The notes under the pieces: model-generated
The model's input: the letters and a program-made list of their open reading frames with translations, nothing else
What the model was told of the DNA's origin: nothing
Databases searched by the model: none
NCBI GenBank assembly: GCA_902528415.1
Contig: CABZSR010000002.1
Location: forward strand, 62,001 to 126,000
Length of the DNA stretch: 64,000 bases
Direction of reading: 5' to 3'
From: an uncultured SAR116 cluster alpha proteobacterium
Lineage (GTDB): Bacteria > Pseudomonadota > Alphaproteobacteria > Puniceispirillales > Marisalimonadaceae
Position numbers and translations under genes: made by a program
Part shown: piece after piece, positions 1 through 64,000 of the stretch
How positions within the stretch are numbered: position 1 is the first letter of the stretch
How the letters are laid out: each line of letters begins with the position of its first letter

Positions 1-1
1 A

Positions 2-1978
2 ACACATCAAGAAGCCATTTATGCGAGCAGTTTAGTTGAAATTGAACTGGAGTTTACAACTAAACCTATTCTTAATTTAGATGACGCTTATGAACAAAAA
101 TCTTTTTTAGAAGATCCAATGATTTTAGAAAAAGGCAACATAAAAAAAGATATGTCTAAATCAAATTATACGTTATCTGGTAATTTTGAAATTGGTGGAC
201 AAGATCACTTTTATTTAGAAACACATGTTGCCATAACTTTTCCTGGAGAGAATGACGAATACGTTGTCTGGTCAAGTACTCAGCATCCTACTGAGGTTCA
301 ACACGGTGTTGGAAAGGTGTTAAATATTCCATCAGCTAAAATTGATAGTAAAGTTAGAAGGTTAGGAGGTGGATTCGGCGGAAAAGAGAGCCAAGCAACT
401 ATTTTTGCAGCAATGTCTGCTTTGGGAGCCTATTTAACACAAAAACCTGTAAAGATACGTCTTAACAGACATATTGATATGACAGCTTCAGGAAAAAGAC
501 ATGACTTTAAAATATATTACACCGTAGGATTTACAGTTACTGGCAAGGTTCTGGCTTTGGATATAAAACTTTTAAGTAATGGTGGTAATGTTTTAGACCT
601 TTCGGGCCCTGTAATGACAAGAGCTTTAACTCATCTTGATAATTGTTACTTTATAAAATCACTAAAAGCTATTGGGTATGTGTGTAAAACCAATACAGTT
701 TCAAATACAGCCTTTAGAGGTTTTGGCGGTCCACAAGGAATGTTGACTATCGAAAATATACTTTATTCAGTTAGTCAATATTTACAAAAGCCAATAGATG
801 AAATTCGTAAAATCAATTATTATTCAAGATTAAATGGTTTTAAAACACCATATGGTCAAATTGTAAAAAACTTGAGGATTGATAGGATTTTAGATGAGGT
901 CTATAAGTTAAGTGATTATAAAAACAGACTTAGGCATATTAATAAGTTTAATTTAAATCAAAAAAATAATAATTTACCCTTCAGAAAGGGTATAGCCTTA
1001 ATGCCTGCAAAATTTGGTATTTCATTTAATAAACCATCATTAAATCAAGGAGGAGCGTTAGTCCATGTATACTCTGATGGATCAATTAGATTAAATCACG
1101 GTGGGACTGAGATGGGCCAAGGGTTATTCATTAAAGTTGCCCAAGTAGTTGCTGAATGTTTTAAGGTTCCTCTTGAACAAATTCACATTACTTCAACAAA
1201 TACTGCAGAAGTACCAAACACCTCAGCTACAGCAGCTTCTTCTGGTTCAGATTTAAATGGAATGGCTGCATGGAACGCATCAAATGTTATAAAAAAAAGA
1301 ATGATCGACCATGCTGCAAAATTATTTAAAAAAAATAAAAAAGATATTGTTCTTGGTGAAGGTAGAATTATTTGTGGTAACAGAAGTTTGTCTTTTTCTG
1401 AGTTAGCCTTTTCCTGTTGGGAAAATCGAATTTCTTTATCTTCTACAGGTTACTATAAAACTCCCAAAATTTCATGGGATCAAGGTAAGTTGAGGGGTCA
1501 TCCTTATTTTTATTTTACATGGGGAGCTGCAATTTCTGAGGCCTTATTAGATATAAATACCGGAGAGAGTAGAATACTAAGAGCTGATATTGTTCAAGAT
1601 TGTGGAAATTCTCTTAATGAAAATATTGATATCGGTCAAATTGAAGGAGGTTTTATTCAAGGTTTGGGGTGGTTGACATGTGAAGAATTATGTTTTTCCA
1701 AAGAAGGAAAATTACTTACAACTGGGCCGTCTACATATAAATTACCTGGGAGTAGAGATATTCCTCAAATCTTCAATGTTAAATTACTAGAAAAAGCAGA
1801 TAATGAAGAAAAAACCATCTTTAGATCAAAAGCTGTGGGTGAGCCACCTTTACTACTTGCAATTTCTCATTTTCTGGCGCTGAAAGAAGCAATCAGGGCT
1901 TCTTCAACAAATTCAAGACCTGAGCTTCTTAATTCTCCAGCTACTCCATCTGAAATTTTGAAAGTCTTAAAAGTTTAG
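2..1978 (+). CDS. xdhB: Xanthine dehydrogenase, molybdopterin-binding subunit (5' end outside window)
   Basis: The reading frame is open from base 2, so the gene begins before the window; the first internal ATG at 119 is not the start, because the preceding 39 codons already read as family sequence. XdhB carries the Mo cofactor site that oxidises hypoxanthine and xanthine to urate. Visible family motifs are RRLGGGFGGKE (about residue 120 of the fragment), TAFRGFGGPQGM, GGTEMGQG, TAASSGSD and, near the C-terminus, GEPPLLLA, which holds the catalytic Glu region. The 659 codons seen fit a protein of about 780 residues lacking its first 120 or so. It opens a purine-degradation cluster; the FAD/Fe-S subunit XdhA is expected just upstream but is not visible. 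A paralogous Mo-hydroxylase is possible, but the context favours xanthine dehydrogenase. Confidence 0.9.
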   Translation, partial: THQEAIYASSLVEIELEFTTKPILNLDDAYEQKSFLEDPMILEKGNIKKDMSKSNYTLSGNFEIGGQDHFYLETHVAITFPGENDEYVVWSSTQHPTEVQHGVGKVLNIPSAKIDSKVRRLGGGFGGKESQATIFAAMSALGAYLTQKPVKIRLNRHIDMTASGKRHDFKIYYTVGFTVTGKVLALDIKLLSNGGNVLDLSGPVMTRALTHLDNCYFIKSLKAIGYVCKTNTVSNTAFRGFGGPQGMLTIENILYSVSQYLQKPIDEIRKINYYSRLNGFKTPYGQIVKNLRIDRILDEVYKLSDYKNRLRHINKFNLNQKNNNLPFRKGIALMPAKFGISFNKPSLNQGGALVHVYSDGSIRLNHGGTEMGQGLFIKVAQVVAECFKVPLEQIHITSTNTAEVPNTSATAASSGSDLNGMAAWNASNVIKKRMIDHAAKLFKKNKKDIVLGEGRIICGNRSLSFSELAFSCWENRISLSSTGYYKTPKISWDQGKLRGHPYFYFTWGAAISEALLDINTGESRILRADIVQDCGNSLNENIDIGQIEGGFIQGLGWLTCEELCFSKEGKLLTTGPSTYKLPGSRDIPQIFNVKLLEKADNEEKTIFRSKAVGEPPLLLAISHFLALKEAIRASSTNSRPELLNSPATPSEILKVLKV

Positions 1979-2116
1979 TTATCAACAACATCTTCTCTAA
2001 CAACTGCTTCTTTTGGAATTCGTGAAAACTTTACTCTTCATCTCTACTATAATTATACATTTAAAAGTTTGATAAATATTGTTACATTACAACACAAAAA
2101 ATTTTCGAGCTTTAGT

Positions 2117-3475
2117 ATGAAAATAGCAAATTTATTAATTAAAAATGCTCAAATAATTGCAACAATGGATGATGAAAGAAAAGAAATATCTAACAAATCT
2201 ATTTATTGTGAAAATGGCAAAATTATTGACATCGGGGATCTTGAAAATTTTAATTATAACCCTGGATTAATTATTGATGCACATGAAATGGTTGTTATAC
2301 CTGGTTTGGTAAATACTCATCATCATTTATTTCAAAATTTGACACGCTGTTATCCTGGCTCCCAAAATGAGTCATTATTTGGATGGCTTACTAATTTATA
2401 TCCTATTTGGAGTAAAATATTACCCTCTGATATTTATATTTCAACTTTAATTGGATTATCTGAAATGGTTATTAGTGGGTGTACTACTTCTAGTGATCAT
2501 TTATACCTCTTTCCAAATGGATCAAAGCTTGAAAATCAGATTGAAGCAGCAAGTGAGGTTGGTTGTAGATTTCACGCCACTAGAGGCTCAATGAGCATAG
2601 GTGTTAGTAAGGGAGGACTTCCGCCAGACACACTTACTGAAAACGAAAACTCAATTATAAAAGATTGCCAAAGGGTTATTGAAAATTTTCATGATTCTTC
2701 TGAATTTTCAATGTTAAAAATTGCTTTAGCACCATGTTCTCCATTTAGCGTTAGTCAAGATTTGATGAAGGAAACTGCTAAGTTAGCTAGAAATTACTCA
2801 GTTAGTATGCATACTCATTTAGCAGAAAATAACGAAGATATTGTTTATACCAAACAAAATTTTGGTATGACACCAGGTGAGTATATTGAAGACTTAGGGT
2901 GGGTTGGAGATGATGTTTGGCATGCTCATTGTGTAAAATTAAATGAAGATGAAATTGAATTATTTTCTAGAACAGGTACTGGTATTGCTCATTGTCCTTG
3001 TTCAAACATGAGGTTAGCAAGTGGGATAGCTCCTTTGAGAACGTGGATAGATAAAGGTGTGAAAGTAGGGTTAGGTGTAGACGGTTCAAGTTCAAATGAT
3101 AGTGGATATCTTTTAAATGAAGCTCGCCAAGCAATGTTGTTACAGAGAGTAAACTTAGGTGCTAATAAATTTTCACCAAGAGAAGCATTATTTACTGCAA
3201 CAAAGGGTGGTGCAGAAGTATTAAATAGAAATGACATTGGTCAGATTTCTATTGGTAAAGCTGCAGATTTTGCAATATATGATTTGAATAAAATTGCTAT
3301 GTCTGGAGCTTGGAGTGATCCACTGGCAGCGTTGGTATTATGTACCCCTTTGGAAACAGCGTACACAATTTGTAATGGAAATATAATTTCTCAAAAAGGT
3401 CATTTAAATAATTTTGATCTTAATTTATCTGTAGAAAAACATAAGGTTGCGTCAAAAAGATTGCTGGATTTATAG
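2117..3475 (+). CDS. 8-oxoguanine deaminase-like amidohydrolase
   Basis: Amidohydrolase-superfamily deaminase of about 452 residues. The metal ligands are visible: NTHHHLF (HxH, about residue 70), MHTHLAE, HAHCVKL and GLGVDGSSSNDSG (catalytic Asp). The NTHHHLFQNLTR and DGSSSNDSG wording is that of 8-oxoguanine deaminases and the AtzB/hydroxydechloroatrazine group rather than classical guanine deaminase. 8-Oxoguanine deaminase yields urate directly, which fits a urate-degrading neighbourhood. The frame extends upstream to a TTG at 2069, but the ATG at 2117 places the family's N-terminus correctly and is preferred. The gene lies 138 bases after xdhB and converges on allA with a 6-base overlap. 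Substrate is inferred from motif and context; guanine or a methylated purine cannot be excluded. Confidence 0.8.
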   Translation: MKIANLLIKNAQIIATMDDERKEISNKSIYCENGKIIDIGDLENFNYNPGLIIDAHEMVVIPGLVNTHHHLFQNLTRCYPGSQNESLFGWLTNLYPIWSKILPSDIYISTLIGLSEMVISGCTTSSDHLYLFPNGSKLENQIEAASEVGCRFHATRGSMSIGVSKGGLPPDTLTENENSIIKDCQRVIENFHDSSEFSMLKIALAPCSPFSVSQDLMKETAKLARNYSVSMHTHLAENNEDIVYTKQNFGMTPGEYIEDLGWVGDDVWHAHCVKLNEDEIELFSRTGTGIAHCPCSNMRLASGIAPLRTWIDKGVKVGLGVDGSSSNDSGYLLNEARQAMLLQRVNLGANKFSPREALFTATKGGAEVLNRNDIGQISIGKAADFAIYDLNKIAMSGAWSDPLAALVLCTPLETAYTICNGNIISQKGHLNNFDLNLSVEKHKVASKRLLDL

Positions 3476-3982
3476 AGTTATGTATCTAGTTTCATTATCT
3501 GTGAAATGATATTCTTTTAAATTAATAGAAGAATCTTCTTGATCATTTATTCTATCAATCACCCAAAAATCTTGTTTCTCATTAACTAAAAGAGGGTGGT
3601 GCCAAACATTTTTATTGTATGTAACACCAATATCTCCGTTAACATGGAAACATCTTAAAGTATCTAAATTTGGTAATTCATTTATTTCCTCACTAACAAC
3701 TATTAACCAATCATAATCTTGAATTGGAAGAAAACTTTGTGAGGCAACAGGATGTTTTTCCATAATCTTTATTTCTATAGGAAGTTCTCTTGGTAAACCA
3801 GAAAAGATAGAAATACCTGAATTTCCATCTTTACTTTCTAAATCTAACTTTGAAATGTTATGATATCTAGTAGTAGTTCCTTGATTGATAGAACGCAATT
3901 TTGATGCATTTTTCTTTTCTAAAACATTCCCAAATCTAGAAAAAATATCAGAATCTAATTTTTCAATTGGAATATTATTCAT
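3470..3982 (-). CDS. allA: Ureidoglycolate lyase
   Basis: Cupin-fold enzyme of 170 residues that splits ureidoglycolate into glyoxylate and urea, the last step of allantoate use after allantoicase. The family signature is GDIGVTYNKNVWHHPLL around residues 115-131, where the His pair belongs to the active-site region, and the length matches AllA. It is the distal gene of a minus-strand operon uraH-puuD-hydantoinase-alc-allA and follows alc by one base, so the two are almost certainly co-translated. Pairing with allantoicase argues for the lyase rather than an unrelated cupin. Confidence 0.88.
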   Translation of the reverse strand: MNNIPIEKLDSDIFSRFGNVLEKKNASKLRSINQGTTTRYHNISKLDLESKDGNSGISIFSGLPRELPIEIKIMEKHPVASQSFLPIQDYDWLIVVSEEINELPNLDTLRCFHVNGDIGVTYNKNVWHHPLLVNEKQDFWVIDRINDQEDSSINLKEYHFTDNETRYITL

Positions 3983-3983
3983 T

Positions 3984-4976
3984 TTATAATTTTATACCAA
4001 AAATTCTTAATCTTGATACTCCTCCGTCGGGATAAATATTTAATCTGACATGAGTTATACCTTTAATTGACGTATCATTAACTTCGTAATTATGTATATT
4101 GTCTGCTTGAAGTTTTGATTTATCCAAGATGTATTTCCAGTTATGTGAGTCATTAATCACTTCTTCTAAACCTTTGTTTTTGTCAAAGTTTGAGACTTGC
4201 ACTGATGCTTGATCTGGATAATTTCCTTTAAAATGAGCAGTATCTATTTCAATTTTTTTTATCAGACCCTTGGTTGCTAATTTAATTATAATCCAGTCAT
4301 TACCAGGTTCTCTTCTCCTTCTAGTTTCCCATCCATCACCCATTGTTTTTCCTCTTCCATGAGATAGAAGAGCAGATACGTCACCATAATGAGCATTATT
4401 ATAAGCAACAATAGAACCACCTAATTTTAAAGATGATAATTCAATTAGATCATTTTTATTATCATAATTCTCCCAATTAAGTTTTACTTCACCAAATAAT
4501 CTTAATCTTGCAACTCCTCCATCAGGAAAAATTTGTAATTTTATGAAATTAACTTTTGTTTTTGATTCAATTTTAAATTTATTACCGGAATCACCTTTTA
4601 AAGATGTTTTAGAGAGCATTTTAATCCAGTCTGAGTCTTTGCTAGGTTTTTGATCACTATATAGACCTTCAATTGAAGCAAAAGGAGGAAAATTTCCGGT
4701 AAAAAAACTTGTATCAATATCTATCTCAGTAATAATTCCTGGAGATCCTAATTTTATTATAGCCCAATCATTGCCACCATCTCTTCTTCTTTTACTCTCC
4801 CATCCATCCATCCACTTTCCATGCTCATCATATTTATCTTCAATGAAGACTGGCTCTTTGTCATCTAGCATACGGGAAACTTCACCGAAAAAATCATCAG
4901 AAACTTCAATTATTTTTGTACCAATTTTTGGAGAAGCTAGATTAGTTAAATTTTGATTTATATCGTTAGTGCTCAT
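3984..4976 (-). CDS. alc: Allantoicase
   Basis: Hydrolyses allantoate to ureidoglycolate and urea. The protein (330 residues, normal for the family) shows the expected internal duplication: two allantoicase repeats, each with a W-E-x-[KR]-R-R-R motif (GWESKRRRDGGNDWAIIKLG near residue 60 and GWETRRRREPGNDWIIIKLA near residue 215) and each ending in a PDGGV(A/S)RLR(L/I)FG motif. It lies between the hydantoinase-like gene and allA in the same operon. Production of ureidoglycolate is matched by AllA immediately downstream, so together they convert allantoate to glyoxylate and two urea. Confidence 0.93.
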   Translation of the reverse strand: MSTNDINQNLTNLASPKIGTKIIEVSDDFFGEVSRMLDDKEPVFIEDKYDEHGKWMDGWESKRRRDGGNDWAIIKLGSPGIITEIDIDTSFFTGNFPPFASIEGLYSDQKPSKDSDWIKMLSKTSLKGDSGNKFKIESKTKVNFIKLQIFPDGGVARLRLFGEVKLNWENYDNKNDLIELSSLKLGGSIVAYNNAHYGDVSALLSHGRGKTMGDGWETRRRREPGNDWIIIKLATKGLIKKIEIDTAHFKGNYPDQASVQVSNFDKNKGLEEVINDSHNWKYILDKSKLQADNIHNYEVNDTSIKGITHVRLNIYPDGGVSRLRIFGIKL

Positions 4977-4991
4977 TTTTTTCCTATTTAT

Positions 4992-6398
4992 TTAAAGCAT
5001 ACAAAAATCTCTAGAAATATATTTTCCTAAATTTTTGTTAACTATGAATTCATTCTGATCGTAAATTTTATTACCTCTTAACCAAGTTTGTATTGGCCAT
5101 CCAGTAATATCTAAACCTTCATAAGGCGTATAATCAGAGCCATGGCTTAGATTAATTTGTTGAATTGTATCTTTTTTATTAGGATCCCAAATTGTTATAT
5201 CAGCATCAGATCCAACTTTAATTGATCCTTTTTGAGGATAAAGTCCATACATTTTGGCAGGATTAGTAGAAGTTAGCTCTACAAACCTTTCCAAGCTGAT
5301 TCTATTTTTGCTTACTCCTTCAGAAAACAAAATTGGCAATCTTGTTTCCACTCCTGGGATACCATTTGGGACCCATTTAAATGATGTTCTTGCTCCAGGC
5401 CTGTCTTTACCCTTACTATCTTTAAAACGGAATGGGCAGTGATCTGATGAAAAGATATCAAAAGTTCCATCGATTAATCCATCCCAAATAGCCTGTTGAC
5501 TTTCCAAATCTCTTGGCGGAGGTGAGCATACGTATTTTGCTCCCTCAAAATCCATATTTAATCCCTTCATATCATTTTCAGTTAAACAAATATATTGAGG
5601 GCAAGTTTCAGAAAAAATTTTAATTCCTTTATCTTTTGCCCATTTAATTTGAGATAGTGCCTCCTCTCCCGAAACATGAACAATTACAATTGGAATATCA
5701 ACTATTTGGGCATGACTTATGGCTCTGTGCGTTGCTTCTCTTTCCACGATCTGAGGCCTAGATAAACCATGATAATAAGGGGCTAATTTTCCTTCATCTT
5801 CTAATTTTTTTGTTAAAAATCTAATAGCATCATATCCTTCAGCATGGACCATAACTAACGTTTTCTCATTTTTAGCAACTTCGAAAACTTTCAAGAGTTC
5901 TTCATCATTTAAAACCAGATTGTCATATGTCATAAATACTTTGAAAGAGGTATAACCATCTCTAGCTAGTGCAGGGAGTTCTTGTCCTAAAACTTGTGGT
6001 GAGGGGTCACTTATAATTAAGTGAAATGAAGTATCTACAAACAAATTGCCATTAGCCTTTTTATGATAACTTTCTACACATTCTCTGAGGGATTGTCCTT
6101 TTTCTTGCATTGCAAAAGGTAAAACTGTGGTATTACCTCCAGCCGCGGCAGATTTTGTAGCGCTTTGAAAGTTGTCAGCCATTTCAACGTCTGGTCCTGA
6201 TGGTTGATCTATGTGGACATGGGCATCTATACCGCCAGGCAGAACTAATAGGTTAGAAACATCCTCTACAATTTTTGCGTCAGCATTAATCTCGCCTATT
6301 TCACGAATTTTTCCGTCAGCAACGGCAATGTCGCAGTCTTCTACACCATTTTCAGTTACTGTTTTTCCATTTTTAAAAATTATGTCAAAGTTTTTCAT
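4992..6398 (-). CDS. Dihydropyrimidinase/hydantoinase family cyclic amidohydrolase, candidate allantoinase
   Basis: Binuclear-metal amidohydrolase of 468 residues. Visible ligands are DAHVHID (HxH, near residue 60), SFKVFMTYD (carboxylated Lys), HAEGYDAI, VHVSG and SSDHCPF (Asp). The sequence is of the dihydropyrimidinase/D-hydantoinase type, including GNTTVLPFA and CPQYICLTE, rather than of classical AllB. Its position directly before alc and allA suggests that it opens the hydantoin ring of allantoin, but a dihydropyrimidine or another hydantoin is also possible. A second, unrelated allantoinase candidate (PuuE-like, 10337-11239) is encoded nearby, so the division of labour is unclear. Confidence 0.8.
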   Translation of the reverse strand: MKNFDIIFKNGKTVTENGVEDCDIAVADGKIREIGEINADAKIVEDVSNLLVLPGGIDAHVHIDQPSGPDVEMADNFQSATKSAAAGGNTTVLPFAMQEKGQSLRECVESYHKKANGNLFVDTSFHLIISDPSPQVLGQELPALARDGYTSFKVFMTYDNLVLNDEELLKVFEVAKNEKTLVMVHAEGYDAIRFLTKKLEDEGKLAPYYHGLSRPQIVEREATHRAISHAQIVDIPIVIVHVSGEEALSQIKWAKDKGIKIFSETCPQYICLTENDMKGLNMDFEGAKYVCSPPPRDLESQQAIWDGLIDGTFDIFSSDHCPFRFKDSKGKDRPGARTSFKWVPNGIPGVETRLPILFSEGVSKNRISLERFVELTSTNPAKMYGLYPQKGSIKVGSDADITIWDPNKKDTIQQINLSHGSDYTPYEGLDITGWPIQTWLRGNKIYDQNEFIVNKNLGKYISRDFCML

Positions 6399-6415
6399 GA
6401 ACTATACTCCAATGA

Positions 6416-7639
6416 CTATTTATTTTTCAGATTATGAACACTCATATAAAGTTGATTAATCAAACTTCTTTCATTTTCTTTAAGAAAAGAAATATTTCCG
6501 GGTGGCATGGCATACGATAGCACAGACTGTTTATATATATTATCAATATTGTTTATTATATCTGTAGGTGTTTCTAAATTGACTAATTTTGGAGCATTTT
6601 TCATTTTTTCCCATAAAGGCTCTTTTGCATGACACATCGAACATTTAGATACAATTATCTCTTGAGCACTTACCAAAGTTTTTTCTGGGATTAGTTCGAT
6701 CAAAGTAGCTGTGTTTTTTACGTTATTTAGTTTTGGTTTACCCAAGTCTGAAATATAAAAAATTATTGATCCTAGAATTATTATTGGAACACATACCCAA
6801 TAAGGTGGTTTGGCTCCAGTATGTTTAATATTGAAAAAATGTCTAATGAGCGCTCCAATTATTAAAATAATTGAAATGATTATCCAAGAATATTTTGTAG
6901 CATAAATTAAAGGATAATGATTTGAAATCATTATAAAAATCACTGGCAATGTTAAGTAATTGTTATGAAGAGATCGTTGTTTAGCAATAGCACCATGAAT
7001 TGGGTTAGGGGTCTCATTTGCAAGCAAACTAGCTACAACTTTTTTTTGACCAGGAATTATGATCATAAGAACATTAGCAACCATTATAGTACCTAAAACT
7101 GTACCTATCTGCATAAATGCTCCTCTATAACTAAATATTTCAGAATAAGCCCACGACATGACAGTGATTAAAATAAATATAGAGCTGATTAATACATAGA
7201 CATTTGTTTTTAATGACAATCTGCACACAAAATCATAAATTACCCAACCAAAGACGACACCTAGTAATGAAATCATTACAGCTTCATATTTTTCTAAATC
7301 ATATTTGACAATATCAATCATGTATAATTCAGCACCTGCGTAATATATAAGAGCTAACAAAGCAAAACCTGAAACCCAAGTTGCATAGGCTTCCCATTTA
7401 AACCAGGTTAATTCTGAAGGCATTTTTGACGGTGCAACAAGATATTTAACTAAGTGATAAAATCCACCTCCATGAACTTGCCAAGCTTCTCCATGAGATT
7501 TATCTGGAAGATTCTTATTTTGTTTTAAACTTAAATCTAAAGCAATAAAATAAAAGCTTGAGCCAATCCATGCAATACTTGCAATGACATGGAACCATCT
7601 CAAAATTAGTTCAGTCCATTCTTCCAATAAAAATATCAA
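6416..7639 (-). CDS. puuD: Membrane urate hydroxylase with C-terminal cytochrome c domain
   Basis: PuuD oxidises urate to 5-hydroxyisourate and passes electrons to the respiratory chain instead of oxygen. The N-terminal part has about eight hydrophobic helices beginning with the typical RWFHVIASIAWIGSSFYFI segment. The C-terminal soluble part has a haem-binding CSMCH motif (about residue 335 from the chosen start) and a later MPP that can supply the axial Met. The frame is open to an ATG at 7696, but that would overlap uraH by 53 bases. I prefer the TTG at 7639, which follows a GAGGGAG ribosome-binding site and begins four bases after the uraH stop codon. Neighbours uraH and uraD complete the urate-to-allantoin pathway. 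Confidence 0.9.
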   Translation of the reverse strand: MIFLLEEWTELILRWFHVIASIAWIGSSFYFIALDLSLKQNKNLPDKSHGEAWQVHGGGFYHLVKYLVAPSKMPSELTWFKWEAYATWVSGFALLALIYYAGAELYMIDIVKYDLEKYEAVMISLLGVVFGWVIYDFVCRLSLKTNVYVLISSIFILITVMSWAYSEIFSYRGAFMQIGTVLGTIMVANVLMIIIPGQKKVVASLLANETPNPIHGAIAKQRSLHNNYLTLPVIFIMISNHYPLIYATKYSWIIISIILIIGALIRHFFNIKHTGAKPPYWVCVPIIILGSIIFYISDLGKPKLNNVKNTATLIELIPEKTLVSAQEIIVSKCSMCHAKEPLWEKMKNAPKLVNLETPTDIINNIDNIYKQSVLSYAMPPGNISFLKENERSLINQLYMSVHNLKNK

Positions 7640-7643
7640 AAAA

Positions 7644-7994
7644 TTAGCTCCCTCTATAAGTACTATAGCCAAAAGGAGATAGTAATAGTGGTACATGGTA
7701 ATGTTCAGATTTATTATTTACAAAAAATCTAATGGGTATTTTGTCAAGAAAAACATGTTTAAGGTAACTATTTTGTTTTTTCAGATAATCACCAGCAAAA
7801 AATAATAATTCGTAATGACTTTCCTCTAAGCTTTCAGCAGATAACAATGGTTCGTCAATTCTACCATCCTCATTAGTCAAAACAGTTTTGATCAAAATTT
7901 TCTCAATATCCAATATTTTGTACAATTCAATTTTTAATTCTACTGCCGGTTTACCCTTGCTAGTATCTAAAACATGAGTTGAAAGACCCGCCAT
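7644..7994 (-). CDS. uraH: 5-Hydroxyisourate hydrolase (HIUase, transthyretin-like)
   Basis: Protein of 116 residues that hydrolyses 5-hydroxyisourate, the unstable product of PuuD, to OHCU. Family marks are the N-terminal STHVLDTSKGKPA segment with its active-site His, and the diagnostic C-terminal tetrapeptide YRGS. There is no signal peptide, so it is cytoplasmic. It is the first gene of the minus-strand operon and is divergent from uraD, leaving only a short shared promoter region. Its last codons overlap the ribosome-binding site used by puuD, which suggests translational coupling. Confidence 0.95.
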   Translation of the reverse strand: MAGLSTHVLDTSKGKPAVELKIELYKILDIEKILIKTVLTNEDGRIDEPLLSAESLEESHYELLFFAGDYLKKQNSYLKHVFLDKIPIRFFVNNKSEHYHVPLLLSPFGYSTYRGS

Positions 7995-8062
7995 ATTTTT
8001 CTCTATTTAAATTTGTATAAAGTATGCTTAAATTCACTGACATAATAATGTCAGGTAAAATA

Positions 8063-8584
8063 ATGTACAATAAAACTTTCAAATTTCTTTTTAAAAAAAT
8101 GGAAAGAGAAGAAATAATAGATCTACTAAAAAGTGTTTATGAGCATTCTAAATGGGTACCAGAAAGATTGTTAAATGAGAATATTAGTGAGTTTCAAACC
8201 AAAGAAGAATTAAAATTGATGATGAAAAAAATAGTTGATGATTCTTCAGAAACAGAGAAATTAACTTTGATTAATGCTCATCCTGAACTTGGAAAAAAAC
8301 TTCAAAAAAAAGAAAAATTAACAAAGTTTTCGGAAGATGAACAAAAGTCTGCTGGTTTAGATCAATGCTCTGATGAAGAATTTAAAATTTTAACTAATCT
8401 CAACAATGAATATAGATTAAAATTTAAATTTCCATTTATAATTGCAGTGAAAGGTTTAAATAAAAATCAGATCATAGATAATATGCAAAAGAGGGTTAAG
8501 AACAGTAAAATTAAAGAATTTGAAACTGCTATCAGTGAAATTCACAAAATTGCTGAACTAAGAATTAAAGATTTGACTTATTAA
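8063..8584 (+). CDS. uraD: OHCU decarboxylase
   Basis: Decarboxylates 2-oxo-4-hydroxy-4-carboxy-5-ureidoimidazoline to S-allantoin, the third step of uricolysis. Motifs are YEHSKWVPER near the N-terminus and LINAHPELG in the middle, with the catalytic His in the latter, followed by the family's NNEYRLKFKFPFIIAVKG stretch. The frame is open from an ATG at 8024, which would leave just 29 bases to the divergent uraH. The ATG at 8063, preceded by AGG, gives 173 residues (the family norm) and room for promoters; the ATG at 8099 would be slightly short. The protein is unusually Lys-rich, in keeping with the AT-rich genome. Confidence 0.92.
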   Translation: MYNKTFKFLFKKMEREEIIDLLKSVYEHSKWVPERLLNENISEFQTKEELKLMMKKIVDDSSETEKLTLINAHPELGKKLQKKEKLTKFSEDEQKSAGLDQCSDEEFKILTNLNNEYRLKFKFPFIIAVKGLNKNQIIDNMQKRVKNSKIKEFETAISEIHKIAELRIKDLTY

Positions 8585-8628
8585 GTAGCTAATTTAATTT
8601 TTATTCCAGATAAATTTTAGGAAGGTAA

Positions 8629-9582
8629 ATGACAAAAGAGTTTAAAGATATGAAAGGTGTTATTGCCATTGCAACAACACCTTTTAACAATGAAAACTTA
8701 ATTGATTTTGAATCAGTCGATAGACTTTCAAATTATTACATAGAAAGTAAAGTTTCAGGGGTTACAATCCTTGGGGTTATGGGAGAGGCTCACAAGCTGA
8801 ATATTGAAGAACAAAAAACATTAATAAAAAGATACGTAAATAACTTAATTAATAGTGTTCCAGTAATTGTAGGGGTTTCTAATGCTGGTCTTGATAACTT
8901 AGAATTACTATCAAAATTTTCAATGGATTCTGGGGCCTCTGGAGTTATGGTATCTGGTAATAATGGTCTAAAAAATGACGATCAAATCAAATCATATTTC
9001 AATCAAGTTGTAGATCGCACTAAAGATATTCCAATTTGTTTGCAGGATTATCCACCCACAACTAATGTTTACTTTTCTGAAAGTGTTATAAATACTATAA
9101 TGGAAAACCATCCTTCAATTGAAATGTTTAAGCATGAAGACTGCCCAGGACATAATAAATTATCAAGACTTATTAAATATAGAGACAATCATTTAAACAG
9201 AAAATATAGCATCTTTGTAGGGAATGGAGGCTTATATGTTCCCCAAGAACTCGAGAGAGGCGCTGACGGAATTATGACGGGTTTTGCATTCACTGAAATG
9301 TTGGTGAATTTACATAATTTATTTTCTAATCATGATAAAGAAAAAGCAGAAGACTTATTTGATATATATTTACCACTTATAAGGCATGAACAGCAATTTG
9401 GAATAGGTTTAGCCTTAAGAAAATTTGTCTTACAACAGAGAGGTATTATTAAATCGTTAAATGTGAGATCTCCTGGGCCTGTTCTTACAGAAGACGATAT
9501 TAAGGAAATGAATTATTTATTAAAAAGATTACACTTAAAATTAACTGAAAAAGGTCTTACAATTCCAAAAGGAATTAATTAG
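8629..9582 (+). CDS. DapA/NanA-family class I aldolase or dehydratase
   Basis: Schiff-base lyase of 317 residues in the dihydrodipicolinate synthase/N-acetylneuraminate lyase family. The catalytic Tyr lies in LQDYPPTT (about residue 140) and the Schiff-base Lys in EMFKHEDCPG (about residue 168); the phosphate-loop equivalent reads GVMGE. The family is highly diverse, so the substrate cannot be read from sequence. It is unlikely to be the lysine-biosynthetic DapA, because it heads a catabolic operon and is followed after four bases by a racemase-like gene, then a PuuE-like deacetylase, a TRAP transporter and HyuAB. A role in cleaving a keto-acid product of ureide breakdown is an inference. Confidence 0.8.
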   Translation: MTKEFKDMKGVIAIATTPFNNENLIDFESVDRLSNYYIESKVSGVTILGVMGEAHKLNIEEQKTLIKRYVNNLINSVPVIVGVSNAGLDNLELLSKFSMDSGASGVMVSGNNGLKNDDQIKSYFNQVVDRTKDIPICLQDYPPTTNVYFSESVINTIMENHPSIEMFKHEDCPGHNKLSRLIKYRDNHLNRKYSIFVGNGGLYVPQELERGADGIMTGFAFTEMLVNLHNLFSNHDKEKAEDLFDIYLPLIRHEQQFGIGLALRKFVLQQRGIIKSLNVRSPGPVLTEDDIKEMNYLLKRLHLKLTEKGLTIPKGIN

Positions 9583-9586
9583 TGGC

Positions 9587-10336
9587 ATGAAAATATTATT
9601 GTATAACCCAAACACTTCTGAATCTATAACTGAAACACTTTATGAAACTGCCAAGTTGGTTGTAAGTAGTGAAACAACCTTAATTCCTAAAACAGCAGAA
9701 AAGGGTTTCCCATATATATCAACTAAAGTTGAAGCCCAAATTACTGGCACTTTAGTTTTAGAAAAATTAGCAGAAATACATCCACAATATGATGCCATAA
9801 TTATAGCTGCCTTTGGTGATCCAGGTCTGATACCGGCAAAAAGTTTGTTTAACTTGCCTATAATTGGGTTAGGGGAGGCAGCTATGTTGAGTGCTTGCTT
9901 ATTTGGTAAAAAATTCTCAATAATCTCATTCACTAATGCAATGGCGTCTTGGTATGAAGAAAGTGTTGAATTACTAGGATTACAATCTAGATATGCAGGA
10001 TTTAGAGCTATTGATGGTGTTAATTTAACTATTGATAAAATCCAAACGCTTCAGAAGAAATCTCTAATTGAATCTGCCAAAAATGCTATCAACCTTGATG
10101 GTGGTGAGGTTATTATATTTGCAGGGGCTCCATTGTCTGGATTTAAAAAAGTTGTTCAAAAAGAAATTAGTGTTCCTGTAATTGATTGTGCTGAAGCAGC
10201 TGTAAAGCAAGCAGAATTAGCTGTCGTTATGAATCAATATACAATAAACAAACATAAATTACCTCCAAAATCATCTATTGGGGTAGATAAAAATTTATCG
10301 GAATTGATTGCTCACAAAGTTGATAATGGTTCATAA
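9587..10336 (+). CDS. Asp/Glu/hydantoin racemase-family protein lacking the first catalytic Cys
   Basis: Protein of 249 residues in the hydantoin/allantoin racemase branch: N-terminal LLYNPNTS, the FGDPGL motif near residue 75 and PVIDCAEAAVKQAE near residue 200. Family racemases use two cysteines, one just before FGDPGL (normally ACFGDPGL) and one in the second motif. Here the first is Ala (IIAAFGDPGL, codon GCC at 9811-9813), while the second is kept. With one catalytic base missing, true racemisation is doubtful, and a one-Cys decarboxylase- or isomerase-like reaction, or a binding role, is possible. Context suggests allantoin or a hydantoin as ligand. It abuts the next gene (TAA then ATG with no gap). 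Confidence 0.82.
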   Translation: MKILLYNPNTSESITETLYETAKLVVSSETTLIPKTAEKGFPYISTKVEAQITGTLVLEKLAEIHPQYDAIIIAAFGDPGLIPAKSLFNLPIIGLGEAAMLSACLFGKKFSIISFTNAMASWYEESVELLGLQSRYAGFRAIDGVNLTIDKIQTLQKKSLIESAKNAINLDGGEVIIFAGAPLSGFKKVVQKEISVPVIDCAEAAVKQAELAVVMNQYTINKHKLPPKSSIGVDKNLSELIAHKVDNGS

Positions 10337-11239
10337 ATGAAAAGAAATTTTATTGGTTATGGAAAAGAAAAGCCAAAAATTCTTTGGCCTCAAAAAAGTA
10401 AAATTGCAGTATCATTTGTTGTAAACATTGAAGAGGGTGCAGAGCTCTCGATTTCATCAGGCGATAGTCAAAATGAGCATGTATACGAAAATAATAAAAT
10501 TAAAATATTAGATATCCCTGATCTTTGTATGGAATCTCATTTTGAATACGGTTTAAGATCAGGTATTTGGCGTATTTTTGACGTTTTTGATAAATATAAC
10601 GTAAAAGCAACATTTAGTTGTTGCTCACGTGCATTGGAAAATTCTCCATGGCTCATTACAGAAATACTGAATAGAAAACATGAAATATCTGCTCATGGTG
10701 TAAAGTGGATTTCTCATGCTTATTTAAGTAGAGAGGAAGAAAAACAAATAATTAATGATTGTTACGCATCAATTCTAAAACTTTCTGGTCATCCCCCACA
10801 GGGTTGGCATACAAAATCAAGTACGTCACCATTTACTAGGGATCTTTTAATAGAACATGGAGGTTTTATATATGATTCTAATTCTTATAATGATGACATA
10901 CCTTATGTAATAAGACGAAATGATAGGAAATTTGTAATTATCCCATATTCATTTGATACAAATGATATGAGATTCGATGGGAACAATGGTTTTGTACAAG
11001 GCGATGATTTTAATACTTATTGTAAAGAATCATTTAATCAACTTATCTCAGAAACAGATGATGGTTCTTTAAGAATGATGTCTATTGGAGTACATCCTAG
11101 AATTATTGGAAGACCAGGAAGAATTAAAGGACTTGAAGATTTTATCAAACATATAAAAACATATCAAAATGTATGGATACCAACAAGGATAGACATAGCC
11201 AAACATTGCTTAGAAAAAGATTTATTCAATTTTTTCTGA
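10337..11239 (+). CDS. puuE: PuuE-like polysaccharide-deacetylase-fold allantoinase
   Basis: Protein of 300 residues with the NodB-type fold. The start MKRNFIGYGKEKPKILWP, the VVNIEEGAE segment, FSCCSRALE, SAHGVKWISHA and the C-terminal IGVHPRIIGRPGR are recognisable in PuuE, the cofactor-independent allantoinase that hydrolyses S-allantoin to allantoate. The DSNSYNDDIPY stretch is another family mark. It starts directly after the racemase-like gene and precedes a TRAP transporter, so it may act on imported ureide. Related members of the family hydrolyse other cyclic imides, so the symbol is given on motif similarity and cluster context together. The hydantoinase-like gene at 4992-6398 is the alternative allantoinase. 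Confidence 0.78.
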   Translation: MKRNFIGYGKEKPKILWPQKSKIAVSFVVNIEEGAELSISSGDSQNEHVYENNKIKILDIPDLCMESHFEYGLRSGIWRIFDVFDKYNVKATFSCCSRALENSPWLITEILNRKHEISAHGVKWISHAYLSREEEKQIINDCYASILKLSGHPPQGWHTKSSTSPFTRDLLIEHGGFIYDSNSYNDDIPYVIRRNDRKFVIIPYSFDTNDMRFDGNNGFVQGDDFNTYCKESFNQLISETDDGSLRMMSIGVHPRIIGRPGRIKGLEDFIKHIKTYQNVWIPTRIDIAKHCLEKDLFNFF

Positions 11240-11300
11240 TTAAATTTATGACATATATTTTGAGGTGTTATGACAAAATTTTGCTTACGTTCAATTCAAT

Positions 11301-11330
11301 TTGACTCTGTTTTATTATGAATGCTTAATT
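11301..11330 (+). promoter_or_regulatory. Possible promoter of the TRAP/hydantoinase genes
   Basis: TTGACT at 11301 followed after 18 bases by TTAATT at 11325 resembles a weak sigma-70 pair in the 121-base gap between the deacetylase gene and dctP. The -10 element is poor in this AT-rich background, so this is only a candidate. Confidence 0.25.
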
Positions 11331-11360
11331 ATTAAACATTTAAAATGAAAGGTATTAAAA

Positions 11361-12335
11361 ATGATTACAAAAATTTTAAAAAAAATGTTTCTTTTTGTAA
11401 CTGTATCTTGTTTTAGTTTTAATTTGCATGCAGCAGATTGGACAATGGCCTCAGGATACCCAAAAAGTAATTTTCATACTCAAAATATAATTAAATTTAT
11501 AGATGAAGTTAAATCTACCACTTCGGTTAATATCAACTTAAACCCTAATGACACTCTAATTAAATTAGATGCTATCAAAACATCTCTTCAAAGAGGACAA
11601 ATTCCAATTGGTGAAATTAGGTTGGGTATTTATGGTAATGAAGACCCAATGTATATCTTAGCAGGATTACCGTTTATTGCACCAGACTATTCAAGTGCTT
11701 GGATGTTGAAAGATGTACAGATGGAATATCTTCAGAAAAAATTCGATAAAAAAGGACTTATGATTTTATATACTGCTCCGTGGCCAGGACAAGGGTTTTA
11801 TACTAAGTTTCCTGTAAGTAGTGTTTCTGACTTTAAAGGTAAAAAGCTAAGAATTTATTCTACCGCCACACAGCAAATGGGATCTATGTTAGGATTTAAT
11901 GCAACAATTCTTCCTTTTGCTGAGATTCCTCAAGCATTTTCTACAGGTCTTATTGAGGCTTTATTTACTAGTCCGCAAACAGGTATAGATATTCAAGCTT
12001 GGGATAATACGAAACATTTTACATATGCCGGAGCTATTTTCAGTAAAAATGCGGTCGTCGTTACCAAAAAAGCCTTTAACGCTCTATCAAAAGGTGATCA
12101 AAGTAACATATTAGCTGCCGCAAAGAAAGCTGAGCTTAGGGGCTGGGAAATGAGTGCTGAAACTACTAAGAAGCAAATAGATATTCTAAAGACAAATGGA
12201 ATGTCTTCTAAAAATGCCCCTGATGAAGTAATTAGCAAAATGAAAAGTATTGGTCTAGAGATGATGAAAAACTGGAGATCAAAAGCAAGTCCAGAGGCTA
12301 ATGCTGTCTTAGATAGATATTTATCTTTGCGTTAA
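11361..12335 (+). CDS. TRAP transporter solute-binding protein (DctP family)
   Basis: Periplasmic binding protein of 324 residues. A signal peptide is clear: a Lys-rich start, a hydrophobic stretch of about 14 residues, then cleavage after LHA (about residue 25). The rest follows the DctP fold with KGKKLRIYSTATQQMGSMLGFNATILPFAEIPQAFSTGLIEAL, in which the family Arg (KLRI) normally salt-bridges a substrate carboxylate. Together with the small and large permease genes 12354-14180 it forms a complete secondary transporter. The ligand is not readable, but location between a PuuE-like allantoinase and hydantoinase HyuAB suggests a carboxylated ureide, hydantoin or related compound. Confidence 0.88.
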   Translation: MITKILKKMFLFVTVSCFSFNLHAADWTMASGYPKSNFHTQNIIKFIDEVKSTTSVNINLNPNDTLIKLDAIKTSLQRGQIPIGEIRLGIYGNEDPMYILAGLPFIAPDYSSAWMLKDVQMEYLQKKFDKKGLMILYTAPWPGQGFYTKFPVSSVSDFKGKKLRIYSTATQQMGSMLGFNATILPFAEIPQAFSTGLIEALFTSPQTGIDIQAWDNTKHFTYAGAIFSKNAVVVTKKAFNALSKGDQSNILAAAKKAELRGWEMSAETTKKQIDILKTNGMSSKNAPDEVISKMKSIGLEMMKNWRSKASPEANAVLDRYLSLR

Positions 12336-12353
12336 AATTTTAGCGAGATAGTC

Positions 12354-12869
12354 ATGAGAAATAAATTAAATAAATTATATCTATTCAGTGGCTATCTCTC
12401 TGCTTTTTTTATGGTCTTGATTGCGTTGACCATTGTTGCTCAAATTTTAGGTAGATTTGTAAATATCACAGTAGATTCTACTGAAACTGCTGGTTTTAGT
12501 CTGGCTGCTCTAACTTTTTTTGGGCTTTCATATACTTTTCACAGTGGTGAACACATAAGAGTAACTTTATTTACAAGATTATTAGGAACAAAAGTTAGAA
12601 GATATCAAGAGCTCTTCTCTTTGTCATTTTGCATTATAATTTCTAGTTATTTAACATACTGGAGTTGGGACTTTGTCTACTTTTCATTTATTTTCGAGGA
12701 TATAAGTCCAGGTTTATTAGCTATTCCTTTTTGGATTCCAAGGATAAGTATGTCTATAGGTGTAACTATATTTCTAATTGCTCTTATTGATGATTTTTTT
12801 ACAGTTTGGAAAATGGAACAGCCGTCTTACGTAAAAAATGCTGATCCAATATTAAAAGATAACACTTAA
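12354..12869 (+). CDS. TRAP transporter small permease (DctQ family)
   Basis: Integral membrane protein of 171 residues with four predicted helices (about residues 10-32, 45-65, 85-108 and 125-150), the normal DctQ topology. It lies 18 bases after the binding-protein gene and 12 bases before the large permease, so the three are co-transcribed. DctQ pairs with DctM to form the Na+-coupled transport unit. Sequence conservation in this subunit is low, and the call rests largely on size, hydrophobic pattern and position. Confidence 0.85.
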   Translation: MRNKLNKLYLFSGYLSAFFMVLIALTIVAQILGRFVNITVDSTETAGFSLAALTFFGLSYTFHSGEHIRVTLFTRLLGTKVRRYQELFSLSFCIIISSYLTYWSWDFVYFSFIFEDISPGLLAIPFWIPRISMSIGVTIFLIALIDDFFTVWKMEQPSYVKNADPILKDNT

Positions 12870-12881
12870 AAAGAGAAATAT

Positions 12882-14180
12882 ATGGCTACTGGATTATCAT
12901 TAATTTTATTTATCTTATTACTATTTCTTTTATCTTTGGGTATCTGGGTAGCTCCAGCGTTAATTACCTTAGGTTATATATTATTAGAATTTTTTACTCC
13001 AGCCCCTGTAGGATCTCTGCTTGCAAGTACATTATGGGATGCAAGTTGGAATTGGGCATTAACAGCTTTACCTTTATTTATATGGATGGGTGAGATACTT
13101 TTTAGAACAAGACTTTCTTCAGAAATGTTTAAAGGTCTTGCTCCAATGTTATCTAATTTACCTGGAGGCTTGTTGCATGTTAATGTAGTTGGTTGTGGTA
13201 TTATGGCTGCTGTTGCGGGCTCTAGCGCGGTAACTTGCGCCACAATAGGTAGAATGAGTATACCAGAATTAAAAACAAGAAATTATGACGAGACCCTCAG
13301 CATAGGTTCTTTAGCAGGTTCCGGTACATTAGGTTTGTTAATTCCACCTTCAATCATGCTAATTGTTTATGGTGTCTTAGCTCAAGTCTCAATTTCAAGA
13401 CTGTTCATAGCTGGTGTTTTGCCAGGTATAATGATTATTTTTATTTTTATGTCATATATAGCGATTAGATCTAAACTTAATCCTTCTTTAGCACCAAAAC
13501 AAAATGTTAGTTATACTTTTTTAGAAAAAATAAAAGCAGCAAGAAACTTACTTCCAGTGGTTGCATTAATATTTTTTGTTCTTGGATCAATTTATGGTGG
13601 TTATGCTACTCCAACAGAGGCTGCAACTATTGGTGTGATTGGTGCACTAATACTTGCATGGTCTTCAAAATCTCTTAATTTTAAAAGTTTTATGGATAGC
13701 TTGATGGGAGCTGTAAAAACTTCCTGCATGATTAATTTCATAATTGTGGGAGCTGCTTTTCTTTCTGTTGCAATGGGGTACACTGGTATTCCTAAACAAT
13801 TAGGACAAATAGTAAATGACTTTGAATTATCACAACTTTCACTTTTAGCAATTTTAACAATATTATACATTTTCCTTGGTTGTTTCCTTGAGGGAACATC
13901 CATGATGGTATTGACTGCATCTGTAGTTTTGCCAATGGTTCAGACGGCTGGTATAGATTTAATATGGTTTGGAATTTTTACTGTAATAGTTGTTGAAATG
14001 GCACAAATTACTCCTCCAGTAGGGTTTAATTTATTTGTTCTTCAAGGAATGACAGGTAGAGATATATTGAAAGTTACAAAAGCAGCCTTACCCTTTTTCT
14101 TTTTAATGTTATTAAGTATAGTTATAATCGTAATTTTTCCTCAAATTGTTACTGCACCTGTCAATTTAATGATCCAATGA
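12882..14180 (+). CDS. TRAP transporter large permease (DctM family)
   Basis: Transport subunit of 432 residues with about twelve hydrophobic helices. Family motifs include GIMAAVAGSSAVTCATIGRMSIPEL (about residues 107-131), GSLAGSGTLGLLIPPSIMLIVYG and the C-terminal EMAQITPPVGFNLFVLQG, which belong to the Na+- and substrate-binding re-entrant loops. It completes the DctPQM set with the two preceding genes and is followed after 24 bases by hyuA. Confidence 0.93.
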   Translation: MATGLSLILFILLLFLLSLGIWVAPALITLGYILLEFFTPAPVGSLLASTLWDASWNWALTALPLFIWMGEILFRTRLSSEMFKGLAPMLSNLPGGLLHVNVVGCGIMAAVAGSSAVTCATIGRMSIPELKTRNYDETLSIGSLAGSGTLGLLIPPSIMLIVYGVLAQVSISRLFIAGVLPGIMIIFIFMSYIAIRSKLNPSLAPKQNVSYTFLEKIKAARNLLPVVALIFFVLGSIYGGYATPTEAATIGVIGALILAWSSKSLNFKSFMDSLMGAVKTSCMINFIIVGAAFLSVAMGYTGIPKQLGQIVNDFELSQLSLLAILTILYIFLGCFLEGTSMMVLTASVVLPMVQTAGIDLIWFGIFTVIVVEMAQITPPVGFNLFVLQGMTGRDILKVTKAALPFFFLMLLSIVIIVIFPQIVTAPVNLMIQ

Positions 14181-14204
14181 TAATGTTTTAAAGGATTTCA
14201 ATTA

Positions 14205-16274
14205 ATGAGACTTGCTATTGATATTGGTGGAACTTTTACAGACATCGTTTTAGAACACAAAACTGACCTTTTCACTAAAAAAGTGCTTACTTCTTCATCT
14301 CAACCTGAGGTTGCAGTAATTCAAGGCGTAGTAGAACTGTTACAAGAAAATAAAATCAATTCTTCAGATATAAAAATGATTATTCATGGCACGACTTTAG
14401 CAACAAATGCAGTAATTGAAAGAAAAGGTGCCAAAACTTGTTTCATAACAACTGAAGGTTTTAGGGATGTTTTAGATATTGGTTATGAAAGTAGGTTTGA
14501 TCAATATGATATACTTATTGAAAAAACAATGTCACTTGTCCCAAGAAAGTATAGATATGTAATAGAAGAAAGAACCGATATTAATGGAAATATAATAAAG
14601 CCTATAAATACGAAAAAATTTCAAAATTTAGTTGATATAATTAAAAATGAAAAATTTGAAAGTATTGGAATTGGGTTTCTACATTCCTATGGGAATCCTA
14701 AAAATGAAAATGAATTAAAAGAATTTTTATTAAAACATTTACCAGATGTAGAAGTCAGTATATCTTCTGATGTATGTCCAGAAATAAGAGAGTATGAACG
14801 TTTTACTACTACTGTAGTAAACTCATACATAAAACCTTTAATTTCTACGTATTTGAAAAAATTAGATACTAAATTAAGGCAAAAAGGTTTTAATTGTCCC
14901 CTCTTATTAATGACCTCTGGTGGAACTTTAACTAATGTAATAAGTGCTTGTAACAATCCAGTCAGGTTAGTTGAGTCTGGTCCTGCAGGTGGTGCTATTC
15001 TAGCAACATCTATTGCTGAAGATTTGAAATTAGATAAAGTAATATCATTTGATATGGGAGGAACAACCGCTAAGATAACCATAATTGAAAACCAGCAAGC
15101 AATCAAAGCTCGAGAATTTGAAGTTGACAGAAAAGCGAGGTTTAAAAAAGGAAGTGGTCTACCTTTAAGAATTCCTGTAATTGAAATGGTTGAGATTGGT
15201 GCAGGAGGTGGATCAATAGCACGGGTAAATAAGTTAGATCAAATAATTACTGGGCCTGACAGTGCTGGCTCAAACCCAGGCCCAGCATGTTACTCTAATG
15301 GGGGAGATAATCCAACAATTACAGATGCAGATTTAGTAATAGGGAAGATTGATGCCGATAAATTTGCTGGGGGTAAAATAGACCTATCTAAAGAATTTGC
15401 TAAAAATGCAATTACAAAAAATATTAGTGACAAGCTCAACATTAAGACCGAAACAGCCGCATTAGCAATATCTGAAATTGTAGATGAAACTATGTCAAAT
15501 GCTGCTAGAGTTCATACTGTTGAACAAGGTCACGAAACATCAAACAGAACATTAATTGGATTTGGAGGAGCTGCCCCTCTTCATATCTCTAGAGTTGCAG
15601 AAAAATTAAGAGTAAAAAAAATCATCATCCCTACAAACGCAAGTGTAGGATCAGCAGTCGGTTTTTTGAAAGCACCTGTTGGATACGAAGTAGTTAAAAG
15701 TTTAAGAATGTTATTAAATAAGTTTAACTTTGAAAAAGTTTATAATTTACTAACATCTATGAAGGATGAAGCAAAAAAAATTATACAAAACAAGTCTGAT
15801 AAAACAGAATATATTGAAGAACGTTTTGCATTTATGCGTTATGCTGGACAAGGACACGAAATTAAAGTGCCTATAGACAATGAAGTGTTTTATACTAAAG
15901 ATACAAACAAAATTAAAGAGTCTTTTGAAACTAATTACGAAAAATTATATTCTAGAATACTGCCAAATGCTGATATAGAAATTTTAACTTGGTCTTTGTC
16001 ATTATCTATTATAGATGAGAAATCCACTAAATATATAGAACTTGACGCGTACAAAAGCATTAAAGAAAATTCTTTAATTGATTTTTGTGATTATGAAAGT
16101 GGAGAAAAAATTAAAATACCTAATTATGAAAGAACAAATTTAAAACCTGGAGATTTTATAAATGGTCAATGTGTAATAACAGAGGATCAAACTACAATAG
16201 TTGTTTCAAATAATTTTAACACAAAAGTTTTAAGTAACAATTTTTTGCAAATGGAACATATAGATAATGAATGA
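14205..16274 (+). CDS. hyuA: Hydantoinase/oxoprolinase subunit A
   Basis: ATP-dependent cyclic amidase subunit of 689 residues. The N-terminus has the ASKHA-type nucleotide-binding motif AIDIGGTFTDIV, followed by HGTTLATNAVIERKGA, ESGPAGGA near residue 258 and SFDMGGTTAK near residue 282; IGFGGAAPLH is also visible. HyuA/HyuB pairs open 5-oxoproline, N-methylhydantoin or related lactams with ATP, or carboxylate ketones in the acetone carboxylase branch. It overlaps hyuB by eight bases and follows the TRAP genes, so the substrate is probably what that transporter imports. The precise compound cannot be told from the sequence. Confidence 0.88.
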   Translation: MRLAIDIGGTFTDIVLEHKTDLFTKKVLTSSSQPEVAVIQGVVELLQENKINSSDIKMIIHGTTLATNAVIERKGAKTCFITTEGFRDVLDIGYESRFDQYDILIEKTMSLVPRKYRYVIEERTDINGNIIKPINTKKFQNLVDIIKNEKFESIGIGFLHSYGNPKNENELKEFLLKHLPDVEVSISSDVCPEIREYERFTTTVVNSYIKPLISTYLKKLDTKLRQKGFNCPLLLMTSGGTLTNVISACNNPVRLVESGPAGGAILATSIAEDLKLDKVISFDMGGTTAKITIIENQQAIKAREFEVDRKARFKKGSGLPLRIPVIEMVEIGAGGGSIARVNKLDQIITGPDSAGSNPGPACYSNGGDNPTITDADLVIGKIDADKFAGGKIDLSKEFAKNAITKNISDKLNIKTETAALAISEIVDETMSNAARVHTVEQGHETSNRTLIGFGGAAPLHISRVAEKLRVKKIIIPTNASVGSAVGFLKAPVGYEVVKSLRMLLNKFNFEKVYNLLTSMKDEAKKIIQNKSDKTEYIEERFAFMRYAGQGHEIKVPIDNEVFYTKDTNKIKESFETNYEKLYSRILPNADIEILTWSLSLSIIDEKSTKYIELDAYKSIKENSLIDFCDYESGEKIKIPNYERTNLKPGDFINGQCVITEDQTTIVVSNNFNTKVLSNNFLQMEHIDNE

Positions 16275-17901
16275 GAATAATTTAATTGATGATAAAAATA
16301 ATATTCAAAATCAAGTAATGTGGAATAGACTTCTTTCTGTTGTTGAAGAGCAAGGCCAAACACTAGTTAGAACTGCATTTAGTCCAATTGTTCGTGAATG
16401 TGGAGATATATCCGCTGGAGTGTTTGATTTAGAAGGTAGAATGATGGCTCAAGCTGTTACAGGCACCCCTGGTCATGTAAATTCTATGGCGGAATCAGTT
16501 AAGCATTTTATAAATTATTTTCCATTAAACACTATGTGTGAAGGAGACATATTCATCACAAATGATCCATGGATGGGAACAGGGCATTTGAACGATTTTG
16601 TGCTAACAACCCCTTGTTTCAAAGATAAAAAAATAGTTGGTCTTTTTTCATGTACATCTCATTTGACAGATATCGGAGGATTAGGAGTTGGTCCTGATGC
16701 AACTGATATACATATGGAAGGTCTTTATATACCTATGTTGAAATTAGCTAACAAAGGTGTAATGAATAAAACATTATTAAAACTAATTAGCCAAAATACA
16801 AGACAACCAATAGAAACAGAAGGTGATGTCTATTCCTTGGCTGCGTGTAATGATATAGGTTGCAAAAGATTAGTTGAAATGATGAAAGAATTTAAAATTG
16901 ATGATTTAAAAAATTTATCTGATTTTATATATGACAAGTCTTTATCAGCTGTAGAAAATGAAATTAAGAAAATCCCAAATGGTGTATATAAAAATTCTAT
17001 GATGATAGATGGATTTGAAAAGGATATTAAATTAGAGGCTAGACTAAAAGTTTCAGATAATTTCATATCAGTTGATTATACAGGTACTTCTGATAAATCA
17101 AAATTTGGTATAAATGTTCCGTTATCATATACCAAGGCTTATACTTGTTTTGGTTTGAGTTGTCTTGTTAGTGCAGAAATACCCAACAATGCTGGTTCCC
17201 TAAAACCTTTTGAAATTGATGCACCCTTGGGATCGATTTTAAATGCGCCATATCCTGCTGCAGTATGCGCAAGACATATTATTGGACAAATGCTCCCAGA
17301 TGTAGTTTTTGGTTGCTTAGAAAAAGCTATACCTGAAAAGGTCCCTGCAGAAGGTGCTTCTTGTTTATGGAATATTACATTTCGTGGCATTACTGACAGG
17401 GGTGCAAACAATAACTCTTTATTTGCAGTTACTGCCGTAGTTAATGGCGGCACAGGGGCAAGGCCAAATAAAGATGGTTTATCAGCTACTGCCTATCCTT
17501 CTGGAGTAAGAGGAACTCCAGTTGAAATTAATGAAGCGGTTGCTCCATTATTATTTCTTAAAAAAGAATATAATCCTGGAAGTGGAGGTAAAGGAAAATT
17601 TAATGGTGGTTTAGGTCAAGTTATTGAAATTAAATCTGCAATTGATGAAGACATGGATTTATTAGCTTCTTTTGATAGAATAAAATTTCCCGCTAGAGGC
17701 AGATTAAACGGGGAAAACGGAAATGCAGGCCAGGTTTCTATTAAAAACAAAAGAAAACTTAATGGTAAAGGAACTCAAGTTATTAAAGCTGGTGAAATAT
17801 TAGAAATTTTCACACCTGGTGGTGGAGGACATGGAGATTACTCTGATAGAGATAAGGAATTGATGGACACTGATGTAGAAAATGAATTGTTACGAGATTA
17901 A
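16267..17901 (+). CDS. hyuB: Hydantoinase/oxoprolinase subunit B
   Basis: Catalytic partner of HyuA, 544 residues. Conserved segments include SPIVRECGDISAGVFD, a VTGTPGHVNSM segment, DIFITNDPWMGTGHLNDF (about residues 98-115, metal-binding region), FSCTSHLTDIGG and the C-terminal FTPGGGGHGD. The eight-base overlap with hyuA points to translational coupling and a fixed subunit ratio. The gene ends the plus-strand block and converges on a racemase-like gene five bases away. Confidence 0.9.
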   Translation: MNENNLIDDKNNIQNQVMWNRLLSVVEEQGQTLVRTAFSPIVRECGDISAGVFDLEGRMMAQAVTGTPGHVNSMAESVKHFINYFPLNTMCEGDIFITNDPWMGTGHLNDFVLTTPCFKDKKIVGLFSCTSHLTDIGGLGVGPDATDIHMEGLYIPMLKLANKGVMNKTLLKLISQNTRQPIETEGDVYSLAACNDIGCKRLVEMMKEFKIDDLKNLSDFIYDKSLSAVENEIKKIPNGVYKNSMMIDGFEKDIKLEARLKVSDNFISVDYTGTSDKSKFGINVPLSYTKAYTCFGLSCLVSAEIPNNAGSLKPFEIDAPLGSILNAPYPAAVCARHIIGQMLPDVVFGCLEKAIPEKVPAEGASCLWNITFRGITDRGANNNSLFAVTAVVNGGTGARPNKDGLSATAYPSGVRGTPVEINEAVAPLLFLKKEYNPGSGGKGKFNGGLGQVIEIKSAIDEDMDLLASFDRIKFPARGRLNGENGNAGQVSIKNKRKLNGKGTQVIKAGEILEIFTPGGGGHGDYSDRDKELMDTDVENELLRD

Positions 17902-17906
17902 AAATT

Positions 17907-18611
17907 TTAAATAGGAATTCCAAAATTTCTTAAAGGTTTGGGAACAAATTTTTTTATATTTAATTGAAGTTTGATTAAATTTTCAATGAGAGCAGTTGCT
18001 GCAGTCATGCCTTCTATAATAGGTAAATTAAATTTATGACTTAAATCTTTTGCAAGATTTATTATTCCCGCGCTAGTAATAATGATTGCTTCAGGACTGT
18101 CTTCTGAAATAGTTCTTTGAATTTCATTTTCTAATTTTGTTAGATTTGACTTTGACATTGTCTCCATATCCAAGATTGGAACCTCAATAGACTTTAATGA
18201 AACACATTTGTGATCCATATCATATTTAACTAAATTATTTTTTAAGGCCTCATGGGATTGAGATACATTTGTAACAATTGAAAACTTATTAGCTATTATA
18301 TTGGCAGTATAAAATGAAGCTTCTCCAATACCTATGACTGGTTTTGACGTAACCTTTCTAATTGTATCAACTCCAATATCTTCAAAAGATGCAATTATAA
18401 ATGCATCTGAAGAATTATTATTTTCTATTTGTTTAACCAAACTTGAAATATTAGTTGTTTCTAAATGATGACTGAAATAACCATCTTCTAAATTTTCTTC
18501 ATTTATATAAATACTAGAATTTTCATTAATTACTTTTGAAGCACATTTTTTTAGCTTTTCATTTGATATGGCAGTCCCGTAGGGATTAATGATACAAATT
18601 TCTATGCTCAA
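17907..18611 (-). CDS. Asp/Glu racemase-family protein without either catalytic Cys
   Basis: Protein of 234 residues with the Asp/Glu racemase superfamily layout: ICIINPYGTA at the N-terminus, IIASFEDIGVD near residue 75 where the first Cys should be (Ser-Phe here instead of Cys-Phe), and PIIEGMTAATALIENL where the second Cys would fall (Glu-Gly-Met here). Neither cysteine is present, so it should not work as a two-base racemase. It could be a divergent lyase, isomerase or ligand-binding protein. It lies 11 bases after the molybdoenzyme gene on the same strand and is probably co-transcribed with it. Confidence 0.7.
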   Translation of the reverse strand: MSIEICIINPYGTAISNEKLKKCASKVINENSSIYINEENLEDGYFSHHLETTNISSLVKQIENNNSSDAFIIASFEDIGVDTIRKVTSKPVIGIGEASFYTANIIANKFSIVTNVSQSHEALKNNLVKYDMDHKCVSLKSIEVPILDMETMSKSNLTKLENEIQRTISEDSPEAIIITSAGIINLAKDLSHKFNLPIIEGMTAATALIENLIKLQLNIKKFVPKPLRNFGIPI

Positions 18612-18622
18612 ATTTAATTACT

Positions 18623-20968
18623 CTATTTATTAACTATGTTGGGTTTTTCTAAAATACTTATAGGGGGCAATTCTTTTACAAATTTTTTTACTTCAACTAA
18701 TGTAGAATGAGCTGATGGACCTTGTGCAAGCGAAGAAGTTCCTATGTCGGCAGTTAATACATTTGGGTTACCGTGCACACAAAATCCACCATCGTCAACA
18801 GGGTCGTACCAGGCACCTACTGGAAGAAAAACGACACCCTCCATAACTTCTTTACTAATTACAACTCCCGCAAGACATTTACCTCTTTTATTAAATATTT
18901 CTACAATATCTCCATCCTTTAATTTTCTCGTGAGAGCATCATGGGGATGAATCTTTACAGGTTCTCTACCAGATATTTTCTCTCTCTGACTTTCAGATCC
19001 ATTGTCAAGTTGACTATGTAACCTATTATGTGGTTGACCTGATATAAGTTGAAGAGGGTAATGTTTTGTTAAAGATGAACCCAGCCACTCTTCCTGTTCC
19101 AACCAAGTTGGGTGACCAGGGCAGTCCTTATAATTAAAATTTTCTATAGTTTCTGAAAATATTTCAATTTTCCCAGATGGGGTGGATAAAGGATTTTTAA
19201 TAGGATCTTTTACAAATTCCTCTAACAAAATAGTTTGTTTTTTTGGAGACAATACTTCCTGAAATCCATTTTTCCAAAACTTATCAAACTCAGGCAAATT
19301 AAAACCAGCTTCTTTTGCACTCTCTTTTGCTTCATTCCACAAATATTTTAACCATTGATCTTCATTTCTATTTTCTGTGAATTTGTCTTTAATATTAAGT
19401 TTTGAAGAAATTGATGAGAAAATCTCATAGTCTGATTTTGATTCTCCTATTGGTTCGATAATTTTATGCATTGGTGATATAGTTTGATCCCAATGTCGAA
19501 TTCCAATATCATTTCTTTCAAGTGACGAAGTAGCAGGTAAAACAATGTCAGAGTGTCTTGCTAGGCTATTCCACCAAATTTCGTTTACAATTATACTATC
19601 TGGTTGTTTAAATGCTTTAACAAGTTTTTTTAAGTTCATCTGATGATGGAACGGATTACCACCTGCCCAATATACTAATTTAATATCTGGATATTTTATT
19701 TCTTTACCGTTATACGAGAACATCTTACCTGGATCTAAGAGCATATCTGATATTCTCGCTACTGGTATAAAGTCTGAAACAGCATTTTTAAATTGATCTA
19801 ATGCTGGCCATTTGTGATATTGAACTGGGTTTCCAATACCGTTTTCAGCGCTATATCCAAGGCCAAAGCCACCACCAGGCATACCAATCTGTCCAAGCAT
19901 ACAAGCTAGGACGGTAATCATAAAATGAGGTTGTTCACCATATTGTTGTCGTTGTAAAGCCCACGCCCCAGTAATCATAGTTCTATTATTAGACATCTTT
20001 TTTGCTAAATTATATATTGTGTTACTGGGTATGCCAGTAATTTTAGATGCCCAAAAAGGAGTTTTTGCCTTGCCGTCAGATATTCCTTTTAAATATTTTA
20101 AAAATTTATTATAACCAACACAACGTTTACTTATAAACTCTCTATCAACTAAACTTTCAGTTTCCAAAATAAATGCTAAACTCAGCATTAAAGCAGTATC
20201 TGTCCCAGGTCTTATTTTAATCCATTCTGCTTTACTAATTATATCAGCTTCCATTTCCATGGGGCTAACATTAATAAATTTAATACCCTTTTTTTCACAT
20301 TTTTTAATATAGTCTTTGGTAGTATGTTTGCCCACTCCACCAGAAGTTACTTGGGAGTTTTTAAGTGGCAATCCTCCAAACATAACAATTAGCTGTGAAT
20401 TATCTTTAATATTGTTCCAATCTGTATGTGTATCAAGAAATTTTCTATAAGATAAACCAATAACATGCGGCATAATTGTTTCACTCGCAGCATAAGAATA
20501 AGTGTTAACTGACTTTGTGTAACCACCATAACTATTAAAAAATCTATGAAGCTGGCTTTGGGCATGGTGGAATCTTCCTGCTGACCCCCAACCATAAGAA
20601 CCAGCAAAGAAAGCTTTATTTTTATATTTTTTTTTAATTCTATTTAGTTCAAAAGCAACAATATCTATAGCTTCATCCCAACTTACAGGAACAAAATTAT
20701 CGGATCCACGTTTGTCTCTCGCACGTTTTCCTGTCAAAGACATTTTACTATTAGTAAGTTCTTTTCTTATCTCACGAAGATAACCTTTTCGAACATGTGG
20801 AACTTTTATTCTTAAGTCATCGTCAATGCTATCAATTATTCCGTTGGCGATACTCGATGGGTCTTTATCATTTTCATATGGTCGCATAGCAACAAGTTTA
20901 TCATTTTCTATCTCGGCGTAATAACTTCCCCAATGAAAAGAAGTGGGTTTTCTAATTTTGCTTGGCAT
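18623..20968 (-). CDS. Cytoplasmic molybdopterin oxidoreductase of the DMSO/TMAO/biotin sulfoxide reductase group
   Basis: Large molybdoenzyme of 781 residues. It starts with SFHWGSYYAEIEN, lacks the N-terminal Cys motif for a [4Fe-4S] cluster and has no Tat signal, which together match BisC-type enzymes that act in the cytoplasm. PVSWDEAID, AGSYGWGSAGRFHHAQ, the Mo-ligand Ser region NTYSYAASETIMPHV (about residue 155) and SGQPHNRLHSQLDNG near residue 640 are family marks. It probably reduces an S- or N-oxide. Electrons might come from the adjacent FAD/Fe-S dehydrogenase or a thioredoxin-like donor; neither is shown by sequence. Confidence 0.85.
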   Translation of the reverse strand: MPSKIRKPTSFHWGSYYAEIENDKLVAMRPYENDKDPSSIANGIIDSIDDDLRIKVPHVRKGYLREIRKELTNSKMSLTGKRARDKRGSDNFVPVSWDEAIDIVAFELNRIKKKYKNKAFFAGSYGWGSAGRFHHAQSQLHRFFNSYGGYTKSVNTYSYAASETIMPHVIGLSYRKFLDTHTDWNNIKDNSQLIVMFGGLPLKNSQVTSGGVGKHTTKDYIKKCEKKGIKFINVSPMEMEADIISKAEWIKIRPGTDTALMLSLAFILETESLVDREFISKRCVGYNKFLKYLKGISDGKAKTPFWASKITGIPSNTIYNLAKKMSNNRTMITGAWALQRQQYGEQPHFMITVLACMLGQIGMPGGGFGLGYSAENGIGNPVQYHKWPALDQFKNAVSDFIPVARISDMLLDPGKMFSYNGKEIKYPDIKLVYWAGGNPFHHQMNLKKLVKAFKQPDSIIVNEIWWNSLARHSDIVLPATSSLERNDIGIRHWDQTISPMHKIIEPIGESKSDYEIFSSISSKLNIKDKFTENRNEDQWLKYLWNEAKESAKEAGFNLPEFDKFWKNGFQEVLSPKKQTILLEEFVKDPIKNPLSTPSGKIEIFSETIENFNYKDCPGHPTWLEQEEWLGSSLTKHYPLQLISGQPHNRLHSQLDNGSESQREKISGREPVKIHPHDALTRKLKDGDIVEIFNKRGKCLAGVVISKEVMEGVVFLPVGAWYDPVDDGGFCVHGNPNVLTADIGTSSLAQGPSAHSTLVEVKKFVKELPPISILEKPNIVNK

Positions 20969-21009
20969 TCTTACCTCTTGTCAAGAGTAGACTAATTCTT
21001 AATTTGATT

Positions 21010-23988
21010 TTAGTAAATTATATTATCATCTAGAAATTTAGCAACGTGAATGGCTTGCTTATCTAAACCATCCTTGATTTGGCATCTACATGAGGTTCCA
21101 TCAGCAATAATTTTAATTTCTTTTGAGTTATTTTTTATAGCTGGGAAAAGTTTTTCATGAGCCATTCTCATAGAAATATCATAAGTATCTTTGCCATAGC
21201 CAAATGCTCCAGCCATTCCACAACAACTTGTTTCTATTGTTTCCACGTCTAGACCTTCAATGTAATTTAAAATTTTTTGGATTGGCTTAACAGCATCAAA
21301 TGCTTTTTGATGGCAGTGTCCATGCAGTAACACTTTTTCATTTAATTTTTTAAAGGCAATATTTTTACATTGCTTGGCTAATAATTCTTCAAAGGTATAA
21401 GAATTTTTATTTAAAAGTTCGGTATTCTTATTTTTTAATAATGCAGGTAATTCGTCCCTAAATGACAAAACACATGAGGGTTCTAATCCAACTACACTAA
21501 TACCTTGTGATACATAAGGTAAAAGAGTATCTAAAACGTTAGTTGCCTCTGTTTTTGCATTATCAATCAAACCATTGCTTAAATACGTTCTTCCGCAACA
21601 CATTACTCTCTTCATATTTTTTGATTTCGGAATAAACGGAAAAAATCCTGCAGCATTTAAAACTTTTATTGCGGATCTTACATTTTCTGGTTCATGATAA
21701 CGATTAAAAGTATCTACAAATAAAATAACTGGTGTTTTGTCTTGTGTCTTATCTATTGTATTTGGTAATTCACTATCTTTGAAGTAATCATTTCTCCATT
21801 TGGGAAGAGGCCTTTTAGCTGTGAAACCAAATAATAGCTCACTTATTTTAGCTAAACCTGGCACTTTATCTCTAAGATTCATAATTTTAGACATTTTTGA
21901 TGCTAATGGGGCATATTTTGGAAGGTAAGCGACAAGTTTACTGTTAATATCTAAACCATACTTTTTAGCTTTTAGATAAGATAATTCAATTTTCATCTTT
22001 GACATATCTACACCTGTTGGACATTCTCTTTTGCAGGCTTTACAGGACACACATAATTTCATAGTATCTGTCATTTCTTCACTGATTAAAGCATCTTTTC
22101 CAAGTTGTCCTGAAAGAGCTAATCTAAGAGAATTTGCTCGTCCTCTAGTCGAGTCTTTTTCATCTTTTGTAACTCTGAAAGATGGACACATTACTCCACC
22201 GTCCAATTTTCTACATGATCCATTATTATTACACATTTCAATTGCACCCTGAAAACCACCAGCTTTACCTGTCCACGAAGACCAGTCTAAAAGTGTTTTA
22301 ATATTTTCAGCGTTATAAGATGGCGCATATCTAAACAGATCTCTACTATCCATTTTAGGAGCATCAATAATTTTTCCGGGGTTAAATATATTATTAGGGT
22401 CAAATGATTTTTTTATGATTCTAAAAAAATTATTCATGTTCTTGCCAAACATTACTTCATTGAATTCAGATCTTGCTATGCCATCTCCATGTTCACCAGA
22501 ATAGGAGCCATTAAATTTTTTAACTAAATTACTAGTTTCATTTGCAATATTTCTCATTTTGGAAACATCTTCATGAAGTTTCATGTTAAGAACAGGCCTT
22601 ACATGAAGGCATCCAACGGATGCATGAGCATACCAAGTTCCTTTGGTGTTATATTTATCAAATATTTTATTAAGACCGTCAGTATACTCAGCTAAGTCTT
22701 TAAGCTCAACGGCACAATCCTCAATAAATGAAACTGGTTTTGCATCTTGCTTCATTGACATCATAATGTTTAAACCAGACTTTCTCATTTCACTTACTTT
22801 AGACTGAAGAGAAGTGTCAGTTACATCTATAACTCCACCAGGCTTTTTTGTATTTTTCCATGAGTATCCAAGATCATTAATCAATTCGTGAAGCTTTTTT
22901 AATCGAACTAGATTTTCTTCCATCTCTTCTTCTGCAAATTCAACTAAAAGTAATGATTTAGGATCTCCTTTAACAACCGCTTCTACAGTGGGCTTAAACA
23001 TATCAATTTTTCTTGCAAGCTGTATCATAGTGTCATCAACTAGTTCAACTGCTACTGGATCTAGTGGAACAATATGTTGTGCAGCATCCATTGCTTCATA
23101 AAAAGAAGGAAAGTGACATACACCCATAATCTTTTTTGATGGAAGAGGTGACAATTTTAATGTTATTGAAGATGAATAAGCTAGCGTACCCTCTGACCCT
23201 ACTAACAAATGTGATAAATTTATACCATCACCTACCTTACCATTAGGTCTATTTGCCATTGCATCAGGAAGCAGGGCGTCAATATTGTATCCACCTACCC
23301 TTCGAAGAACCTTTGGAAATTTTGCAAGTATTTCCTCTTTGTTATCTTTAGCTAGTTTCAAGAGATTTAAAATAATTTTGGTAGCAACACCATTACTAAA
23401 ATTGTGATTATCATTTTCTATTTTCCCAAAATTGTATATTGAACCGTCAAATAGTATAGCTTCTATTTCTAGGACATTGTCTCGCATCATCCCATATCTA
23501 ATCGATCTACCACCACAACTATTATTTCCAGCCATGCCACCTATAGTGGCTCTGCTTGAAGTTGAAACGTCTACTGGAAACCACAGTCCAAAAGGTTTTA
23601 AAAAACGATTTAACTCATCCAAAACTATTCCAGGTTCAACAATACAAGTCATTTTTTCTTTATCAAAATCAATAATTTTGTTTAAAAATTTAGAATTATC
23701 AATAACGATAGCTTTATTAACTGTTTGCCCACATTGTGACGTACCTCCGCCTCTGGCTAATAATGGGATATTACCTTCTCTTGCATAGTTAATAGTTTCT
23801 ATTAAATCTTTTTTTGTTTTTGGGATTAACACACCATAAGGAACCATTTGATAAATTGAAGCATCCGTAGCATATCTTCCTTTAGTAAAATTGTCGTAAT
23901 AAACCTCAGCTGAGGTATTATCCTTTAATTTTTTTAATAATTGGTCTGTATCGCCATCTGGCATTGAAATAACCTTTAATTTTGACAT
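21010..23988 (-). CDS. YdiJ-like FAD-linked D-2-hydroxyacid dehydrogenase with Fe-S C-terminal half
   Basis: Fusion protein of 992 residues. Residues 30-500 are an FAD-binding PCMH/VAO oxidase (LLARGGGTSQCGQTVNKAIVID, GGMAGNNSCGGRSIRYGM, ending SGEHGDGIARSEF). Residues 580-990 are a GlpC/LutA-like part with Cys-rich segments CNNNGSCRKLDGGVMCPSF and CVSCKACKRECPTG, then two CCG motifs (VMCCGRTY and ETSCCGMAGAFG). The order and length match YdiJ, which oxidises D-2-hydroxyglutarate or D-lactate-like acids and feeds the respiratory chain. It lies 41 bases before the molybdoenzyme gene on the same strand and is divergent from an aminotransferase that uses glyoxylate. Confidence 0.87.
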   Translation of the reverse strand: MSKLKVISMPDGDTDQLLKKLKDNTSAEVYYDNFTKGRYATDASIYQMVPYGVLIPKTKKDLIETINYAREGNIPLLARGGGTSQCGQTVNKAIVIDNSKFLNKIIDFDKEKMTCIVEPGIVLDELNRFLKPFGLWFPVDVSTSSRATIGGMAGNNSCGGRSIRYGMMRDNVLEIEAILFDGSIYNFGKIENDNHNFSNGVATKIILNLLKLAKDNKEEILAKFPKVLRRVGGYNIDALLPDAMANRPNGKVGDGINLSHLLVGSEGTLAYSSSITLKLSPLPSKKIMGVCHFPSFYEAMDAAQHIVPLDPVAVELVDDTMIQLARKIDMFKPTVEAVVKGDPKSLLLVEFAEEEMEENLVRLKKLHELINDLGYSWKNTKKPGGVIDVTDTSLQSKVSEMRKSGLNIMMSMKQDAKPVSFIEDCAVELKDLAEYTDGLNKIFDKYNTKGTWYAHASVGCLHVRPVLNMKLHEDVSKMRNIANETSNLVKKFNGSYSGEHGDGIARSEFNEVMFGKNMNNFFRIIKKSFDPNNIFNPGKIIDAPKMDSRDLFRYAPSYNAENIKTLLDWSSWTGKAGGFQGAIEMCNNNGSCRKLDGGVMCPSFRVTKDEKDSTRGRANSLRLALSGQLGKDALISEEMTDTMKLCVSCKACKRECPTGVDMSKMKIELSYLKAKKYGLDINSKLVAYLPKYAPLASKMSKIMNLRDKVPGLAKISELLFGFTAKRPLPKWRNDYFKDSELPNTIDKTQDKTPVILFVDTFNRYHEPENVRSAIKVLNAAGFFPFIPKSKNMKRVMCCGRTYLSNGLIDNAKTEATNVLDTLLPYVSQGISVVGLEPSCVLSFRDELPALLKNKNTELLNKNSYTFEELLAKQCKNIAFKKLNEKVLLHGHCHQKAFDAVKPIQKILNYIEGLDVETIETSCCGMAGAFGYGKDTYDISMRMAHEKLFPAIKNNSKEIKIIADGTSCRCQIKDGLDKQAIHVAKFLDDNIIY

Positions 23989-24093
23989 TAAATTCTGTGT
24001 GGAAACTTTTAAATTTAAAGTGTATAGATAAAATAAGTCATTATTTTAATATTTTCAATAAAACTTACTAAGTAAAGAAGGAATTTTTTAATT

Positions 24094-25275
24094 ATGAAAA
24101 AAAAATATATGCCAGGAAAACATTTTTTACAATTACCTGGTCCTTCAAATGTCCCAGATAGAATTTTACGAGCTATGGATTATCCAACAATTGATCATCG
24201 TGGGCCTGATTTTACTAAACTAACTCGAGCATGTCTTGATGGAATGAAATCAATATTTAAAACCACTTCAGATGTAATTATTTTCCCTGCGTCGGGAACT
24301 GGTGCATGGGAAGCGGCTTTGGTGAATACCCTTAGTGAAGGTGATTTGGTATTAATGGTTGAAACTGGTCATTTTGCATCTTTATGGAATAAAATGGCTC
24401 TTAAACTTGGAATTAAAACTGAGTTTTTAGAAAATGACTGGAGAAGAGGTGTTGAACCTGAAAAGTTGTTTGATCGATTAAAAAAAGATACTGAAAAAAA
24501 AATAAAAGCTGTTTGTGTTGTACATAACGAAACATCTACTGGTAGTATTTCAAGGATAAATGAAGTAAGAGAAATAATTGACACCTCAAGTCATAACGCA
24601 TTATTGATGGTAGACACAATATCTGGCTTAGCTTCTCTAGAATATAAACATGACGAATGGGGTGTTGATGTTACGGTGTCAGGATCTCAAAAAGGATTGA
24701 TGTTACCTCCAGGATTGTCCTTTAATGCAATATCTGAAAAGGCTCTATTAGCCTCAAATAAAAATAGTATGAAGAGATCTTATTGGGATTGGAAAGAACA
24801 AATTAAATCTAATGAATCAGGATCTTTCCCTTATACACCGGCCACTAATCTATTATATGGTTTAAAAGAAGCAATAAATATGCTTCACGAAGAAGGGTTG
24901 GCAAATGTTTTTAAACGCCATGACAGGCACGCAGAAGCTACAAGAATTGCTGTTCAAGCATGGGGATTAGAAGTTCTCTGTCAGGAAGAAAAAGATTATT
25001 CCAGTGCTTTAACGGCTGTTAAATTACCAGAGGGTCACAATGCTGACGGCTTACGAAAAATCATACTCGAAGAATTTAATATGTCCCTTGGAAATGGTTT
25101 ATCAAAACTAGCTGGTAAAGTATTTAGAATTGGTCATTTAGGAGATTTCAATGATTTAATGTTAATGGGAACATTAAATGGAGTGGAAATGGGACTTTCT
25201 TTAGCTGGCGTGCCTCATCAAAAAGGAGGTGCTAGTAGAGCTTCAGAATATTTAACAAATAATATTGTAAAATGA
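24094..25275 (+). CDS. Serine-glyoxylate-type aminotransferase (class V, PLP)
   Basis: PLP enzyme of 393 residues. HFLQLPGPSNVPDRILRAM at the N-terminus, FPASGTGAWEAAL, VVHNETSTG, and GSQKGLMLPPGL with the PLP-binding Lys near residue 200 match the serine/alanine-glyoxylate aminotransferase family. It would transfer an amino group to glyoxylate, giving glycine plus hydroxypyruvate from serine. Glyoxylate is the carbon product of AllA, so the enzyme is a sensible sink for the purine pathway. Members called PucG use S-ureidoglycine as amino donor; this is an alternative the sequence does not exclude. It overlaps the malonyl-CoA decarboxylase gene by four bases (ATGA). Confidence 0.88.
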   Translation: MKKKYMPGKHFLQLPGPSNVPDRILRAMDYPTIDHRGPDFTKLTRACLDGMKSIFKTTSDVIIFPASGTGAWEAALVNTLSEGDLVLMVETGHFASLWNKMALKLGIKTEFLENDWRRGVEPEKLFDRLKKDTEKKIKAVCVVHNETSTGSISRINEVREIIDTSSHNALLMVDTISGLASLEYKHDEWGVDVTVSGSQKGLMLPPGLSFNAISEKALLASNKNSMKRSYWDWKEQIKSNESGSFPYTPATNLLYGLKEAINMLHEEGLANVFKRHDRHAEATRIAVQAWGLEVLCQEEKDYSSALTAVKLPEGHNADGLRKIILEEFNMSLGNGLSKLAGKVFRIGHLGDFNDLMLMGTLNGVEMGLSLAGVPHQKGGASRASEYLTNNIVK

Positions 25276-26573
25276 GTAAAATCAATTTTTTTCATGGTTT
25301 AATTAATTCTTTATTTGATAAACCAATAAAAAAAAGACCTTTTAATTTTTTTTCAGAAAAGAAACAACCTTTATCTTCTAAAGACATTATTGAAAACGTT
25401 GCGTCTGCGAGAGGTGAAGTGTCAGCTCTTGAATATGCAGAATTATTAATGCAACATTGTGAGAAATTAAACGATAAAGATTTAATAAATTTTTTTAAAT
25501 TAATTAGGGATAATTTTGATATTTCTACTTCGGAACTCTCTGAAGCTATTGATCAATATAAAATTGGTAGTAATTCAGAAAATTTAATAACTTTTATGAA
25601 ACTTTCAGAACCTAGAAGACGTGAAATTTTTAGAAGATGTAATGGAATATCGAAAGGGACTATAAGATTAGTTAATTTAAGAAAAAGGTTGTTAGGTCTT
25701 TTAAAAAAGAACCCTGAACTTAACGCAGTTGACTATGACCTCGTCTACTTATTTAAAAACTGGTTTAACAGAGGCTTTCTTATTTTAAGGCCGATAAATT
25801 GGGAAACACCAGCACACATACTCGAAAAAATAATAGCTTATGAAGCAGTACATGAAATAAACTCTTGGGATGAGCTCAGATTACGATTAGCACCTAAAGA
25901 CAGAAGATGTTTTGCTTTTTTTCATCCAGCAATGCAAGACGAACCCATTATATTTGTTGAGGTTGCTCTAATGAATAATATTCCATCCAAAATTCAAGAT
26001 GTTTTAGAAGAAGAAAGACAGTTAATTGAGCCACATGAAGCAAATGTTGCAGTTTTTTATTCTATATCAAACTGTCAAAAGGGATTGTCTGGTATATCAT
26101 TTGGTAACTTTTTAATTAAACAAGTTGCTAATGATCTAAAGTTTGAGTTTAATAATATAAAAAAGTTTGTAACTTTGTCTCCAGTTCCAGGATTAAGAAA
26201 TTGGATTAAAAATAAAAATCCTAAATTTGAATTAATGTTGGAAAAATTTAAGAAATCTGAACAATTTTTAAAAATCAAACCTTCTTTAATGAGATATGCA
26301 GGAAACTATTTTTTAAATTCTGATAGATCTGACGGAATGCCTAATGATCCAGTTGCAAGATTTCATTTGGGTAATGGGGCATCTTTAGAACAGATTAATT
26401 ACTTAGGTGATACTTCATTAAATGGTTTAAATTTATCTGGTGGTTTAATGGTAAATTACCTTTATGATCTAGATAAAGTAGAAGAAAATCATGAAGCATT
26501 TATTTCAGATAATAAAATTAATATTTCTAAAAATGCTAAAAAAGATTTAATACAATATGCTAAATATGATTAA
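25272..26573 (+). CDS. Malonyl-CoA decarboxylase
   Basis: Protein of 433 residues in the single-chain malonyl-CoA decarboxylase family, which converts malonyl-CoA to acetyl-CoA and CO2. It has an N-terminal helical domain (about residues 40-160) and a C-terminal GNAT-like catalytic domain with RRCFAFFHPAMQDEPIIFVEVAL (about residues 215-237), ISFGNFLIKQV, KKFVTLSPVPG and DPVARFHLGNG, where the His belongs to the active site. The ATGA overlap with the aminotransferase gene indicates one operon, though the metabolic link is not obvious. There is no sign of mitochondrial-type targeting, so it is a cytoplasmic enzyme. Confidence 0.92.
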   Translation: MSKINFFHGLINSLFDKPIKKRPFNFFSEKKQPLSSKDIIENVASARGEVSALEYAELLMQHCEKLNDKDLINFFKLIRDNFDISTSELSEAIDQYKIGSNSENLITFMKLSEPRRREIFRRCNGISKGTIRLVNLRKRLLGLLKKNPELNAVDYDLVYLFKNWFNRGFLILRPINWETPAHILEKIIAYEAVHEINSWDELRLRLAPKDRRCFAFFHPAMQDEPIIFVEVALMNNIPSKIQDVLEEERQLIEPHEANVAVFYSISNCQKGLSGISFGNFLIKQVANDLKFEFNNIKKFVTLSPVPGLRNWIKNKNPKFELMLEKFKKSEQFLKIKPSLMRYAGNYFLNSDRSDGMPNDPVARFHLGNGASLEQINYLGDTSLNGLNLSGGLMVNYLYDLDKVEENHEAFISDNKINISKNAKKDLIQYAKYD

Positions 26574-26595
26574 TAAATTTTTAAAAGGAAAAAAA

Positions 26596-26982
26596 ATGAA
26601 TATTTTAAAATTTTTACCAATCTTGTTATCAATTATTTTTTTTTCTGCTAATAGCTATGCAAAAGAAACTAAATACAGTTGTAAGCCTAAAAGTGCAGCA
26701 GCAGTAAGATCAAATGGTATCCAAGTTTTTAAAATTACTGGAAAAGAAAAACCAGTCGAAATTACTATAAAAGATGGACAAGGTACAGATTCAGGGTTTT
26801 TTATGGTTAATAAATCAAAATATGAAATCTTAGATTTGGGAACTGGAAAAGCTTATGCTTTTGATAAAAACGAACCATGGACCCACATACAAGATATCTT
26901 TTTTTTAGATAATAACGTTTTATCTTTTATTTTAGCTGCTAACGCATCTATAACTAGATATCTTTGTGATGAAATTAAATAA
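26596..26982 (+). CDS. Small secreted protein, unknown function
   Basis: Encodes 128 residues. The ATG at 26596 is preferred to an upstream in-frame TTG at 26557, because it follows AAAAGGA and starts a clean signal peptide: MNILK, a hydrophobic core, cleavage about after SYA (residue 22). The mature part has two cysteines, one near each end (YSCKP and YLCDE), which could form a disulfide in the periplasm. No family was recognised. It follows the malonyl-CoA decarboxylase gene by 22 bases and may belong to the same transcript. Confidence 0.65.
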   Translation: MNILKFLPILLSIIFFSANSYAKETKYSCKPKSAAAVRSNGIQVFKITGKEKPVEITIKDGQGTDSGFFMVNKSKYEILDLGTGKAYAFDKNEPWTHIQDIFFLDNNVLSFILAANASITRYLCDEIK

Positions 26983-27054
26983 TTATTTTGAAAGTTTGCA
27001 ATAAAAAATTTTAATACCAGTTAAGTAAAAAATATAAATAATTATAGGATTGAA

Positions 27055-28083
27055 ATGTTTACTCGTCCTCGACTAATGAAGTTTTGTAAATCTGTTTTTA
27101 TTAAATTAAAAATGGATGAAGAAAAAGCAATAGATACCTCTGATATTCTAATTGAAGCTGACTTGATGGGACATTCTACACACGGCGTTAGACTATTACC
27201 ATTATATATAAAAGATATTGAAACTGGCAACATGAATGTAGCAGGGGAAAAAGAAATTCTTAAGGATATTGGAAGTTGTTTAACAATTGATGGGAAATGT
27301 CTTCCGGGAATATGGTTAACTAAAAAAGCCTTGAGCCTGTCAGCCAAACGAGCAAAAAAATATGGAACCTCAACGGTCCTTATAAAAAACAGTCACCACA
27401 ATGGTGCACTAGCTGCGTATATGTTGCCAATAATTAATCAGAATTTAGTTCCGATAATTAAAAGTTCCGTTCCTTCCTCAGCTACTGTTGCTCCATTTGG
27501 AGGGACAAAAGCTCTCTTAACCCCTGATCCTATGGCTTTAGGTTATCCTACTAACAATGAACCTGTAATTATTGATATTAGTGCTTCTATCACAACTAAT
27601 AATATGATTGCAGACAAAATAGCTAGAAATAAATTATTTGATTTTGACTGCTTGCTTACATCAGAAGGAATTCCTACTAATGATCCAAAAGAAGTTATGG
27701 AAAAAAACGGCACTGTTATGCCTGTTGGTGGATTAGATTATGGTCATAAAGGCTTTGGACTTGCCCTAGGAATTGAAGCCTTGTCTCAAGGTTTATCTGG
27801 TTCAGGAAGGAGTAAAAAACCAAAATCAATGAATCTTTCAACATTTGTTCAAGTAATTGATCCTGAGGCATTTGCTGGTTTGAAAGCTTTTAAAGATGAA
27901 ATGACTTTTCTTTATGAGCAATGTATTAATAACCCACCCATAAATAAAAATAAAAAAGTAAGGATGCCAGGACAACACGCGTTATTAAGAAGACAAAAAT
28001 CTTTAAAAGAGGGTTTTGAATTAAGTAAAGAAACTATAATAGCATTAAAAAGTATATCTGAAAAATTTGATATAGTTCTTTAA
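27055..28083 (+). CDS. Malate/L-lactate dehydrogenase family (Ldh_2) oxidoreductase
   Basis: NAD(P)-dependent dehydrogenase of 342 residues with the family's LIEADLMGHSTHGVRLLPLYIKDIETG motif (about residues 30-56), VLIKNSHHNGALAAYMLP (His region) and GGLDYGHKGFGLAL near the C-terminus. The family includes sulfolactate, ureidoglycolate (AllD) and Delta1-piperideine-2-carboxylate/pyrroline carboxylate reductases as well as malate and lactate enzymes. AllD would suit the purine cluster, but the gene lies beyond its end and next to an HpaR/HpaI pair, so no specific substrate is claimed. It converges on hpaR with a seven-base gap. Confidence 0.82.
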   Translation: MFTRPRLMKFCKSVFIKLKMDEEKAIDTSDILIEADLMGHSTHGVRLLPLYIKDIETGNMNVAGEKEILKDIGSCLTIDGKCLPGIWLTKKALSLSAKRAKKYGTSTVLIKNSHHNGALAAYMLPIINQNLVPIIKSSVPSSATVAPFGGTKALLTPDPMALGYPTNNEPVIIDISASITTNNMIADKIARNKLFDFDCLLTSEGIPTNDPKEVMEKNGTVMPVGGLDYGHKGFGLALGIEALSQGLSGSGRSKKPKSMNLSTFVQVIDPEAFAGLKAFKDEMTFLYEQCINNPPINKNKKVRMPGQHALLRRQKSLKEGFELSKETIIALKSISEKFDIVL

Positions 28084-28090
28084 ACTTATC

Positions 28091-28594
28091 TTATCTACCA
28101 CGCCATTCACTAATTTCTCCAAGTAAATCTAAGAGAACACTCAATTTTTCTTCTCCATAACGTTTTTGAATAGCTTTATAAATTATATCCATATCAGGAG
28201 CTATTTTATTTAAAACTTCTTGGCCTAGTGAAGTTAAAGATAAGTTTATTCGTCTTCCGTCCTTATCATCAATAAATCTTGTAATAAATTTTTCTGTTTC
28301 AAGTTTTCCAATAATTCTCGATAAACTTGGAGCTAAAATACAAGCATCGAATGCTACTTGACCAGCGTCCGATGTTCCTTTTTCACCCAAAACTCTTAAA
28401 ACTCTCCATTGTTGCTCTGTAAATCCATGCTTAGCTAAAATTGGCCTAAAAGACAACATCATTGCCTCTCTAGCTCTTAACATAGCAATTGGTAAAGATT
28501 TACTAGTTTCTGGAAAATGAGCCGTATCAGTATTACTAATTTCACAATCCCCCAAAGTAGAAATTAACAGTAAGCTAATTTGAAGTAAAATCAA
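28091..28594 (-). CDS. hpaR: MarR-family repressor, HpaR type
   Basis: Winged-helix regulator. The conserved part begins at SLPIAMLRAREAMMLSF and runs through FTEQQWRVLRVLGEKG, ILAPSLSRIIGKLE (recognition helix) and FIDDKDGRRINLSLT (wing), the wording of homoprotocatechuate regulators (HpaR/HpcR). It is divergent from an HpaI-family aldolase, the classic arrangement for a repressor that controls it. The frame starts with a TTG at 28594 and the first 25 or so residues look unlike the family, so the true start may be one of several non-ATG codons downstream, such as the TTG at 28555. Ligand is presumably an aromatic acid, by family only. Confidence 0.8.
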   Translation of the reverse strand: MILLQISLLLISTLGDCEISNTDTAHFPETSKSLPIAMLRAREAMMLSFRPILAKHGFTEQQWRVLRVLGEKGTSDAGQVAFDACILAPSLSRIIGKLETEKFITRFIDDKDGRRINLSLTSLGQEVLNKIAPDMDIIYKAIQKRYGEEKLSVLLDLLGEISEWRGR

Positions 28595-28611
28595 TTTACA
28601 TGTTATTTTAG

Positions 28612-28669
28612 ATCATTAATTTAAAAGATTAAATGATTATTTCTTATTTCGATTATCATAAAGTATGAT
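28612..28669. promoter_or_regulatory. Two dyads between hpaR and the aldolase gene, candidate HpaR operators
   Basis: ATCATT (28612-28617) and AATGAT (28632-28637) form one inverted repeat. ATCATA (28655-28660), a three-base spacer and TATGAT (28664-28669) form a second, tighter one. Both have ATCAT/ATGAT arms and lie in the 112-base divergent gap, where a MarR-type repressor would act on both genes. AT-rich DNA produces short dyads by chance, so this is a moderate call. Confidence 0.4.
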
Positions 28670-28706
28670 TAAATAAAAATTTAAATATATTGGTTAATTT
28701 AATTTG

Positions 28707-29495
28707 ATGGAAAAAATTATGAAAAATGTTGCAAAAGAAAAGCTAAAAAAAAATGAATTGTGTCTTGGTGTAGGTTTAAGACAAAGTAGAACGGTAGATA
28801 TAGGTAAAATAATGGCTACATGTGATTATGATTGGTTGTTCATAGATATGGAACATAATAGTATGGACATAGACATTGCTTCACAGATTTCAGTTGCTGC
28901 ACAAGATGCCGGCATAACACCTATAGTGAGAGTGCCAGATTTTGCACACCATCATGCGACGAGAGTGCTTGACTGTGGGGCTATGGGTATAGTTTTTCCT
29001 CATGTCGATAATGCAAAAACTGCTGAAAAATTAGTCTCTTTTTGTCTTTTTCCACCTAAAGGTCATCGTTCCATGACAGGATTATTACCACAATTAGATT
29101 TCAAGCAATCTCCAATTTCAGAAGTAGCGTCAGTAATTAACAATAATATGTTAATTGTAATTATGTTAGAAAGCCCCGAAGCTATTGAAAATGTAGATAA
29201 TATTGCTGCAGTTTCTGGTGTAGATGTTATTTTAATAGGTACTAACGATTTATGTATGGAAATGGGAATTCCAGGAGATTATTCTAATCCAAAAATTAAG
29301 GAGGCATATAAAAAAGTTATTAATGCATGCAAAAAATATGGCAAGACCCCAGGAATGGGTGGGGTATATAACGAAGAACTTATGTCAGAATATATTGGTA
29401 TCGGAATGAAATTTATATTGTCAGGATCTGATCTTTCTTTTATGATGGCTTCTGCATCGCAAAGATCAAACAAATTAAGATCTTTCCAAAAATAA
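28707..29495 (+). CDS. HpcH/HpaI-family class II aldolase
   Basis: Metal-dependent aldolase of about 262 residues. Motifs are DWLFIDMEHN (about residue 48), PIVRVPDFAHHHATRVLDCGAMGIVFPHV and the metal-binding Glu in MLESPEAIENV, then IGTNDLCMEMG. Family members retro-aldolise 4-hydroxy-2-oxoheptanedioate and related hydroxy-oxo acids to pyruvate or succinic semialdehyde. Start: ATG at 28707; an ATG at 28719 also fits. It is divergent from hpaR and followed after 31 bases by an Old Yellow Enzyme gene. No other homoprotocatechuate genes are present, so the substrate is open. Confidence 0.85.
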   Translation: MEKIMKNVAKEKLKKNELCLGVGLRQSRTVDIGKIMATCDYDWLFIDMEHNSMDIDIASQISVAAQDAGITPIVRVPDFAHHHATRVLDCGAMGIVFPHVDNAKTAEKLVSFCLFPPKGHRSMTGLLPQLDFKQSPISEVASVINNNMLIVIMLESPEAIENVDNIAAVSGVDVILIGTNDLCMEMGIPGDYSNPKIKEAYKKVINACKKYGKTPGMGGVYNEELMSEYIGIGMKFILSGSDLSFMMASASQRSNKLRSFQK

Positions 29496-29526
29496 AGGAT
29501 TAATAAATTTTTCTGGAGACTTAAAA

Positions 29527-30663
29527 ATGAACGAAGTACCTCTTTTTTCATCATTTAAAATTAAATCCAAAAGCTTTAGAAATCGTATAGTTTTGTCTCC
29601 TATGTGCCAATATAAAGCTAAAGACGGAGTTATTAGTGATTGGCATTTTCAACATTATTCAAGATTTGCTTTTTCAGGACTAGGAGCTGCTTTCGTTGAA
29701 GCTACTGGAGTATCTCCAGAAGGAAGAATTGGACATGGGTGTACAGGTATTTGGAGTGACAGTCATGTTGAGGGATTATCTAAAATTGCGAAAATATTTA
29801 ATGAATATAATTGTTTAAGTGGTATTCAATTAGCTCATGCTGGAAGAAAGGCTAGCTATTTAAGACCATGGGATGGTGCTTCTCCTATTACTGAAAATGA
29901 TAAAGTAGAACCCGCTTGGCAAACCATAGGACCAAGTGCAATTCCTATAAATAACAATTCACCTGTTCCAAAAGAAATGACAGTTAAGGATATTAATAAA
30001 GTAAGGGAAGATTTTAAAAAAGCTGCTCAAAGAGCTGATAAAGCTGGTTTCGACATTATTGAGATACATGGCGCTCATGGTTATTTATTACATTCCTTTT
30101 TCTCTCCGCTTTCAAATCAAAGAAATGATCAATATGGAGGAAGTTTTGAAAATAGAATCAGATTTGCTTTGGAGATAATTGCTGACATCAAGTCTGTTTG
30201 GCCAGATAATAAACCATTATTTTATAGGTTGTCATCCATTGATGCTCCAGGTCAGGGTGCGAACTTAGAAGATAACATAAAGTTGTCAAAATCACTTAAA
30301 AGTGTTGGTGTAGATGTTATAGATTGTTCTTCAGGTGGTATTACTGGCTCCCCAGTTCTTACTAAATCTAAGATTATCCCTGGTTTTCAAGTTCCTTATT
30401 CTGAAAAAATTAAGAAAGATGCAGAGATAAGTTCAATGGCAGTAGGAGCTATTATAAGTGCAGAGCAAGCGAATGAAATTATTTCAAATAAAAGAGCTGA
30501 TTTAGTGGCTATGGGAAGAGAGTTACTTGCTGACACACAGTGGGTTTATAAAGCTGCGACATATTTTAAATTAGAAAATGCTAAGGATTATCTTCCAGAT
30601 AGTTATTCTTTTTATTTATCTAGAAGAGATGAGTATTTAGATAGATCTGCAAAACCTGCTTAA
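29527..30663 (+). CDS. NADH:flavin oxidoreductase, Old Yellow Enzyme family (YqjM-like)
   Basis: FMN-dependent TIM-barrel ene-reductase of 378 residues. NRIVLSPMCQYKAKDG (about residue 20, with the Cys that tunes FMN in YqjM-type enzymes), QLAHAGRKAS, HGAHGYLLHSFFSPLSNQRNDQYGGS (about residues 180-205) and AMGRELLAD are typical. It would reduce the C=C bond of alpha,beta-unsaturated carbonyl compounds with NAD(P)H. A good ribosome-binding site (GGAG) precedes the ATG. It is in line with the aldolase gene and ends at the base before the convergent NIPSNAP gene. Confidence 0.9.
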   Translation: MNEVPLFSSFKIKSKSFRNRIVLSPMCQYKAKDGVISDWHFQHYSRFAFSGLGAAFVEATGVSPEGRIGHGCTGIWSDSHVEGLSKIAKIFNEYNCLSGIQLAHAGRKASYLRPWDGASPITENDKVEPAWQTIGPSAIPINNNSPVPKEMTVKDINKVREDFKKAAQRADKAGFDIIEIHGAHGYLLHSFFSPLSNQRNDQYGGSFENRIRFALEIIADIKSVWPDNKPLFYRLSSIDAPGQGANLEDNIKLSKSLKSVGVDVIDCSSGGITGSPVLTKSKIIPGFQVPYSEKIKKDAEISSMAVGAIISAEQANEIISNKRADLVAMGRELLADTQWVYKAATYFKLENAKDYLPDSYSFYLSRRDEYLDRSAKPA

Positions 30664-30996
30664 CTAGGTGTTTTTAAAATCGAATTTATAAAAATCAACA
30701 GGTTTTAAAAGTTTATTTTTCTGGGCTTCTAAAGCCCCAAGTTTTGCACTTTCCTCTGTATAACTAACCCACGCGGGATCTGCCCACATAGCAGCTCTTT
30801 TATTTTCTCTATCTCCTGCATTTTCATACACCCAAATATGAGTGTACTGGTTTGGGTTACCAGTCTCAGTAGTGGCAAAAAGTAATGGTTGGCCTAGGTG
30901 TTTAGATTGTACAGGTTTACCTTTTTCGTTGTATAGTTTTAGATGGGCATTAATAGTACCAGGCCTACATGTATATGTTCTAACGTCTAAAATCAT
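30664..30996 (-). CDS. NIPSNAP-family protein
   Basis: Protein of 110 residues beginning MILDVRTYTCRPG, the usual N-terminus of NIPSNAP domains, with HIWVYENAGDRENKRAAMWADPAWVSY in the middle. The family has a dimeric ferredoxin-like alpha/beta fold and no settled bacterial function. It is found near monooxygenase-like and aromatic-degradation genes. Its stop codon is directly adjacent to that of the convergent oxidoreductase gene, with no intergenic base. Confidence 0.8.
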   Translation of the reverse strand: MILDVRTYTCRPGTINAHLKLYNEKGKPVQSKHLGQPLLFATTETGNPNQYTHIWVYENAGDRENKRAAMWADPAWVSYTEESAKLGALEAQKNKLLKPVDFYKFDFKNT

Positions 30997-31071
30997 AAAA
31001 AATCCCTTAAAATTTATTAAATTATTTAAAAATATTAGCTTTTTTGTATAAGATTGTAAAAGATTATTAAC

Positions 31072-31383
31072 TTGTTGAAATATTGGAAAAGCATAGTGAT
31101 TTCAGGAGAAAAAATTAATACTGTTGAGAGACTTGTCATAGATGCATCGAGAGTTAGTAGATATTTAGGTTATCCAAGGAAAGTTCCAATATGGAAATTA
31201 ATTTTTAATCTTCCAAAAACTTGTTATATATTTCGTGAAAATAATAATTCAGACATAGCAATTGATATTGAAAACATGATGGGCTTTGCAATTGTACCAG
31301 CGTTGTCAGAAAAAGAAGCTTTGAATCGATTAAAAACTTTAATACCTTCAATAATCGTCAAAGATAATATAGTAAGGTTATGA
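31072..31383 (+). CDS. Hypothetical protein upstream of the DUF188 gene
   Basis: Protein of 103 residues starting at a TTG (31072, or 31075). It overlaps the next gene by four bases (ATGA), good evidence that it is translated. It has a basic N-terminal half (RLVIDASRVSRYLGYPRKVPIWKL) and an acidic DIAIDIENMMG segment; no transmembrane segment, signal or recognised family is visible. The lack of an ATG and of a strong ribosome-binding site keeps confidence moderate. Confidence 0.5.
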   Translation: MLKYWKSIVISGEKINTVERLVIDASRVSRYLGYPRKVPIWKLIFNLPKTCYIFRENNNSDIAIDIENMMGFAIVPALSEKEALNRLKTLIPSIIVKDNIVRL

Positions 31384-31823
31384 AAAAAATTTATGTTGAT
31401 GCAGATGCATGTCCAGTTAAAGATGAAATAACTAAAGTTGCAATTCGGCATAAAATCACTGTTTTTATGGTTTGTAATGGAGGAATTAGGCCATTTAAAA
31501 ATGACTTGGTGAAATTAATAATTGTTTCTGAAGGAGCTGATGAAGCGGATAAATGGATACACAGTAATGTTAAGGTTGACGATATTGTTGTTACTTCAGA
31601 TATTCTATTAGCATCTAAATGCATAGATAAAGGTGCGTTTGTCTTAAAAAATGACGGGCTGGTTTTAACAAATACGAATATAGGAAACATTTTAGCTACA
31701 AGAGACTTGATGTCTGATCTCAGGTCGTTTGATCCATTTTTAAAAGGTAAAAACAAAGTTTTAACAAAGGCTCATAAAGGTAAGTTTTTAAATGCTTTGG
31801 ATAATTTAATTACTCAAAAATAG
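31380..31823 (+). CDS. DUF188 family protein (YaiI/YqxD)
   Basis: Protein of 147 residues starting IYVDADACPVKDEI, the family's characteristic PIN-like acidic motif, followed by DIVVTSDILLASKCIDKGAFVLKNDG. The family is widespread and has a PIN-domain-like fold suggestive of nuclease activity, but no reaction is proven. It is translationally coupled to the preceding hypothetical gene. Confidence 0.88.
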   Translation: MKKIYVDADACPVKDEITKVAIRHKITVFMVCNGGIRPFKNDLVKLIIVSEGADEADKWIHSNVKVDDIVVTSDILLASKCIDKGAFVLKNDGLVLTNTNIGNILATRDLMSDLRSFDPFLKGKNKVLTKAHKGKFLNALDNLITQK

Positions 31824-31889
31824 GAACTAATAATTTTCTAAAGATTTTTTATTTGCTAAATCATAGAATTTAGAATATTCATTGTAACT

Positions 31890-31905
31890 ATCTTAGCCTA
31901 AGAAG
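31890..31905 (+). repeat. Short palindrome in the cold-shock leader
   Basis: AGTCAGT and ACTGACT form a seven-base inverted repeat, with a one-base spacer, near 31909-31923 in the leader upstream of the cold-shock gene; the listed coordinates are approximate. With the larger hairpin at 31952-31983 it suggests a structured leader. Confidence 0.3.
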
Positions 31906-31951
31906 GCAGTCAGTAACTGACTAATACGATCGACTTACTTGCTCATTTCAT

Positions 31952-31983
31952 GTTCAATCTAGTCTAGCGTGTTTTGATTGAAC
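31952..31983 (+). promoter_or_regulatory. Hairpin in the 5' leader of the cold-shock gene
   Basis: GTTCAATC at 31952-31959 pairs perfectly with GATTGAAC at 31976-31983 around a 16-base loop, 39 bases before the start codon. About 200 bases separate the previous gene from this csp gene, long for this genome, which is consistent with a long structured leader like those that control cspA translation by temperature. The folding is by eye only. Confidence 0.45.
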
Positions 31984-32022
31984 AACAAAGCTTAAAATTA
32001 AGCGAATAACAAGGAGTTAAGT

Positions 32023-32229
32023 ATGCCTAACGGTACAGTAAAATGGTTTAATCCAAATAAAGGTTTTGGCTTTATAGAGCCAGAAGGTGGATCCCAGGAC
32101 GTTTTTGTTCATATTTCTGCTGTCGAAGCAGCTGGTATGAATACTTTAAATGATGGAGCTAAAATTAGCTTTGAATTAGAAACTGGAAAGAACGGCAAAG
32201 TAGCTGCAGTTAATCTTCAGTCTATGTAA
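32023..32229 (+). CDS. Cold-shock protein
   Basis: Single cold-shock domain of 68 residues, an RNA/DNA-binding chaperone. RNP1-like KGFGFIEPEGG and RNP2-like DVFVHISAVEAAG are both present after GTVKWFNPNKG. A strong AAGGAG site precedes the ATG. It has a long structured leader and its own intrinsic terminator, so it is a monocistronic, probably highly expressed gene. A paralogue is at 41598-41804. Confidence 0.97.
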   Translation: MPNGTVKWFNPNKGFGFIEPEGGSQDVFVHISAVEAAGMNTLNDGAKISFELETGKNGKVAAVNLQSM

Positions 32230-32250
32230 ACCATTTTAAATCTTTTAATT

Positions 32251-32277
32251 AAAAGGGCCTTAGGCCCTTTTTTTATT
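32251..32277 (+). terminator. Intrinsic terminator of the cold-shock gene
   Basis: AAAAGGGCC and GGCCCTTTT form a nine-base stem around a TTA loop, followed by a T-rich tail, 22 bases after the stop codon. The A-tract on the 5' side may allow weak function in the other direction, but no gene there needs it. Confidence 0.9.
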
Positions 32278-32331
32278 TTGAGGATGAATTAATTTAAGGT
32301 ATTTTGTTTACTTATTAATGGTCTAAAGTGA

Positions 32332-32913
32332 GTGAGTAAAATGAAAACATTAAGATTAACACAATCAAGTATGGAAAAAAGAATTTCTAGATTTTTGGAT
32401 TTAGAACCGTTACCTGTTCAGATTGATGAAACTATTCCTCAAGCTGGCAAAGACATTGTGTATGCAAGAAAACTACTTTCAGTCATTGGTTTAGATCCGT
32501 CAGAAGGTAAAACACCCATTAATTCAGGTGCACCCATTACTGGAGCTGGAGGAATAACTATTACTTTAGCTAAATGTCCTGTTGGGCAAGGCCCAGGTCT
32601 TCATAATCATCTCGCAACTTATGAAACTTTTACAGTTCTAGAAGGAGAATTTTTAATTAAATGGAATGATGACGGTTCAGAAGAACTGACTCTTAAAAAA
32701 TATGACACTATTTCCATTCCACCAGGCGTTTGTAGATCTTTTACTAATGTAGGAAAAGAAGAAGGTCTTTTACAGGTAATTATTTCTGGTGGAGTTCATG
32801 ATATGAATGATATTTCATTTACTCCTTATGCGGCTCAAGAGATGAATGAATTAGAACCAAATTTATCTAAAAAATTTGAGAAAATTGGATTTAAGTTTGA
32901 CGCTGGCATTTAG
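32332..32913 (+). CDS. Cupin-domain protein
   Basis: Protein of 193 residues with one double-stranded beta-helix domain. The metal-binding first motif is visible as GPGLHNHLATYETFTVLEGEF (His, His, Glu; about residues 85-105) and the second as GVCRSFTNVG. The GTG at 32332 is given; the ATG at 32341 (three codons later) is equally possible. Cupins of this size include dioxygenases and isomerases; no substrate can be assigned. It converges on an AEC transporter gene five bases away. Confidence 0.75.
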   Translation: MSKMKTLRLTQSSMEKRISRFLDLEPLPVQIDETIPQAGKDIVYARKLLSVIGLDPSEGKTPINSGAPITGAGGITITLAKCPVGQGPGLHNHLATYETFTVLEGEFLIKWNDDGSEELTLKKYDTISIPPGVCRSFTNVGKEEGLLQVIISGGVHDMNDISFTPYAAQEMNELEPNLSKKFEKIGFKFDAGI

Positions 32914-32918
32914 CTAAT

Positions 32919-33833
32919 TTAGCTCAAAGTACTAACGAGTGGTATTGAGATAATTGATAATAATGTTGATATCAGTAATGCTCTTGTAATTGCATTAGGG
33001 TTAACATCATATTGAGTTGAAAAAACTAGGGCCATTAAACCAACAGGAGCTGCAGCTACCATAATAGCGGTTTCAGATATAGAAAATTCAATTTCATTTA
33101 AATTCCACATTACTAATATTGCAATTAATGGATGTAATAAAATTTTAAATCCTATAATTAAATTAGATATTTTTAAGTCTGTTTTTTCAATTTTTTGTGA
33201 AAGGATAATTCCTGCTGCAAAAAGCGCACATGGAGCAGCAGAACCAGAAATAAAGTTTAAAGCTCTTTCTATACTTAGAGGCAAATTAAAATCTAGAAAA
33301 ACAATAAATAATCCTATAAGAACTGCCAATAAGGGTAAATTTGATAATTGCTTGAAAACTATATGACTTAATTCTAAATTTTTATATTTTATGAAGTCTA
33401 AAATTATTAAATTAACAACGAGAAAAGCCACATCAAATCCAATTATAGCTATTATAGGATCAATTAACTCAGGACTATATTCATTTAAAGCAATTGGATA
33501 GACAAATAATAAATGGTTTGCAAAAGAAGATGCCATTCCAATTAAAATTGATTCATTCCACTTAAGATTAAAAAAATATTTTGCTATAAATATTGCAGCT
33601 AAATAAATAATTAATTCAGATATTATGTAGCTTGAAATTAGTAGCCAGTTAACATTTGAAAAACTGATTGATACAGTCATCTTTAAAGTCAGAGCTGGTA
33701 CTGCTATAATACCTATATATTTAATAATTGATAAAGCGTCTTCGTATTTAAATATTAATTTTTTTGCAGAAACATATCCCAGTAATATTAATAGTGCTAC
33801 GGGTAAAAAAGAATTTATAAGAAGTTGTATCAA
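32919..33833 (-). CDS. AEC-family (auxin efflux carrier-like) transporter
   Basis: Membrane protein of 304 residues with about ten hydrophobic helices in two inverted halves. The family's GSAAPCALFAAGIILSQ segment (about residues 195-211) and C-terminal APVGLMALVFSTQYDVNPNAITRALLISTLLSI are visible. Bacterial members export or import small carboxylates such as malate or malonate. It lies 21 bases after the DMT-family transporter gene on the same strand, so the two are probably co-expressed. Confidence 0.85.
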   Translation of the reverse strand: MIQLLINSFLPVALLILLGYVSAKKLIFKYEDALSIIKYIGIIAVPALTLKMTVSISFSNVNWLLISSYIISELIIYLAAIFIAKYFFNLKWNESILIGMASSFANHLLFVYPIALNEYSPELIDPIIAIIGFDVAFLVVNLIILDFIKYKNLELSHIVFKQLSNLPLLAVLIGLFIVFLDFNLPLSIERALNFISGSAAPCALFAAGIILSQKIEKTDLKISNLIIGFKILLHPLIAILVMWNLNEIEFSISETAIMVAAAPVGLMALVFSTQYDVNPNAITRALLISTLLSIISIPLVSTLS

Positions 33834-33854
33834 AAATTTTTCTCACATAATTGT

Positions 33855-34742
33855 TTATAATTTTATTTTTTTTATTTGAGTAATTATTAATCCTGCAATT
33901 ACAATGAGAAAAGCTCCAATTATAGTATTCTGATTTGGAACTTCATTATAAATAAGATAACCCCAAAAAGCTGCTAATAGTACAGTTAAATATACAAATG
34001 GTGCTGCAAAAGAGGCACTAATTACTTTTAAAGCTTCTATAAATAAAAAATGACCAATTGTTGCTAATAAACCTAAGCAGAACATAAGAATGGTTTGATA
34101 AAAGTCAGGCCATTTCCAAAAATAAATAATAAATGGGGCTGATAAAAATGTACCAGTTATGGCAGTAAATAAAAGGGTGGTCTGATTAGTATCAGATGAA
34201 TTAAGAAATTTTGTTGATATAGTGAAAAAAGAAAAACATAAAGCTGCTAAAAAGGGAAATATGACTGCGTACTTAAATGACTGGCTATTTGGATTTGCTA
34301 TTATAAGAGCGCCAATTAATCCAATAATAACGACAATAATTTGTGGAAACGAGATTTTCTCTTTTAAAATAAAAAATGCTAAAATTGTCGTAATTACTGG
34401 TCCTATCATATAAATGGCAATGTTTTCTGCAAAAGGCAGATAAGCTAAACCTGTAAACATAAAACAAGTAGTAATTAGGAGTAATGCTCCTCTCGAGACT
34501 TGTAATACTGGATACTCGCTCATAAGATGTATTTTGGAATTTTTATTAAATATTATTATTAAAATTATTAATTGAGATAGGTACCTTGCAAATACTACTT
34601 GAAAAGGGTTAAAGCTTTGCCCTAACTGTTTCGCTGTTAGTTCCATTATTGAAAAAAACAAATAAGTTAATACAAGTAGTAGCGTGCCCAGAATGGTATT
34701 AGAAAGATTTAGATTAAAATATTTTTGAATTAAATTTAACAT
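33855..34742 (-). CDS. EamA/DMT-superfamily transporter
   Basis: Membrane protein of 295 residues with ten predicted helices in two EamA repeats; FARYLSQLIIL after the first helix, LIGALIIANP near the middle and PFVYLTVLLAAFWGYLIYNEVPNQNTIIGAFLIVIAGLII at the end are typical. The substrate is unknown; family members move amino acids, nucleosides or other metabolites. Confidence 0.87.
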   Translation of the reverse strand: MLNLIQKYFNLNLSNTILGTLLLVLTYLFFSIMELTAKQLGQSFNPFQVVFARYLSQLIILIIIFNKNSKIHLMSEYPVLQVSRGALLLITTCFMFTGLAYLPFAENIAIYMIGPVITTILAFFILKEKISFPQIIVVIIGLIGALIIANPNSQSFKYAVIFPFLAALCFSFFTISTKFLNSSDTNQTTLLFTAITGTFLSAPFIIYFWKWPDFYQTILMFCLGLLATIGHFLFIEALKVISASFAAPFVYLTVLLAAFWGYLIYNEVPNQNTIIGAFLIVIAGLIITQIKKIKL

Positions 34743-34806
34743 TATTTAACATATTAAATTTATAAGAAATAGTCATTTAATATTTTGTTTATCAAACAAT
34801 CAAAAA

Positions 34807-34843
34807 GAAAAGGACGAAGGATGGGTGTCCTTCGTCCTTGCTT
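34807..34843 (-). terminator. Intrinsic terminator of the DUF1127/small RNA transcript
   Basis: A perfect 12-base stem (34810-34821 with 34828-34839) with a six-base loop, followed on the minus strand by a run rich in T (TTTTCTTTTT). It ends the minus-strand transcript that contains the DUF1127 gene and the downstream hairpins. Confidence 0.92.
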
Positions 34844-34935
34844 TATCAGATGACATAATAGCTACCTTGGGGGAGGATTGAGTTCTAAGCTATGTCACCA
34901 TCTTTAATCAATATTCGAGGGAGGAACGAATATTA
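34810..34935 (-). ncRNA. Cuckoo-type (CcsR-like) small RNA downstream of a DUF1127 gene
   Basis: Read on the minus strand after the DUF1127 stop codon, there is a hairpin AATATTCG-loop-CGAATATT (34934-34910) whose nine-base loop is TTCCTCCCT, then a second, bulged hairpin (GACATAGCT with AGCTATTATGTC, 34896-34852) with CCTCCCCC in its loop, then the strong terminator. Two stem-loops presenting anti-Shine-Dalgarno CCUCCC motifs, directly behind a DUF1127 gene, are the defining layout of cuckoo RNAs/CcsR in Rhodobacter and other alphaproteobacteria, where they are processed from the DUF1127 mRNA under stress. One such RNA unit is seen here, not a tandem array. The exact ends are not known. Confidence 0.8.
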
Positions 34936-34948
34936 ATACCTTAAATCT

Positions 34949-35203
34949 TTATGCAGCTTCCTTATCGTCAATTTTGTTATCTTGTTTAATTGTGTTACTC
35001 ATACCTAAGCTACCTGCTGGGAAGTCAACAACATCTGTTGCATTATAAAAATCACCATTTAATACTTGTTGTTTTGTATATCCAATATCGGCTAATGTAC
35101 GCTCATCTAAGCTAATTAAAGCTTGTCTTGTTCTATTAATAGCAATCTTTTCAAATACTGTTGCAATAAATGCATTTAATTTAGTTAAAAATGTCTTTTC
35201 CAT
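34949..35203 (-). CDS. DUF1127-domain small protein (CcaF1-like)
   Basis: Protein of 84 residues. The core RTRQALISLDERTLADIGYTKQQVLNGD (about residues 24-51) is the Arg-rich DUF1127/YjiS domain, which binds RNA in characterised alphaproteobacterial members such as CcaF1. An N-terminal amphipathic stretch precedes it, and an acidic tail follows. It is co-transcribed with the downstream cuckoo-type RNA and shares its terminator; in Rhodobacter this pair is induced by stress sigma factors. Confidence 0.9.
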   Translation of the reverse strand: MEKTFLTKLNAFIATVFEKIAINRTRQALISLDERTLADIGYTKQQVLNGDFYNATDVVDFPAGSLGMSNTIKQDNKIDDKEAA

Positions 35204-35502
35204 CGTCTATTATTTTCTTTCTAAAAATTATAAGAATTATTTATTTGTATATTACATATACGGCAAACAAATAAGAAAGAGAACATAGGTAAATGGAAAA
35301 TGATTATTTCCAAAATGGAAACATTTAACATAATTATAACATAATTGACCCTAATCAGGAATTAATGTGGCTGGATTATTACTGATTTAAAGTAGATAAT
35401 CGACTTCATTAAAAATTATTTTTTAAAATAATAAATAATAAAATTTGCTTAAGTTAATTTAACATATAAAGTATTTTTAAAGCCCTTTAAAGGAGAACTT
35501 AT
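35204..35502. other. Intergenic region between divergent genes
   Basis: A 299-base, very AT-rich gap between the DUF1127 gene and the ExbB-like gene. It must hold promoters for both. No clear sigma-70 or heat-shock type element, tRNA or small open frame was recognised. Confidence 0.6.
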
Positions 35503-35961
35503 TTGTCAAAAGCTTTTTTATTATGGTGGATACAAATAGTTACTGTATCATTTTCTGCTATTTTAATTTTTACATATGGTTGGTTTGAAAAACTTTATGA
35601 TGCAGATCAAACTAAAATTAGTTTTATTATAATTGTAATTTTTATAGCAGCTTCAATTGCTACAGGTTTTTTAAGTTTTAAATCTAATATAGAGCATAGA
35701 ACATTAAGTAACTACATATGGTTTTCTTCGGAAACCATGGTTACTTTAGGTTTAATAGGAACAGTAGCTGGTTTTTTGCTAATGTTAAGTTCTGCTTTTG
35801 ATAATTTAGATGTAAGTAATGTTGAAAATGTTCAAAAGGTAATTTCAAACATGGCCTTGGGCATGAGTACTGCATTATGTACAACTCTTTCAGGGTTAGT
35901 TGGGAGCGTTCTCACTAAAATCCAAATGGTAATATTAGAGAATAATTCTAATTATGAGTGA
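35503..35961 (+). CDS. MotA/TolQ/ExbB-type proton channel subunit
   Basis: Membrane protein of 152 residues with four hydrophobic segments (about residues 5-25, 40-57, 75-95 and 112-140). The last two, VTLGLIGTVAGFLLML and ISNMALGMSTALCTTLSGLVGSVL, are the channel-forming pair of the MotA/TolQ/ExbB family, but the large cytoplasmic domain of true ExbB or MotA is missing. The start is a TTG preceded by AAAGGAG. It overlaps the next gene by eight bases, as channel and stator-peptidoglycan partners often do. Confidence 0.75.
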   Translation: MSKAFLLWWIQIVTVSFSAILIFTYGWFEKLYDADQTKISFIIIVIFIAASIATGFLSFKSNIEHRTLSNYIWFSSETMVTLGLIGTVAGFLLMLSSAFDNLDVSNVENVQKVISNMALGMSTALCTTLSGLVGSVLTKIQMVILENNSNYE

Positions 35962-36574
35962 TCCTAGATATAGATCTTCTTTTGGTTTTATTGACCTGTT
36001 GTTTAATATGTTAATAGGCTTCGTATTTTTATTTATGTTAGCTTTTTTATTAATTAATCCAGTTGCTAAAAAAGAGACAATTAAACCAAAGGCTGAGTAT
36101 TTCATTGAACTTGAATGGGATGGAGAAAAACCCTACGACCTTGATGTTTGGGTGAAAGATAACATGGGGCATATTGTTAGCTTTAGAAGACCTGATGATG
36201 CATTAATTCATCTAGAAAGAGATGACTTGGGAACAGTCAATGATACTTATGTTGATCAAAATGGTAAAACAGTCTATCTAAAAGAAAATAGGGAAGTAGT
36301 AGCGATAAGAACGCCTGAGGCGAGATCTTATTTAGTAACTATACACTTTTACAATGCTAGAAAATTTCCTGCGCCACTTACACATGCAACGGTAAAACTT
36401 CTTAAGGTTAATCCTTACAAAGAAGAATATACCAAAAAATTATTTTTTAGTTCTGAAGGGCAGGAGCTTCCCGCATTTAAATTTAGAGTTGACTATAATG
36501 GTATAGTCCATGTTGATCCTACCAATGAGCTTATCATTGACGGAGAAGTGATTAGAAAGAAGAGTGGTGTATAA
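35954..36574 (+). CDS. ExbD/MotB-like single-pass protein with a periplasmic beta domain
   Basis: Protein of 206 residues: a short cytoplasmic start, SSFGFIDLLFNMLIGFVFLFMLAFLLI as the only membrane helix (residues 8-34, with the conserved Asp at the helix start seen in ExbD/MotB/TolR), then a soluble domain. The latter contains ELEWDGEKPYDLDVWVKDNMGHIVSF, a DUF2135-like wording, and no OmpA-type peptidoglycan-binding motif was recognised. Overlaps at both ends place it in the middle of a tight three-gene unit. Confidence 0.65.
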   Translation: MSDPRYRSSFGFIDLLFNMLIGFVFLFMLAFLLINPVAKKETIKPKAEYFIELEWDGEKPYDLDVWVKDNMGHIVSFRRPDDALIHLERDDLGTVNDTYVDQNGKTVYLKENREVVAIRTPEARSYLVTIHFYNARKFPAPLTHATVKLLKVNPYKEEYTKKLFFSSEGQELPAFKFRVDYNGIVHVDPTNELIIDGEVIRKKSGV

Positions 36575-37047
36575 TGTTAGACTTCTCAATAAGTTCTGGA
36601 CAATTAATGTTAATTTGGTCTTTTGCAGGAGCTATATGTTGTTTACCCTTTTTTACTAAAAATATATGGCAAAGATTTTTTACTGTTCCAATAATATTCA
36701 TAGCAATTTGGTTAAGTTTTTACACAAACCATGACTTTATAGGTCGTCCTATGTATGACAGGCCTCCTGAACAATTTGTTTACGAACATCATGCAGTTAT
36801 TTATGATAAAGGTGAAAGATTGATAGTGTTATGGGCTGTAAAAGATGGGATAAATAAACTTTTTAAATTCCCTCATACGGAACAAAATGAAGAAGCTTTG
36901 GATCAAGCTAAAAGAAATGCTGATAGGTCTGGTGTACCTCAAATGGGAGAAATTGTTAAAGAGGATCCTATTGATAAAAGATCCAGGAATAATGAATTTA
37001 CACTAAAAACATATAGATTTCCATTTCAGAAAATGATGCCAAAGTAA
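36574..37047 (+). CDS. Membrane-anchored protein of the ExbB/D-like unit, unknown function
   Basis: Protein of 157 residues with two N-terminal hydrophobic helices (about residues 8-24 and 32-50) and a soluble C-terminal part rich in charged residues. Its ATG shares one base with the preceding stop codon (TAATG). No family was recognised. The tight linkage suggests that it is a structural or regulatory partner of the channel pair. It converges on the luciferase-like gene after five bases. Confidence 0.6.
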   Translation: MLDFSISSGQLMLIWSFAGAICCLPFFTKNIWQRFFTVPIIFIAIWLSFYTNHDFIGRPMYDRPPEQFVYEHHAVIYDKGERLIVLWAVKDGINKLFKFPHTEQNEEALDQAKRNADRSGVPQMGEIVKEDPIDKRSRNNEFTLKTYRFPFQKMMPK

Positions 37048-37052
37048 TTAAC

Positions 37053-38156
37053 TTAATTGATATATTTTTGACTTATATACTTGTTTAATACAGGTTGAAT
37101 AGAAGTAGCCATCTCTGAAAATGAGTTTTCCCATAATTTTTTGGAATTTCCCATATCATGGCCTGTGAGTAGGAGTGTACCAAAAGGACCAACTTTTTCA
37201 ATAAATGATACTAATTTTTCAGTTACAGTTTTTTTATTTCCAATAATTATTAAGTCATTTGCTTTTTTCATAGCTTCTGGCAACTCCTTACTAAGGTTGA
37301 TATCCTTACTTAAAGTACCTGACGCAAGTTTTGAAACAGTATTTAAATATAGAAAATAGTGAGAAAACACTCCTTTAGGGTCACATAATATTTCTTCAGC
37401 TTCTGAATTTGATGAAGTAATGAGAACACTTCGTCCAACACGCCATTTTTGATAGGTAGGTTGTTTCCCGACCTTATTTGCCGCTTCTTGATAAGTTGGC
37501 CAATGAGTTGCTATATCTTTTGCATCAACAAAATTACCAGAAATTGGAATCCATCCTTTTTCTCCAGCTAGTTTTGCTGTCATTGAATTAGGATTTTTAA
37601 GAGATATTGCGATTTCAGGGTATGGTTTTTGAAATGGTTTAACGAATTTTCCAATACCCAATTCTCGAATAATATTCTTCTTTAAAGAAATATCCAGAAA
37701 TTCACCTTTGTAGTGATAATTTTCACTTTCATCCCAAAACTTTAAAATTGCCTCCATTGATTCAATCATTGTAATTGCTCTTGAACGTCCATCCATATTA
37801 CCAAAGAGCTCCCAATCACTCACTAAGCCTCCTGCACCAACACCTAAAATAACTCTTCCTTTTGAAAGATGATCCAGTAAACTTACTTGACCTGCGACTA
37901 CTGCGGGATGTTGTTGAGGTAGGGAAATAACTCCTGTTCCAAACTTAATATTTTTTGTTTCTTTTATTAAAGATGCATTAAAAATCAATGGTGAGGTAAC
38001 TGGTTCTGCTGTAGAACTATAATGTTCTCCCATCCAAGCTTCGGTAAAATTTAATTTATCTGCTAAAAGAACAAGTTTTCTATCTTCGTCATAAGAAATA
38101 CCTACATCTTTGTCTGCAGGGTGAAGAGGCATCATAAATAATCCAAGATTAAGCAT
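37053..38156 (-). CDS. Luciferase-like (LLM class) flavin-dependent monooxygenase
   Basis: TIM-barrel FMN/F420-type oxidoreductase of 367 residues. FTEAWMGEHYSS (about residue 38), FGTGVISLPQQHPAVVAGQVSLLDHLSKGRVILGVGAGGLVSDWELFG (about residues 72-120) and KPYPEIAISLKNPNSM are those of bacterial LLM monooxygenases related to alkanal monooxygenase. The substrate is unknown; the family oxidises a wide range of small organics. It follows the zinc-free alcohol dehydrogenase-like gene on the same strand after 64 bases. Confidence 0.88.
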   Translation of the reverse strand: MLNLGLFMMPLHPADKDVGISYDEDRKLVLLADKLNFTEAWMGEHYSSTAEPVTSPLIFNASLIKETKNIKFGTGVISLPQQHPAVVAGQVSLLDHLSKGRVILGVGAGGLVSDWELFGNMDGRSRAITMIESMEAILKFWDESENYHYKGEFLDISLKKNIIRELGIGKFVKPFQKPYPEIAISLKNPNSMTAKLAGEKGWIPISGNFVDAKDIATHWPTYQEAANKVGKQPTYQKWRVGRSVLITSSNSEAEEILCDPKGVFSHYFLYLNTVSKLASGTLSKDINLSKELPEAMKKANDLIIIGNKKTVTEKLVSFIEKVGPFGTLLLTGHDMGNSKKLWENSFSEMATSIQPVLNKYISQKYIN

Positions 38157-38220
38157 TGATTATTATATTCTCCAAAATATTTAAAATTTATATATTTATA
38201 TTACATTATTTAAAAATGAT

Positions 38221-39195
38221 TTAAAATTTAAGAACAATCGAACCAGTTGTTTTTCTTTTTTCTAATATAGATTGAGCTTCTTTTATCTCGTCAATATTCA
38301 ATGTTTTATCTATATTAATTTGTAAATCTTTATTTATTATCATATTAAAAAATGAGTCAGCATTCATTTGCATTTCGTTAGCATCTTTTATGTAAGTATT
38401 TAGTCCGCCTGTTGAAATAGACCCTGAAAAAGATCTCAGCATATTAATATTAATAGGGTCAATAGGGCCTGATGAAACTCCAAAGCTAACTATTCTTCCT
38501 TTTGGAGCTAGGCAGCCTATTCCTTTTAAAAAGGTATCTTTTCCAACTGAGTCATATATGATATTTACCCCTTTATTATTTGTAATTTCTAAGACTTTCC
38601 TGTCAAAGTCATCTTTTGAATAATTAATAGTAAAACTACATCCGTTTTGTTTAGCAATTCTTTCTTTTTCTTTAGAACTTACTGTTCCGATAACATTTGC
38701 TCCAATTTTGTTTGCCCATTGACAAAGAATTTGTCCAACGCCTCCCGCTGCAGCATGTACTAAAACAGTGTCGTGCTCTTTTAATTTATATGAATGGTTA
38801 ATTAGGTATTGAGAAGTTAAGCCTTTTAAGGTAGATGCAGCAGCAATTTTAAGATCAACTTCTTTTTTAAGCTTAATAGTTTTATCTTGATCTAAATTCA
38901 TAAACTGTGAAAAAGAACCTGGATTCATACAATGTGTCACCTTATCTCCAATATTAAATTTGGTAACATTAGAACCAATTTCTCTTACCGTTCCAGATGC
39001 TTCCATCCCAAGTACTGCAGGTAAACTCTTAAGTGGATAGGTACCTCTTCTTTGATTGATATCTATAAAATTCAATCCAGCAAACGAGTGTTCAATTAAA
39101 ATTTCTTTTGCCCCTAAATCTTTTAAGTTCACTTCTTCTATTTTCAGGACTTCCAAAGATCCTTGCTCATAAATTTTAATCGCTTTACTTATCAT
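38221..39195 (-). CDS. Quinone oxidoreductase-like MDR enzyme
   Basis: Zinc-free medium-chain dehydrogenase/reductase of about 324 residues, NADPH-dependent. HSFAGLNFIDINQRRGTYPLKSLPAVLGMEASG (about residues 32-64), VHAAAGGVGQILCQWANKIGANVIGT (nucleotide-binding) and GRIVSFGVSSG are typical of QOR/crotonyl-type members. The ATG at 39195 is chosen over a GTG at 39204, because AGGTG lies at proper distance before it. It begins ten bases after trpG, so it could be read from the trp operon. Confidence 0.88.
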   Translation of the reverse strand: MISKAIKIYEQGSLEVLKIEEVNLKDLGAKEILIEHSFAGLNFIDINQRRGTYPLKSLPAVLGMEASGTVREIGSNVTKFNIGDKVTHCMNPGSFSQFMNLDQDKTIKLKKEVDLKIAAASTLKGLTSQYLINHSYKLKEHDTVLVHAAAGGVGQILCQWANKIGANVIGTVSSKEKERIAKQNGCSFTINYSKDDFDRKVLEITNNKGVNIIYDSVGKDTFLKGIGCLAPKGRIVSFGVSSGPIDPININMLRSFSGSISTGGLNTYIKDANEMQMNADSFFNMIINKDLQINIDKTLNIDEIKEAQSILEKRKTTGSIVLKF

Positions 39196-39204
39196 AAAAC
39201 ACAC

Positions 39205-39855
39205 CTATAAATTAAATAAAAAATTTTCTAATATTTCCTTTCCACCCTCACTACCAAACGATTCTGGATGATATTGAATTCCATAAATAGGATACAATTT
39301 ATGACTGATTGCCATAATTTCACCACTAAAAGAAACTTTGTTAATATCAAGTATAGAACTTTTATCATCTATATCTTGTGAAATCCCGTTTATAATAAAA
39401 CAACTTGGTAAAGATTTTGTCTCAACAATTAGAGAATGGTATCTCATTATTTCTATATTTTGAGGTATTTTTTTATGTATTCCTTTTTGGTCATGTAATA
39501 AAAATGAGGTTTTTCCATGCATAGGTTCATTTGCATGAATGATTTTACCTCCAAATGAATGAACTATACCTTGCATACCTAAACATATGCCTAGGATTGG
39601 TATTTTTGGACCAAATTTTAGTATAATTTCTTGACAGACTCCAAAATACTTTTTTTCTGCAGGTGATCCTGGACCAGGTGAAATTATTATTTTGTCAGGC
39701 TTATCAAGTTTTAAATCATTAAGACATATTTGATCATTTCTTTTAACTATTATATCGGTTTTTATGCCTGATGTATTTTTATCTAAAATCTCACCACAAT
39801 ATTGAAATAGATTGAAAGTAAATGAGTCATAATTATCTATTATTAAGACTTTCAT
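39205..39855 (-). CDS. trpG: Anthranilate synthase component II (glutamine amidotransferase)
   Basis: Class I glutamine amidotransferase of 216 residues that supplies ammonia to TrpE. Signature: DNYDSFTFNLFQYCGE at the N-terminus, SPGPGSPAE, GICLGMQGI with the nucleophilic Cys near residue 93, and the YHPESFGSEGG catalytic His/Glu motif. It starts one base after the trpE stop. PabA-like function in folate synthesis is possible for this family, but the TrpE-type partner and the TrpR gene make tryptophan the likelier path. Confidence 0.88.
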   Translation of the reverse strand: MKVLIIDNYDSFTFNLFQYCGEILDKNTSGIKTDIIVKRNDQICLNDLKLDKPDKIIISPGPGSPAEKKYFGVCQEIILKFGPKIPILGICLGMQGIVHSFGGKIIHANEPMHGKTSFLLHDQKGIHKKIPQNIEIMRYHSLIVETKSLPSCFIINGISQDIDDKSSILDINKVSFSGEIMAISHKLYPIYGIQYHPESFGSEGGKEILENFLFNL

Positions 39856-39856
39856 A

Positions 39857-41257
39857 TTATTTCGTCTCTCTAAATGATTCTAGAACTGTCTTCATGGCAG
39901 CAAGTTTTCTTTCAATTTCTAGATACTCTTTATCTGGATCTGAATCATAAACATTTCCACCACAAGTTTGAGCAAAAGCTTTCTCACCTTTTATAAAAAT
40001 GGATCTAATTGGAATAGCAAATGTACAATCACCATTAAATCCAAACTGCCCTATTGCTCCTCCATATGGACCTCTGCCGTCTTCTTCAATTTCATTAATT
40101 ATTTTCATAGCTTCTATTTTAGGGGCGCCAGACAAAGTGCCAGCTGGAAAATTTGAGGCTAAAGCAGAGAACATATCCTCTTCATCATTAATTATACCAG
40201 CAATTTCAGACGATATGTGTTGTACATGAGAATATTTTTTTATATCCATAAGGTTTCTAACTTTGACAGTACCAAATTTAGCAACTCTACCTAAATCATT
40301 TCTATGTAAATCTACTAACATATTATGTTCAGCTATTTCTTTACTATCATTTAGTAATTCTCTAGCTAATTTTAGATCCTCTGTTTTATCAGCTCCTCGT
40401 TTTGTTGTTCCAGCTAAAGGAAAAGTTTCCATTTCCCCGTTTTTAAGCCGAAAGAGAAGTTCTGGTGACGCTCCAATGATTATTTGATCAGTAAACTTCA
40501 TAAAATACATGTGAGGGGATGGATTTAGCATTCTTAACTTTGAATATATTTCAGTAAGATCTCCTTTTATTTCATAATGACTTTTAAAACCCACTTCACA
40601 TTGAAAAATTAATCCATTTTTTATGTCTTCTTTAATCTTTAATACAGTTTTTCTATGCTCATCCCTTGTCATTGAATTTCTTAAAAATTTACAGCTTACT
40701 TGTGTACTATTATGATTATTTTGTTTAATAATTGATTTTATTTTTTCAATTTTATTATCTTCATAATAATAATAAAATATTTCGCCTGTCATTTGGTCAT
40801 AAATAAGACCGTCAAGATACACGCCAAATTTAAAAGACTCGAAATTAGGATTTTTTTTTATATTTAAATTATTTTCAAAATAATTAAAACCATCGTAACT
40901 TACGAAGCCAACCAATCCTCCAGCATATTTCTTTGATATAATATTTTGAGGAATAATGTCTCTTAATTTATAATAAGGGTTTTCACATGAAAATGATCTA
41001 ATTTCACCTTTATTTATATTTTCAATTTTTAATTCATGTTTATTTTCTGAAAATATAAGATATTTTGGATCAAAACCAATTATATGGTAGCGAGAAATAT
41101 TACTCTCTTCCCCTAGTGATTCAAATAAAAAACAGTTTTTAAAGTTAAATTGTATTTTTTTGAACAATTCAAAAAAATTATATTTATCGCCTATTTTTAT
41201 GTATTTAGGTTTGCCTTCAATTTTAATTTTATTTGGTTCATTTTGTTTTTTAGTCAT
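39857..41257 (-). CDS. trpE: Anthranilate synthase component I
   Basis: Chorismate-utilising enzyme of 466 residues making anthranilate from chorismate. FLFESLGEESNISRYHIIG (about residues 42-60) is the region holding the tryptophan feedback site in TrpE (usually LLES, here LFES). FPAGTLSGAPKIEAM (about residue 355), RGPYGGAIG and AQTCGGNVYDSDPDKEYLE are catalytic-domain motifs. The gene is very AT-rich. trpD, trpC or trpBA do not follow, which is unusual. It overlaps trpR by four bases (ATGA) and precedes trpG by one base, so the three form one operon. Confidence 0.88.
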   Translation of the reverse strand: MTKKQNEPNKIKIEGKPKYIKIGDKYNFFELFKKIQFNFKNCFLFESLGEESNISRYHIIGFDPKYLIFSENKHELKIENINKGEIRSFSCENPYYKLRDIIPQNIISKKYAGGLVGFVSYDGFNYFENNLNIKKNPNFESFKFGVYLDGLIYDQMTGEIFYYYYEDNKIEKIKSIIKQNNHNSTQVSCKFLRNSMTRDEHRKTVLKIKEDIKNGLIFQCEVGFKSHYEIKGDLTEIYSKLRMLNPSPHMYFMKFTDQIIIGASPELLFRLKNGEMETFPLAGTTKRGADKTEDLKLARELLNDSKEIAEHNMLVDLHRNDLGRVAKFGTVKVRNLMDIKKYSHVQHISSEIAGIINDEEDMFSALASNFPAGTLSGAPKIEAMKIINEIEEDGRGPYGGAIGQFGFNGDCTFAIPIRSIFIKGEKAFAQTCGGNVYDSDPDKEYLEIERKLAAMKTVLESFRETK

Positions 41258-41538
41258 TTTTTATGATTTGCTCTTAAAATATCAATAATGTTAGATTTAA
41301 TTTTAAAAATTTCTTCATTTTCAAAAGCGTATGAACCTCTTGTAACTGTTGCAATTCCTACATTTAGATCTTCAGAAATTTCTCTTTGTTTTTTACCATG
41401 CAAAAGCATTTGAAATATCTTTAAACGATTATCAAGCTCTTTTAACTCTTTGTTGGTAAAAAGCGCGTTGAGGAACAATTCCATGTTTTTGCAATTGTTT
41501 GTTTTAGTTAAGAGTTGATTCAATAAGTTTGTTTTCAT
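41254..41538 (-). CDS. trpR: Trp repressor (TrpR family)
   Basis: Helix-turn-helix protein of 94 residues. LNALFTNKELKELDNRLKIFQMLLHGKKQREISEDLNVGIATVTRGSYAFEN matches TrpR of enterobacteria across the DNA-binding helices, including the diagnostic GIATVTRGS recognition turn and the downstream position that helps bind L-tryptophan. It is the first gene of the trpR-trpE-trpG operon. A TrpR-like palindrome lies at its own start codon, so autoregulation by tryptophan is probable. The related YerC family differs in the recognition region and is less likely. Confidence 0.88.
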   Translation of the reverse strand: MKTNLLNQLLTKTNNCKNMELFLNALFTNKELKELDNRLKIFQMLLHGKKQREISEDLNVGIATVTRGSYAFENEEIFKIKSNIIDILRANHKK

Positions 41539-41549
41539 GTACTAGTACA
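41538..41549. promoter_or_regulatory. Candidate Trp operator (half-site palindrome) overlapping the trpR start
   Basis: TGTACTAGTACA, a perfect 12-base palindrome centred on CTAG, ends at the A of the trpR ATG. CTAG flanked by GTA/TAC is the core contact sequence of TrpR operators in E. coli, and GTACTAGTAC is the palindromic half-site known to bind the repressor in tandem. Occupancy would block initiation or early elongation of the operon. Confidence 0.6.
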
Positions 41550-41597
41550 ATATTTTATTGATTAATCTAATTAAATAAAAAAATTCAGGCTTATAAT

Positions 41598-41804
41598 TTA
41601 TATAGCTTTAAGGTTGCCTGCAGAAACTTTACCGTCTTTGCCGTCTTCCAACTCATATTCAATTTTTTGATCAGGTTCTAGAGTTGTCATACCTGCAGCT
41701 TGTACGGCACTGATATGAACAAACACATCCTTGTCTCCACCCTCTGGTTCAATGAAGCCATAACCTTTTGTAGGGTTAAACCATTTAACTGTTCCTGTGG
41801 CCAT
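41598..41804 (-). CDS. Cold-shock protein (second copy)
   Basis: Single cold-shock domain of 68 residues with KGYGFIEPEGG and DVFVHISAVQAAG nucleic-acid-binding motifs. It differs from the paralogue at 32023-32229 in about a third of positions. An AGGAAAC stretch precedes the ATG. The 145-base region upstream is long enough for a leader, but only a weak five-base hairpin was seen in it. Confidence 0.97.
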   Translation of the reverse strand: MATGTVKWFNPTKGYGFIEPEGGDKDVFVHISAVQAAGMTTLEPDQKIEYELEDGKDGKVSAGNLKAI

Positions 41805-41949
41805 TTTGTTTCCTTTTCTTAGCTCTAAAAATAAAGAGCGCTTAGTTAATATTGTGATTTATTAAAACATGGTTATACAATTATGTACTTAATAAACTCC
41901 GATATTATATTTCAATTCTTTATTTTAGCAAGTTTGATTTGAAATGTAC

Positions 41950-42873
41950 TTATTTATAGTCTTCTTCATAAGCTTTTATGATTGAACTAACAGCTAAATT
42001 AAATGGCGTTTCAATATTATTTTCTTCTCCTAAAGTTACAACCATACCATTAATAGCGTCAATTTCAGATAACCTTTTTGCTTCAACATCCTGCAGCATT
42101 GAAGGTTTAGAGTCTAAAAGTTTTTTGCCAAATTCTGTTATATATTTAATTGTGTCATCAAAAGTAAAATTAACATTTTGAATGTCACCCATTTTCCTGG
42201 CCTCTAGAGCACACCCTTTAGCCACTTCAAACATTTGTTTGTTTCCCATTACTTCACCAAGTGTTTTCCTGAATACTGAGCATGGGCCACTATAAGCAAC
42301 GTTACATATAAATTTTTCCCAAATTAATTGTTCTATATCTTCGAAAGCTTTTGCGTTAAACCCTGCATCAGACCAAACCTTAACTAGTTTTTCTAATCTT
42401 TGAGTTATTCCTCCATTCATTTCACCAATTCTTATCATACTCATATTATTATGATGAGCATGTCCAGGACCAACCATTGCTGCTCCAAAGCCTTGAGCCA
42501 CTCCTAAAAGAATATTGTCAGCAGGCATAAAAGTAGCAATTCGTTCACCAGCACCTAGCCCATTCTGTATAGTTAAAATAAGAGAATTTTTTGATATTAT
42601 TTTGCTTAGATTAGATGCGGCTGAACTGACTCCAGATGCCTTAGTTGCTATTATAAATAGTTCATATCCTTTTGCATCTTCTATGTTATTCGAAACATTT
42701 ATATTTTTAACCACATTATCACCACTGAAACCTGAAACTCTAAGACCATCTTTTCTTATGGCTTCTAAATGCTCTTCCCAAAGATCAATTGCTAAAACCT
42801 TATTATTATTTTGAGCAAGAAAGGATGCATAAATAGATCCCATTGCACCTGCTCCAATTATAGCAATTTTCAT
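41950..42873 (-). CDS. Ketopantoate reductase family oxidoreductase (PanE/ApbA)
   Basis: NADPH-dependent 2-ketoacid reductase of 307 residues. It has the Rossmann GAGAMGSIYASFLAQNNNKVLAIDLW start, the TLQNGLGAGERIATF segment, the catalytic Lys in EKFICNVAYSGPCSVF (about residue 190), and DVEAKRLSEIDAINGMVV. The family contains pantothenate-pathway PanE and many paralogues with other ketoacid substrates. No panB/panC lies nearby and the next gene is a pirin, so panE itself is not asserted. Confidence 0.85.
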   Translation of the reverse strand: MKIAIIGAGAMGSIYASFLAQNNNKVLAIDLWEEHLEAIRKDGLRVSGFSGDNVVKNINVSNNIEDAKGYELFIIATKASGVSSAASNLSKIISKNSLILTIQNGLGAGERIATFMPADNILLGVAQGFGAAMVGPGHAHHNNMSMIRIGEMNGGITQRLEKLVKVWSDAGFNAKAFEDIEQLIWEKFICNVAYSGPCSVFRKTLGEVMGNKQMFEVAKGCALEARKMGDIQNVNFTFDDTIKYITEFGKKLLDSKPSMLQDVEAKRLSEIDAINGMVVTLGEENNIETPFNLAVSSIIKAYEEDYK

Positions 42874-42886
42874 AACCTAATCTCCA

Positions 42887-43792
42887 TCACTGCTTAATAA
42901 AAGTTCCATTGTTTAATTCAGACATAGCAAGTTGAATTTCATCACTAGTATTCATTACAATAGGTCCGTGCCATGCAACGGGTTCTTGAATAGGATTACC
43001 AGAGATTAGTAGGAATCTAACACCTTGATTTCCAGATAACAGCTTAACTTCATCTCCTTTATCAAAGGTAATTAGCGTCTTGTTTCCACTCATGTCACGT
43101 ATTGTGTAGTCTTCATTGTTAAATGATTTTTCAATTTTAATGCCTTTAGGCTCCGAAGCATAATCAAAGTTAGCCTCTCCTTCAAAAACATATGCAAAAC
43201 AATTATCTCGTAATGATATTGGGAAGTTTTTAATTTTGTTTGGTGGAACATAAATGTCAAAATATTGAGGGTTAGATGCAATTCCCTTTATTAAACCTTT
43301 ATACCCCCGATAATCGCCTATTATTATTTTTATGATAGTACCATCGTCATCATTTATAACTTTGATATCGCTTGATTTTATATCTTGATAGTTAGGATCA
43401 GTCATTTTAAGATAAGATGGTAAATTAGCCCATAATTGAAAACCATGCATTTCACCTTTATAATTACCTAAGGGCATTTCTTGATGAAGTATACCTGAAC
43501 CTGCAGTCATCCATTGAACATCTCCATCATTCAGCTTTCCTGAATTTCCCAAGCTATCTTTGTGTTCCACGGCTCCTTTTAAGATATAAGTGATTGTCTC
43601 TATTCCTCTATGAGGATGCCACGGGAAACCTAGTTGGTAATCTTGGGGATTGTTATTTCTAAAATCATCAAGTAGTAAAAAAGGATCAAAATCACTAGTA
43701 TTTCCAAAGCCAAAAGCTCTATCTAATTTTACACCAGCACCCTCTAAAACTGGATTTGATTTTTTTCTTTCTAAAATTGGTCTAACAGTCAT
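42887..43792 (-). CDS. Pirin family protein
   Basis: Bicupin of 301 residues with the pirin N-terminal domain: FDPFLLLDDFRNNNPQDYQLGFPWHPHRGIETITYILKGAVEHKDSLGN (about residues 35-84) with its metal-binding His pair, WMTAGSGILHQEMP and HGFQLWANLP. Some bacterial pirins have quercetinase activity, others bind and modulate enzymes or transcription factors; no specific role is visible. It is 13 bases from the reductase gene, which it precedes on the same strand. Confidence 0.9.
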   Translation of the reverse strand: MTVRPILERKKSNPVLEGAGVKLDRAFGFGNTSDFDPFLLLDDFRNNNPQDYQLGFPWHPHRGIETITYILKGAVEHKDSLGNSGKLNDGDVQWMTAGSGILHQEMPLGNYKGEMHGFQLWANLPSYLKMTDPNYQDIKSSDIKVINDDDGTIIKIIIGDYRGYKGLIKGIASNPQYFDIYVPPNKIKNFPISLRDNCFAYVFEGEANFDYASEPKGIKIEKSFNNEDYTIRDMSGNKTLITFDKGDEVKLLSGNQGVRFLLISGNPIQEPVAWHGPIVMNTSDEIQLAMSELNNGTFIKQ

Positions 43793-43892
43793 AATGTCTT
43801 TATAACTTTAAAAATAATAATTATGAACTTTTTTTTATCCATATAGATAAATTGATATTTCACCAAAAATAAATAAAAAAGGAACTTATAAT

Positions 43893-44693
43893 TTGTTTGA
43901 GCAAGCGTTAAGTGGCTTAAGTACAATTAATCAATTAGAATTATTAATTCCTACAAGTATTTTAGCAGTCATGTTGGTAGCAATATCAAAATCAGGATTT
44001 GGAGGTGGCTTAGGTGGTTTAGGCTTTCCTTTAATGGTATTAGTATTGCCGCCTAAATTAGCATTAGCGGTTTTTTTGCCGTTAACATTATTAACAGATA
44101 TATGGGTAATATTTGTATGGAGAAAATTTTTTATTTTTGAAATTATTTGGATGATGGTCTTAGGTGGAATGATTGGCCAATTAATATGTTGGATATTTTT
44201 TAATTATTTAGATAATAAATCTATTCTAATTTTAATTGGAACTATGGCGTTAATAACATCTGTAAATTTTTTTTTAAGTAAAATAGATCTATTACAAAAA
44301 TCAAAAAATCATTTAAATACATTGCAACCAAATTATCTGAGAGCAGTTTTTTGGTGCTCTTTATCTGGATTTGCAAGTTTTATTGCATGGGCAGGTTCTG
44401 TTCCTGCACAGATTTATCTTTTAAAGTTAGGAGTTAATAGAAAAAATTTTGTGGGCATCATGAGTTTCTATTTTTTTTTAATTAATTTTTCAAAAATACC
44501 TTTTTATTTAGATCTAAACATTTTTACCAATCAGTCACTTTTTTTGAGTTTTCTTTTAATTCCTGTTCTCCCTATTGGTATATTTTTAGGTAAGTGGTTG
44601 AATTTAAAACTTTCTGATAATTTATTTTACAACATTAGTCATGTGGCTTTATTTTTATGTGGCATTCATTTAATAATTAAAAATGCAACTTAG
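43893..44693 (+). CDS. TSUP/TauE-SafE family membrane protein
   Basis: Membrane protein of 266 residues with about eight helices. The N-terminal SKSGFGGGLGGLGFPLMVLVLPPKLALAVFLPLTLLTDI (about residues 32-70) and the second repeat FASFIAWAGSVPAQIYLLKLGVNRKNFVG are the duplicated family motif. TSUP members export sulfite, sulfolactate or other organosulfur anions. The start is a TTG after AAAGGA. It lies 10 bases before the carboxymuconolactone decarboxylase-family gene. Confidence 0.85.
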   Translation: MFEQALSGLSTINQLELLIPTSILAVMLVAISKSGFGGGLGGLGFPLMVLVLPPKLALAVFLPLTLLTDIWVIFVWRKFFIFEIIWMMVLGGMIGQLICWIFFNYLDNKSILILIGTMALITSVNFFLSKIDLLQKSKNHLNTLQPNYLRAVFWCSLSGFASFIAWAGSVPAQIYLLKLGVNRKNFVGIMSFYFFLINFSKIPFYLDLNIFTNQSLFLSFLLIPVLPIGIFLGKWLNLKLSDNLFYNISHVALFLCGIHLIIKNAT

Positions 44694-44702
44694 GAGATAA
44701 AA

Positions 44703-45089
44703 ATGGAAAGTGAAATTTTTAAAAAAGGAATAGCAAAAAGAAGGAAAGTACTTGGAGATGAATATGTAGATAAAGCACTTGCCTCAGCAGACGAATTGGG
44801 TGCAGATATGCAAAAATTAGTAACTGAATATGCTTGGGGTGAAGTTTGGAACAAAGAAAATCTGTCAGATAGAGATAGATCATTGGTTAACTTAGGCATG
44901 ATTGCCGCTCTTAATAGATCGCATGAATTTAAATTACATGTCAGAGGTGCTTTGAATAATGGATTAACTAGATTACAAATTCGTGATATCGTTTTACAGA
45001 TTACAATATACTGTGGAGCTCCTGCAGGTTTGGAGTCACTTAGGCATATTAGAGAAGTATTTGCTGAAGTTGATTCAGAAAATAAATAA
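44703..45089 (+). CDS. Carboxymuconolactone decarboxylase family protein
   Basis: All-helical protein of 128 residues. WGEVWNKENLSDRDRSLVNLGMIAALNRSHEFKLHVRGALNNG (about residues 42-84) followed by DIVLQITIYCGAPAGLESLR is close to 4-carboxymuconolactone decarboxylase (PcaC) rather than AhpD, since the CxxC motif of AhpD is missing. PcaC acts in the protocatechuate branch, but no other pca gene is near, so a related decarboxylase on another lactone is possible. Confidence 0.85.
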   Translation: MESEIFKKGIAKRRKVLGDEYVDKALASADELGADMQKLVTEYAWGEVWNKENLSDRDRSLVNLGMIAALNRSHEFKLHVRGALNNGLTRLQIRDIVLQITIYCGAPAGLESLRHIREVFAEVDSENK

Positions 45090-45127
45090 ATAAATTTAAT
45101 GAACTGGGGATTTATTTATATGAAATA

Positions 45128-46564
45128 ATGAATTTCGTGTGGAAAGTAATGGATCATAATAAAATTAAAACAAATTTTGATGAAAATTTAGTTTCAACTA
45201 ATGATGCAAACTTTAAAAGTTTATATGGTCTTACTCCAATTGTTGAAGATGCTATTTTAAATGCTATTAATAAAAAAAATAGAACAAGTTTAAAAAAGTT
45301 AATCGAACCACTTCATCCAGCTGATCAAGCGGACATGTTAGAAAGACTTAGTAATGAAAAATTAAATATTTTCCTAACTATTCTTGGAAGATCACTTGAT
45401 CCAGAGGTCTTAGTTTATCTTGATCATAATGTTCAAGAAAAAGTTTTTAATATTCTTGGCCCTAAAGTTCTTGCAAAGGCAATTCCTGAATTACATTCAG
45501 ATGATGCTGTTGAAATACTTCAAGAGTTAGAAGAAAAAGATAGAAATGTAGTTATAAAACAACTACCAAAAGCTGACAGAATTTTAGTTGAAGAGGCTCT
45601 GTCATACCCTGAGTATTCAGCTGGAAGGCTGATGCAACGGGAATTTTTGGCTTTTCCTGGAAATTGGACAGTAGGGCAGACAATTGACCATATGAGAGCA
45701 AATCCACAAGATGAAGAAGATAGTTTTTATTCAATTTATATTGTTGATCCTGCACATAGATTGATGGGAGTTATCTCCCTGTCTAAACTATTATCTGCTA
45801 AAAGACCTGTTAGATTAAATGATTTAATGGAATTAAAACCAAGAAATGTGAATGTTGAAACTGACCAAGAAGAAGTAGCTCTTCTATTTCAGCAATATGG
45901 TCTAGTAAACATGCCGGTTGTTGATAATGCAGATAGGCTTCTTGGTGTAATAATTGTAGATGATATTGTTGACGTAATTAATGAAGAAGCCGAAGAAGAT
46001 TTGCAAGGTTTGACTGGTGTAAGTGATCTTTCAATAACATCATCTTTTTTAGAAACTGCTAAAGGCCGTTTTTCATGGCTTATATTAAACATGTTTACTG
46101 CAGTTTTAGCATCTTCAGTTATAGGTTTATTTCAGGAAGAAATTGAAAAATTAGTTGCGCTAGCTGTTCTCATGCCAATTGTTGCATCAATGGGAGGAAA
46201 TGCAGGAACCCAGACAGTGACTGTTGCAGTAAGAGCATTAGCGACAAGGCAGCTAAATTATAGCAATCTTCAAAAATTTGTTTTAAAAGAAACATGGGTT
46301 GGTATGATTAATGGTTTCTTATTCGCTCTTTTGTCTATTGTTTTAGCTTATCTTTGGTTTGGTGATAAAGAAATCGCAATAATAATGGGATTAGCAATGA
46401 TCGCTAATTTGTTATTTGCGGGTGTTCTAGGTACTTTAATTCCGCTAACACTAGAAAAATTTAAAATTGATCCTGCGATTTCTAGCTCTGTTTTTTTAAC
46501 AACTGCGACTGATGTAATAGGTTTCCTTACGTTTTTAGGTTTATCAGCTTTAGTAATATTGTAA
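45128..46564 (+). CDS. mgtE: Magnesium transporter MgtE
   Basis: Mg2+ channel of 478 residues. Order: N-terminal superhelical domain (about 30-155, LIEPLHPADQADMLERL), two CBS domains (about 160-280), connecting plug helix, and five membrane helices. The pore signature PIVASMGGNAGTQTVTVAVRALA (about residues 350-372) is complete, as is the conserved VFLTTATDVIGFLTFLGLS at the end. CBS and N domains sense Mg2+ and gate the pore. Confidence 0.95.
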   Translation: MNFVWKVMDHNKIKTNFDENLVSTNDANFKSLYGLTPIVEDAILNAINKKNRTSLKKLIEPLHPADQADMLERLSNEKLNIFLTILGRSLDPEVLVYLDHNVQEKVFNILGPKVLAKAIPELHSDDAVEILQELEEKDRNVVIKQLPKADRILVEEALSYPEYSAGRLMQREFLAFPGNWTVGQTIDHMRANPQDEEDSFYSIYIVDPAHRLMGVISLSKLLSAKRPVRLNDLMELKPRNVNVETDQEEVALLFQQYGLVNMPVVDNADRLLGVIIVDDIVDVINEEAEEDLQGLTGVSDLSITSSFLETAKGRFSWLILNMFTAVLASSVIGLFQEEIEKLVALAVLMPIVASMGGNAGTQTVTVAVRALATRQLNYSNLQKFVLKETWVGMINGFLFALLSIVLAYLWFGDKEIAIIMGLAMIANLLFAGVLGTLIPLTLEKFKIDPAISSSVFLTTATDVIGFLTFLGLSALVIL

Positions 46565-46579
46565 TTTGGGTTATTAGTT

Positions 46580-46999
46580 GTGTCTTATCATTTAAAAAAA
46601 ATAGCAGTCGGTATCGAAACGATTGAAAGACTTTATGTAAGACAAAAAATGATTAAAGAAACTTATGGCACAATATTACATACTACAAGAAACATGCCAA
46701 AAAAAAGAGAAGATTTAATTAAAACTGGTTCAATGTTTTGGATTATCAAAAGAAAAGTTTTAGTCAGGCAGAAAATATTAGATATTTTATCAGTTATTCG
46801 AAGTGATGGTACTAAAGGGTGTGAAATTGAATTAGACAAAAAACTAATAAGAGTAATTCCCACTCCTATGAAACCCTTTCAAGGCTGGAGATATTATTTA
46901 GAGGAAGATATTCCAAGAGACTTGAATTTAGATGAAGAGTCAGGTGAAAACTTACCAGATAATATAAATGCCGAACTGATTAAATTAGGATTATATTGA
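46580..46999 (+). CDS. DUF1489 family protein
   Basis: Protein of 139 residues starting with GTG. KKIAVGIETIERL, HTTRNMPKKREDLIKTGSMFWIIKRKVLVRQKILDI (about residues 34-67) and PFQGWRYYLEEDIPRDL are those of DUF1489, a family I associate with alphaproteobacteria. Function is unknown. It lies 16 bases after mgtE on the same strand. Confidence 0.85.
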   Translation: MSYHLKKIAVGIETIERLYVRQKMIKETYGTILHTTRNMPKKREDLIKTGSMFWIIKRKVLVRQKILDILSVIRSDGTKGCEIELDKKLIRVIPTPMKPFQGWRYYLEEDIPRDLNLDEESGENLPDNINAELIKLGLY

Positions 47000-47103
47000 T
47001 TAAGAAATTAACAAAAATAATAATTAAATTTTAAAAAATTTGTCTTTTGATCGAAATGCCAATAATAAATAATCGAAATTAAAGTATTTCTAGGAAAGTT
47101 AAA

Positions 47104-48222
47104 ATGTTGTCCAAAATATTTAGTCTTAAAACTTTTATGTTTTTTTTAGTTTTAGGAATAAGTATATTTAGTTATAAGTATTTAGTATCTTCAAAACCAC
47201 TTGCAAAGCCTTCAATAGTTGAAGAAGAAACTTTTTATGTAAAAGTGGTTAAAACTAAGAGACATGAATATACTCCATCATCTGATGCATATGGAAAAAT
47301 TGTTTCTTCAAGGACTGGCGATCTTCGTTTTGGTGTTTCCGGTAGAGTTAATTTTATATCTAATTCTTTTTTAAATGGTGCTTATGTAAAAAGTGGGCAA
47401 ATTTTAGCAAAACTAGATCAAACACGCTTCTTGCTTGAAATAAAAAAACTAAATTTTGAAACACAAGAACTAGCTTCACAATTAGATATTAGAAAAAGAC
47501 AAATAAAAAGATATAAGTCTATGCTATCAACAAAAGTTATATCGCAGAACAAGTATGATAATGAGTTAATTCTCTTATCAAAAAACAAGTCAGATTTTAA
47601 TAGATCCAAAATTATTTTAGAAAAAGCAAAGCAAGATTTGTCTGATACTATTTTAAGAGCAAAATATAATGGTAGGCTATATAATGTTAAAATTAATAAA
47701 GGACAATTTATTTCAAGTAATGAAAAATTAGCTAATATATTTTCTACAGAAGATTTAGAAGTTGAGTTTGTTATACCATCAAAAATATATTCAAATTCAG
47801 ACAATTTAATTGGAAAGTCTATTGATGTTATATGGGAGGGAGGCAATACCCCTCTAAAAAATATAAAAGCTAAAATTGAAAGAACAGACGGAAAAACAAA
47901 TGAAGAAGAAGGTGGAGGAAAATTGTTTGCAAAAATTAATATTGAAGAGAATAAAAGTAATTATATCCCTCTTGGTACTTTTGTTCGTGTGAATTATCCA
48001 GTAGGTAATTTTAAAAATATATTTAAATTGCCTGAAACTTCTCTATACGGTGAAAATATATATTTTGTAGATAACGGCATTGCAAAGAAAAAAAAGGTGA
48101 ACCTAATATACAAAGGTTCAGGATTTATTTTAGTTGACGGAAATATTTCAGAAAATGATTTGATTATAACAACAAGAATGCCCGATAATTTAAATAATCA
48201 AAAAGTTACAATTTTAAATTAA
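47104..48222 (+). CDS. RND efflux membrane-fusion (adaptor) protein
   Basis: HlyD/AcrA-type adaptor of 372 residues. One N-terminal membrane anchor (about residues 8-26), no lipobox Cys; then a lipoyl half-motif, a coiled-coil hairpin (about residues 105-165, LEIKKLNFETQELASQLDIRKRQIK) and the second lipoyl half with AKYNGRLYNVKINKGQFISS, followed by beta-barrel and membrane-proximal parts. It connects the inner-membrane RND pump (next gene) with an outer-membrane channel encoded elsewhere. Confidence 0.88.
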   Translation: MLSKIFSLKTFMFFLVLGISIFSYKYLVSSKPLAKPSIVEEETFYVKVVKTKRHEYTPSSDAYGKIVSSRTGDLRFGVSGRVNFISNSFLNGAYVKSGQILAKLDQTRFLLEIKKLNFETQELASQLDIRKRQIKRYKSMLSTKVISQNKYDNELILLSKNKSDFNRSKIILEKAKQDLSDTILRAKYNGRLYNVKINKGQFISSNEKLANIFSTEDLEVEFVIPSKIYSNSDNLIGKSIDVIWEGGNTPLKNIKAKIERTDGKTNEEEGGGKLFAKINIEENKSNYIPLGTFVRVNYPVGNFKNIFKLPETSLYGENIYFVDNGIAKKKKVNLIYKGSGFILVDGNISENDLIITTRMPDNLNNQKVTILN

Positions 48223-48256
48223 TTTTTCAAAAATATTAAAACTTTAGGATGAAATT

Positions 48257-51200
48257 TTGTTACAGTTTAAAGAGTCTGGTTTTTTAAAGTTTTTTGTAGA
48301 GCATCGAACCTCTGCAAACATAATAATGATATTAATGATTGTAGTTGGCTTACTTTCTATTGGTAGGTTGAATAAGCAATTTTTTCCTAACTTTGAAGTT
48401 GAAGTTGTAGCTGTTTCTGTAAATTGGGCTGGAGCTACAGCTGAAGAAATAGATAAAAATATTGTTCAATTATTGGAACCAGAACTCCGACCTATCTCAG
48501 GTGTCAAGAAAGTATCATCAAAATCCGTTGAAGGTATTGGTATTACACAAGTTGAATTTAACTATGGTTATGACATGCAAAAAGGGAGGACAGATATTGA
48601 AACTGCTGTATCCAGAATAAATTTTCCTCAAAAAGCAAACAAACCCAAAATAGTTGTTGGGGAATTTTTTGATACAGTTACTAGAATAGTTTTATCAGCA
48701 AATATTCCTTTATCAGAACTGAGATTAATATCAAAAAAACTTAAGGAAGTACTTCTAAATTCTGGTGTAGATAAGGTTGACATCCAAGGTCTTCCCAAAG
48801 AAGAGATATTGATTGAAATACCTCAGATAGAAACAGCAAGGTTGAAATTATCATTTAATCAAATTGCTAATTTAATTAAATCTGAAACTCAGGATGTTTC
48901 AGGAGGTAGTTATGCCGATGGGTCACTGCGGGTCAGAACCGCAGGTGAAAAAAGACTAGTAGAAACGTTCAAAAAATTAGAGCTTAAAAACACGATTTCG
49001 GGGGGTAGGATTATCCTTCAAGATATAGCCAGAATATCTTCTACTCTCGAACAAGGAAGTATATTAAAATCTGTTGACAATAATCCTGCTGTAGAATTAT
49101 GGGTCAGAAGAAGTAAAACTAGCGATGCTCTTGAAGTATCGGAAAATGTTAATAAAGTAATTTCAGAATCTAAAAATATTATTGGAAATAGAGTCAATAT
49201 TGAAACTTATAATACGGCAGCTAACCTTATCCAAGAAAGAATTACACTATTAGTCAAGAACGGACTTAGTGGTCTTTGCATTGTTTTAGCCGTATTATTT
49301 CTATTTTTAAGTCGAAATACTGCCATTTGGGTAGCTTTGGGTATTCCAATAGCTTTTCTTGCTACTTTTGGCGTAATGTTAGTTTCAGGTCAATCAATCA
49401 ATATGATATCCTTATTTGGTCTTATTATGGCCCTTGGTATAGTAGTGGATGATGCAATCGTTGTAGGGGAACATTCTTCATATTTAAAAACTAAGAGACG
49501 ACTAAATAGTTCACAGGCTCCAGTTGTTGCTGCAACACGCATGTCGATGCCTGTAATATCAGCAATGTTAACTACAGTGGCTGCATTTATACCTTTATTT
49601 ATGGTTAAAGGAGTTATAGGTGAAATAATTGCGGCTATACCTTGGGTAGTATGTGCTGTTTTAGTTGCTAGTTTAATTGAATGTTTTCTTGTTTTACCAG
49701 CACATTTAGCACATTTTGATAAAAAGACAGTTGAGGAAGGTAAATTCAGACTATGGTTTGATAAAAAATTTATGGCTTTTCAAGAAGGTATATTTAAAAA
49801 ATTCATATCATTAACATTTAACTATCGATATGTAACTTTTATGGTTGCCATTGGCATGTTTATAGTTTCTGTGGGAATGATGTCTGGCGGACGTGTAATG
49901 TTTAGTTTTTTCCCAACCCCTGAGGCAGATATAATTATTGCTAATTTTAAAATGCATTCTGGAACGACTAGATCTAAAACTGAAGAGATGGTAAAAAAAA
50001 TAGAAGGAGGTTTGATTAAAACTTCAAAAAAGTTTTCAACATCTCCTGATCTAGTGAAATTTAGCATGTCAACTATTGGAGGTAGAACATCATTTTCAGG
50101 TGGGGGTGTACCAAGCTCTAAGGGAAGTGACTTATTAGGTTCCGTGGTTGTTGAATTAAAAACAGCCGATAAACGAAAAATACGAACAAATCAGTTTATA
50201 AAAGAATGGAAAAATAATATTGAATATGTTGAGGGTTTAGATAAATTAACTATTAGATCTCCAAGTGGTGGACCTCCCGGAAGAGATTTAGATGTAAGAT
50301 TTCAAGGAGAAAAATTAGAAACCCTTAAGATTGCATCTAATGAATTAATTCAAATTGCAAGAACAATCCCTGGCGTGACATCATTAAACGATAATCTTGA
50401 GTTTGGAGTTCAAGAAAGGATTCTATCTTTAAACAATAAAGGACAATCACTTGGTCTATCCATCTCAGATATAGGAGAGCAAGTAAGATCAGCTATTAAT
50501 GGAATAATAATTTCAGAGTTTCCAAAAGCAGACGAAGAAGTGGTTGTTAGATTAAAGTTGTCTGAAAGAGAAAAGCTTACGGATATGATAAATGACTTAA
50601 GAATTATTACCCCTTTAGGTACTAGTTTTAAGCTTCAAGAGGTCATTAAAATAAATGAAAAAATACCATTTGCTTCAATTAATAGAAAAAATGGTTTTAG
50701 AGAAGTGACTATTTCTGGTGATTTATTCCCAGCGTTAATGAACACTTCTCAAGCAAGACAATTTTTGTTGAATAACGGATTACCTGAAATTGCTAAAAAA
50801 TATAATCTAAATTATAGATTTGATGGCAGAGATTTAGAACAGAAAGAAACTTTTGCAGATATGAAAATTGGTTCAATAATAGGCTTATTATTAATCTATT
50901 TTATATTAGCATGGGTATTTAAGTCTTGGACAAGACCTTTTTCAATAATGATAATGATACCATTTGCTTTTATTGGAGCGGTGCTTGGTCATTATTTGTT
51001 AGGGCTAACAATGTCAATTTTGTCAATGTTTGCTCTCTTAGCTTTAGCTGGAATTGTTGTAAATAATTCTATTATTTTAGTATCAACTATTGAAAGAAGA
51101 TTTGACGATTTACGTGATCAAAATGATAAAGACTATCAGAATAATAAAGTAATCGATGAAGCAATAATAGCTGGAGTAGTAGATAGATTTAGACCTGTTC

Positions 51201-51403
51201 TATTAACATCACTTACTACAATAGGAGGATTGTCAGCACTTTTATTCGAAAAATCACTCCAAGCCCAATTCTTGATACCAATGGCGGCTACGATTGTTTT
51301 TGGCCTTGGTATTACAGCTTTTCTTGTACTTGTCATAGTTCCATCTATGATGGGAATTAGTAACGATTTTTCCAATTTTGTTAAAAATGTTAGAAGAAGA
51401 TAA
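48257..51403 (+). CDS. RND-family efflux transporter permease
   Basis: Inner-membrane proton-driven pump of 1048 residues with the AcrB layout: helix 1, a large periplasmic loop (about 35-335), helices 2-6, helix 7, a second loop (about 555-865) and helices 8-12. The proton-relay pair Asp-Asp is visible in MALGIVVDDAIVVGEH (about residue 400). The start is a TTG at 48257. The gene follows the adaptor by 34 bases. Substrates cannot be deduced; the periplasmic loops resemble the heavy-divergent multidrug branch more than metal exporters. Confidence 0.92.
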   Translation: MLQFKESGFLKFFVEHRTSANIIMILMIVVGLLSIGRLNKQFFPNFEVEVVAVSVNWAGATAEEIDKNIVQLLEPELRPISGVKKVSSKSVEGIGITQVEFNYGYDMQKGRTDIETAVSRINFPQKANKPKIVVGEFFDTVTRIVLSANIPLSELRLISKKLKEVLLNSGVDKVDIQGLPKEEILIEIPQIETARLKLSFNQIANLIKSETQDVSGGSYADGSLRVRTAGEKRLVETFKKLELKNTISGGRIILQDIARISSTLEQGSILKSVDNNPAVELWVRRSKTSDALEVSENVNKVISESKNIIGNRVNIETYNTAANLIQERITLLVKNGLSGLCIVLAVLFLFLSRNTAIWVALGIPIAFLATFGVMLVSGQSINMISLFGLIMALGIVVDDAIVVGEHSSYLKTKRRLNSSQAPVVAATRMSMPVISAMLTTVAAFIPLFMVKGVIGEIIAAIPWVVCAVLVASLIECFLVLPAHLAHFDKKTVEEGKFRLWFDKKFMAFQEGIFKKFISLTFNYRYVTFMVAIGMFIVSVGMMSGGRVMFSFFPTPEADIIIANFKMHSGTTRSKTEEMVKKIEGGLIKTSKKFSTSPDLVKFSMSTIGGRTSFSGGGVPSSKGSDLLGSVVVELKTADKRKIRTNQFIKEWKNNIEYVEGLDKLTIRSPSGGPPGRDLDVRFQGEKLETLKIASNELIQIARTIPGVTSLNDNLEFGVQERILSLNNKGQSLGLSISDIGEQVRSAINGIIISEFPKADEEVVVRLKLSEREKLTDMINDLRIITPLGTSFKLQEVIKINEKIPFASINRKNGFREVTISGDLFPALMNTSQARQFLLNNGLPEIAKKYNLNYRFDGRDLEQKETFADMKIGSIIGLLLIYFILAWVFKSWTRPFSIMIMIPFAFIGAVLGHYLLGLTMSILSMFALLALAGIVVNNSIILVSTIERRFDDLRDQNDKDYQNNKVIDEAIIAGVVDRFRPVLLTSLTTIGGLSALLFEKSLQAQFLIPMAATIVFGLGITAFLVLVIVPSMMGISNDFSNFVKNVRRR

Positions 51404-51406
51404 AAT

Positions 51407-51778
51407 ATGGTGAAACAAGTATATACAACTCTTAGTTCTGAAAGCTTTAATGTTTCAGACATAAAATTTAATAAAGATGGATTAGTTCCGGTCATTGCAC
51501 AATGTGTTCATTCTGGCACAATTTTAATGATGGCATGGATGAATAATCTATCAGTTAAAAAAACAATTGAGACTAAGGACATGTACTACTTTTCTAGGTC
51601 AAGAAATGAACTCTGGAAAAAAGGAGAGACGAGTGGAAACTTTCAAAGACTACACGAATTAAGATTAGACTGCGATAACGATACATTATTAGCCATAATT
51701 GAACAAACTGGAGTAGCTTGTCACACAGGTGTGAGGAGTTGTTTTTTTAAATCATTACATGATGTAAAAAATGACTAA
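51407..51778 (+). CDS. hisI: Phosphoribosyl-AMP cyclohydrolase
   Basis: Opens the purine ring of phosphoribosyl-AMP in histidine biosynthesis. This is the single-domain form (123 residues). MMAWMNNLSVKKTIETKDMYYFSRSRNELWKKGETSGN is nearly consensus, DCDNDTLL supplies Mg2+-binding Asps, and CHTGVRSC contains the Zn2+ cysteines. It overlaps rlmE by eight bases; no other his gene is nearby. Confidence 0.95.
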   Translation: MVKQVYTTLSSESFNVSDIKFNKDGLVPVIAQCVHSGTILMMAWMNNLSVKKTIETKDMYYFSRSRNELWKKGETSGNFQRLHELRLDCDNDTLLAIIEQTGVACHTGVRSCFFKSLHDVKND

Positions 51779-52466
51779 CGAAAATAACCCAGGATCATTT
51801 GGAAGTTCTAGAGGTTTATCACAAAATCTTAAAAAAGATAAAAACAGAAAATCTTCAAGTACTCGTTGGATAGGAAGACAACTAAATGATCCATACGTTT
51901 TAGAAACTCAAAAAAGAGGGTATAAGTCTCGAGCTGCTTTTAAACTTTTACAAATTAACGAAAAATATAAATTTTTAGCCCCAGGATTATCAGTTATTGA
52001 TTTAGGGTGCGCTCCAGGAGGGTGGCTTCAAATAGCTTCGCAAAAAGTTTCTTCAAATGTTGGGGAAGAAAAAGTAGTAGGCGTTGATCTTTTGCCCACA
52101 CAAGAAATACCTGGAAGTATCTCTATTATAGGTGATATTAGTGATAAAGTAGTTGGTGAAAAGTTATTAAAAATTCTCGGTTCTAACCCAAATATTATTA
52201 TGTCAGATATGGCTGCAAATACTACAGGACATCGTCAAACTGATCATATAAGAACCACTTATCTATTAGAAACCGCACTAGATTTTGCTCTAGAAAACTT
52301 AAAAAAAAATGGAGTTTTTTTAGCTAAATGTTTTAAAGGTGGTACTGAAATAGAGACTTTATCTCTAATGAAAAAACATTTTTCAAGAGTGCATCATATT
52401 AAACCTGATGCTAGTAGAAAAGAGTCAGTTGAAGGATACGTAATTGCTATAGGCTATAAAACATAA
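51771..52466 (+). CDS. rlmE: 23S rRNA 2'-O-ribose U2552 methyltransferase
   Basis: FtsJ/RrmJ-family SAM-dependent methyltransferase of 231 residues. RGYKSRAAFKLLQINEKYKF precedes the SAM motif VIDLGCAPGGWLQIASQKV (about residues 81-99); DMAANTTGHRQTDHIRTTYL holds the catalytic Asp and KCFKGGTE the catalytic Lys. A basic N-terminal extension of about 30 residues is usual in alphaproteobacteria. It modifies the A-loop of the large subunit late in assembly. Confidence 0.95.
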   Translation: MTNENNPGSFGSSRGLSQNLKKDKNRKSSSTRWIGRQLNDPYVLETQKRGYKSRAAFKLLQINEKYKFLAPGLSVIDLGCAPGGWLQIASQKVSSNVGEEKVVGVDLLPTQEIPGSISIIGDISDKVVGEKLLKILGSNPNIIMSDMAANTTGHRQTDHIRTTYLLETALDFALENLKKNGVFLAKCFKGGTEIETLSLMKKHFSRVHHIKPDASRKESVEGYVIAIGYKT

Positions 52467-52570
52467 AACTTATATTAATTAACCTTTGCAAATTAAGATC
52501 AGGAGTTTATAAAATTTACACTAATAATATTAATTATATCATTATTCAAATAACCCTTTAGTTGGAAAAT

Positions 52571-54025
52571 ATGAATATAGAAGAAGCTTACACTTTTGAC
52601 GATGTCTTATTACAACCTGCACATAGTAAATTCGGTCCAGCTGACGCAGACGTTAAAACTTTTATTACGAAAGATATTAAGTTAAATATTCCCTTACTTT
52701 CAGCTGCAATGGATACTGTTACTGAACACAGGTTGGCAATTAGTATGGCTCAATTAGGAGGAATGGGTGTCCTTCACAAAAACTTTTCAATAAAAGAACA
52801 AGTTTCAGAAGTAAAAAAAGTAAAAAAATTTGAATCTGGCATGGTTGTTAATCCAGTAACAATAAAACCTGATCAGACACTTGGTGATGCTTTTAAATTG
52901 ATGGAAAAATACAAAATTAGTGGTATACCAGTTGTAGAAGGCTTGAATAATAAATTGGTTGGAATTTTAACAAATAGAGATGTTAGATTTGCAAATGATC
53001 TTAATCAATCTGTTTCTGCACTTATGACAAAAAATGTCATAACTGTTAAAGAAACAGTTACTGCAGAAGATGCTAGAAAACTTTTACATAAACACCGTAT
53101 TGAAAAATTAGTTGTTGTAGACATGGATAATTTTTGCGTTGGATTGATAACTGTTAAAGACATGGAAAAGGCACAAAATCATCCAGACTCTTGTAAAGAT
53201 AAACAAGGAAGATTAAGAGTTGCAGCAGCTACTGGTGTAGGAAAGGATGGAATTAAAAGGGCAGAAGCTTTAATTAATGCAGGAGTTGATGTTCTAATAG
53301 TTGATACAGCTCATGGACATAGTGAAATGGTACTAGAAACTGTTAGAGCAATTTCAAAATTATCAAGTCAAGTAGCTTTAATTGGAGGAAATGTTGCAAC
53401 TGGAGATGCAACAAGGGCATTAATAGATGCAGGTGCAAATGGTATCAAAGTTGGTATTGGCCCTGGATCAATTTGTACCACAAGAATGGTGGCTGGAGTA
53501 GGGGTGCCTCAATTAACAGCAATAACTGATTGTGCCAAAGTTGCCAAAAAAAACTCCATTCCTATAATAGCTGATGGTGGAATAAAATATTCTGGAGATA
53601 TTGCTAAAGCCATAGCAGGTGGAGCAAGTGCAGTTATGGTTGGTTCTATACTTGCAGGAACTGACGAAACTCCTGGAGAAGTCTTTTTGTTTCAAGGAAG
53701 ATCTTATAAATCTTACAGAGGCATGGGTTCATTAGGAGCAATGGCAAGAGGCTCTGCTGATAGATACTTTCAAGCAGAGATAGAAACATTAAAACTAGTT
53801 CCCGAGGGTATTGAAGGCCAAGTTCCTTACAAAGGCCCTGCACAGAATGTAATTCACCAATTAGTAGGTGGTTTAAAATCAGCTATGGGTTATACGGGTA
53901 ATATAAATATTAATGAAATGCAAAAAAAATGTATTTTTAAGAGGATAAGTAATGCTGGTCTAAAAGAAAGTCACGTACATGACGTTACTATTACTAGAGA
54001 AGCCCCTAATTATCGTCCTTCTTAA
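52571..54025 (+). CDS. guaB: Inosine-5'-monophosphate dehydrogenase
   Basis: Oxidises IMP to XMP, the first committed step to GMP. 484 residues: catalytic barrel with [12 protein letters not shown] at the N-terminus, two inserted CBS domains (about residues 90-205) and the Cys loop [15 protein letters not shown] (about residue 300), then the RGMGSLGAM flap. The in-frame TTG at 52562 is less likely than the ATG at 52571, which starts the family at its usual position. guaB, rsmB and guaA form one transcription unit. Confidence 0.97.
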
Positions 54026-55356
54026 TGCTTGATCAAGAACGAATTTTTTCTGTTTTAGAATTATTGAATTCACTTAACCAAAGCAACAAAATTGCTCGTA
54101 AGTTATTACAAAGTTATTTTAGATCAAAAAAATATATAGGCTCTAAAGACAGAAAGTTCATTTCTAACAGTTTTTGGAATATTTTAAGACATCGGTATAA
54201 GATCCATTGGCATCTTGATTGTTTAAATCTTGAAGTAACTTTTGAAAAAGAAATGATGTTAGAATTGTTTTTTTTAAATAAAGATTATTGTAATAATTCG
54301 TCTAAAATTAGACAGTTATTTATTTTAAAATACAAGGAAATAAAAATATTTCATGATGTTGATTTGGATTTTTTAAAACGTTTAAATTATAAAGAATTTT
54401 ATAATAAAGAAATGCCAGAACATATTTTTTATGAATTGCCGAAATATCTACTCAAGAGCCTCAAAAATAGTTTTAAAAAGGAATGGAGAGACGTTGCATT
54501 ATCTCTAAATCAAGAAGGTTTTTTTGATATTAGAGTAAACATGCTTCAAGGAAAATCTCGAGATGAAATATATCATTTATTAAAGGATATTAAAGTACCA
54601 CTTCAACTAACTAAATACTCACCATTAGGTATACGGCTTTCGAAAAGGTTTCCAATAGAAGGCCATAAACTTTTTAAGAAAGGGTTTTTAGAAATACAAG
54701 GAGAGGCTTCACAATTAGTTTCTATATTACTTGATGTAAAACCTGGAATGCAAGTTGCAGATATTTGTTCTGGTGCAGGTGGGAAATCTCTTATTCTAGC
54801 AGATATTATGAAAAATAAGGGAAGAATATTATCATTAGATACTAATAAAAAAAAGTTGTTAAACGCAGGTTTAAGGCTAAAGAGAGCAGGTGTACACAAT
54901 GTTGAGAGACGACTGGTAAAGCTAAATTGGAATGTAACAGGATTAGAAAAAAAATTTGATTTGGTATTGATTGATGCACCCTGTTCAGGAATTGGAACAT
55001 GGTCAAGAAGTCCTGATTCAAAATTTAGTTTTAGTCCAAAAAAACTTCAAGAATTAGTAAATATACAAGCAGAACTTCTTTTAAAAGGGTCTTTGATGGT
55101 TGCACCTGGTGGTAAACTAGCATACGTAGTTTGTTCTTTTTTGTCAGAAGAGGGAGTAGATCAAATTAAAAAATTTAAGAGAGAAATCAAACCTTATTTT
55201 TCTGAAATAAGTTTAAATAACATATGGCAAGACACAATTTTTTTACAAAACAACAGTGAATATCCTTTTCCGAATGTAAATAAAAGCATAACAATAAATC
55301 CGGCAATTCATAAGATGGATGGCTTCTTTATTTCAATCTTTCAAAGAAAGAGATAA
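54025..55356 (+). CDS. rsmB: 16S rRNA m5C methyltransferase (RsmB/Sun)
   Basis: SAM-dependent rRNA cytosine-5 methyltransferase of 443 residues: an N-terminal NusB-like helical domain, then the catalytic domain with ADICSGAGGKSLILAD (SAM site, about residue 247), DAPCSGIGTWSRSPDS (nucleophile/TCys region, about residue 316) and LAYVVCSF (second Cys). The ATG overlaps the guaB stop by one base. Low G+C and many Lys residues are in line with neighbours. Confidence 0.88.
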   Translation: MLDQERIFSVLELLNSLNQSNKIARKLLQSYFRSKKYIGSKDRKFISNSFWNILRHRYKIHWHLDCLNLEVTFEKEMMLELFFLNKDYCNNSSKIRQLFILKYKEIKIFHDVDLDFLKRLNYKEFYNKEMPEHIFYELPKYLLKSLKNSFKKEWRDVALSLNQEGFFDIRVNMLQGKSRDEIYHLLKDIKVPLQLTKYSPLGIRLSKRFPIEGHKLFKKGFLEIQGEASQLVSILLDVKPGMQVADICSGAGGKSLILADIMKNKGRILSLDTNKKKLLNAGLRLKRAGVHNVERRLVKLNWNVTGLEKKFDLVLIDAPCSGIGTWSRSPDSKFSFSPKKLQELVNIQAELLLKGSLMVAPGGKLAYVVCSFLSEEGVDQIKKFKREIKPYFSEISLNNIWQDTIFLQNNSEYPFPNVNKSITINPAIHKMDGFFISIFQRKR

Positions 55357-55387
55357 TGTTTAATTATTTTTAATAGAAAGTAAGTTG

Positions 55388-56941
55388 ATGAAACATAATC
55401 TAGTGTTAATTATTGACTTTGGAAGTCAGGTTACCCAACTCATTGCCAGGCGCTTAAGAGAATTAAAAGTTTATTGTGAAATTCATCCCTTTAATAAAAT
55501 TAATGATGAGTTTATAAAAGCTATTGGTCCAAAGGCTATTATTTTATCTGGAGGTCCAGCAAGTGTATTAGATGACAATGCACCTACACCACCATCAATA
55601 ATATTTGATATTGGGGTTCCAATTTTAGGTATTTGTTATGGTCAACAAATAATGATGAAAATGCTAGGTGGTAATGTCATTCATGGCTCTGGTACCTCGG
55701 AGTTTGGGAAATCGTTTGTCAAAAAGAAAAATAAAAGTATTTGTTTCTTAAAAGATCTTTTTAAAGATAATAATGAACAAGTATGGATGTCTCATGGTGA
55801 CCATGTTTCAAGCATTCCCTCAAATTTTGAAGTTTATGGAGAGTCTGAAAATGCACCATTTGCTATTATTGGTGATATAAAAAAACACTTTTATGCAGTC
55901 CAATTTCATCCAGAAGTGGTACATACTTTGAGCGGAAGAAATTTAATAAAAAACTTTCTTCAGTTAGCTAATGTTTCATTTGATTGGAATATGAAAGCTT
56001 ATCTTGAACAAGCTGTTCACATGATAAAAGAGAAAGTTGGTGATAAAAAAGTAATTTGTGCATTATCTGGTGGGGTTGATAGTTCTGTGACTGCAATACT
56101 TATTCATAAAGCTATTGGAGATCAGTTAACGTGTGTTTATGTAGATAATGGTTTAATGAGAAAAAATGAAAGTGAAGAAGTAATTAAGTTATATACTGAT
56201 CATTTTAAACTCAACTTGATAGAGGCTAACGAACAACAACTTTTTCTTTCAAACTTATCAGGTGTAATTGATCCCGAAGAGAAAAGAAAAATAATTGGAA
56301 AATTATTTATTGATGTTTTTCAGAAATATGCATTAGAAATTGAAGAAGTTGATTTTCTTGCACAAGGTACATTGTATCCTGACGTCATAGAAAGTGTCAG
56401 TTTTTCTGGTGCACCATCTGTTACTATTAAGTCTCATCATAACGTTGGTGGATTGCCAAAAAAAATGAATTTAGCTCTAATAGAGCCACTAAAAGAGTTA
56501 TTTAAAGATGAGGTAAGGACACTTGGAAAAGAACTTGGTGTTCCTAATAAATTTATAGAACGACACCCATTTCCAGGACCTGGTTTAGCAATAAGATGTC
56601 CTGGTGAAATTACTGACGAGAAATTAAATATATTAAGAAATGCAGATGAAATTTACATTGACCAAATAAAAAGATATGGGCTTTATAATGAAATTTGGCA
56701 AGCTTTTACTGTAATTTTACCTGTTAAAACAGTTGGTGTAATGGGTGATGCTCGGACTTATGATTATGTATGTGCATTAAGAGCTGTAACTTCAATTGAT
56801 GGTATGACTGCTGATTATTATCAATTTGATCATGAGTTTCTGAGTGAAACAGCTACTAAAATTATAAATAATGTAGCTGGAATAAATCGAGTAACGTATG
56901 ATATTACTTCTAAACCACCTGGTACTATTGAATGGGAATAG
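55388..56941 (+). CDS. guaA: GMP synthase (glutamine-hydrolysing)
   Basis: Converts XMP to GMP. 517 residues: class I amidotransferase domain with [16 protein letters not shown] (nucleophilic Cys) and [11 protein letters not shown], then the ATP pyrophosphatase domain with [15 protein letters not shown] (P-loop, about residue 226), and the dimerisation domain ending in the invariant KPPGTIEWE. The ATG at 55388 is chosen over a TTG one codon earlier. Its last codons are the junction of an integrated element; the coding sequence is left intact, so any att copy restores the C-terminus. Confidence 0.97.
56915..56941 (+). other. Probable attL: 3' end of guaA at the element boundary
   Basis: The mobile element (repeat array, integrase) begins right after the guaA stop codon. 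The 3' end of guaA is a documented insertion hotspot for genomic islands with a dedicated integrase type. The matching right end must be beyond the window, so the exact core sequence cannot be set here. Confidence 0.5.
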
Positions 56942-56991
56942 TCTATGGTAAAAAGTATACATAAAAACAATAACTTATTATAATAATTGAC

Positions 56992-57165
56992 TTTCCAAGT
57001 AGTTTCCAAGTATAGTAAAATCAATGACTTAGTGGTAGGAGTTTCCAAGAATCTTTCCAACTAAACGCACTATTGAAAAGAACAGTCTATTTTTGACAAA
57101 GTTATTTTCAATCAATTAGTTAGATTGATTTTGGAGTTTCCAACCACTTGGAAAGTACTTGGAAA
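56992..57165 (+). repeat. Array of seven TTTCCAA repeats upstream of the integrase
   Basis: TTTCCAAGT occurs at 56992-57000 and 57003-57011, TTTCCAAGA at 57042-57050, TTTCCAACT at 57054-57062 and TTTCCAACC at 57137-57145; inverted copies ACTTGGAAA are at 57146-57154 and 57157-57165. Close pairs are spaced 9-12 bases apart, near one helical turn. The last copy includes the likely ribosome-binding GGA two bases before the integrase ATG. Such arrays fit integrase arm sites or excisionase/repressor sites. Confidence 0.8.
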
Positions 57166-57167
57166 CT

Positions 57168-58424
57168 ATGAATAGAAAAAAACACGCAAAACCTCGTATG
57201 GGATTTAAGACAGAAGGTTCTTCTGCATACCTACAACAACATGAAATTCTAGGTGGTAAGGGAATGGTTTACATTACCCCTTACTCCAACGGTAATTGGT
57301 ATTTTCGCACTTGGATTAGTGAAGAGGGAAAGTATCTTCGCAAAAGTTTGAGAACCAAAAATAAGAAAGATGCAATCGCACTTGCCGAGAAAGAATATCT
57401 CAAAGTTTATGCAACTCTGGATAAAGGGTTCAAAATATTTGGTCTGAAATTTACTGAACTCTGTGAAGAGTATTTAACCATCAGACAAGAAGATGTTGAT
57501 GTTGGAAGAATTACTCAACAAAGACATTCAACAATTAAAACTCAAATCAATAGATGGATTATTCCCTATATCAATCCGACAACCAAAGTTAGTGAATTGA
57601 ATAGGGAAAGTTTCAGAAGATTCTTTGTTTATAGAAAACAGCAGACAAAAAATAAGGTTGAAGATGTAACCATTCGCAATGAACAGACAACAATAAATTC
57701 CATTGCAAAGTTTGGTTATAGAAAAGGGTATCTTCCTTTTGAGGGTTTTGACTTTGACCCAATCAAGATAATTGAACCACCCAGACGAGATACTTTCAGT
57801 TTGGAAGAATACAAAATGTTCTATCCAAAGTTGGGTGAATGGGTGAATGACGCAGTAGATTCCCATGAAGAATATATGAGGAAAATCATTAGAGATTTTA
57901 TCCTACTCAAATCCAACACTTGTATGAGGTTTGGAGAGATAAGGAATCTTCAATGGAAGATGGTTAAGACCAAGAGAGAAAAGGGGCAGAATCTGGTTTG
58001 GTGCGAATTACCAGCAGAGATTTGTAAGAACAAAAAGTACCGTGAATTTTGGTCTAGAGGTGGAACTTATCTGGATAGGATTAAGAAATATTCACAATTC
58101 ACCGACAAAGAGAATTTTGTATTCTCACACCCTAAATTTGATAGACCACTAGCAAAACCTACTTTCTACAAATACTGGAAACAGTTGATGGAATTTAGTG
58201 GGTTTGATGTGATTGAAAAAGATTTGTCATATTACTCACTAAGGCACTTTGGGATTACTGCAAGATTGATAGCAGGAGTTCCAATCTACAATATTAGTGA
58301 GATGGCAGGGACTAATGTTCAGTTCATTGAACAACACTATGCCCACTTGGATATGGATAAATTAAAGGAAGATGCCTTAAAGGGTTTCTCAATAAGTGAA
58401 GATGGATTTGATGTTAAGAATTAG
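57168..58424 (+). CDS. Tyrosine recombinase/integrase of a guaA-associated element
   Basis: Site-specific recombinase of 418 residues. An N-terminal arm/core-binding part (about residues 1-190) is followed by the catalytic domain with TCMRFGEIRNL (Arg I, about residue 254), YSLRHFGIT (Arg II, about 359) and EQHYAHLD (nucleophilic Tyr, about 391). The ATG at 57168 is chosen over a TTG three codons earlier inside the repeat array. The location directly after guaA identifies it as the enzyme that inserted the element. It is convergent with the next gene, overlapping by four bases. Confidence 0.92.
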   Translation: MNRKKHAKPRMGFKTEGSSAYLQQHEILGGKGMVYITPYSNGNWYFRTWISEEGKYLRKSLRTKNKKDAIALAEKEYLKVYATLDKGFKIFGLKFTELCEEYLTIRQEDVDVGRITQQRHSTIKTQINRWIIPYINPTTKVSELNRESFRRFFVYRKQQTKNKVEDVTIRNEQTTINSIAKFGYRKGYLPFEGFDFDPIKIIEPPRRDTFSLEEYKMFYPKLGEWVNDAVDSHEEYMRKIIRDFILLKSNTCMRFGEIRNLQWKMVKTKREKGQNLVWCELPAEICKNKKYREFWSRGGTYLDRIKKYSQFTDKENFVFSHPKFDRPLAKPTFYKYWKQLMEFSGFDVIEKDLSYYSLRHFGITARLIAGVPIYNISEMAGTNVQFIEQHYAHLDMDKLKEDALKGFSISEDGFDVKN

Positions 58425-58969
58425 GGAAATATTCCCTTACAAACACCATCTAAAAGTTCTTCACCTCTATCCCTAATCCTCGCAACTTTTGAATGGGTAT
58501 ATCGTTTTCTTTTACTCTTTTCTTGTGGGGTGCATTTGTTCCAATCCTCAAGAACTGCATAATCAAAAGCAGCAGAAGTTAGACCTCTTTTCCGTCTACC
58601 CCATTCCCTACGGGCAATCTCATTTGCAATCTTCCACAAGTCACCAATCTCTCGTTTTTCATAAACGAGAAGGGCATATCTCAATCCTTGTTCTTTTGGT
58701 CTTTTGGTAGATAGAGGAAACTTGGGTTCATCTCCCTCGTTGGATATCCCAAACAAGTCTTTCCAATGCGTTCTCCACCAACCGTCAAACTTGGTGTTTA
58801 GAACTGTATCAGCACCACCCCAACCACCGTACATAGACCAATCAACCGTTCTGGTTGGGTCTTTCTCTGCGTGTTGTAGGAATGAGTACCAATAGAAGTA
58901 GATGCGTTTATTGGACTGAATCCACAGTCCACTCTTAGCATCATATTTAACCCACCGACTTGTTTTCAT
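58421..58969 (-). CDS. Uncharacterised element-encoded protein
   Basis: Protein of 182 residues, unusually rich in Trp and Tyr in its first half (IYFYWYSFLQHAE, WSMYGGWGGADTVL, FDGWWRTHWKDLFGI) and basic in the second half (ARREWGRRKRG, KSKRKRYTHSKVARIRDRG). No transmembrane segment or signal is seen. The middle (GLRYALLVYEKREIGDLWKIANEIARREW) looks helical. I do not recognise a family; the basic C-terminus would suit nucleic-acid binding. It is divergent from the operon starting at 59158 and shares the palindrome-bearing promoter region with it. Confidence 0.65.
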   Translation of the reverse strand: MKTSRWVKYDAKSGLWIQSNKRIYFYWYSFLQHAEKDPTRTVDWSMYGGWGGADTVLNTKFDGWWRTHWKDLFGISNEGDEPKFPLSTKRPKEQGLRYALLVYEKREIGDLWKIANEIARREWGRRKRGLTSAAFDYAVLEDWNKCTPQEKSKRKRYTHSKVARIRDRGEELLDGVCKGIFP

Positions 58970-58982
58970 AACATTACTATAG

Positions 58983-59039
58983 CACCACCCTTTAATGGGT
59001 GCAAATTAGGGAATTATAACCACCTATTAATGGTTGCAA
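58983..59039. repeat. Tandem operator-like palindromic repeats
   Basis: Two 22-base copies at 58983-59004 and 59018-59039 match at 18 positions and are spaced 35 bases apart. Each has internal dyad symmetry: CACCC/GGGTG at 58986-58990 and 58997-59001, AACCA/TGGTT at 59018-59022 and 59031-59035. They lie in the divergent gap upstream of the promoter at 59057 and probably bind a dimeric regulator. Confidence 0.6.
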
Positions 59040-59056
59040 TGCTAACCCTCAATTCC

Positions 59057-59086
59057 TTGACTTTTTGAGGTTTTTCGTGTTATAAA
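59057..59086 (+). promoter_or_regulatory. Sigma-70-like promoter of the element operon
   Basis: TTGACT at 59057-59062 and TATAAA at 59081-59086 with an 18-base spacer, 72 bases before the start codon of the first operon gene. It is the best promoter match in this part of the window. Confidence 0.65.
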
Positions 59087-59157
59087 GTATATGTAATGAG
59101 AAGAAAGAAATGGTTCTAAATTCTTGATTACGAGTCATTTAAATAGGAGAAAAAATA

Positions 59158-59643
59158 ATGGCAAAAGAACTTAAAAATACCGTGAAATTCAATGTAGATA
59201 TCTATGACCCTAGTCAAGGAACGGTTTGGACACAAGAATTCATTAAACCCCTCGTCAACTATGTTGGAATGACCATAAACGGTTATGGAACTCTGAATAG
59301 TGGTGAAAAGAATGATAGTGGAATCATGGTTGGAGTTTATGACCTTTTCAATGATGAAGTCATGCAAACCATTAACACATATGGTGCAGAAGAAGGATGG
59401 GGTTTTGACCTAGTAATGGATGACATTCGTTCAGAGAAATTGAGTGTGTTTATTGGTGTCACTCCAGAGGATGATTACCACAATGATGGTTATGTAGATG
59501 GATATTTTGACTTCTACAAAGACCGTGGGAATGTCTCAAAAGATTATAAAGAGGTTCAAGAACTTCTTATGCCAAAAATGAATGCAATCCGTGAAGAAGA
59601 TGGATTTGTTTTTGAAACACCATGGAAGAAAGATGTTGCGTGA
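59158..59643 (+). CDS. Uncharacterised acidic protein, first gene of the element operon
   Basis: Protein of 161 residues, strongly acidic, with KFNVDIYDPSQGTVWTQEFIKPLVNYVGMTINGYGTLNSG in the N-terminal half and PEDDYHNDGYVDGYFDFYKDRGNVSKDYKE in the second. No signal peptide or membrane helix is seen. A GGAG ribosome-binding site precedes the ATG. No family was recognised. Its stop codon shares a base with the next start (TGATG), so the pair is coupled. An acidic protein early in a mobile-element operon could be an anti-restriction or DNA-mimic type, but nothing in the sequence proves that. Confidence 0.7.
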   Translation: MAKELKNTVKFNVDIYDPSQGTVWTQEFIKPLVNYVGMTINGYGTLNSGEKNDSGIMVGVYDLFNDEVMQTINTYGAEEGWGFDLVMDDIRSEKLSVFIGVTPEDDYHNDGYVDGYFDFYKDRGNVSKDYKEVQELLMPKMNAIREEDGFVFETPWKKDVA

Positions 59644-59951
59644 TGAATAATAAAAAATGGAATCGTTGGTTAGATTCTATAGTGAACGAAATAGGTGCAT
59701 TTTATGATGCACCTGCCATCACAAAAAAAGTAAATGGACATATTAAATTCACCTTATTTCACCGTGATGAAAAGAGGGTGGTTATTGTGAGTTCAACACC
59801 CAAAAAAGGTTCTGGTGCAGAGAAACATACGATTAGAGATTTTAACCGTGCATTGAAAGATTTGGGAATTAAGGAAAGGATTATCTACTCAGTTCCTCGT
59901 AAAGAAGTTCAGATTTTTGAAACTCATAGAGAACTCAAAAATTATAAATAA
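59643..59951 (+). CDS. Uncharacterised basic protein, second gene of the element operon
   Basis: Protein of 102 residues from the ATG at 59643; the frame continues upstream to a codon at 59622, but the TGATG junction favours this start. VNGHIKFTLFHRDEKRVVIVSSTPKKGSGAEKHTIRDFNRALKDLGI has the beta-strand and 'SSTP' wording seen in small proteins carried by phages and islands, vaguely HicA-like. I do not assign a family. It is basic, in contrast with the acidic protein before it. Confidence 0.65.
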   Translation: MNNKKWNRWLDSIVNEIGAFYDAPAITKKVNGHIKFTLFHRDEKRVVIVSSTPKKGSGAEKHTIRDFNRALKDLGIKERIIYSVPRKEVQIFETHRELKNYK

Positions 59952-60001
59952 TAAGGAGTCCAGAGAAAGGAACTGGTCTCCTTATTAATGAGGAAAAGAA
60001 C

Positions 60002-60397
60002 ATGAAAAACAATCAAACACATAATGAGAAACTATTTAGTAAGATAGTTTCTTACCTAGAAGAGGTGGTTGAAAAACCATATCTCTCACTAATGAATGAA
60101 CCAACACATAATGAACTCGCAAGGGTATTTAATAGAATAGGAATTAAGAATTCCAAAGGCGAAAATTTAACAAAAGATACGATTAAAAAATGTATCCAGA
60201 GAATTAGAAACAAGAATGATTTTTACCCAGAGATTTTAAAAACTCAGAATGATGACCTACCCAAAATTTATGACCTTGGAAATCCTGGGGCAGTAAACCA
60301 GAAACAAACCCAATCAGAAAAAGACTTGGAGAGTTTCACTTACTCAATAATTAACAACAATCATTCGCATTATTATGGGGAGAAAATTTATGCATAG
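60002..60397 (+). CDS. Small HTH-like protein of the element operon
   Basis: Protein of 131 residues. HNELARVFNRIGIKNSKGENLTKDTIKKCIQRIRNK (about residues 36-71) has the pattern of the C-terminal DNA-binding helices that serine recombinases and phage regulators share (A-R-x-x-N-x-x-G-I ... G ... T ... I-x-R-I). A Gln/Asn/His-rich tail follows. It overlaps the next frame. A sequence-specific DNA-binding role is an inference from this motif. Confidence 0.6.
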   Translation: MKNNQTHNEKLFSKIVSYLEEVVEKPYLSLMNEPTHNELARVFNRIGIKNSKGENLTKDTIKKCIQRIRNKNDFYPEILKTQNDDLPKIYDLGNPGAVNQKQTQSEKDLESFTYSIINNNHSHYYGEKIYA

Positions 60398-60845
60398 TCT
60401 TGTCCCCAATTTAGTTGATTCCAGTATAAATAGTTTTGTCAGTAATGAAGAAATACCTTTATCTAGAAACAAGATTACTGATGAAGTTTCCAATAACGAT
60501 TTATCCTCTAGAAACTGGAACGACAGTTCCAATCCAGACCTTGCAAAAGGTCTGGATTATTCTAGTCCCCATTATGATTTGAAACGAACTAGAGAGTTCA
60601 TAAGACACTACCGAAGATTACAAAAGGATAGTGATTTCTGGTTATGGAAATCACTACTAGGAAGAATGGTGATTAAGAATTGGTTGGATAAAGAAATAGA
60701 ACTACTTGTTGAAATTGGTAATCATAAACCTTCCAGACACCCATATTCTTATGAAGAGTATTGTTATTTCACCGACCAAAGATTGAAGAATAAATATAAC
60801 AAAAGGAATTATGACAAAGGTATTTTTGGAGAAGATAATGATTGA
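60390..60845 (+). CDS. Uncharacterised protein of the element operon
   Basis: Protein of 151 residues from an ATG at 60390, overlapping the previous gene by eight bases (an upstream in-frame codon at 60375 is possible). The first 60 residues are Asn/Ser-rich and look disordered. The remainder is charged and helical (RTREFIRHYRRLQKDSDFWLWKSLLGRMVIKNWLDKEIELLVEIG). No family was recognised. Confidence 0.55.
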   Translation: MHSLVPNLVDSSINSFVSNEEIPLSRNKITDEVSNNDLSSRNWNDSSNPDLAKGLDYSSPHYDLKRTREFIRHYRRLQKDSDFWLWKSLLGRMVIKNWLDKEIELLVEIGNHKPSRHPYSYEEYCYFTDQRLKNKYNKRNYDKGIFGEDND

Positions 60846-61095
60846 TAGAAATGGTTTAAGTACTGTTGCAATTAGGAAACAAGAAGAACAAAGAAAAAGA
60901 CAACAACAACGAATTGATTATGCATTAAGTAAAATGCCGGTAAATGCAACGAAAGTTGCAACTGACGAAGTCAGTTTCACCCAGAAACATTATAAAAGTA
61001 TGAGTGATGCACTTGCAGAGGTGAGAAAGAATACATCAACCCATCAAGATACAACCCAAGTTGTTAGACCATATTCAAGTGGGTTTCATAAATGA
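60811..61095 (+). CDS. Small protein with a K-S-M-x-D-A-L-x-E-V motif (I)
   Basis: Protein of 94 residues, overlapping the genes on both sides (35 and four bases). An Arg/Gln-rich helix (IRKQEEQRKRQQQRIDYALSKM) comes first and YKSMSDALAEVRKN lies at about residues 62-75. The same peptide pattern is at the N-terminus of the next protein. Starts at 60811 or at the ATG at 60838 are both possible; the overlap with the next gene is ATGA. Confidence 0.55.
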   Translation: MTKVFLEKIMIDRNGLSTVAIRKQEEQRKRQQQRIDYALSKMPVNATKVATDEVSFTQKHYKSMSDALAEVRKNTSTHQDTTQVVRPYSSGFHK

Positions 61096-61469
61096 TATAT
61101 TCAAAGAGTATGAGAGATGCACTCCAAGAGGTTGCAGACTACCAAGAAGAACCAGAACAATTAGATGAATCTTTAATGGGATTATTAAGAACTGCTGCGA
61201 TTACAATTAATGTAAGAAACACTCTTCAATCTGGTAAAAAGGTCCAATCATCTGCGACAGAACTGCGTAGAGTAGGGGACAAACTCAAAAGAGATGAAAC
61301 TACTCAAGACGCACAAAAGACGATTGCAGAGGGTTTTGTCGCACTTTCTAAAACCTTTGAGAGTTTAGAAGAAATGTTGCGAAGAAATGCGTACATTTCT
61401 GCATCTGGTGGTTTGTTTAGTGATAGGACTTATAATCTTTTACGCAAAATGGAAAAGAAACGTAGGTAA
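61092..61469 (+). CDS. Small helical protein with a K-S-M-x-D-A-L-x-E-V motif (II)
   Basis: Protein of 125 residues. It begins MIYSKSMRDALQEVADYQEEPEQ, so the shared peptide is N-terminal here, followed by a predominantly helical part (LRRVGDKLKRDETTQDAQKTIAEGFVALSKTFESLEEML) and a basic tail. The L-x-E within the motif resembles the cleavage consensus of T4-type prohead proteases in capsid-targeted proteins. No family was assigned. Confidence 0.58.
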   Translation: MIYSKSMRDALQEVADYQEEPEQLDESLMGLLRTAAITINVRNTLQSGKKVQSSATELRRVGDKLKRDETTQDAQKTIAEGFVALSKTFESLEEMLRRNAYISASGGLFSDRTYNLLRKMEKKRR

Positions 61470-61523
61470 GTGCGTAAGAAATATAAATACTTGTGTAAAA
61501 CAAATTTAGTTTAGGAGAAATTG

Positions 61524-61715
61524 ATGAAGAAATACGACTATCAAAGAAGTATTAGATTAAATGATAAAGTTAAACAGTCCTTGGAGAAGATTTGTGAGGT
61601 TTATAGGGTTAACGAATCCGATTACATACGAAATTCATTAGAAAAAAACCTTATAATTGACATGCAAAGTAACGGACTTAAACCAACCTTTTCCTCATTC
61701 TTACAAACTGCGTAA
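61524..61715 (+). CDS. Ribbon-helix-helix-like small regulator
   Basis: Protein of 63 residues from the ATG at 61524, after AGGAG. YDYQRSIRLNDKVKQSLEKICEVYRVNESDYIRNSLEKNL has the strand-helix-helix pattern of Arc/CopG proteins (R-S-I-R-L strand, then two helices). It is likely a dimeric DNA-binding repressor and is a candidate for binding one of the element's repeat arrays. Confidence 0.6.
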   Translation: MKKYDYQRSIRLNDKVKQSLEKICEVYRVNESDYIRNSLEKNLIIDMQSNGLKPTFSSFLQTA

Positions 61716-62059
61716 AAACCTAAAAAACATTAAAATAAATATAGTTCTCTAGTTATATAAATTGGAAAATTATCGAATTATATTTTAAATTTCTGGGGAA
61801 AATATCTAGTATATTGTTTGGTTATGTAATTTTTAATTTTTGAATAATTCCATATTGCTATGAAGCACGCGAGTGCTAACAAAAATGTAGAAAAAAACTA
61901 GATGAAGAACCTATGCACATGCTTTATATGTAATACTTTTTTTTCATGATTTCAAGATACAAATAAAAAAGTGGAGAATTTAATCTCCACTTAAATTTAT
62001 TTGAAAGGAAATTTTTATGCTTGCTATTTTATACGGTAATTAAAATTATTTGTTTAATT
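61716..62059. other. Non-coding stretch between element operon and recombinase gene
   Basis: 344 AT-rich bases between two convergent transcription units. Apart from the minus-strand terminator at 61957-61992, no open frame of note, tRNA or repeat array was recognised. Confidence 0.6.
61957..61992 (-). terminator. Intrinsic terminator behind the serine recombinase gene
   Basis: AAGTGGAGA (61969-61977) and TCTCCACTT (61984-61992) make a nine-base stem with a six-base loop. On the minus strand it is followed by TTTTTTATTTG, so it would end the recombinase transcript. Confidence 0.85.
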
Positions 62060-62602
62060 CTATTCCGCTTTTAAAATTCTGTAGACAGAGTCTCTATGTA
62101 TCCCCATTTGTTTTGCGATTGCAGTTGCACCCATTCCAGAATCTTTAAGTTCTTTAATCTTGTCAGCATCTATTGAAGACTTTCTTCCCTTATAAACACC
62201 ATTTTGTTTTGCACGAAGAATACCTTCATTCTGTCTCTCTTTACGGAGATTAGTTTCTAGTTCTGCGAATACTCCCAACATATCCAAGAAACATTTCGAA
62301 GTTGCGTCCTTGGTTGATATTGGTTGTTCAGTTGCAGAAAGATTGACACCTTTTTCAGATAGTTCTTTTACAATCAATTGGAGGTCTAGAACTGACCTTG
62401 CAAGTCTATCAATACGAGTAATGACCAATTCATCATCTTCACGAACAAAGTCTAAACATTCTTTTAGTTCATCTCTTCCCTGAGTAGAAGTTCCAGAGAC
62501 TTTCTCTTGGTAAATCTTCTCACAACCAAAACTTTTCAAAGTTTCTAATTGAACTTCTAGGTTTTGACCTACTGAACTAACTCTTGCATATCCTACTTTC
62601 AT
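62060..62602 (-). CDS. Serine recombinase, resolvase/invertase family
   Basis: Small serine recombinase of 180 residues. GYARVSSVGQNLEVQLETL at the N-terminus has the nucleophilic Ser at residue 9; LVITRIDRLARSVLDL holds the active-site Arg residues; the C-terminal ALSKDSGMGATAIAKQMG-like helix-turn-helix (about residues 150-178, ending HRDSVYRILK) binds DNA. Size fits Tn3-type resolvases and Hin/Gin invertases. It is alone on its transcript and has TGTCG half-sites upstream (62618-62697), so it may resolve dimers or invert a segment of the element. Confidence 0.9.
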   Translation of the reverse strand: MKVGYARVSSVGQNLEVQLETLKSFGCEKIYQEKVSGTSTQGRDELKECLDFVREDDELVITRIDRLARSVLDLQLIVKELSEKGVNLSATEQPISTKDATSKCFLDMLGVFAELETNLRKERQNEGILRAKQNGVYKGRKSSIDADKIKELKDSGMGATAIAKQMGIHRDSVYRILKAE

Positions 62603-62617
62603 AATAATCCTTATTAG

Positions 62618-62697
62618 TGTCGTTTATGAGTCTAAATTCTAATGCTTAATGTCGTAGTTGTCAAGAAACTACTTAAAAACGACAGTAAAAGTGTCGG
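62618..62697. promoter_or_regulatory. Candidate resolvase binding (res-like) half-sites
   Basis: TGTCGTTTA at 62618, TGTCGTAGT at 62650, ACGACA (inverted) at 62679-62684 and TGTCGGATT at 62692 lie within 80 bases upstream of the recombinase gene. TGTC-led nine-base half-sites are what Tn3-type resolvases bind, and res sites typically lie next to the gene. The spacing has not been shown to match a known res layout. Confidence 0.45.
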
Positions 62698-62816
62698 ATT
62701 TATTTTTGGATATGGGTAAACCCTTAAACTACAATTTAAATACACAGGTTTAGTTAAGTGATATTATATAAAGTAATAGTCATATTTAAAAAAAATAATT
62801 AGTATCACAATTTTAA

Positions 62817-63329
62817 TTATTGAAAGTTATCAATAATAACACCTATATTTGACATTGCTTTTTCAATATCTTTTTCGGTTTCAAAAATTCCAAGAAAGTT
62901 CGCATCAAAACCAACTTGAGGATGATTAATTCCGTGGAATGTTACTAATATATTTTTGTCTTCTTGATTAAAACTTAAAGTTCTTGCCTCGTGAACATCA
63001 CAATTATCTAATGCAGTATCAACAAGATATTCTTTAAGTTGAGTTTTCTCTAACTCAGTAAAATTTCCTAATTCTTCTAATTCATTCTCACGTTCAATCG
63101 AGATAAAATCTCTATATTTTAATATTGAACTAGAACCATAATCTTTATGATTATTAATATAATCTAACAAATCCTCTTCTAAAGAGGGTACTGCCATTGC
63201 AGTAACTTTTGCGTCATATAAGGACTGTTCAAATTTCTCATCTTTGAACCAGTCTTGTAACTTAACCCATTTCCATTGTTCATCTGAAGATAGTTTTAAT
63301 AACTCATTAACTGAAATATTCTTCATCAA
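62817..63329 (-). CDS. Uncharacterised protein in the restriction locus
   Basis: Protein of 170 residues with acidic, helical composition. SNELLKLSSDEQWKWVKLQDWFKDEKFEQSL-like N-terminus, and FHGINHPQVGFDANFLGIFETEKDIEKAMSNIG at the end. No signal, membrane segment or recognised family. It follows the next gene with no gap on the minus strand and is probably the last gene of the hsdR operon. Confidence 0.6.
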   Translation of the reverse strand: MMKNISVNELLKLSSDEQWKWVKLQDWFKDEKFEQSLYDAKVTAMAVPSLEEDLLDYINNHKDYGSSSILKYRDFISIERENELEELGNFTELEKTQLKEYLVDTALDNCDVHEARTLSFNQEDKNILVTFHGINHPQVGFDANFLGIFETEKDIEKAMSNIGVIIDNFQ

Positions 63330-63695
63330 CTAATCACTTTTTTCTTCCAAGTCTTTATTATGCAATTCATCAAGTTGCCAGTTGTCCAATTCATTGGGAT
63401 TGAGATTACCGTTGGAAGTCACCCAGTTATCTGCTGGAATTTTTGACAACATAGTCAACGCCAACTCCAAAAGACCATGCACCTCTGCAATACGGAGATG
63501 CTCTTGAAGTCTCTGATTTTTGTTGTAATTGCTTGCGCCTGCCCCACCTAGGATCAGTGGATTGGGGATATCGACGCCGTTCGGTAGTTTTGACTTGATG
63601 AGTTGGAAAAATCTATCCCAGTCGGTTGCCTTCAAAGGATGAATCAATTCACCCGTTTTGATTTTTCTGAGTAGATCTTTGCTGTTTCCTACCAT
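63330..63695 (-). CDS. Uncharacterised protein following hsdR
   Basis: Protein of 121 residues with DWDRFFQLIKSKLPNGVDIPNPLILGGAGASNYNKNQRLQEHLRIAEVHGLLELALTML in its core, a soluble helical pattern. Its start overlaps the hsdR stop by one base. G+C is higher than that of genes on its left, as in hsdR, so both seem to have arrived together. Position suggests an accessory part of the restriction locus; no function is asserted. Confidence 0.65.
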   Translation of the reverse strand: MVGNSKDLLRKIKTGELIHPLKATDWDRFFQLIKSKLPNGVDIPNPLILGGAGASNYNKNQRLQEHLRIAEVHGLLELALTMLSKIPADNWVTSNGNLNPNELDNWQLDELHNKDLEEKSD

Positions 63696-64000
63696 TATGC
63701 TGCTATGTCCTCTGACAGCACTTCTGCCTGCCTTAAAACAATCTCAACAGCGCCTTTCTGCTCATCAGGTGGATACTTATAACGCTTCAACAGATTGCGA
63801 ATAAGGATCCGTAACCTCGCCCTGACAGAATCTCTGACTGCCCAATCAACTGTTACATTTTCACGCAATTTCTTTGCAATTTCGCGAGACATTTCCAAGA
63901 GCACTTCTTCACCCATTACCTGCTGCGCTGAATCGTTCTGGGCAAGTGCATCATAGAATGCTGACTCTTCGGGTGTGAGACCATTTGCGCCTTCGCGTTC
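63695..64000 (-). CDS. hsdR: Type I restriction enzyme, R subunit, C-terminal part (5' end outside window)
   Basis: The frame is open to the window's end, and the internal ATG at 63916 is not the start. The visible 101 codons (GLTPEESAFYDALAQ, VMGEEVLLEMSREIAKKLREN, VTVDWAVRDSVRARLRILIRNLLKRYKYPPD) are the conserved C-terminal domain of HsdR, the part that contacts the M/S methylase core. HsdR is the ATP-dependent translocase and nuclease of type I systems. hsdM and hsdS are expected beyond 64000. Base composition is clearly richer in G+C than the host genes. Confidence 0.9.
   Translation of the reverse strand, partial: EREGANGLTPEESAFYDALAQNDSAQQVMGEEVLLEMSREIAKKLRENVTVDWAVRDSVRARLRILIRNLLKRYKYPPDEQKGAVEIVLRQAEVLSEDIAA

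Follow-up and report, generated by a model that had tools for sequence, protein, structure and literature searches.

Related systems

The cuckoo/CcsR literature, as excerpted in PMC10253847 and PMC3927594, describes under the name CIN1 a DUF1127 gene that is followed by hairpins with anti-Shine-Dalgarno (aSD) loops and by a terminator. In Rhodobacter sphaeroides, CIN1 consists of a short DUF1127 gene (ccaF1, RSP_6037), the CcsR1-4 RNAs in its 3' untranslated region (3' UTR) and a Rho-independent terminator (excerpts of PMC10253847 and PMC8625941). The CcsR RNAs interact with Hfq in this organism, according to an excerpt of PMC8307010. The CcsR RNAs are further marked by processing that depends on RNase E and CcaF1 and by induction under stress. 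CcaF1 is described as binding RNA and other DUF1127 proteins as binding protein (PhoR), a function in which CcaF1 complements them; RNA binding is tied to the Arg-rich members of the family (PMC12501420, in excerpt). The cuckoo or alpha-r14 RNAs of the Rhizobiales (SmelA075, SmelA099 and NfeR1) combine variable stems with an aSD loop of the type CCUCCUCCC (excerpts of PMC3927594 and PMC10746234). In the titles and abstract openings of the literature on DUF1127 and cuckoo RNA no SAR116 study is named, and a literature search returned no paper joining Hfq and SAR116; Reinkensmeier and Giegerich 2015 and the primary papers on CcaF1 and CcsR are known to us through papers that cite them.

The locus described here lies on the minus strand of a 64-kb stretch of DNA, called the window, by which the whole stretch analysed is meant. 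The GC content of the window is 31.8%, and the source assembly has a size of 1.72 Mb and a completeness of 72.8%. The locus is probably a riboregulatory cassette of the CIN1 kind, in which a DUF1127 gene is combined with a cuckoo/CcsR RNA. Like CIN1, it has its RNA elements directly 3' of a short DUF1127 gene, and these are closed by a Rho-independent terminator. Like the cuckoo RNAs, it presents an aSD loop on a variable stem. Unlike CIN1 of R. sphaeroides with its four RNAs, it has two hairpins, one of which is partly masked; its protein is acidic, and Hfq was not found in its family. The Rhizobiales cuckoo RNAs, as excerpted, are trans-encoded and have three or four hairpins, whereas here a 3' UTR carries one or two. 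The idea that the cassette may work like CIN1 is well supported by its anatomy, and full membership in CIN1 or in the cuckoo RNAs is not claimed, in view of the hairpin number and of Hfq.

Anatomy of the cassette

An earlier note on this DNA listed a DUF1127 gene, two CCTCCC hairpins and a terminator, and all of these are real, as confirmed by Pfam, by the folds and by a terminator scan. The gene (34949-35203) encodes an acidic protein of 84 residues with the C-terminus KEAA and just passes the Pfam cut-off for PF06568 (24.1 bits against 23.3). Hairpin 1 (34907-34937) begins 11 nt after the gene and is identified by its fold and by covariation. It has an unbroken 11-bp stem, which includes one G-U pair, and the loop TTCCTCCCT, also written UUCCUCCCU, with the aSD core TCCTCCC at 34919-34925. 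The loop had been described as a nine-base loop on an eight-base stem; this hairpin exists, and the eight pairs are the inner part of the 11-bp stem. Its folding energy is -8.3 kcal/mol (z -5.8), and it is the most stable hairpin in the 64-kb window among those that have a stem of at least 5 unbroken bp and CCTCC in the loop. Because the 3' end of the 16S rRNA reads GGATCACCTCCTTT, the loop of hairpin 1 is a copy of the aSD sequence. Of the 56 occurrences of TCCTCCC in the 1.72-Mb assembly, the two at this locus, 48 nt apart, form the sole pair on one strand with a spacing below 50 nt.

Hairpin 2 (34849-34899), which is seen in the folds, has a 10-bp closing stem and an apex, TCCTCCCCC, at 34869-34877. 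In the minimum-energy and consensus folds a 3-bp CCU/AGG helix forms inside the UCCUCCCCC apex, and the aSD of hairpin 2 is therefore partly closed. Folded alone, hairpin 2 has a z of -0.44, and 61 of 200 shuffles fold equally well or better. On these two observations hairpin 2 is not a clean cuckoo hairpin. A cuckoo RNA consists of two to four hairpins in which CCUCCUCCC is unpaired every time; the window has TTCCTCCCT in loop 1, and the TCCTCCCCC of hairpin 2 is partly paired.

The cassette ends in an intrinsic terminator (34801-34839), which consists of a 12-bp stem (34810-34839) and a T-rich tail. The terminator stretch has a z of -5.9 when folded. The scan finds two terminator-like sites, one per strand, which share one inverted repeat; shuffles contain 0.1 on average. 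The RNA region of 149 nt folded whole has a z of -3.98. In the window an EamA transporter gene lies beyond the cassette, and by sequence the same holds for several relatives; in other relatives the cassette precedes an open reading frame that starts with MDDIKK, MDDF or similar.

Conservation of the hairpins

All 23 copies of the cassette in an alignment share the loop-1 core TCCTCCC without a change, and the stem around it, 89-90% identical, shows changes on both sides in three base pairs. The structural support for hairpin 1 across the copies is good. The check on loop conservation that the earlier note had asked for thus has a positive outcome, the core of hairpin 2 being 97% identical. The full CCUCCUCCC motif is found in loop 1, in the form CCTCCTCCC, in 16 of 22 aligned relatives. 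CCTCCTCCC is missing from loop 1 of the window and of L015, L017, L018, L019, L020 and L052, and the window is the only copy with a 3-base gap. The description of the RNA as cuckoo/CcsR-like, in what is the CIN1 layout, is largely right, and one of the corrections it needs concerns the shortened loop 1 of the window.

The stem of hairpin 2 is 96-99% identical and is as conserved as the core, so that the contrast between a conserved loop and a variable stem, which is typical of cuckoo RNAs, is limited to hairpin 1. The structural support for hairpin 2 across the copies is modest. The terminator stem is 99% identical and its pairs never vary. In the consensus of the 23 copies 99.0% of the cells are paired, compared with 98.0 in shuffles and 27-55% in slid structures. 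The covariation statistics that follow refer to shuffles of the 23-copy alignment that do not preserve relatedness: four pairs have changes on both sides, whereas shuffles have 1.4 (four is attained in 2 of 500) and the structure slid by +1 has 3; 11 cells have such changes, compared with 3.6 (0 of 500); and the covariation score is 0.097, compared with 0.077 (0 of 500). Further pair types in this alignment are not above shuffles (170 of 500).

An unlikely alternative is that the hairpins are a mere structured 3' UTR, which shields the DUF1127 mRNA from 3' exonucleases and whose loop has no targets in trans. The position of the hairpins between the stop codon and a strong terminator suits such a shield, as does the conservation of the hairpin 2 stem, which, together with the weak fold and masked aSD of this hairpin, also speaks against a riboregulatory cassette. 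An invariant loop-1 core on a varying stem is, however, difficult to reconcile with a shield, and it is one of the arguments for riboregulation.

In the window every Rfam 15 family stays below its gathering score, also when the stretch of the locus is searched with E values up to 10. The same holds for nine related loci, among them the CcsR-like L130.

Distribution and linkage

Relatives of the DUF1127 protein are present in 35 of 151 genomes and, the window's own genome included, in 20 of the 40 genomes of the genus. Among 32 named loci that encode a relative with 43-92% identity, 24 are labelled SAR116 cluster, the other eight being labelled alphaproteobacterium, proteobacterium or, once, Cryomorphaceae; the window itself is probably SAR116 as well. 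The contig labelled Cryomorphaceae (CATIQX010000167.1, L052) carries a SAR116-type cassette and is probably mis-binned. Each same-genus copy that was inspected has the same two hairpins and the terminator downstream. A covariance model of the RNA (R1) finds matches in 21 of 136 genomes of the order, namely the same 20 members of the genus and G041, and all 23 strong matches adjoin DUF1127 genes. As 22 of these 23 matches are the model's own training sequences, the search is informative in two respects: it finds the second copy in G025, which was not used for training, at 148.5 bits, and it has no hits elsewhere. Five weak matches on the opposite strand of the same loci (31.6-34 bits) reflect the inverted repeat in reverse and were disregarded. 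In the remaining 20 genomes of the genus, which include G031 (100% complete), G014 (99%), G022 (93%) and G009 (90%), neither gene nor RNA was found. This co-occurrence of gene and RNA is a further argument for a riboregulatory cassette.

The gene at 34949-35203 is the sole DUF1127 match in the assembly, and the cassette had been called single-copy, which holds for this assembly, incomplete at 72.8%, but not for the genus: G013 (L004, L034) and G025 (L011, L111) carry two copies each. The two copies have differing neighbourhoods, of types that are found singly elsewhere.

Outside the genus the element changes its form. In g2 and g4, sister genera within the family, a single hairpin carries the CCTCC repeat; its stem is unrelated and the terminator differs too. 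These unrelated stems likewise support riboregulation. Within the order, CCTCC lies at most 120 nt past the DUF1127 stop codon at 53 of 70 loci, compared with 4.0 expected from the background of the loci and 13.6 from shuffles; the 70 loci, placed by match coordinates, come from 69 genomes and leave out G048, G052 and the second G013 copy, which is aligned as L034. Of the 16 SAR116-order genera examined, 10 have one or more DUF1127 genes that are followed by CCTCC at this distance, and in genus g8 the combination is found in just one of six genomes. The cassette had been thought to be an isolated extension of the family; it is less isolated than that.

The minimum-energy folds of the 53 CCTCC loci contain one aSD hairpin in 40 cases, two in one case (G064) and none in 12. 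Of these 12 loci, 7 are from g17 genomes, in which TTTCCTCC, or in G102 and G125 a near variant of it, lies a few bases past the stop codon. At the g17 loci L075, L077-L080, L082, L083 and L086, TTTCCTCC or a close variant is followed at a short distance by a terminator-like repeat, and seven of these eight are without a predicted aSD hairpin. Judged by their sequence, the g17 loci are a minimal form of the element. The 12 hairpin-free loci count against a riboregulatory RNA. They argue against a protective 3' UTR as well, together with the retention of CCTCC behind DUF1127 in the 10 genera.

DUF1127 is found in 146 of 385 sampled genomes of the class. Among the best 30 loci, which were fetched, 15 list a CCTCC hairpin, most of them being GC-rich and the count having no chance control; L130 and L147 were used. 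L130 is a clear CcsR-type array that is built like the present cassette and repeats TCTCCTCCTCCCT in its loops, and L147 is similar. The shared plan of L130 again favours a riboregulatory function. When 24 genomes, of which 20 lack the cassette, were searched with CCTCCTCC, each had 18-53 sites; the control of this search says nothing because the pattern is identical when reversed. The cassette-free genomes may contain an unlinked aSD RNA.

The protein and the upstream block

The DUF1127 protein of the window has a pI of 4.9 and three Arg residues. Three of the four other g1 or g3 copies for which the pI was computed have values of 4.8-5.2, the fourth, L017, having 8.0; the copies of other genera are basic in 6 of 7 cases computed. 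An acidic protein with three Arg residues, set against the Arg-rich RNA-binding DUF1127 proteins of the PMC12501420 excerpt, argues against a riboregulatory role.

Most of the short DUF1127 proteins of SAR116 have AA or VA as their last two residues: 52 of 53 at loci with CCTCC and 10 of 17 at loci without it (p 1e-4, relatedness ignored). The C-terminal end in the window (34949-34960) is of this AA/VA type, which resembles a C-terminal degron of the ssrA/ClpXP type.

A conserved block, TTTCCATTTTGGAAATAATnATnTTCCATTTACCTATnTTCTCTT, is seen at 35275-35321 in the alignment of upstream regions and is a candidate promoter or regulator site. It is present in 18 of 20 aligned regions, the contigs of the other two stopping short of it, and the sister-genus loci have related sequence. 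The block contains a repeated TTCCATTT and a GGAAATAATnATnTTCC dyad, with which it would be a possible regulator site. It also contains TTG and TAT, which start 26 nt apart and were compared with the RpoHI/RpoHII motif of another DUF1127 gene, in which TTG is at -35 and TAT at -12 (excerpt of PMC10673084). An RpoHI/RpoHII promoter is a feature of CIN1, for which the block is at best a candidate here. A scan for sigma-70 promoters found 6 compared with 5.8 in shuffles and is uninformative.

Hfq

No genome of the genus (0 of 40) matches the Hfq model, so that the Hfq association of the CcsR RNAs was not found here. In the order 66 of 136 genomes match, none of them in family f1 (handles up to G057), and the Caulobacter and E. 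coli controls were matched. Hfq is thus found in 0 of 54 f1 genomes and in 66 of 78 others (Fisher p 2e-25, the 78 being counted by handle number and relatedness being ignored). A diverged Hfq may lie under the detection limit in family f1. What is new, on the sequence evidence, is that an aSD cassette is kept in a family where Hfq was not found. As Hfq is a partner of CcsR in Rhodobacter, this result is an argument against riboregulation.

The same result can be used in favour of another explanation, in which the mRNA of the DUF1127 protein is controlled by that protein through binding to its CU-rich loops, with pairing in trans secondary or absent. There is no Hfq found for the role, gene and RNA are linked, and an excess of CcaF1 disturbs maturation of the ccaF1-CcsR transcript from which it is itself made (PMC8307010, in excerpt). 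Such autogenous control is quite unlikely, since the loop matches the aSD sequence and is not an arbitrary CU motif, the protein is acidic, and targets in trans are reported, in excerpts, for CcsR (FlhR mRNA, PMC8307010) and for NfeR1 (PMC7143759).

Candidate targets

The pattern GGGAGG-N3-11-ATG gives 35 matches in the assembly, at 33 distinct sites, and the reversed control gives 19. Seven sites pass as gene starts (an open reading frame of at least 170 aa, with fewer than 40 open codons upstream). They belong to a MaoC hydratase, PhyH, a galactarate/altronate dehydratase, TRAP DctP, Peripla_BP_6, SBP_bac_5 and the acetaldehyde dehydrogenase ExaC (908 bits, cut-off 900). With the loops treated as free strands, pairing at these seven starts is predicted at -12 to -21 kcal/mol and at the DUF1127 gene's own start at -0.8 to -2.2. 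Predicted targets of NfeR1 are mainly transport genes (excerpts of PMC10746234 and PMC7143759). The GGGAGGA-led starts, such as those of the solute-binding proteins and ExaC, are possible targets, and their regulation by the loops is plausible.

GGGAGGA-N2-8-ATG occurs 183 times in the 33.5 Mb of 20 cassette genomes and 205 times in the 34.2 Mb of 20 cassette-free genomes (p 0.10), and several of the same sites occur in cassette-free genomes. The density of such starts is independent of the cassette and hence gives no sign of target co-evolution, an idea that was rejected, the trend being slightly opposite to enrichment. Target prediction at G-rich sites, which had been suggested, yields the seven starts, but the sites do not follow the cassette. 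Independence of this kind is a point against riboregulation and in favour of a structured 3' UTR that merely protects the mRNA.

The loops nearly copy the 16S tail and are predicted to pair better than it does at six of the seven candidate sites. They might thus act as a general brake on translation, in which the hairpins, as a soluble aSD, would compete with 30S subunits for Shine-Dalgarno-led mRNAs at large. An ordinary AGGAG leader, in the one example computed, pairs weakly with the loops (-6.2 to -7.3 kcal/mol), and GGAG, AGGA or GAGG is found at 17 of 60 crudely called open reading frame starts in the window; both make a general brake very improbable.

A possible mechanism

Besides the arguments given above, a riboregulatory cassette is favoured by layout and fold, by the covariation counts, by the excess of CCTCC behind DUF1127 in the order, by the match of the loop to the aSD and by the predicted pairing with the seven starts. 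If the cassette is riboregulatory and of the CIN1 kind, its action can be described as follows. A single transcript would start upstream of the DUF1127 gene and end at the terminator, with a 3' UTR that would bear one clean and one partly masked aSD hairpin. If CcsR is taken as the model, the hairpins would be freed by RNase E and would mature with the help of the DUF1127 protein. The loops would then pair with G-rich ribosome-binding sites of the GGGAGGA type and lower the translation of those mRNAs. The DUF1127 start region would be exempt from this pairing, because it contains no GGAGG. If the absence of Hfq from family f1 is real, the cassette would work there without Hfq.

It is conceivable, and we offer this tentatively as a rather doubtful extension, that once Hfq had been lost in this family, the DUF1127 protein joined with the aSD RNA of its own 3' UTR in a self-contained, co-inherited module. 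The protein would replace Hfq as partner of the RNA, and the module would tune nutrient uptake and aldehyde oxidation through the GGGAGGA starts.

Implications

The pairing of DUF1127 with an aSD RNA is now placed in a marine order, in which it takes graded forms: two hairpins, one hairpin and the bare motif. Rfam 15 misses this family in every locus tried. The SAR116 genomes offer a natural case of aSD RNAs that persist where Hfq was not found. The presence of the cassette in such genomes makes it possible to test whether DUF1127 proteins are RNA partners or work through proteins alone, and whether Hfq is required by cuckoo RNAs.
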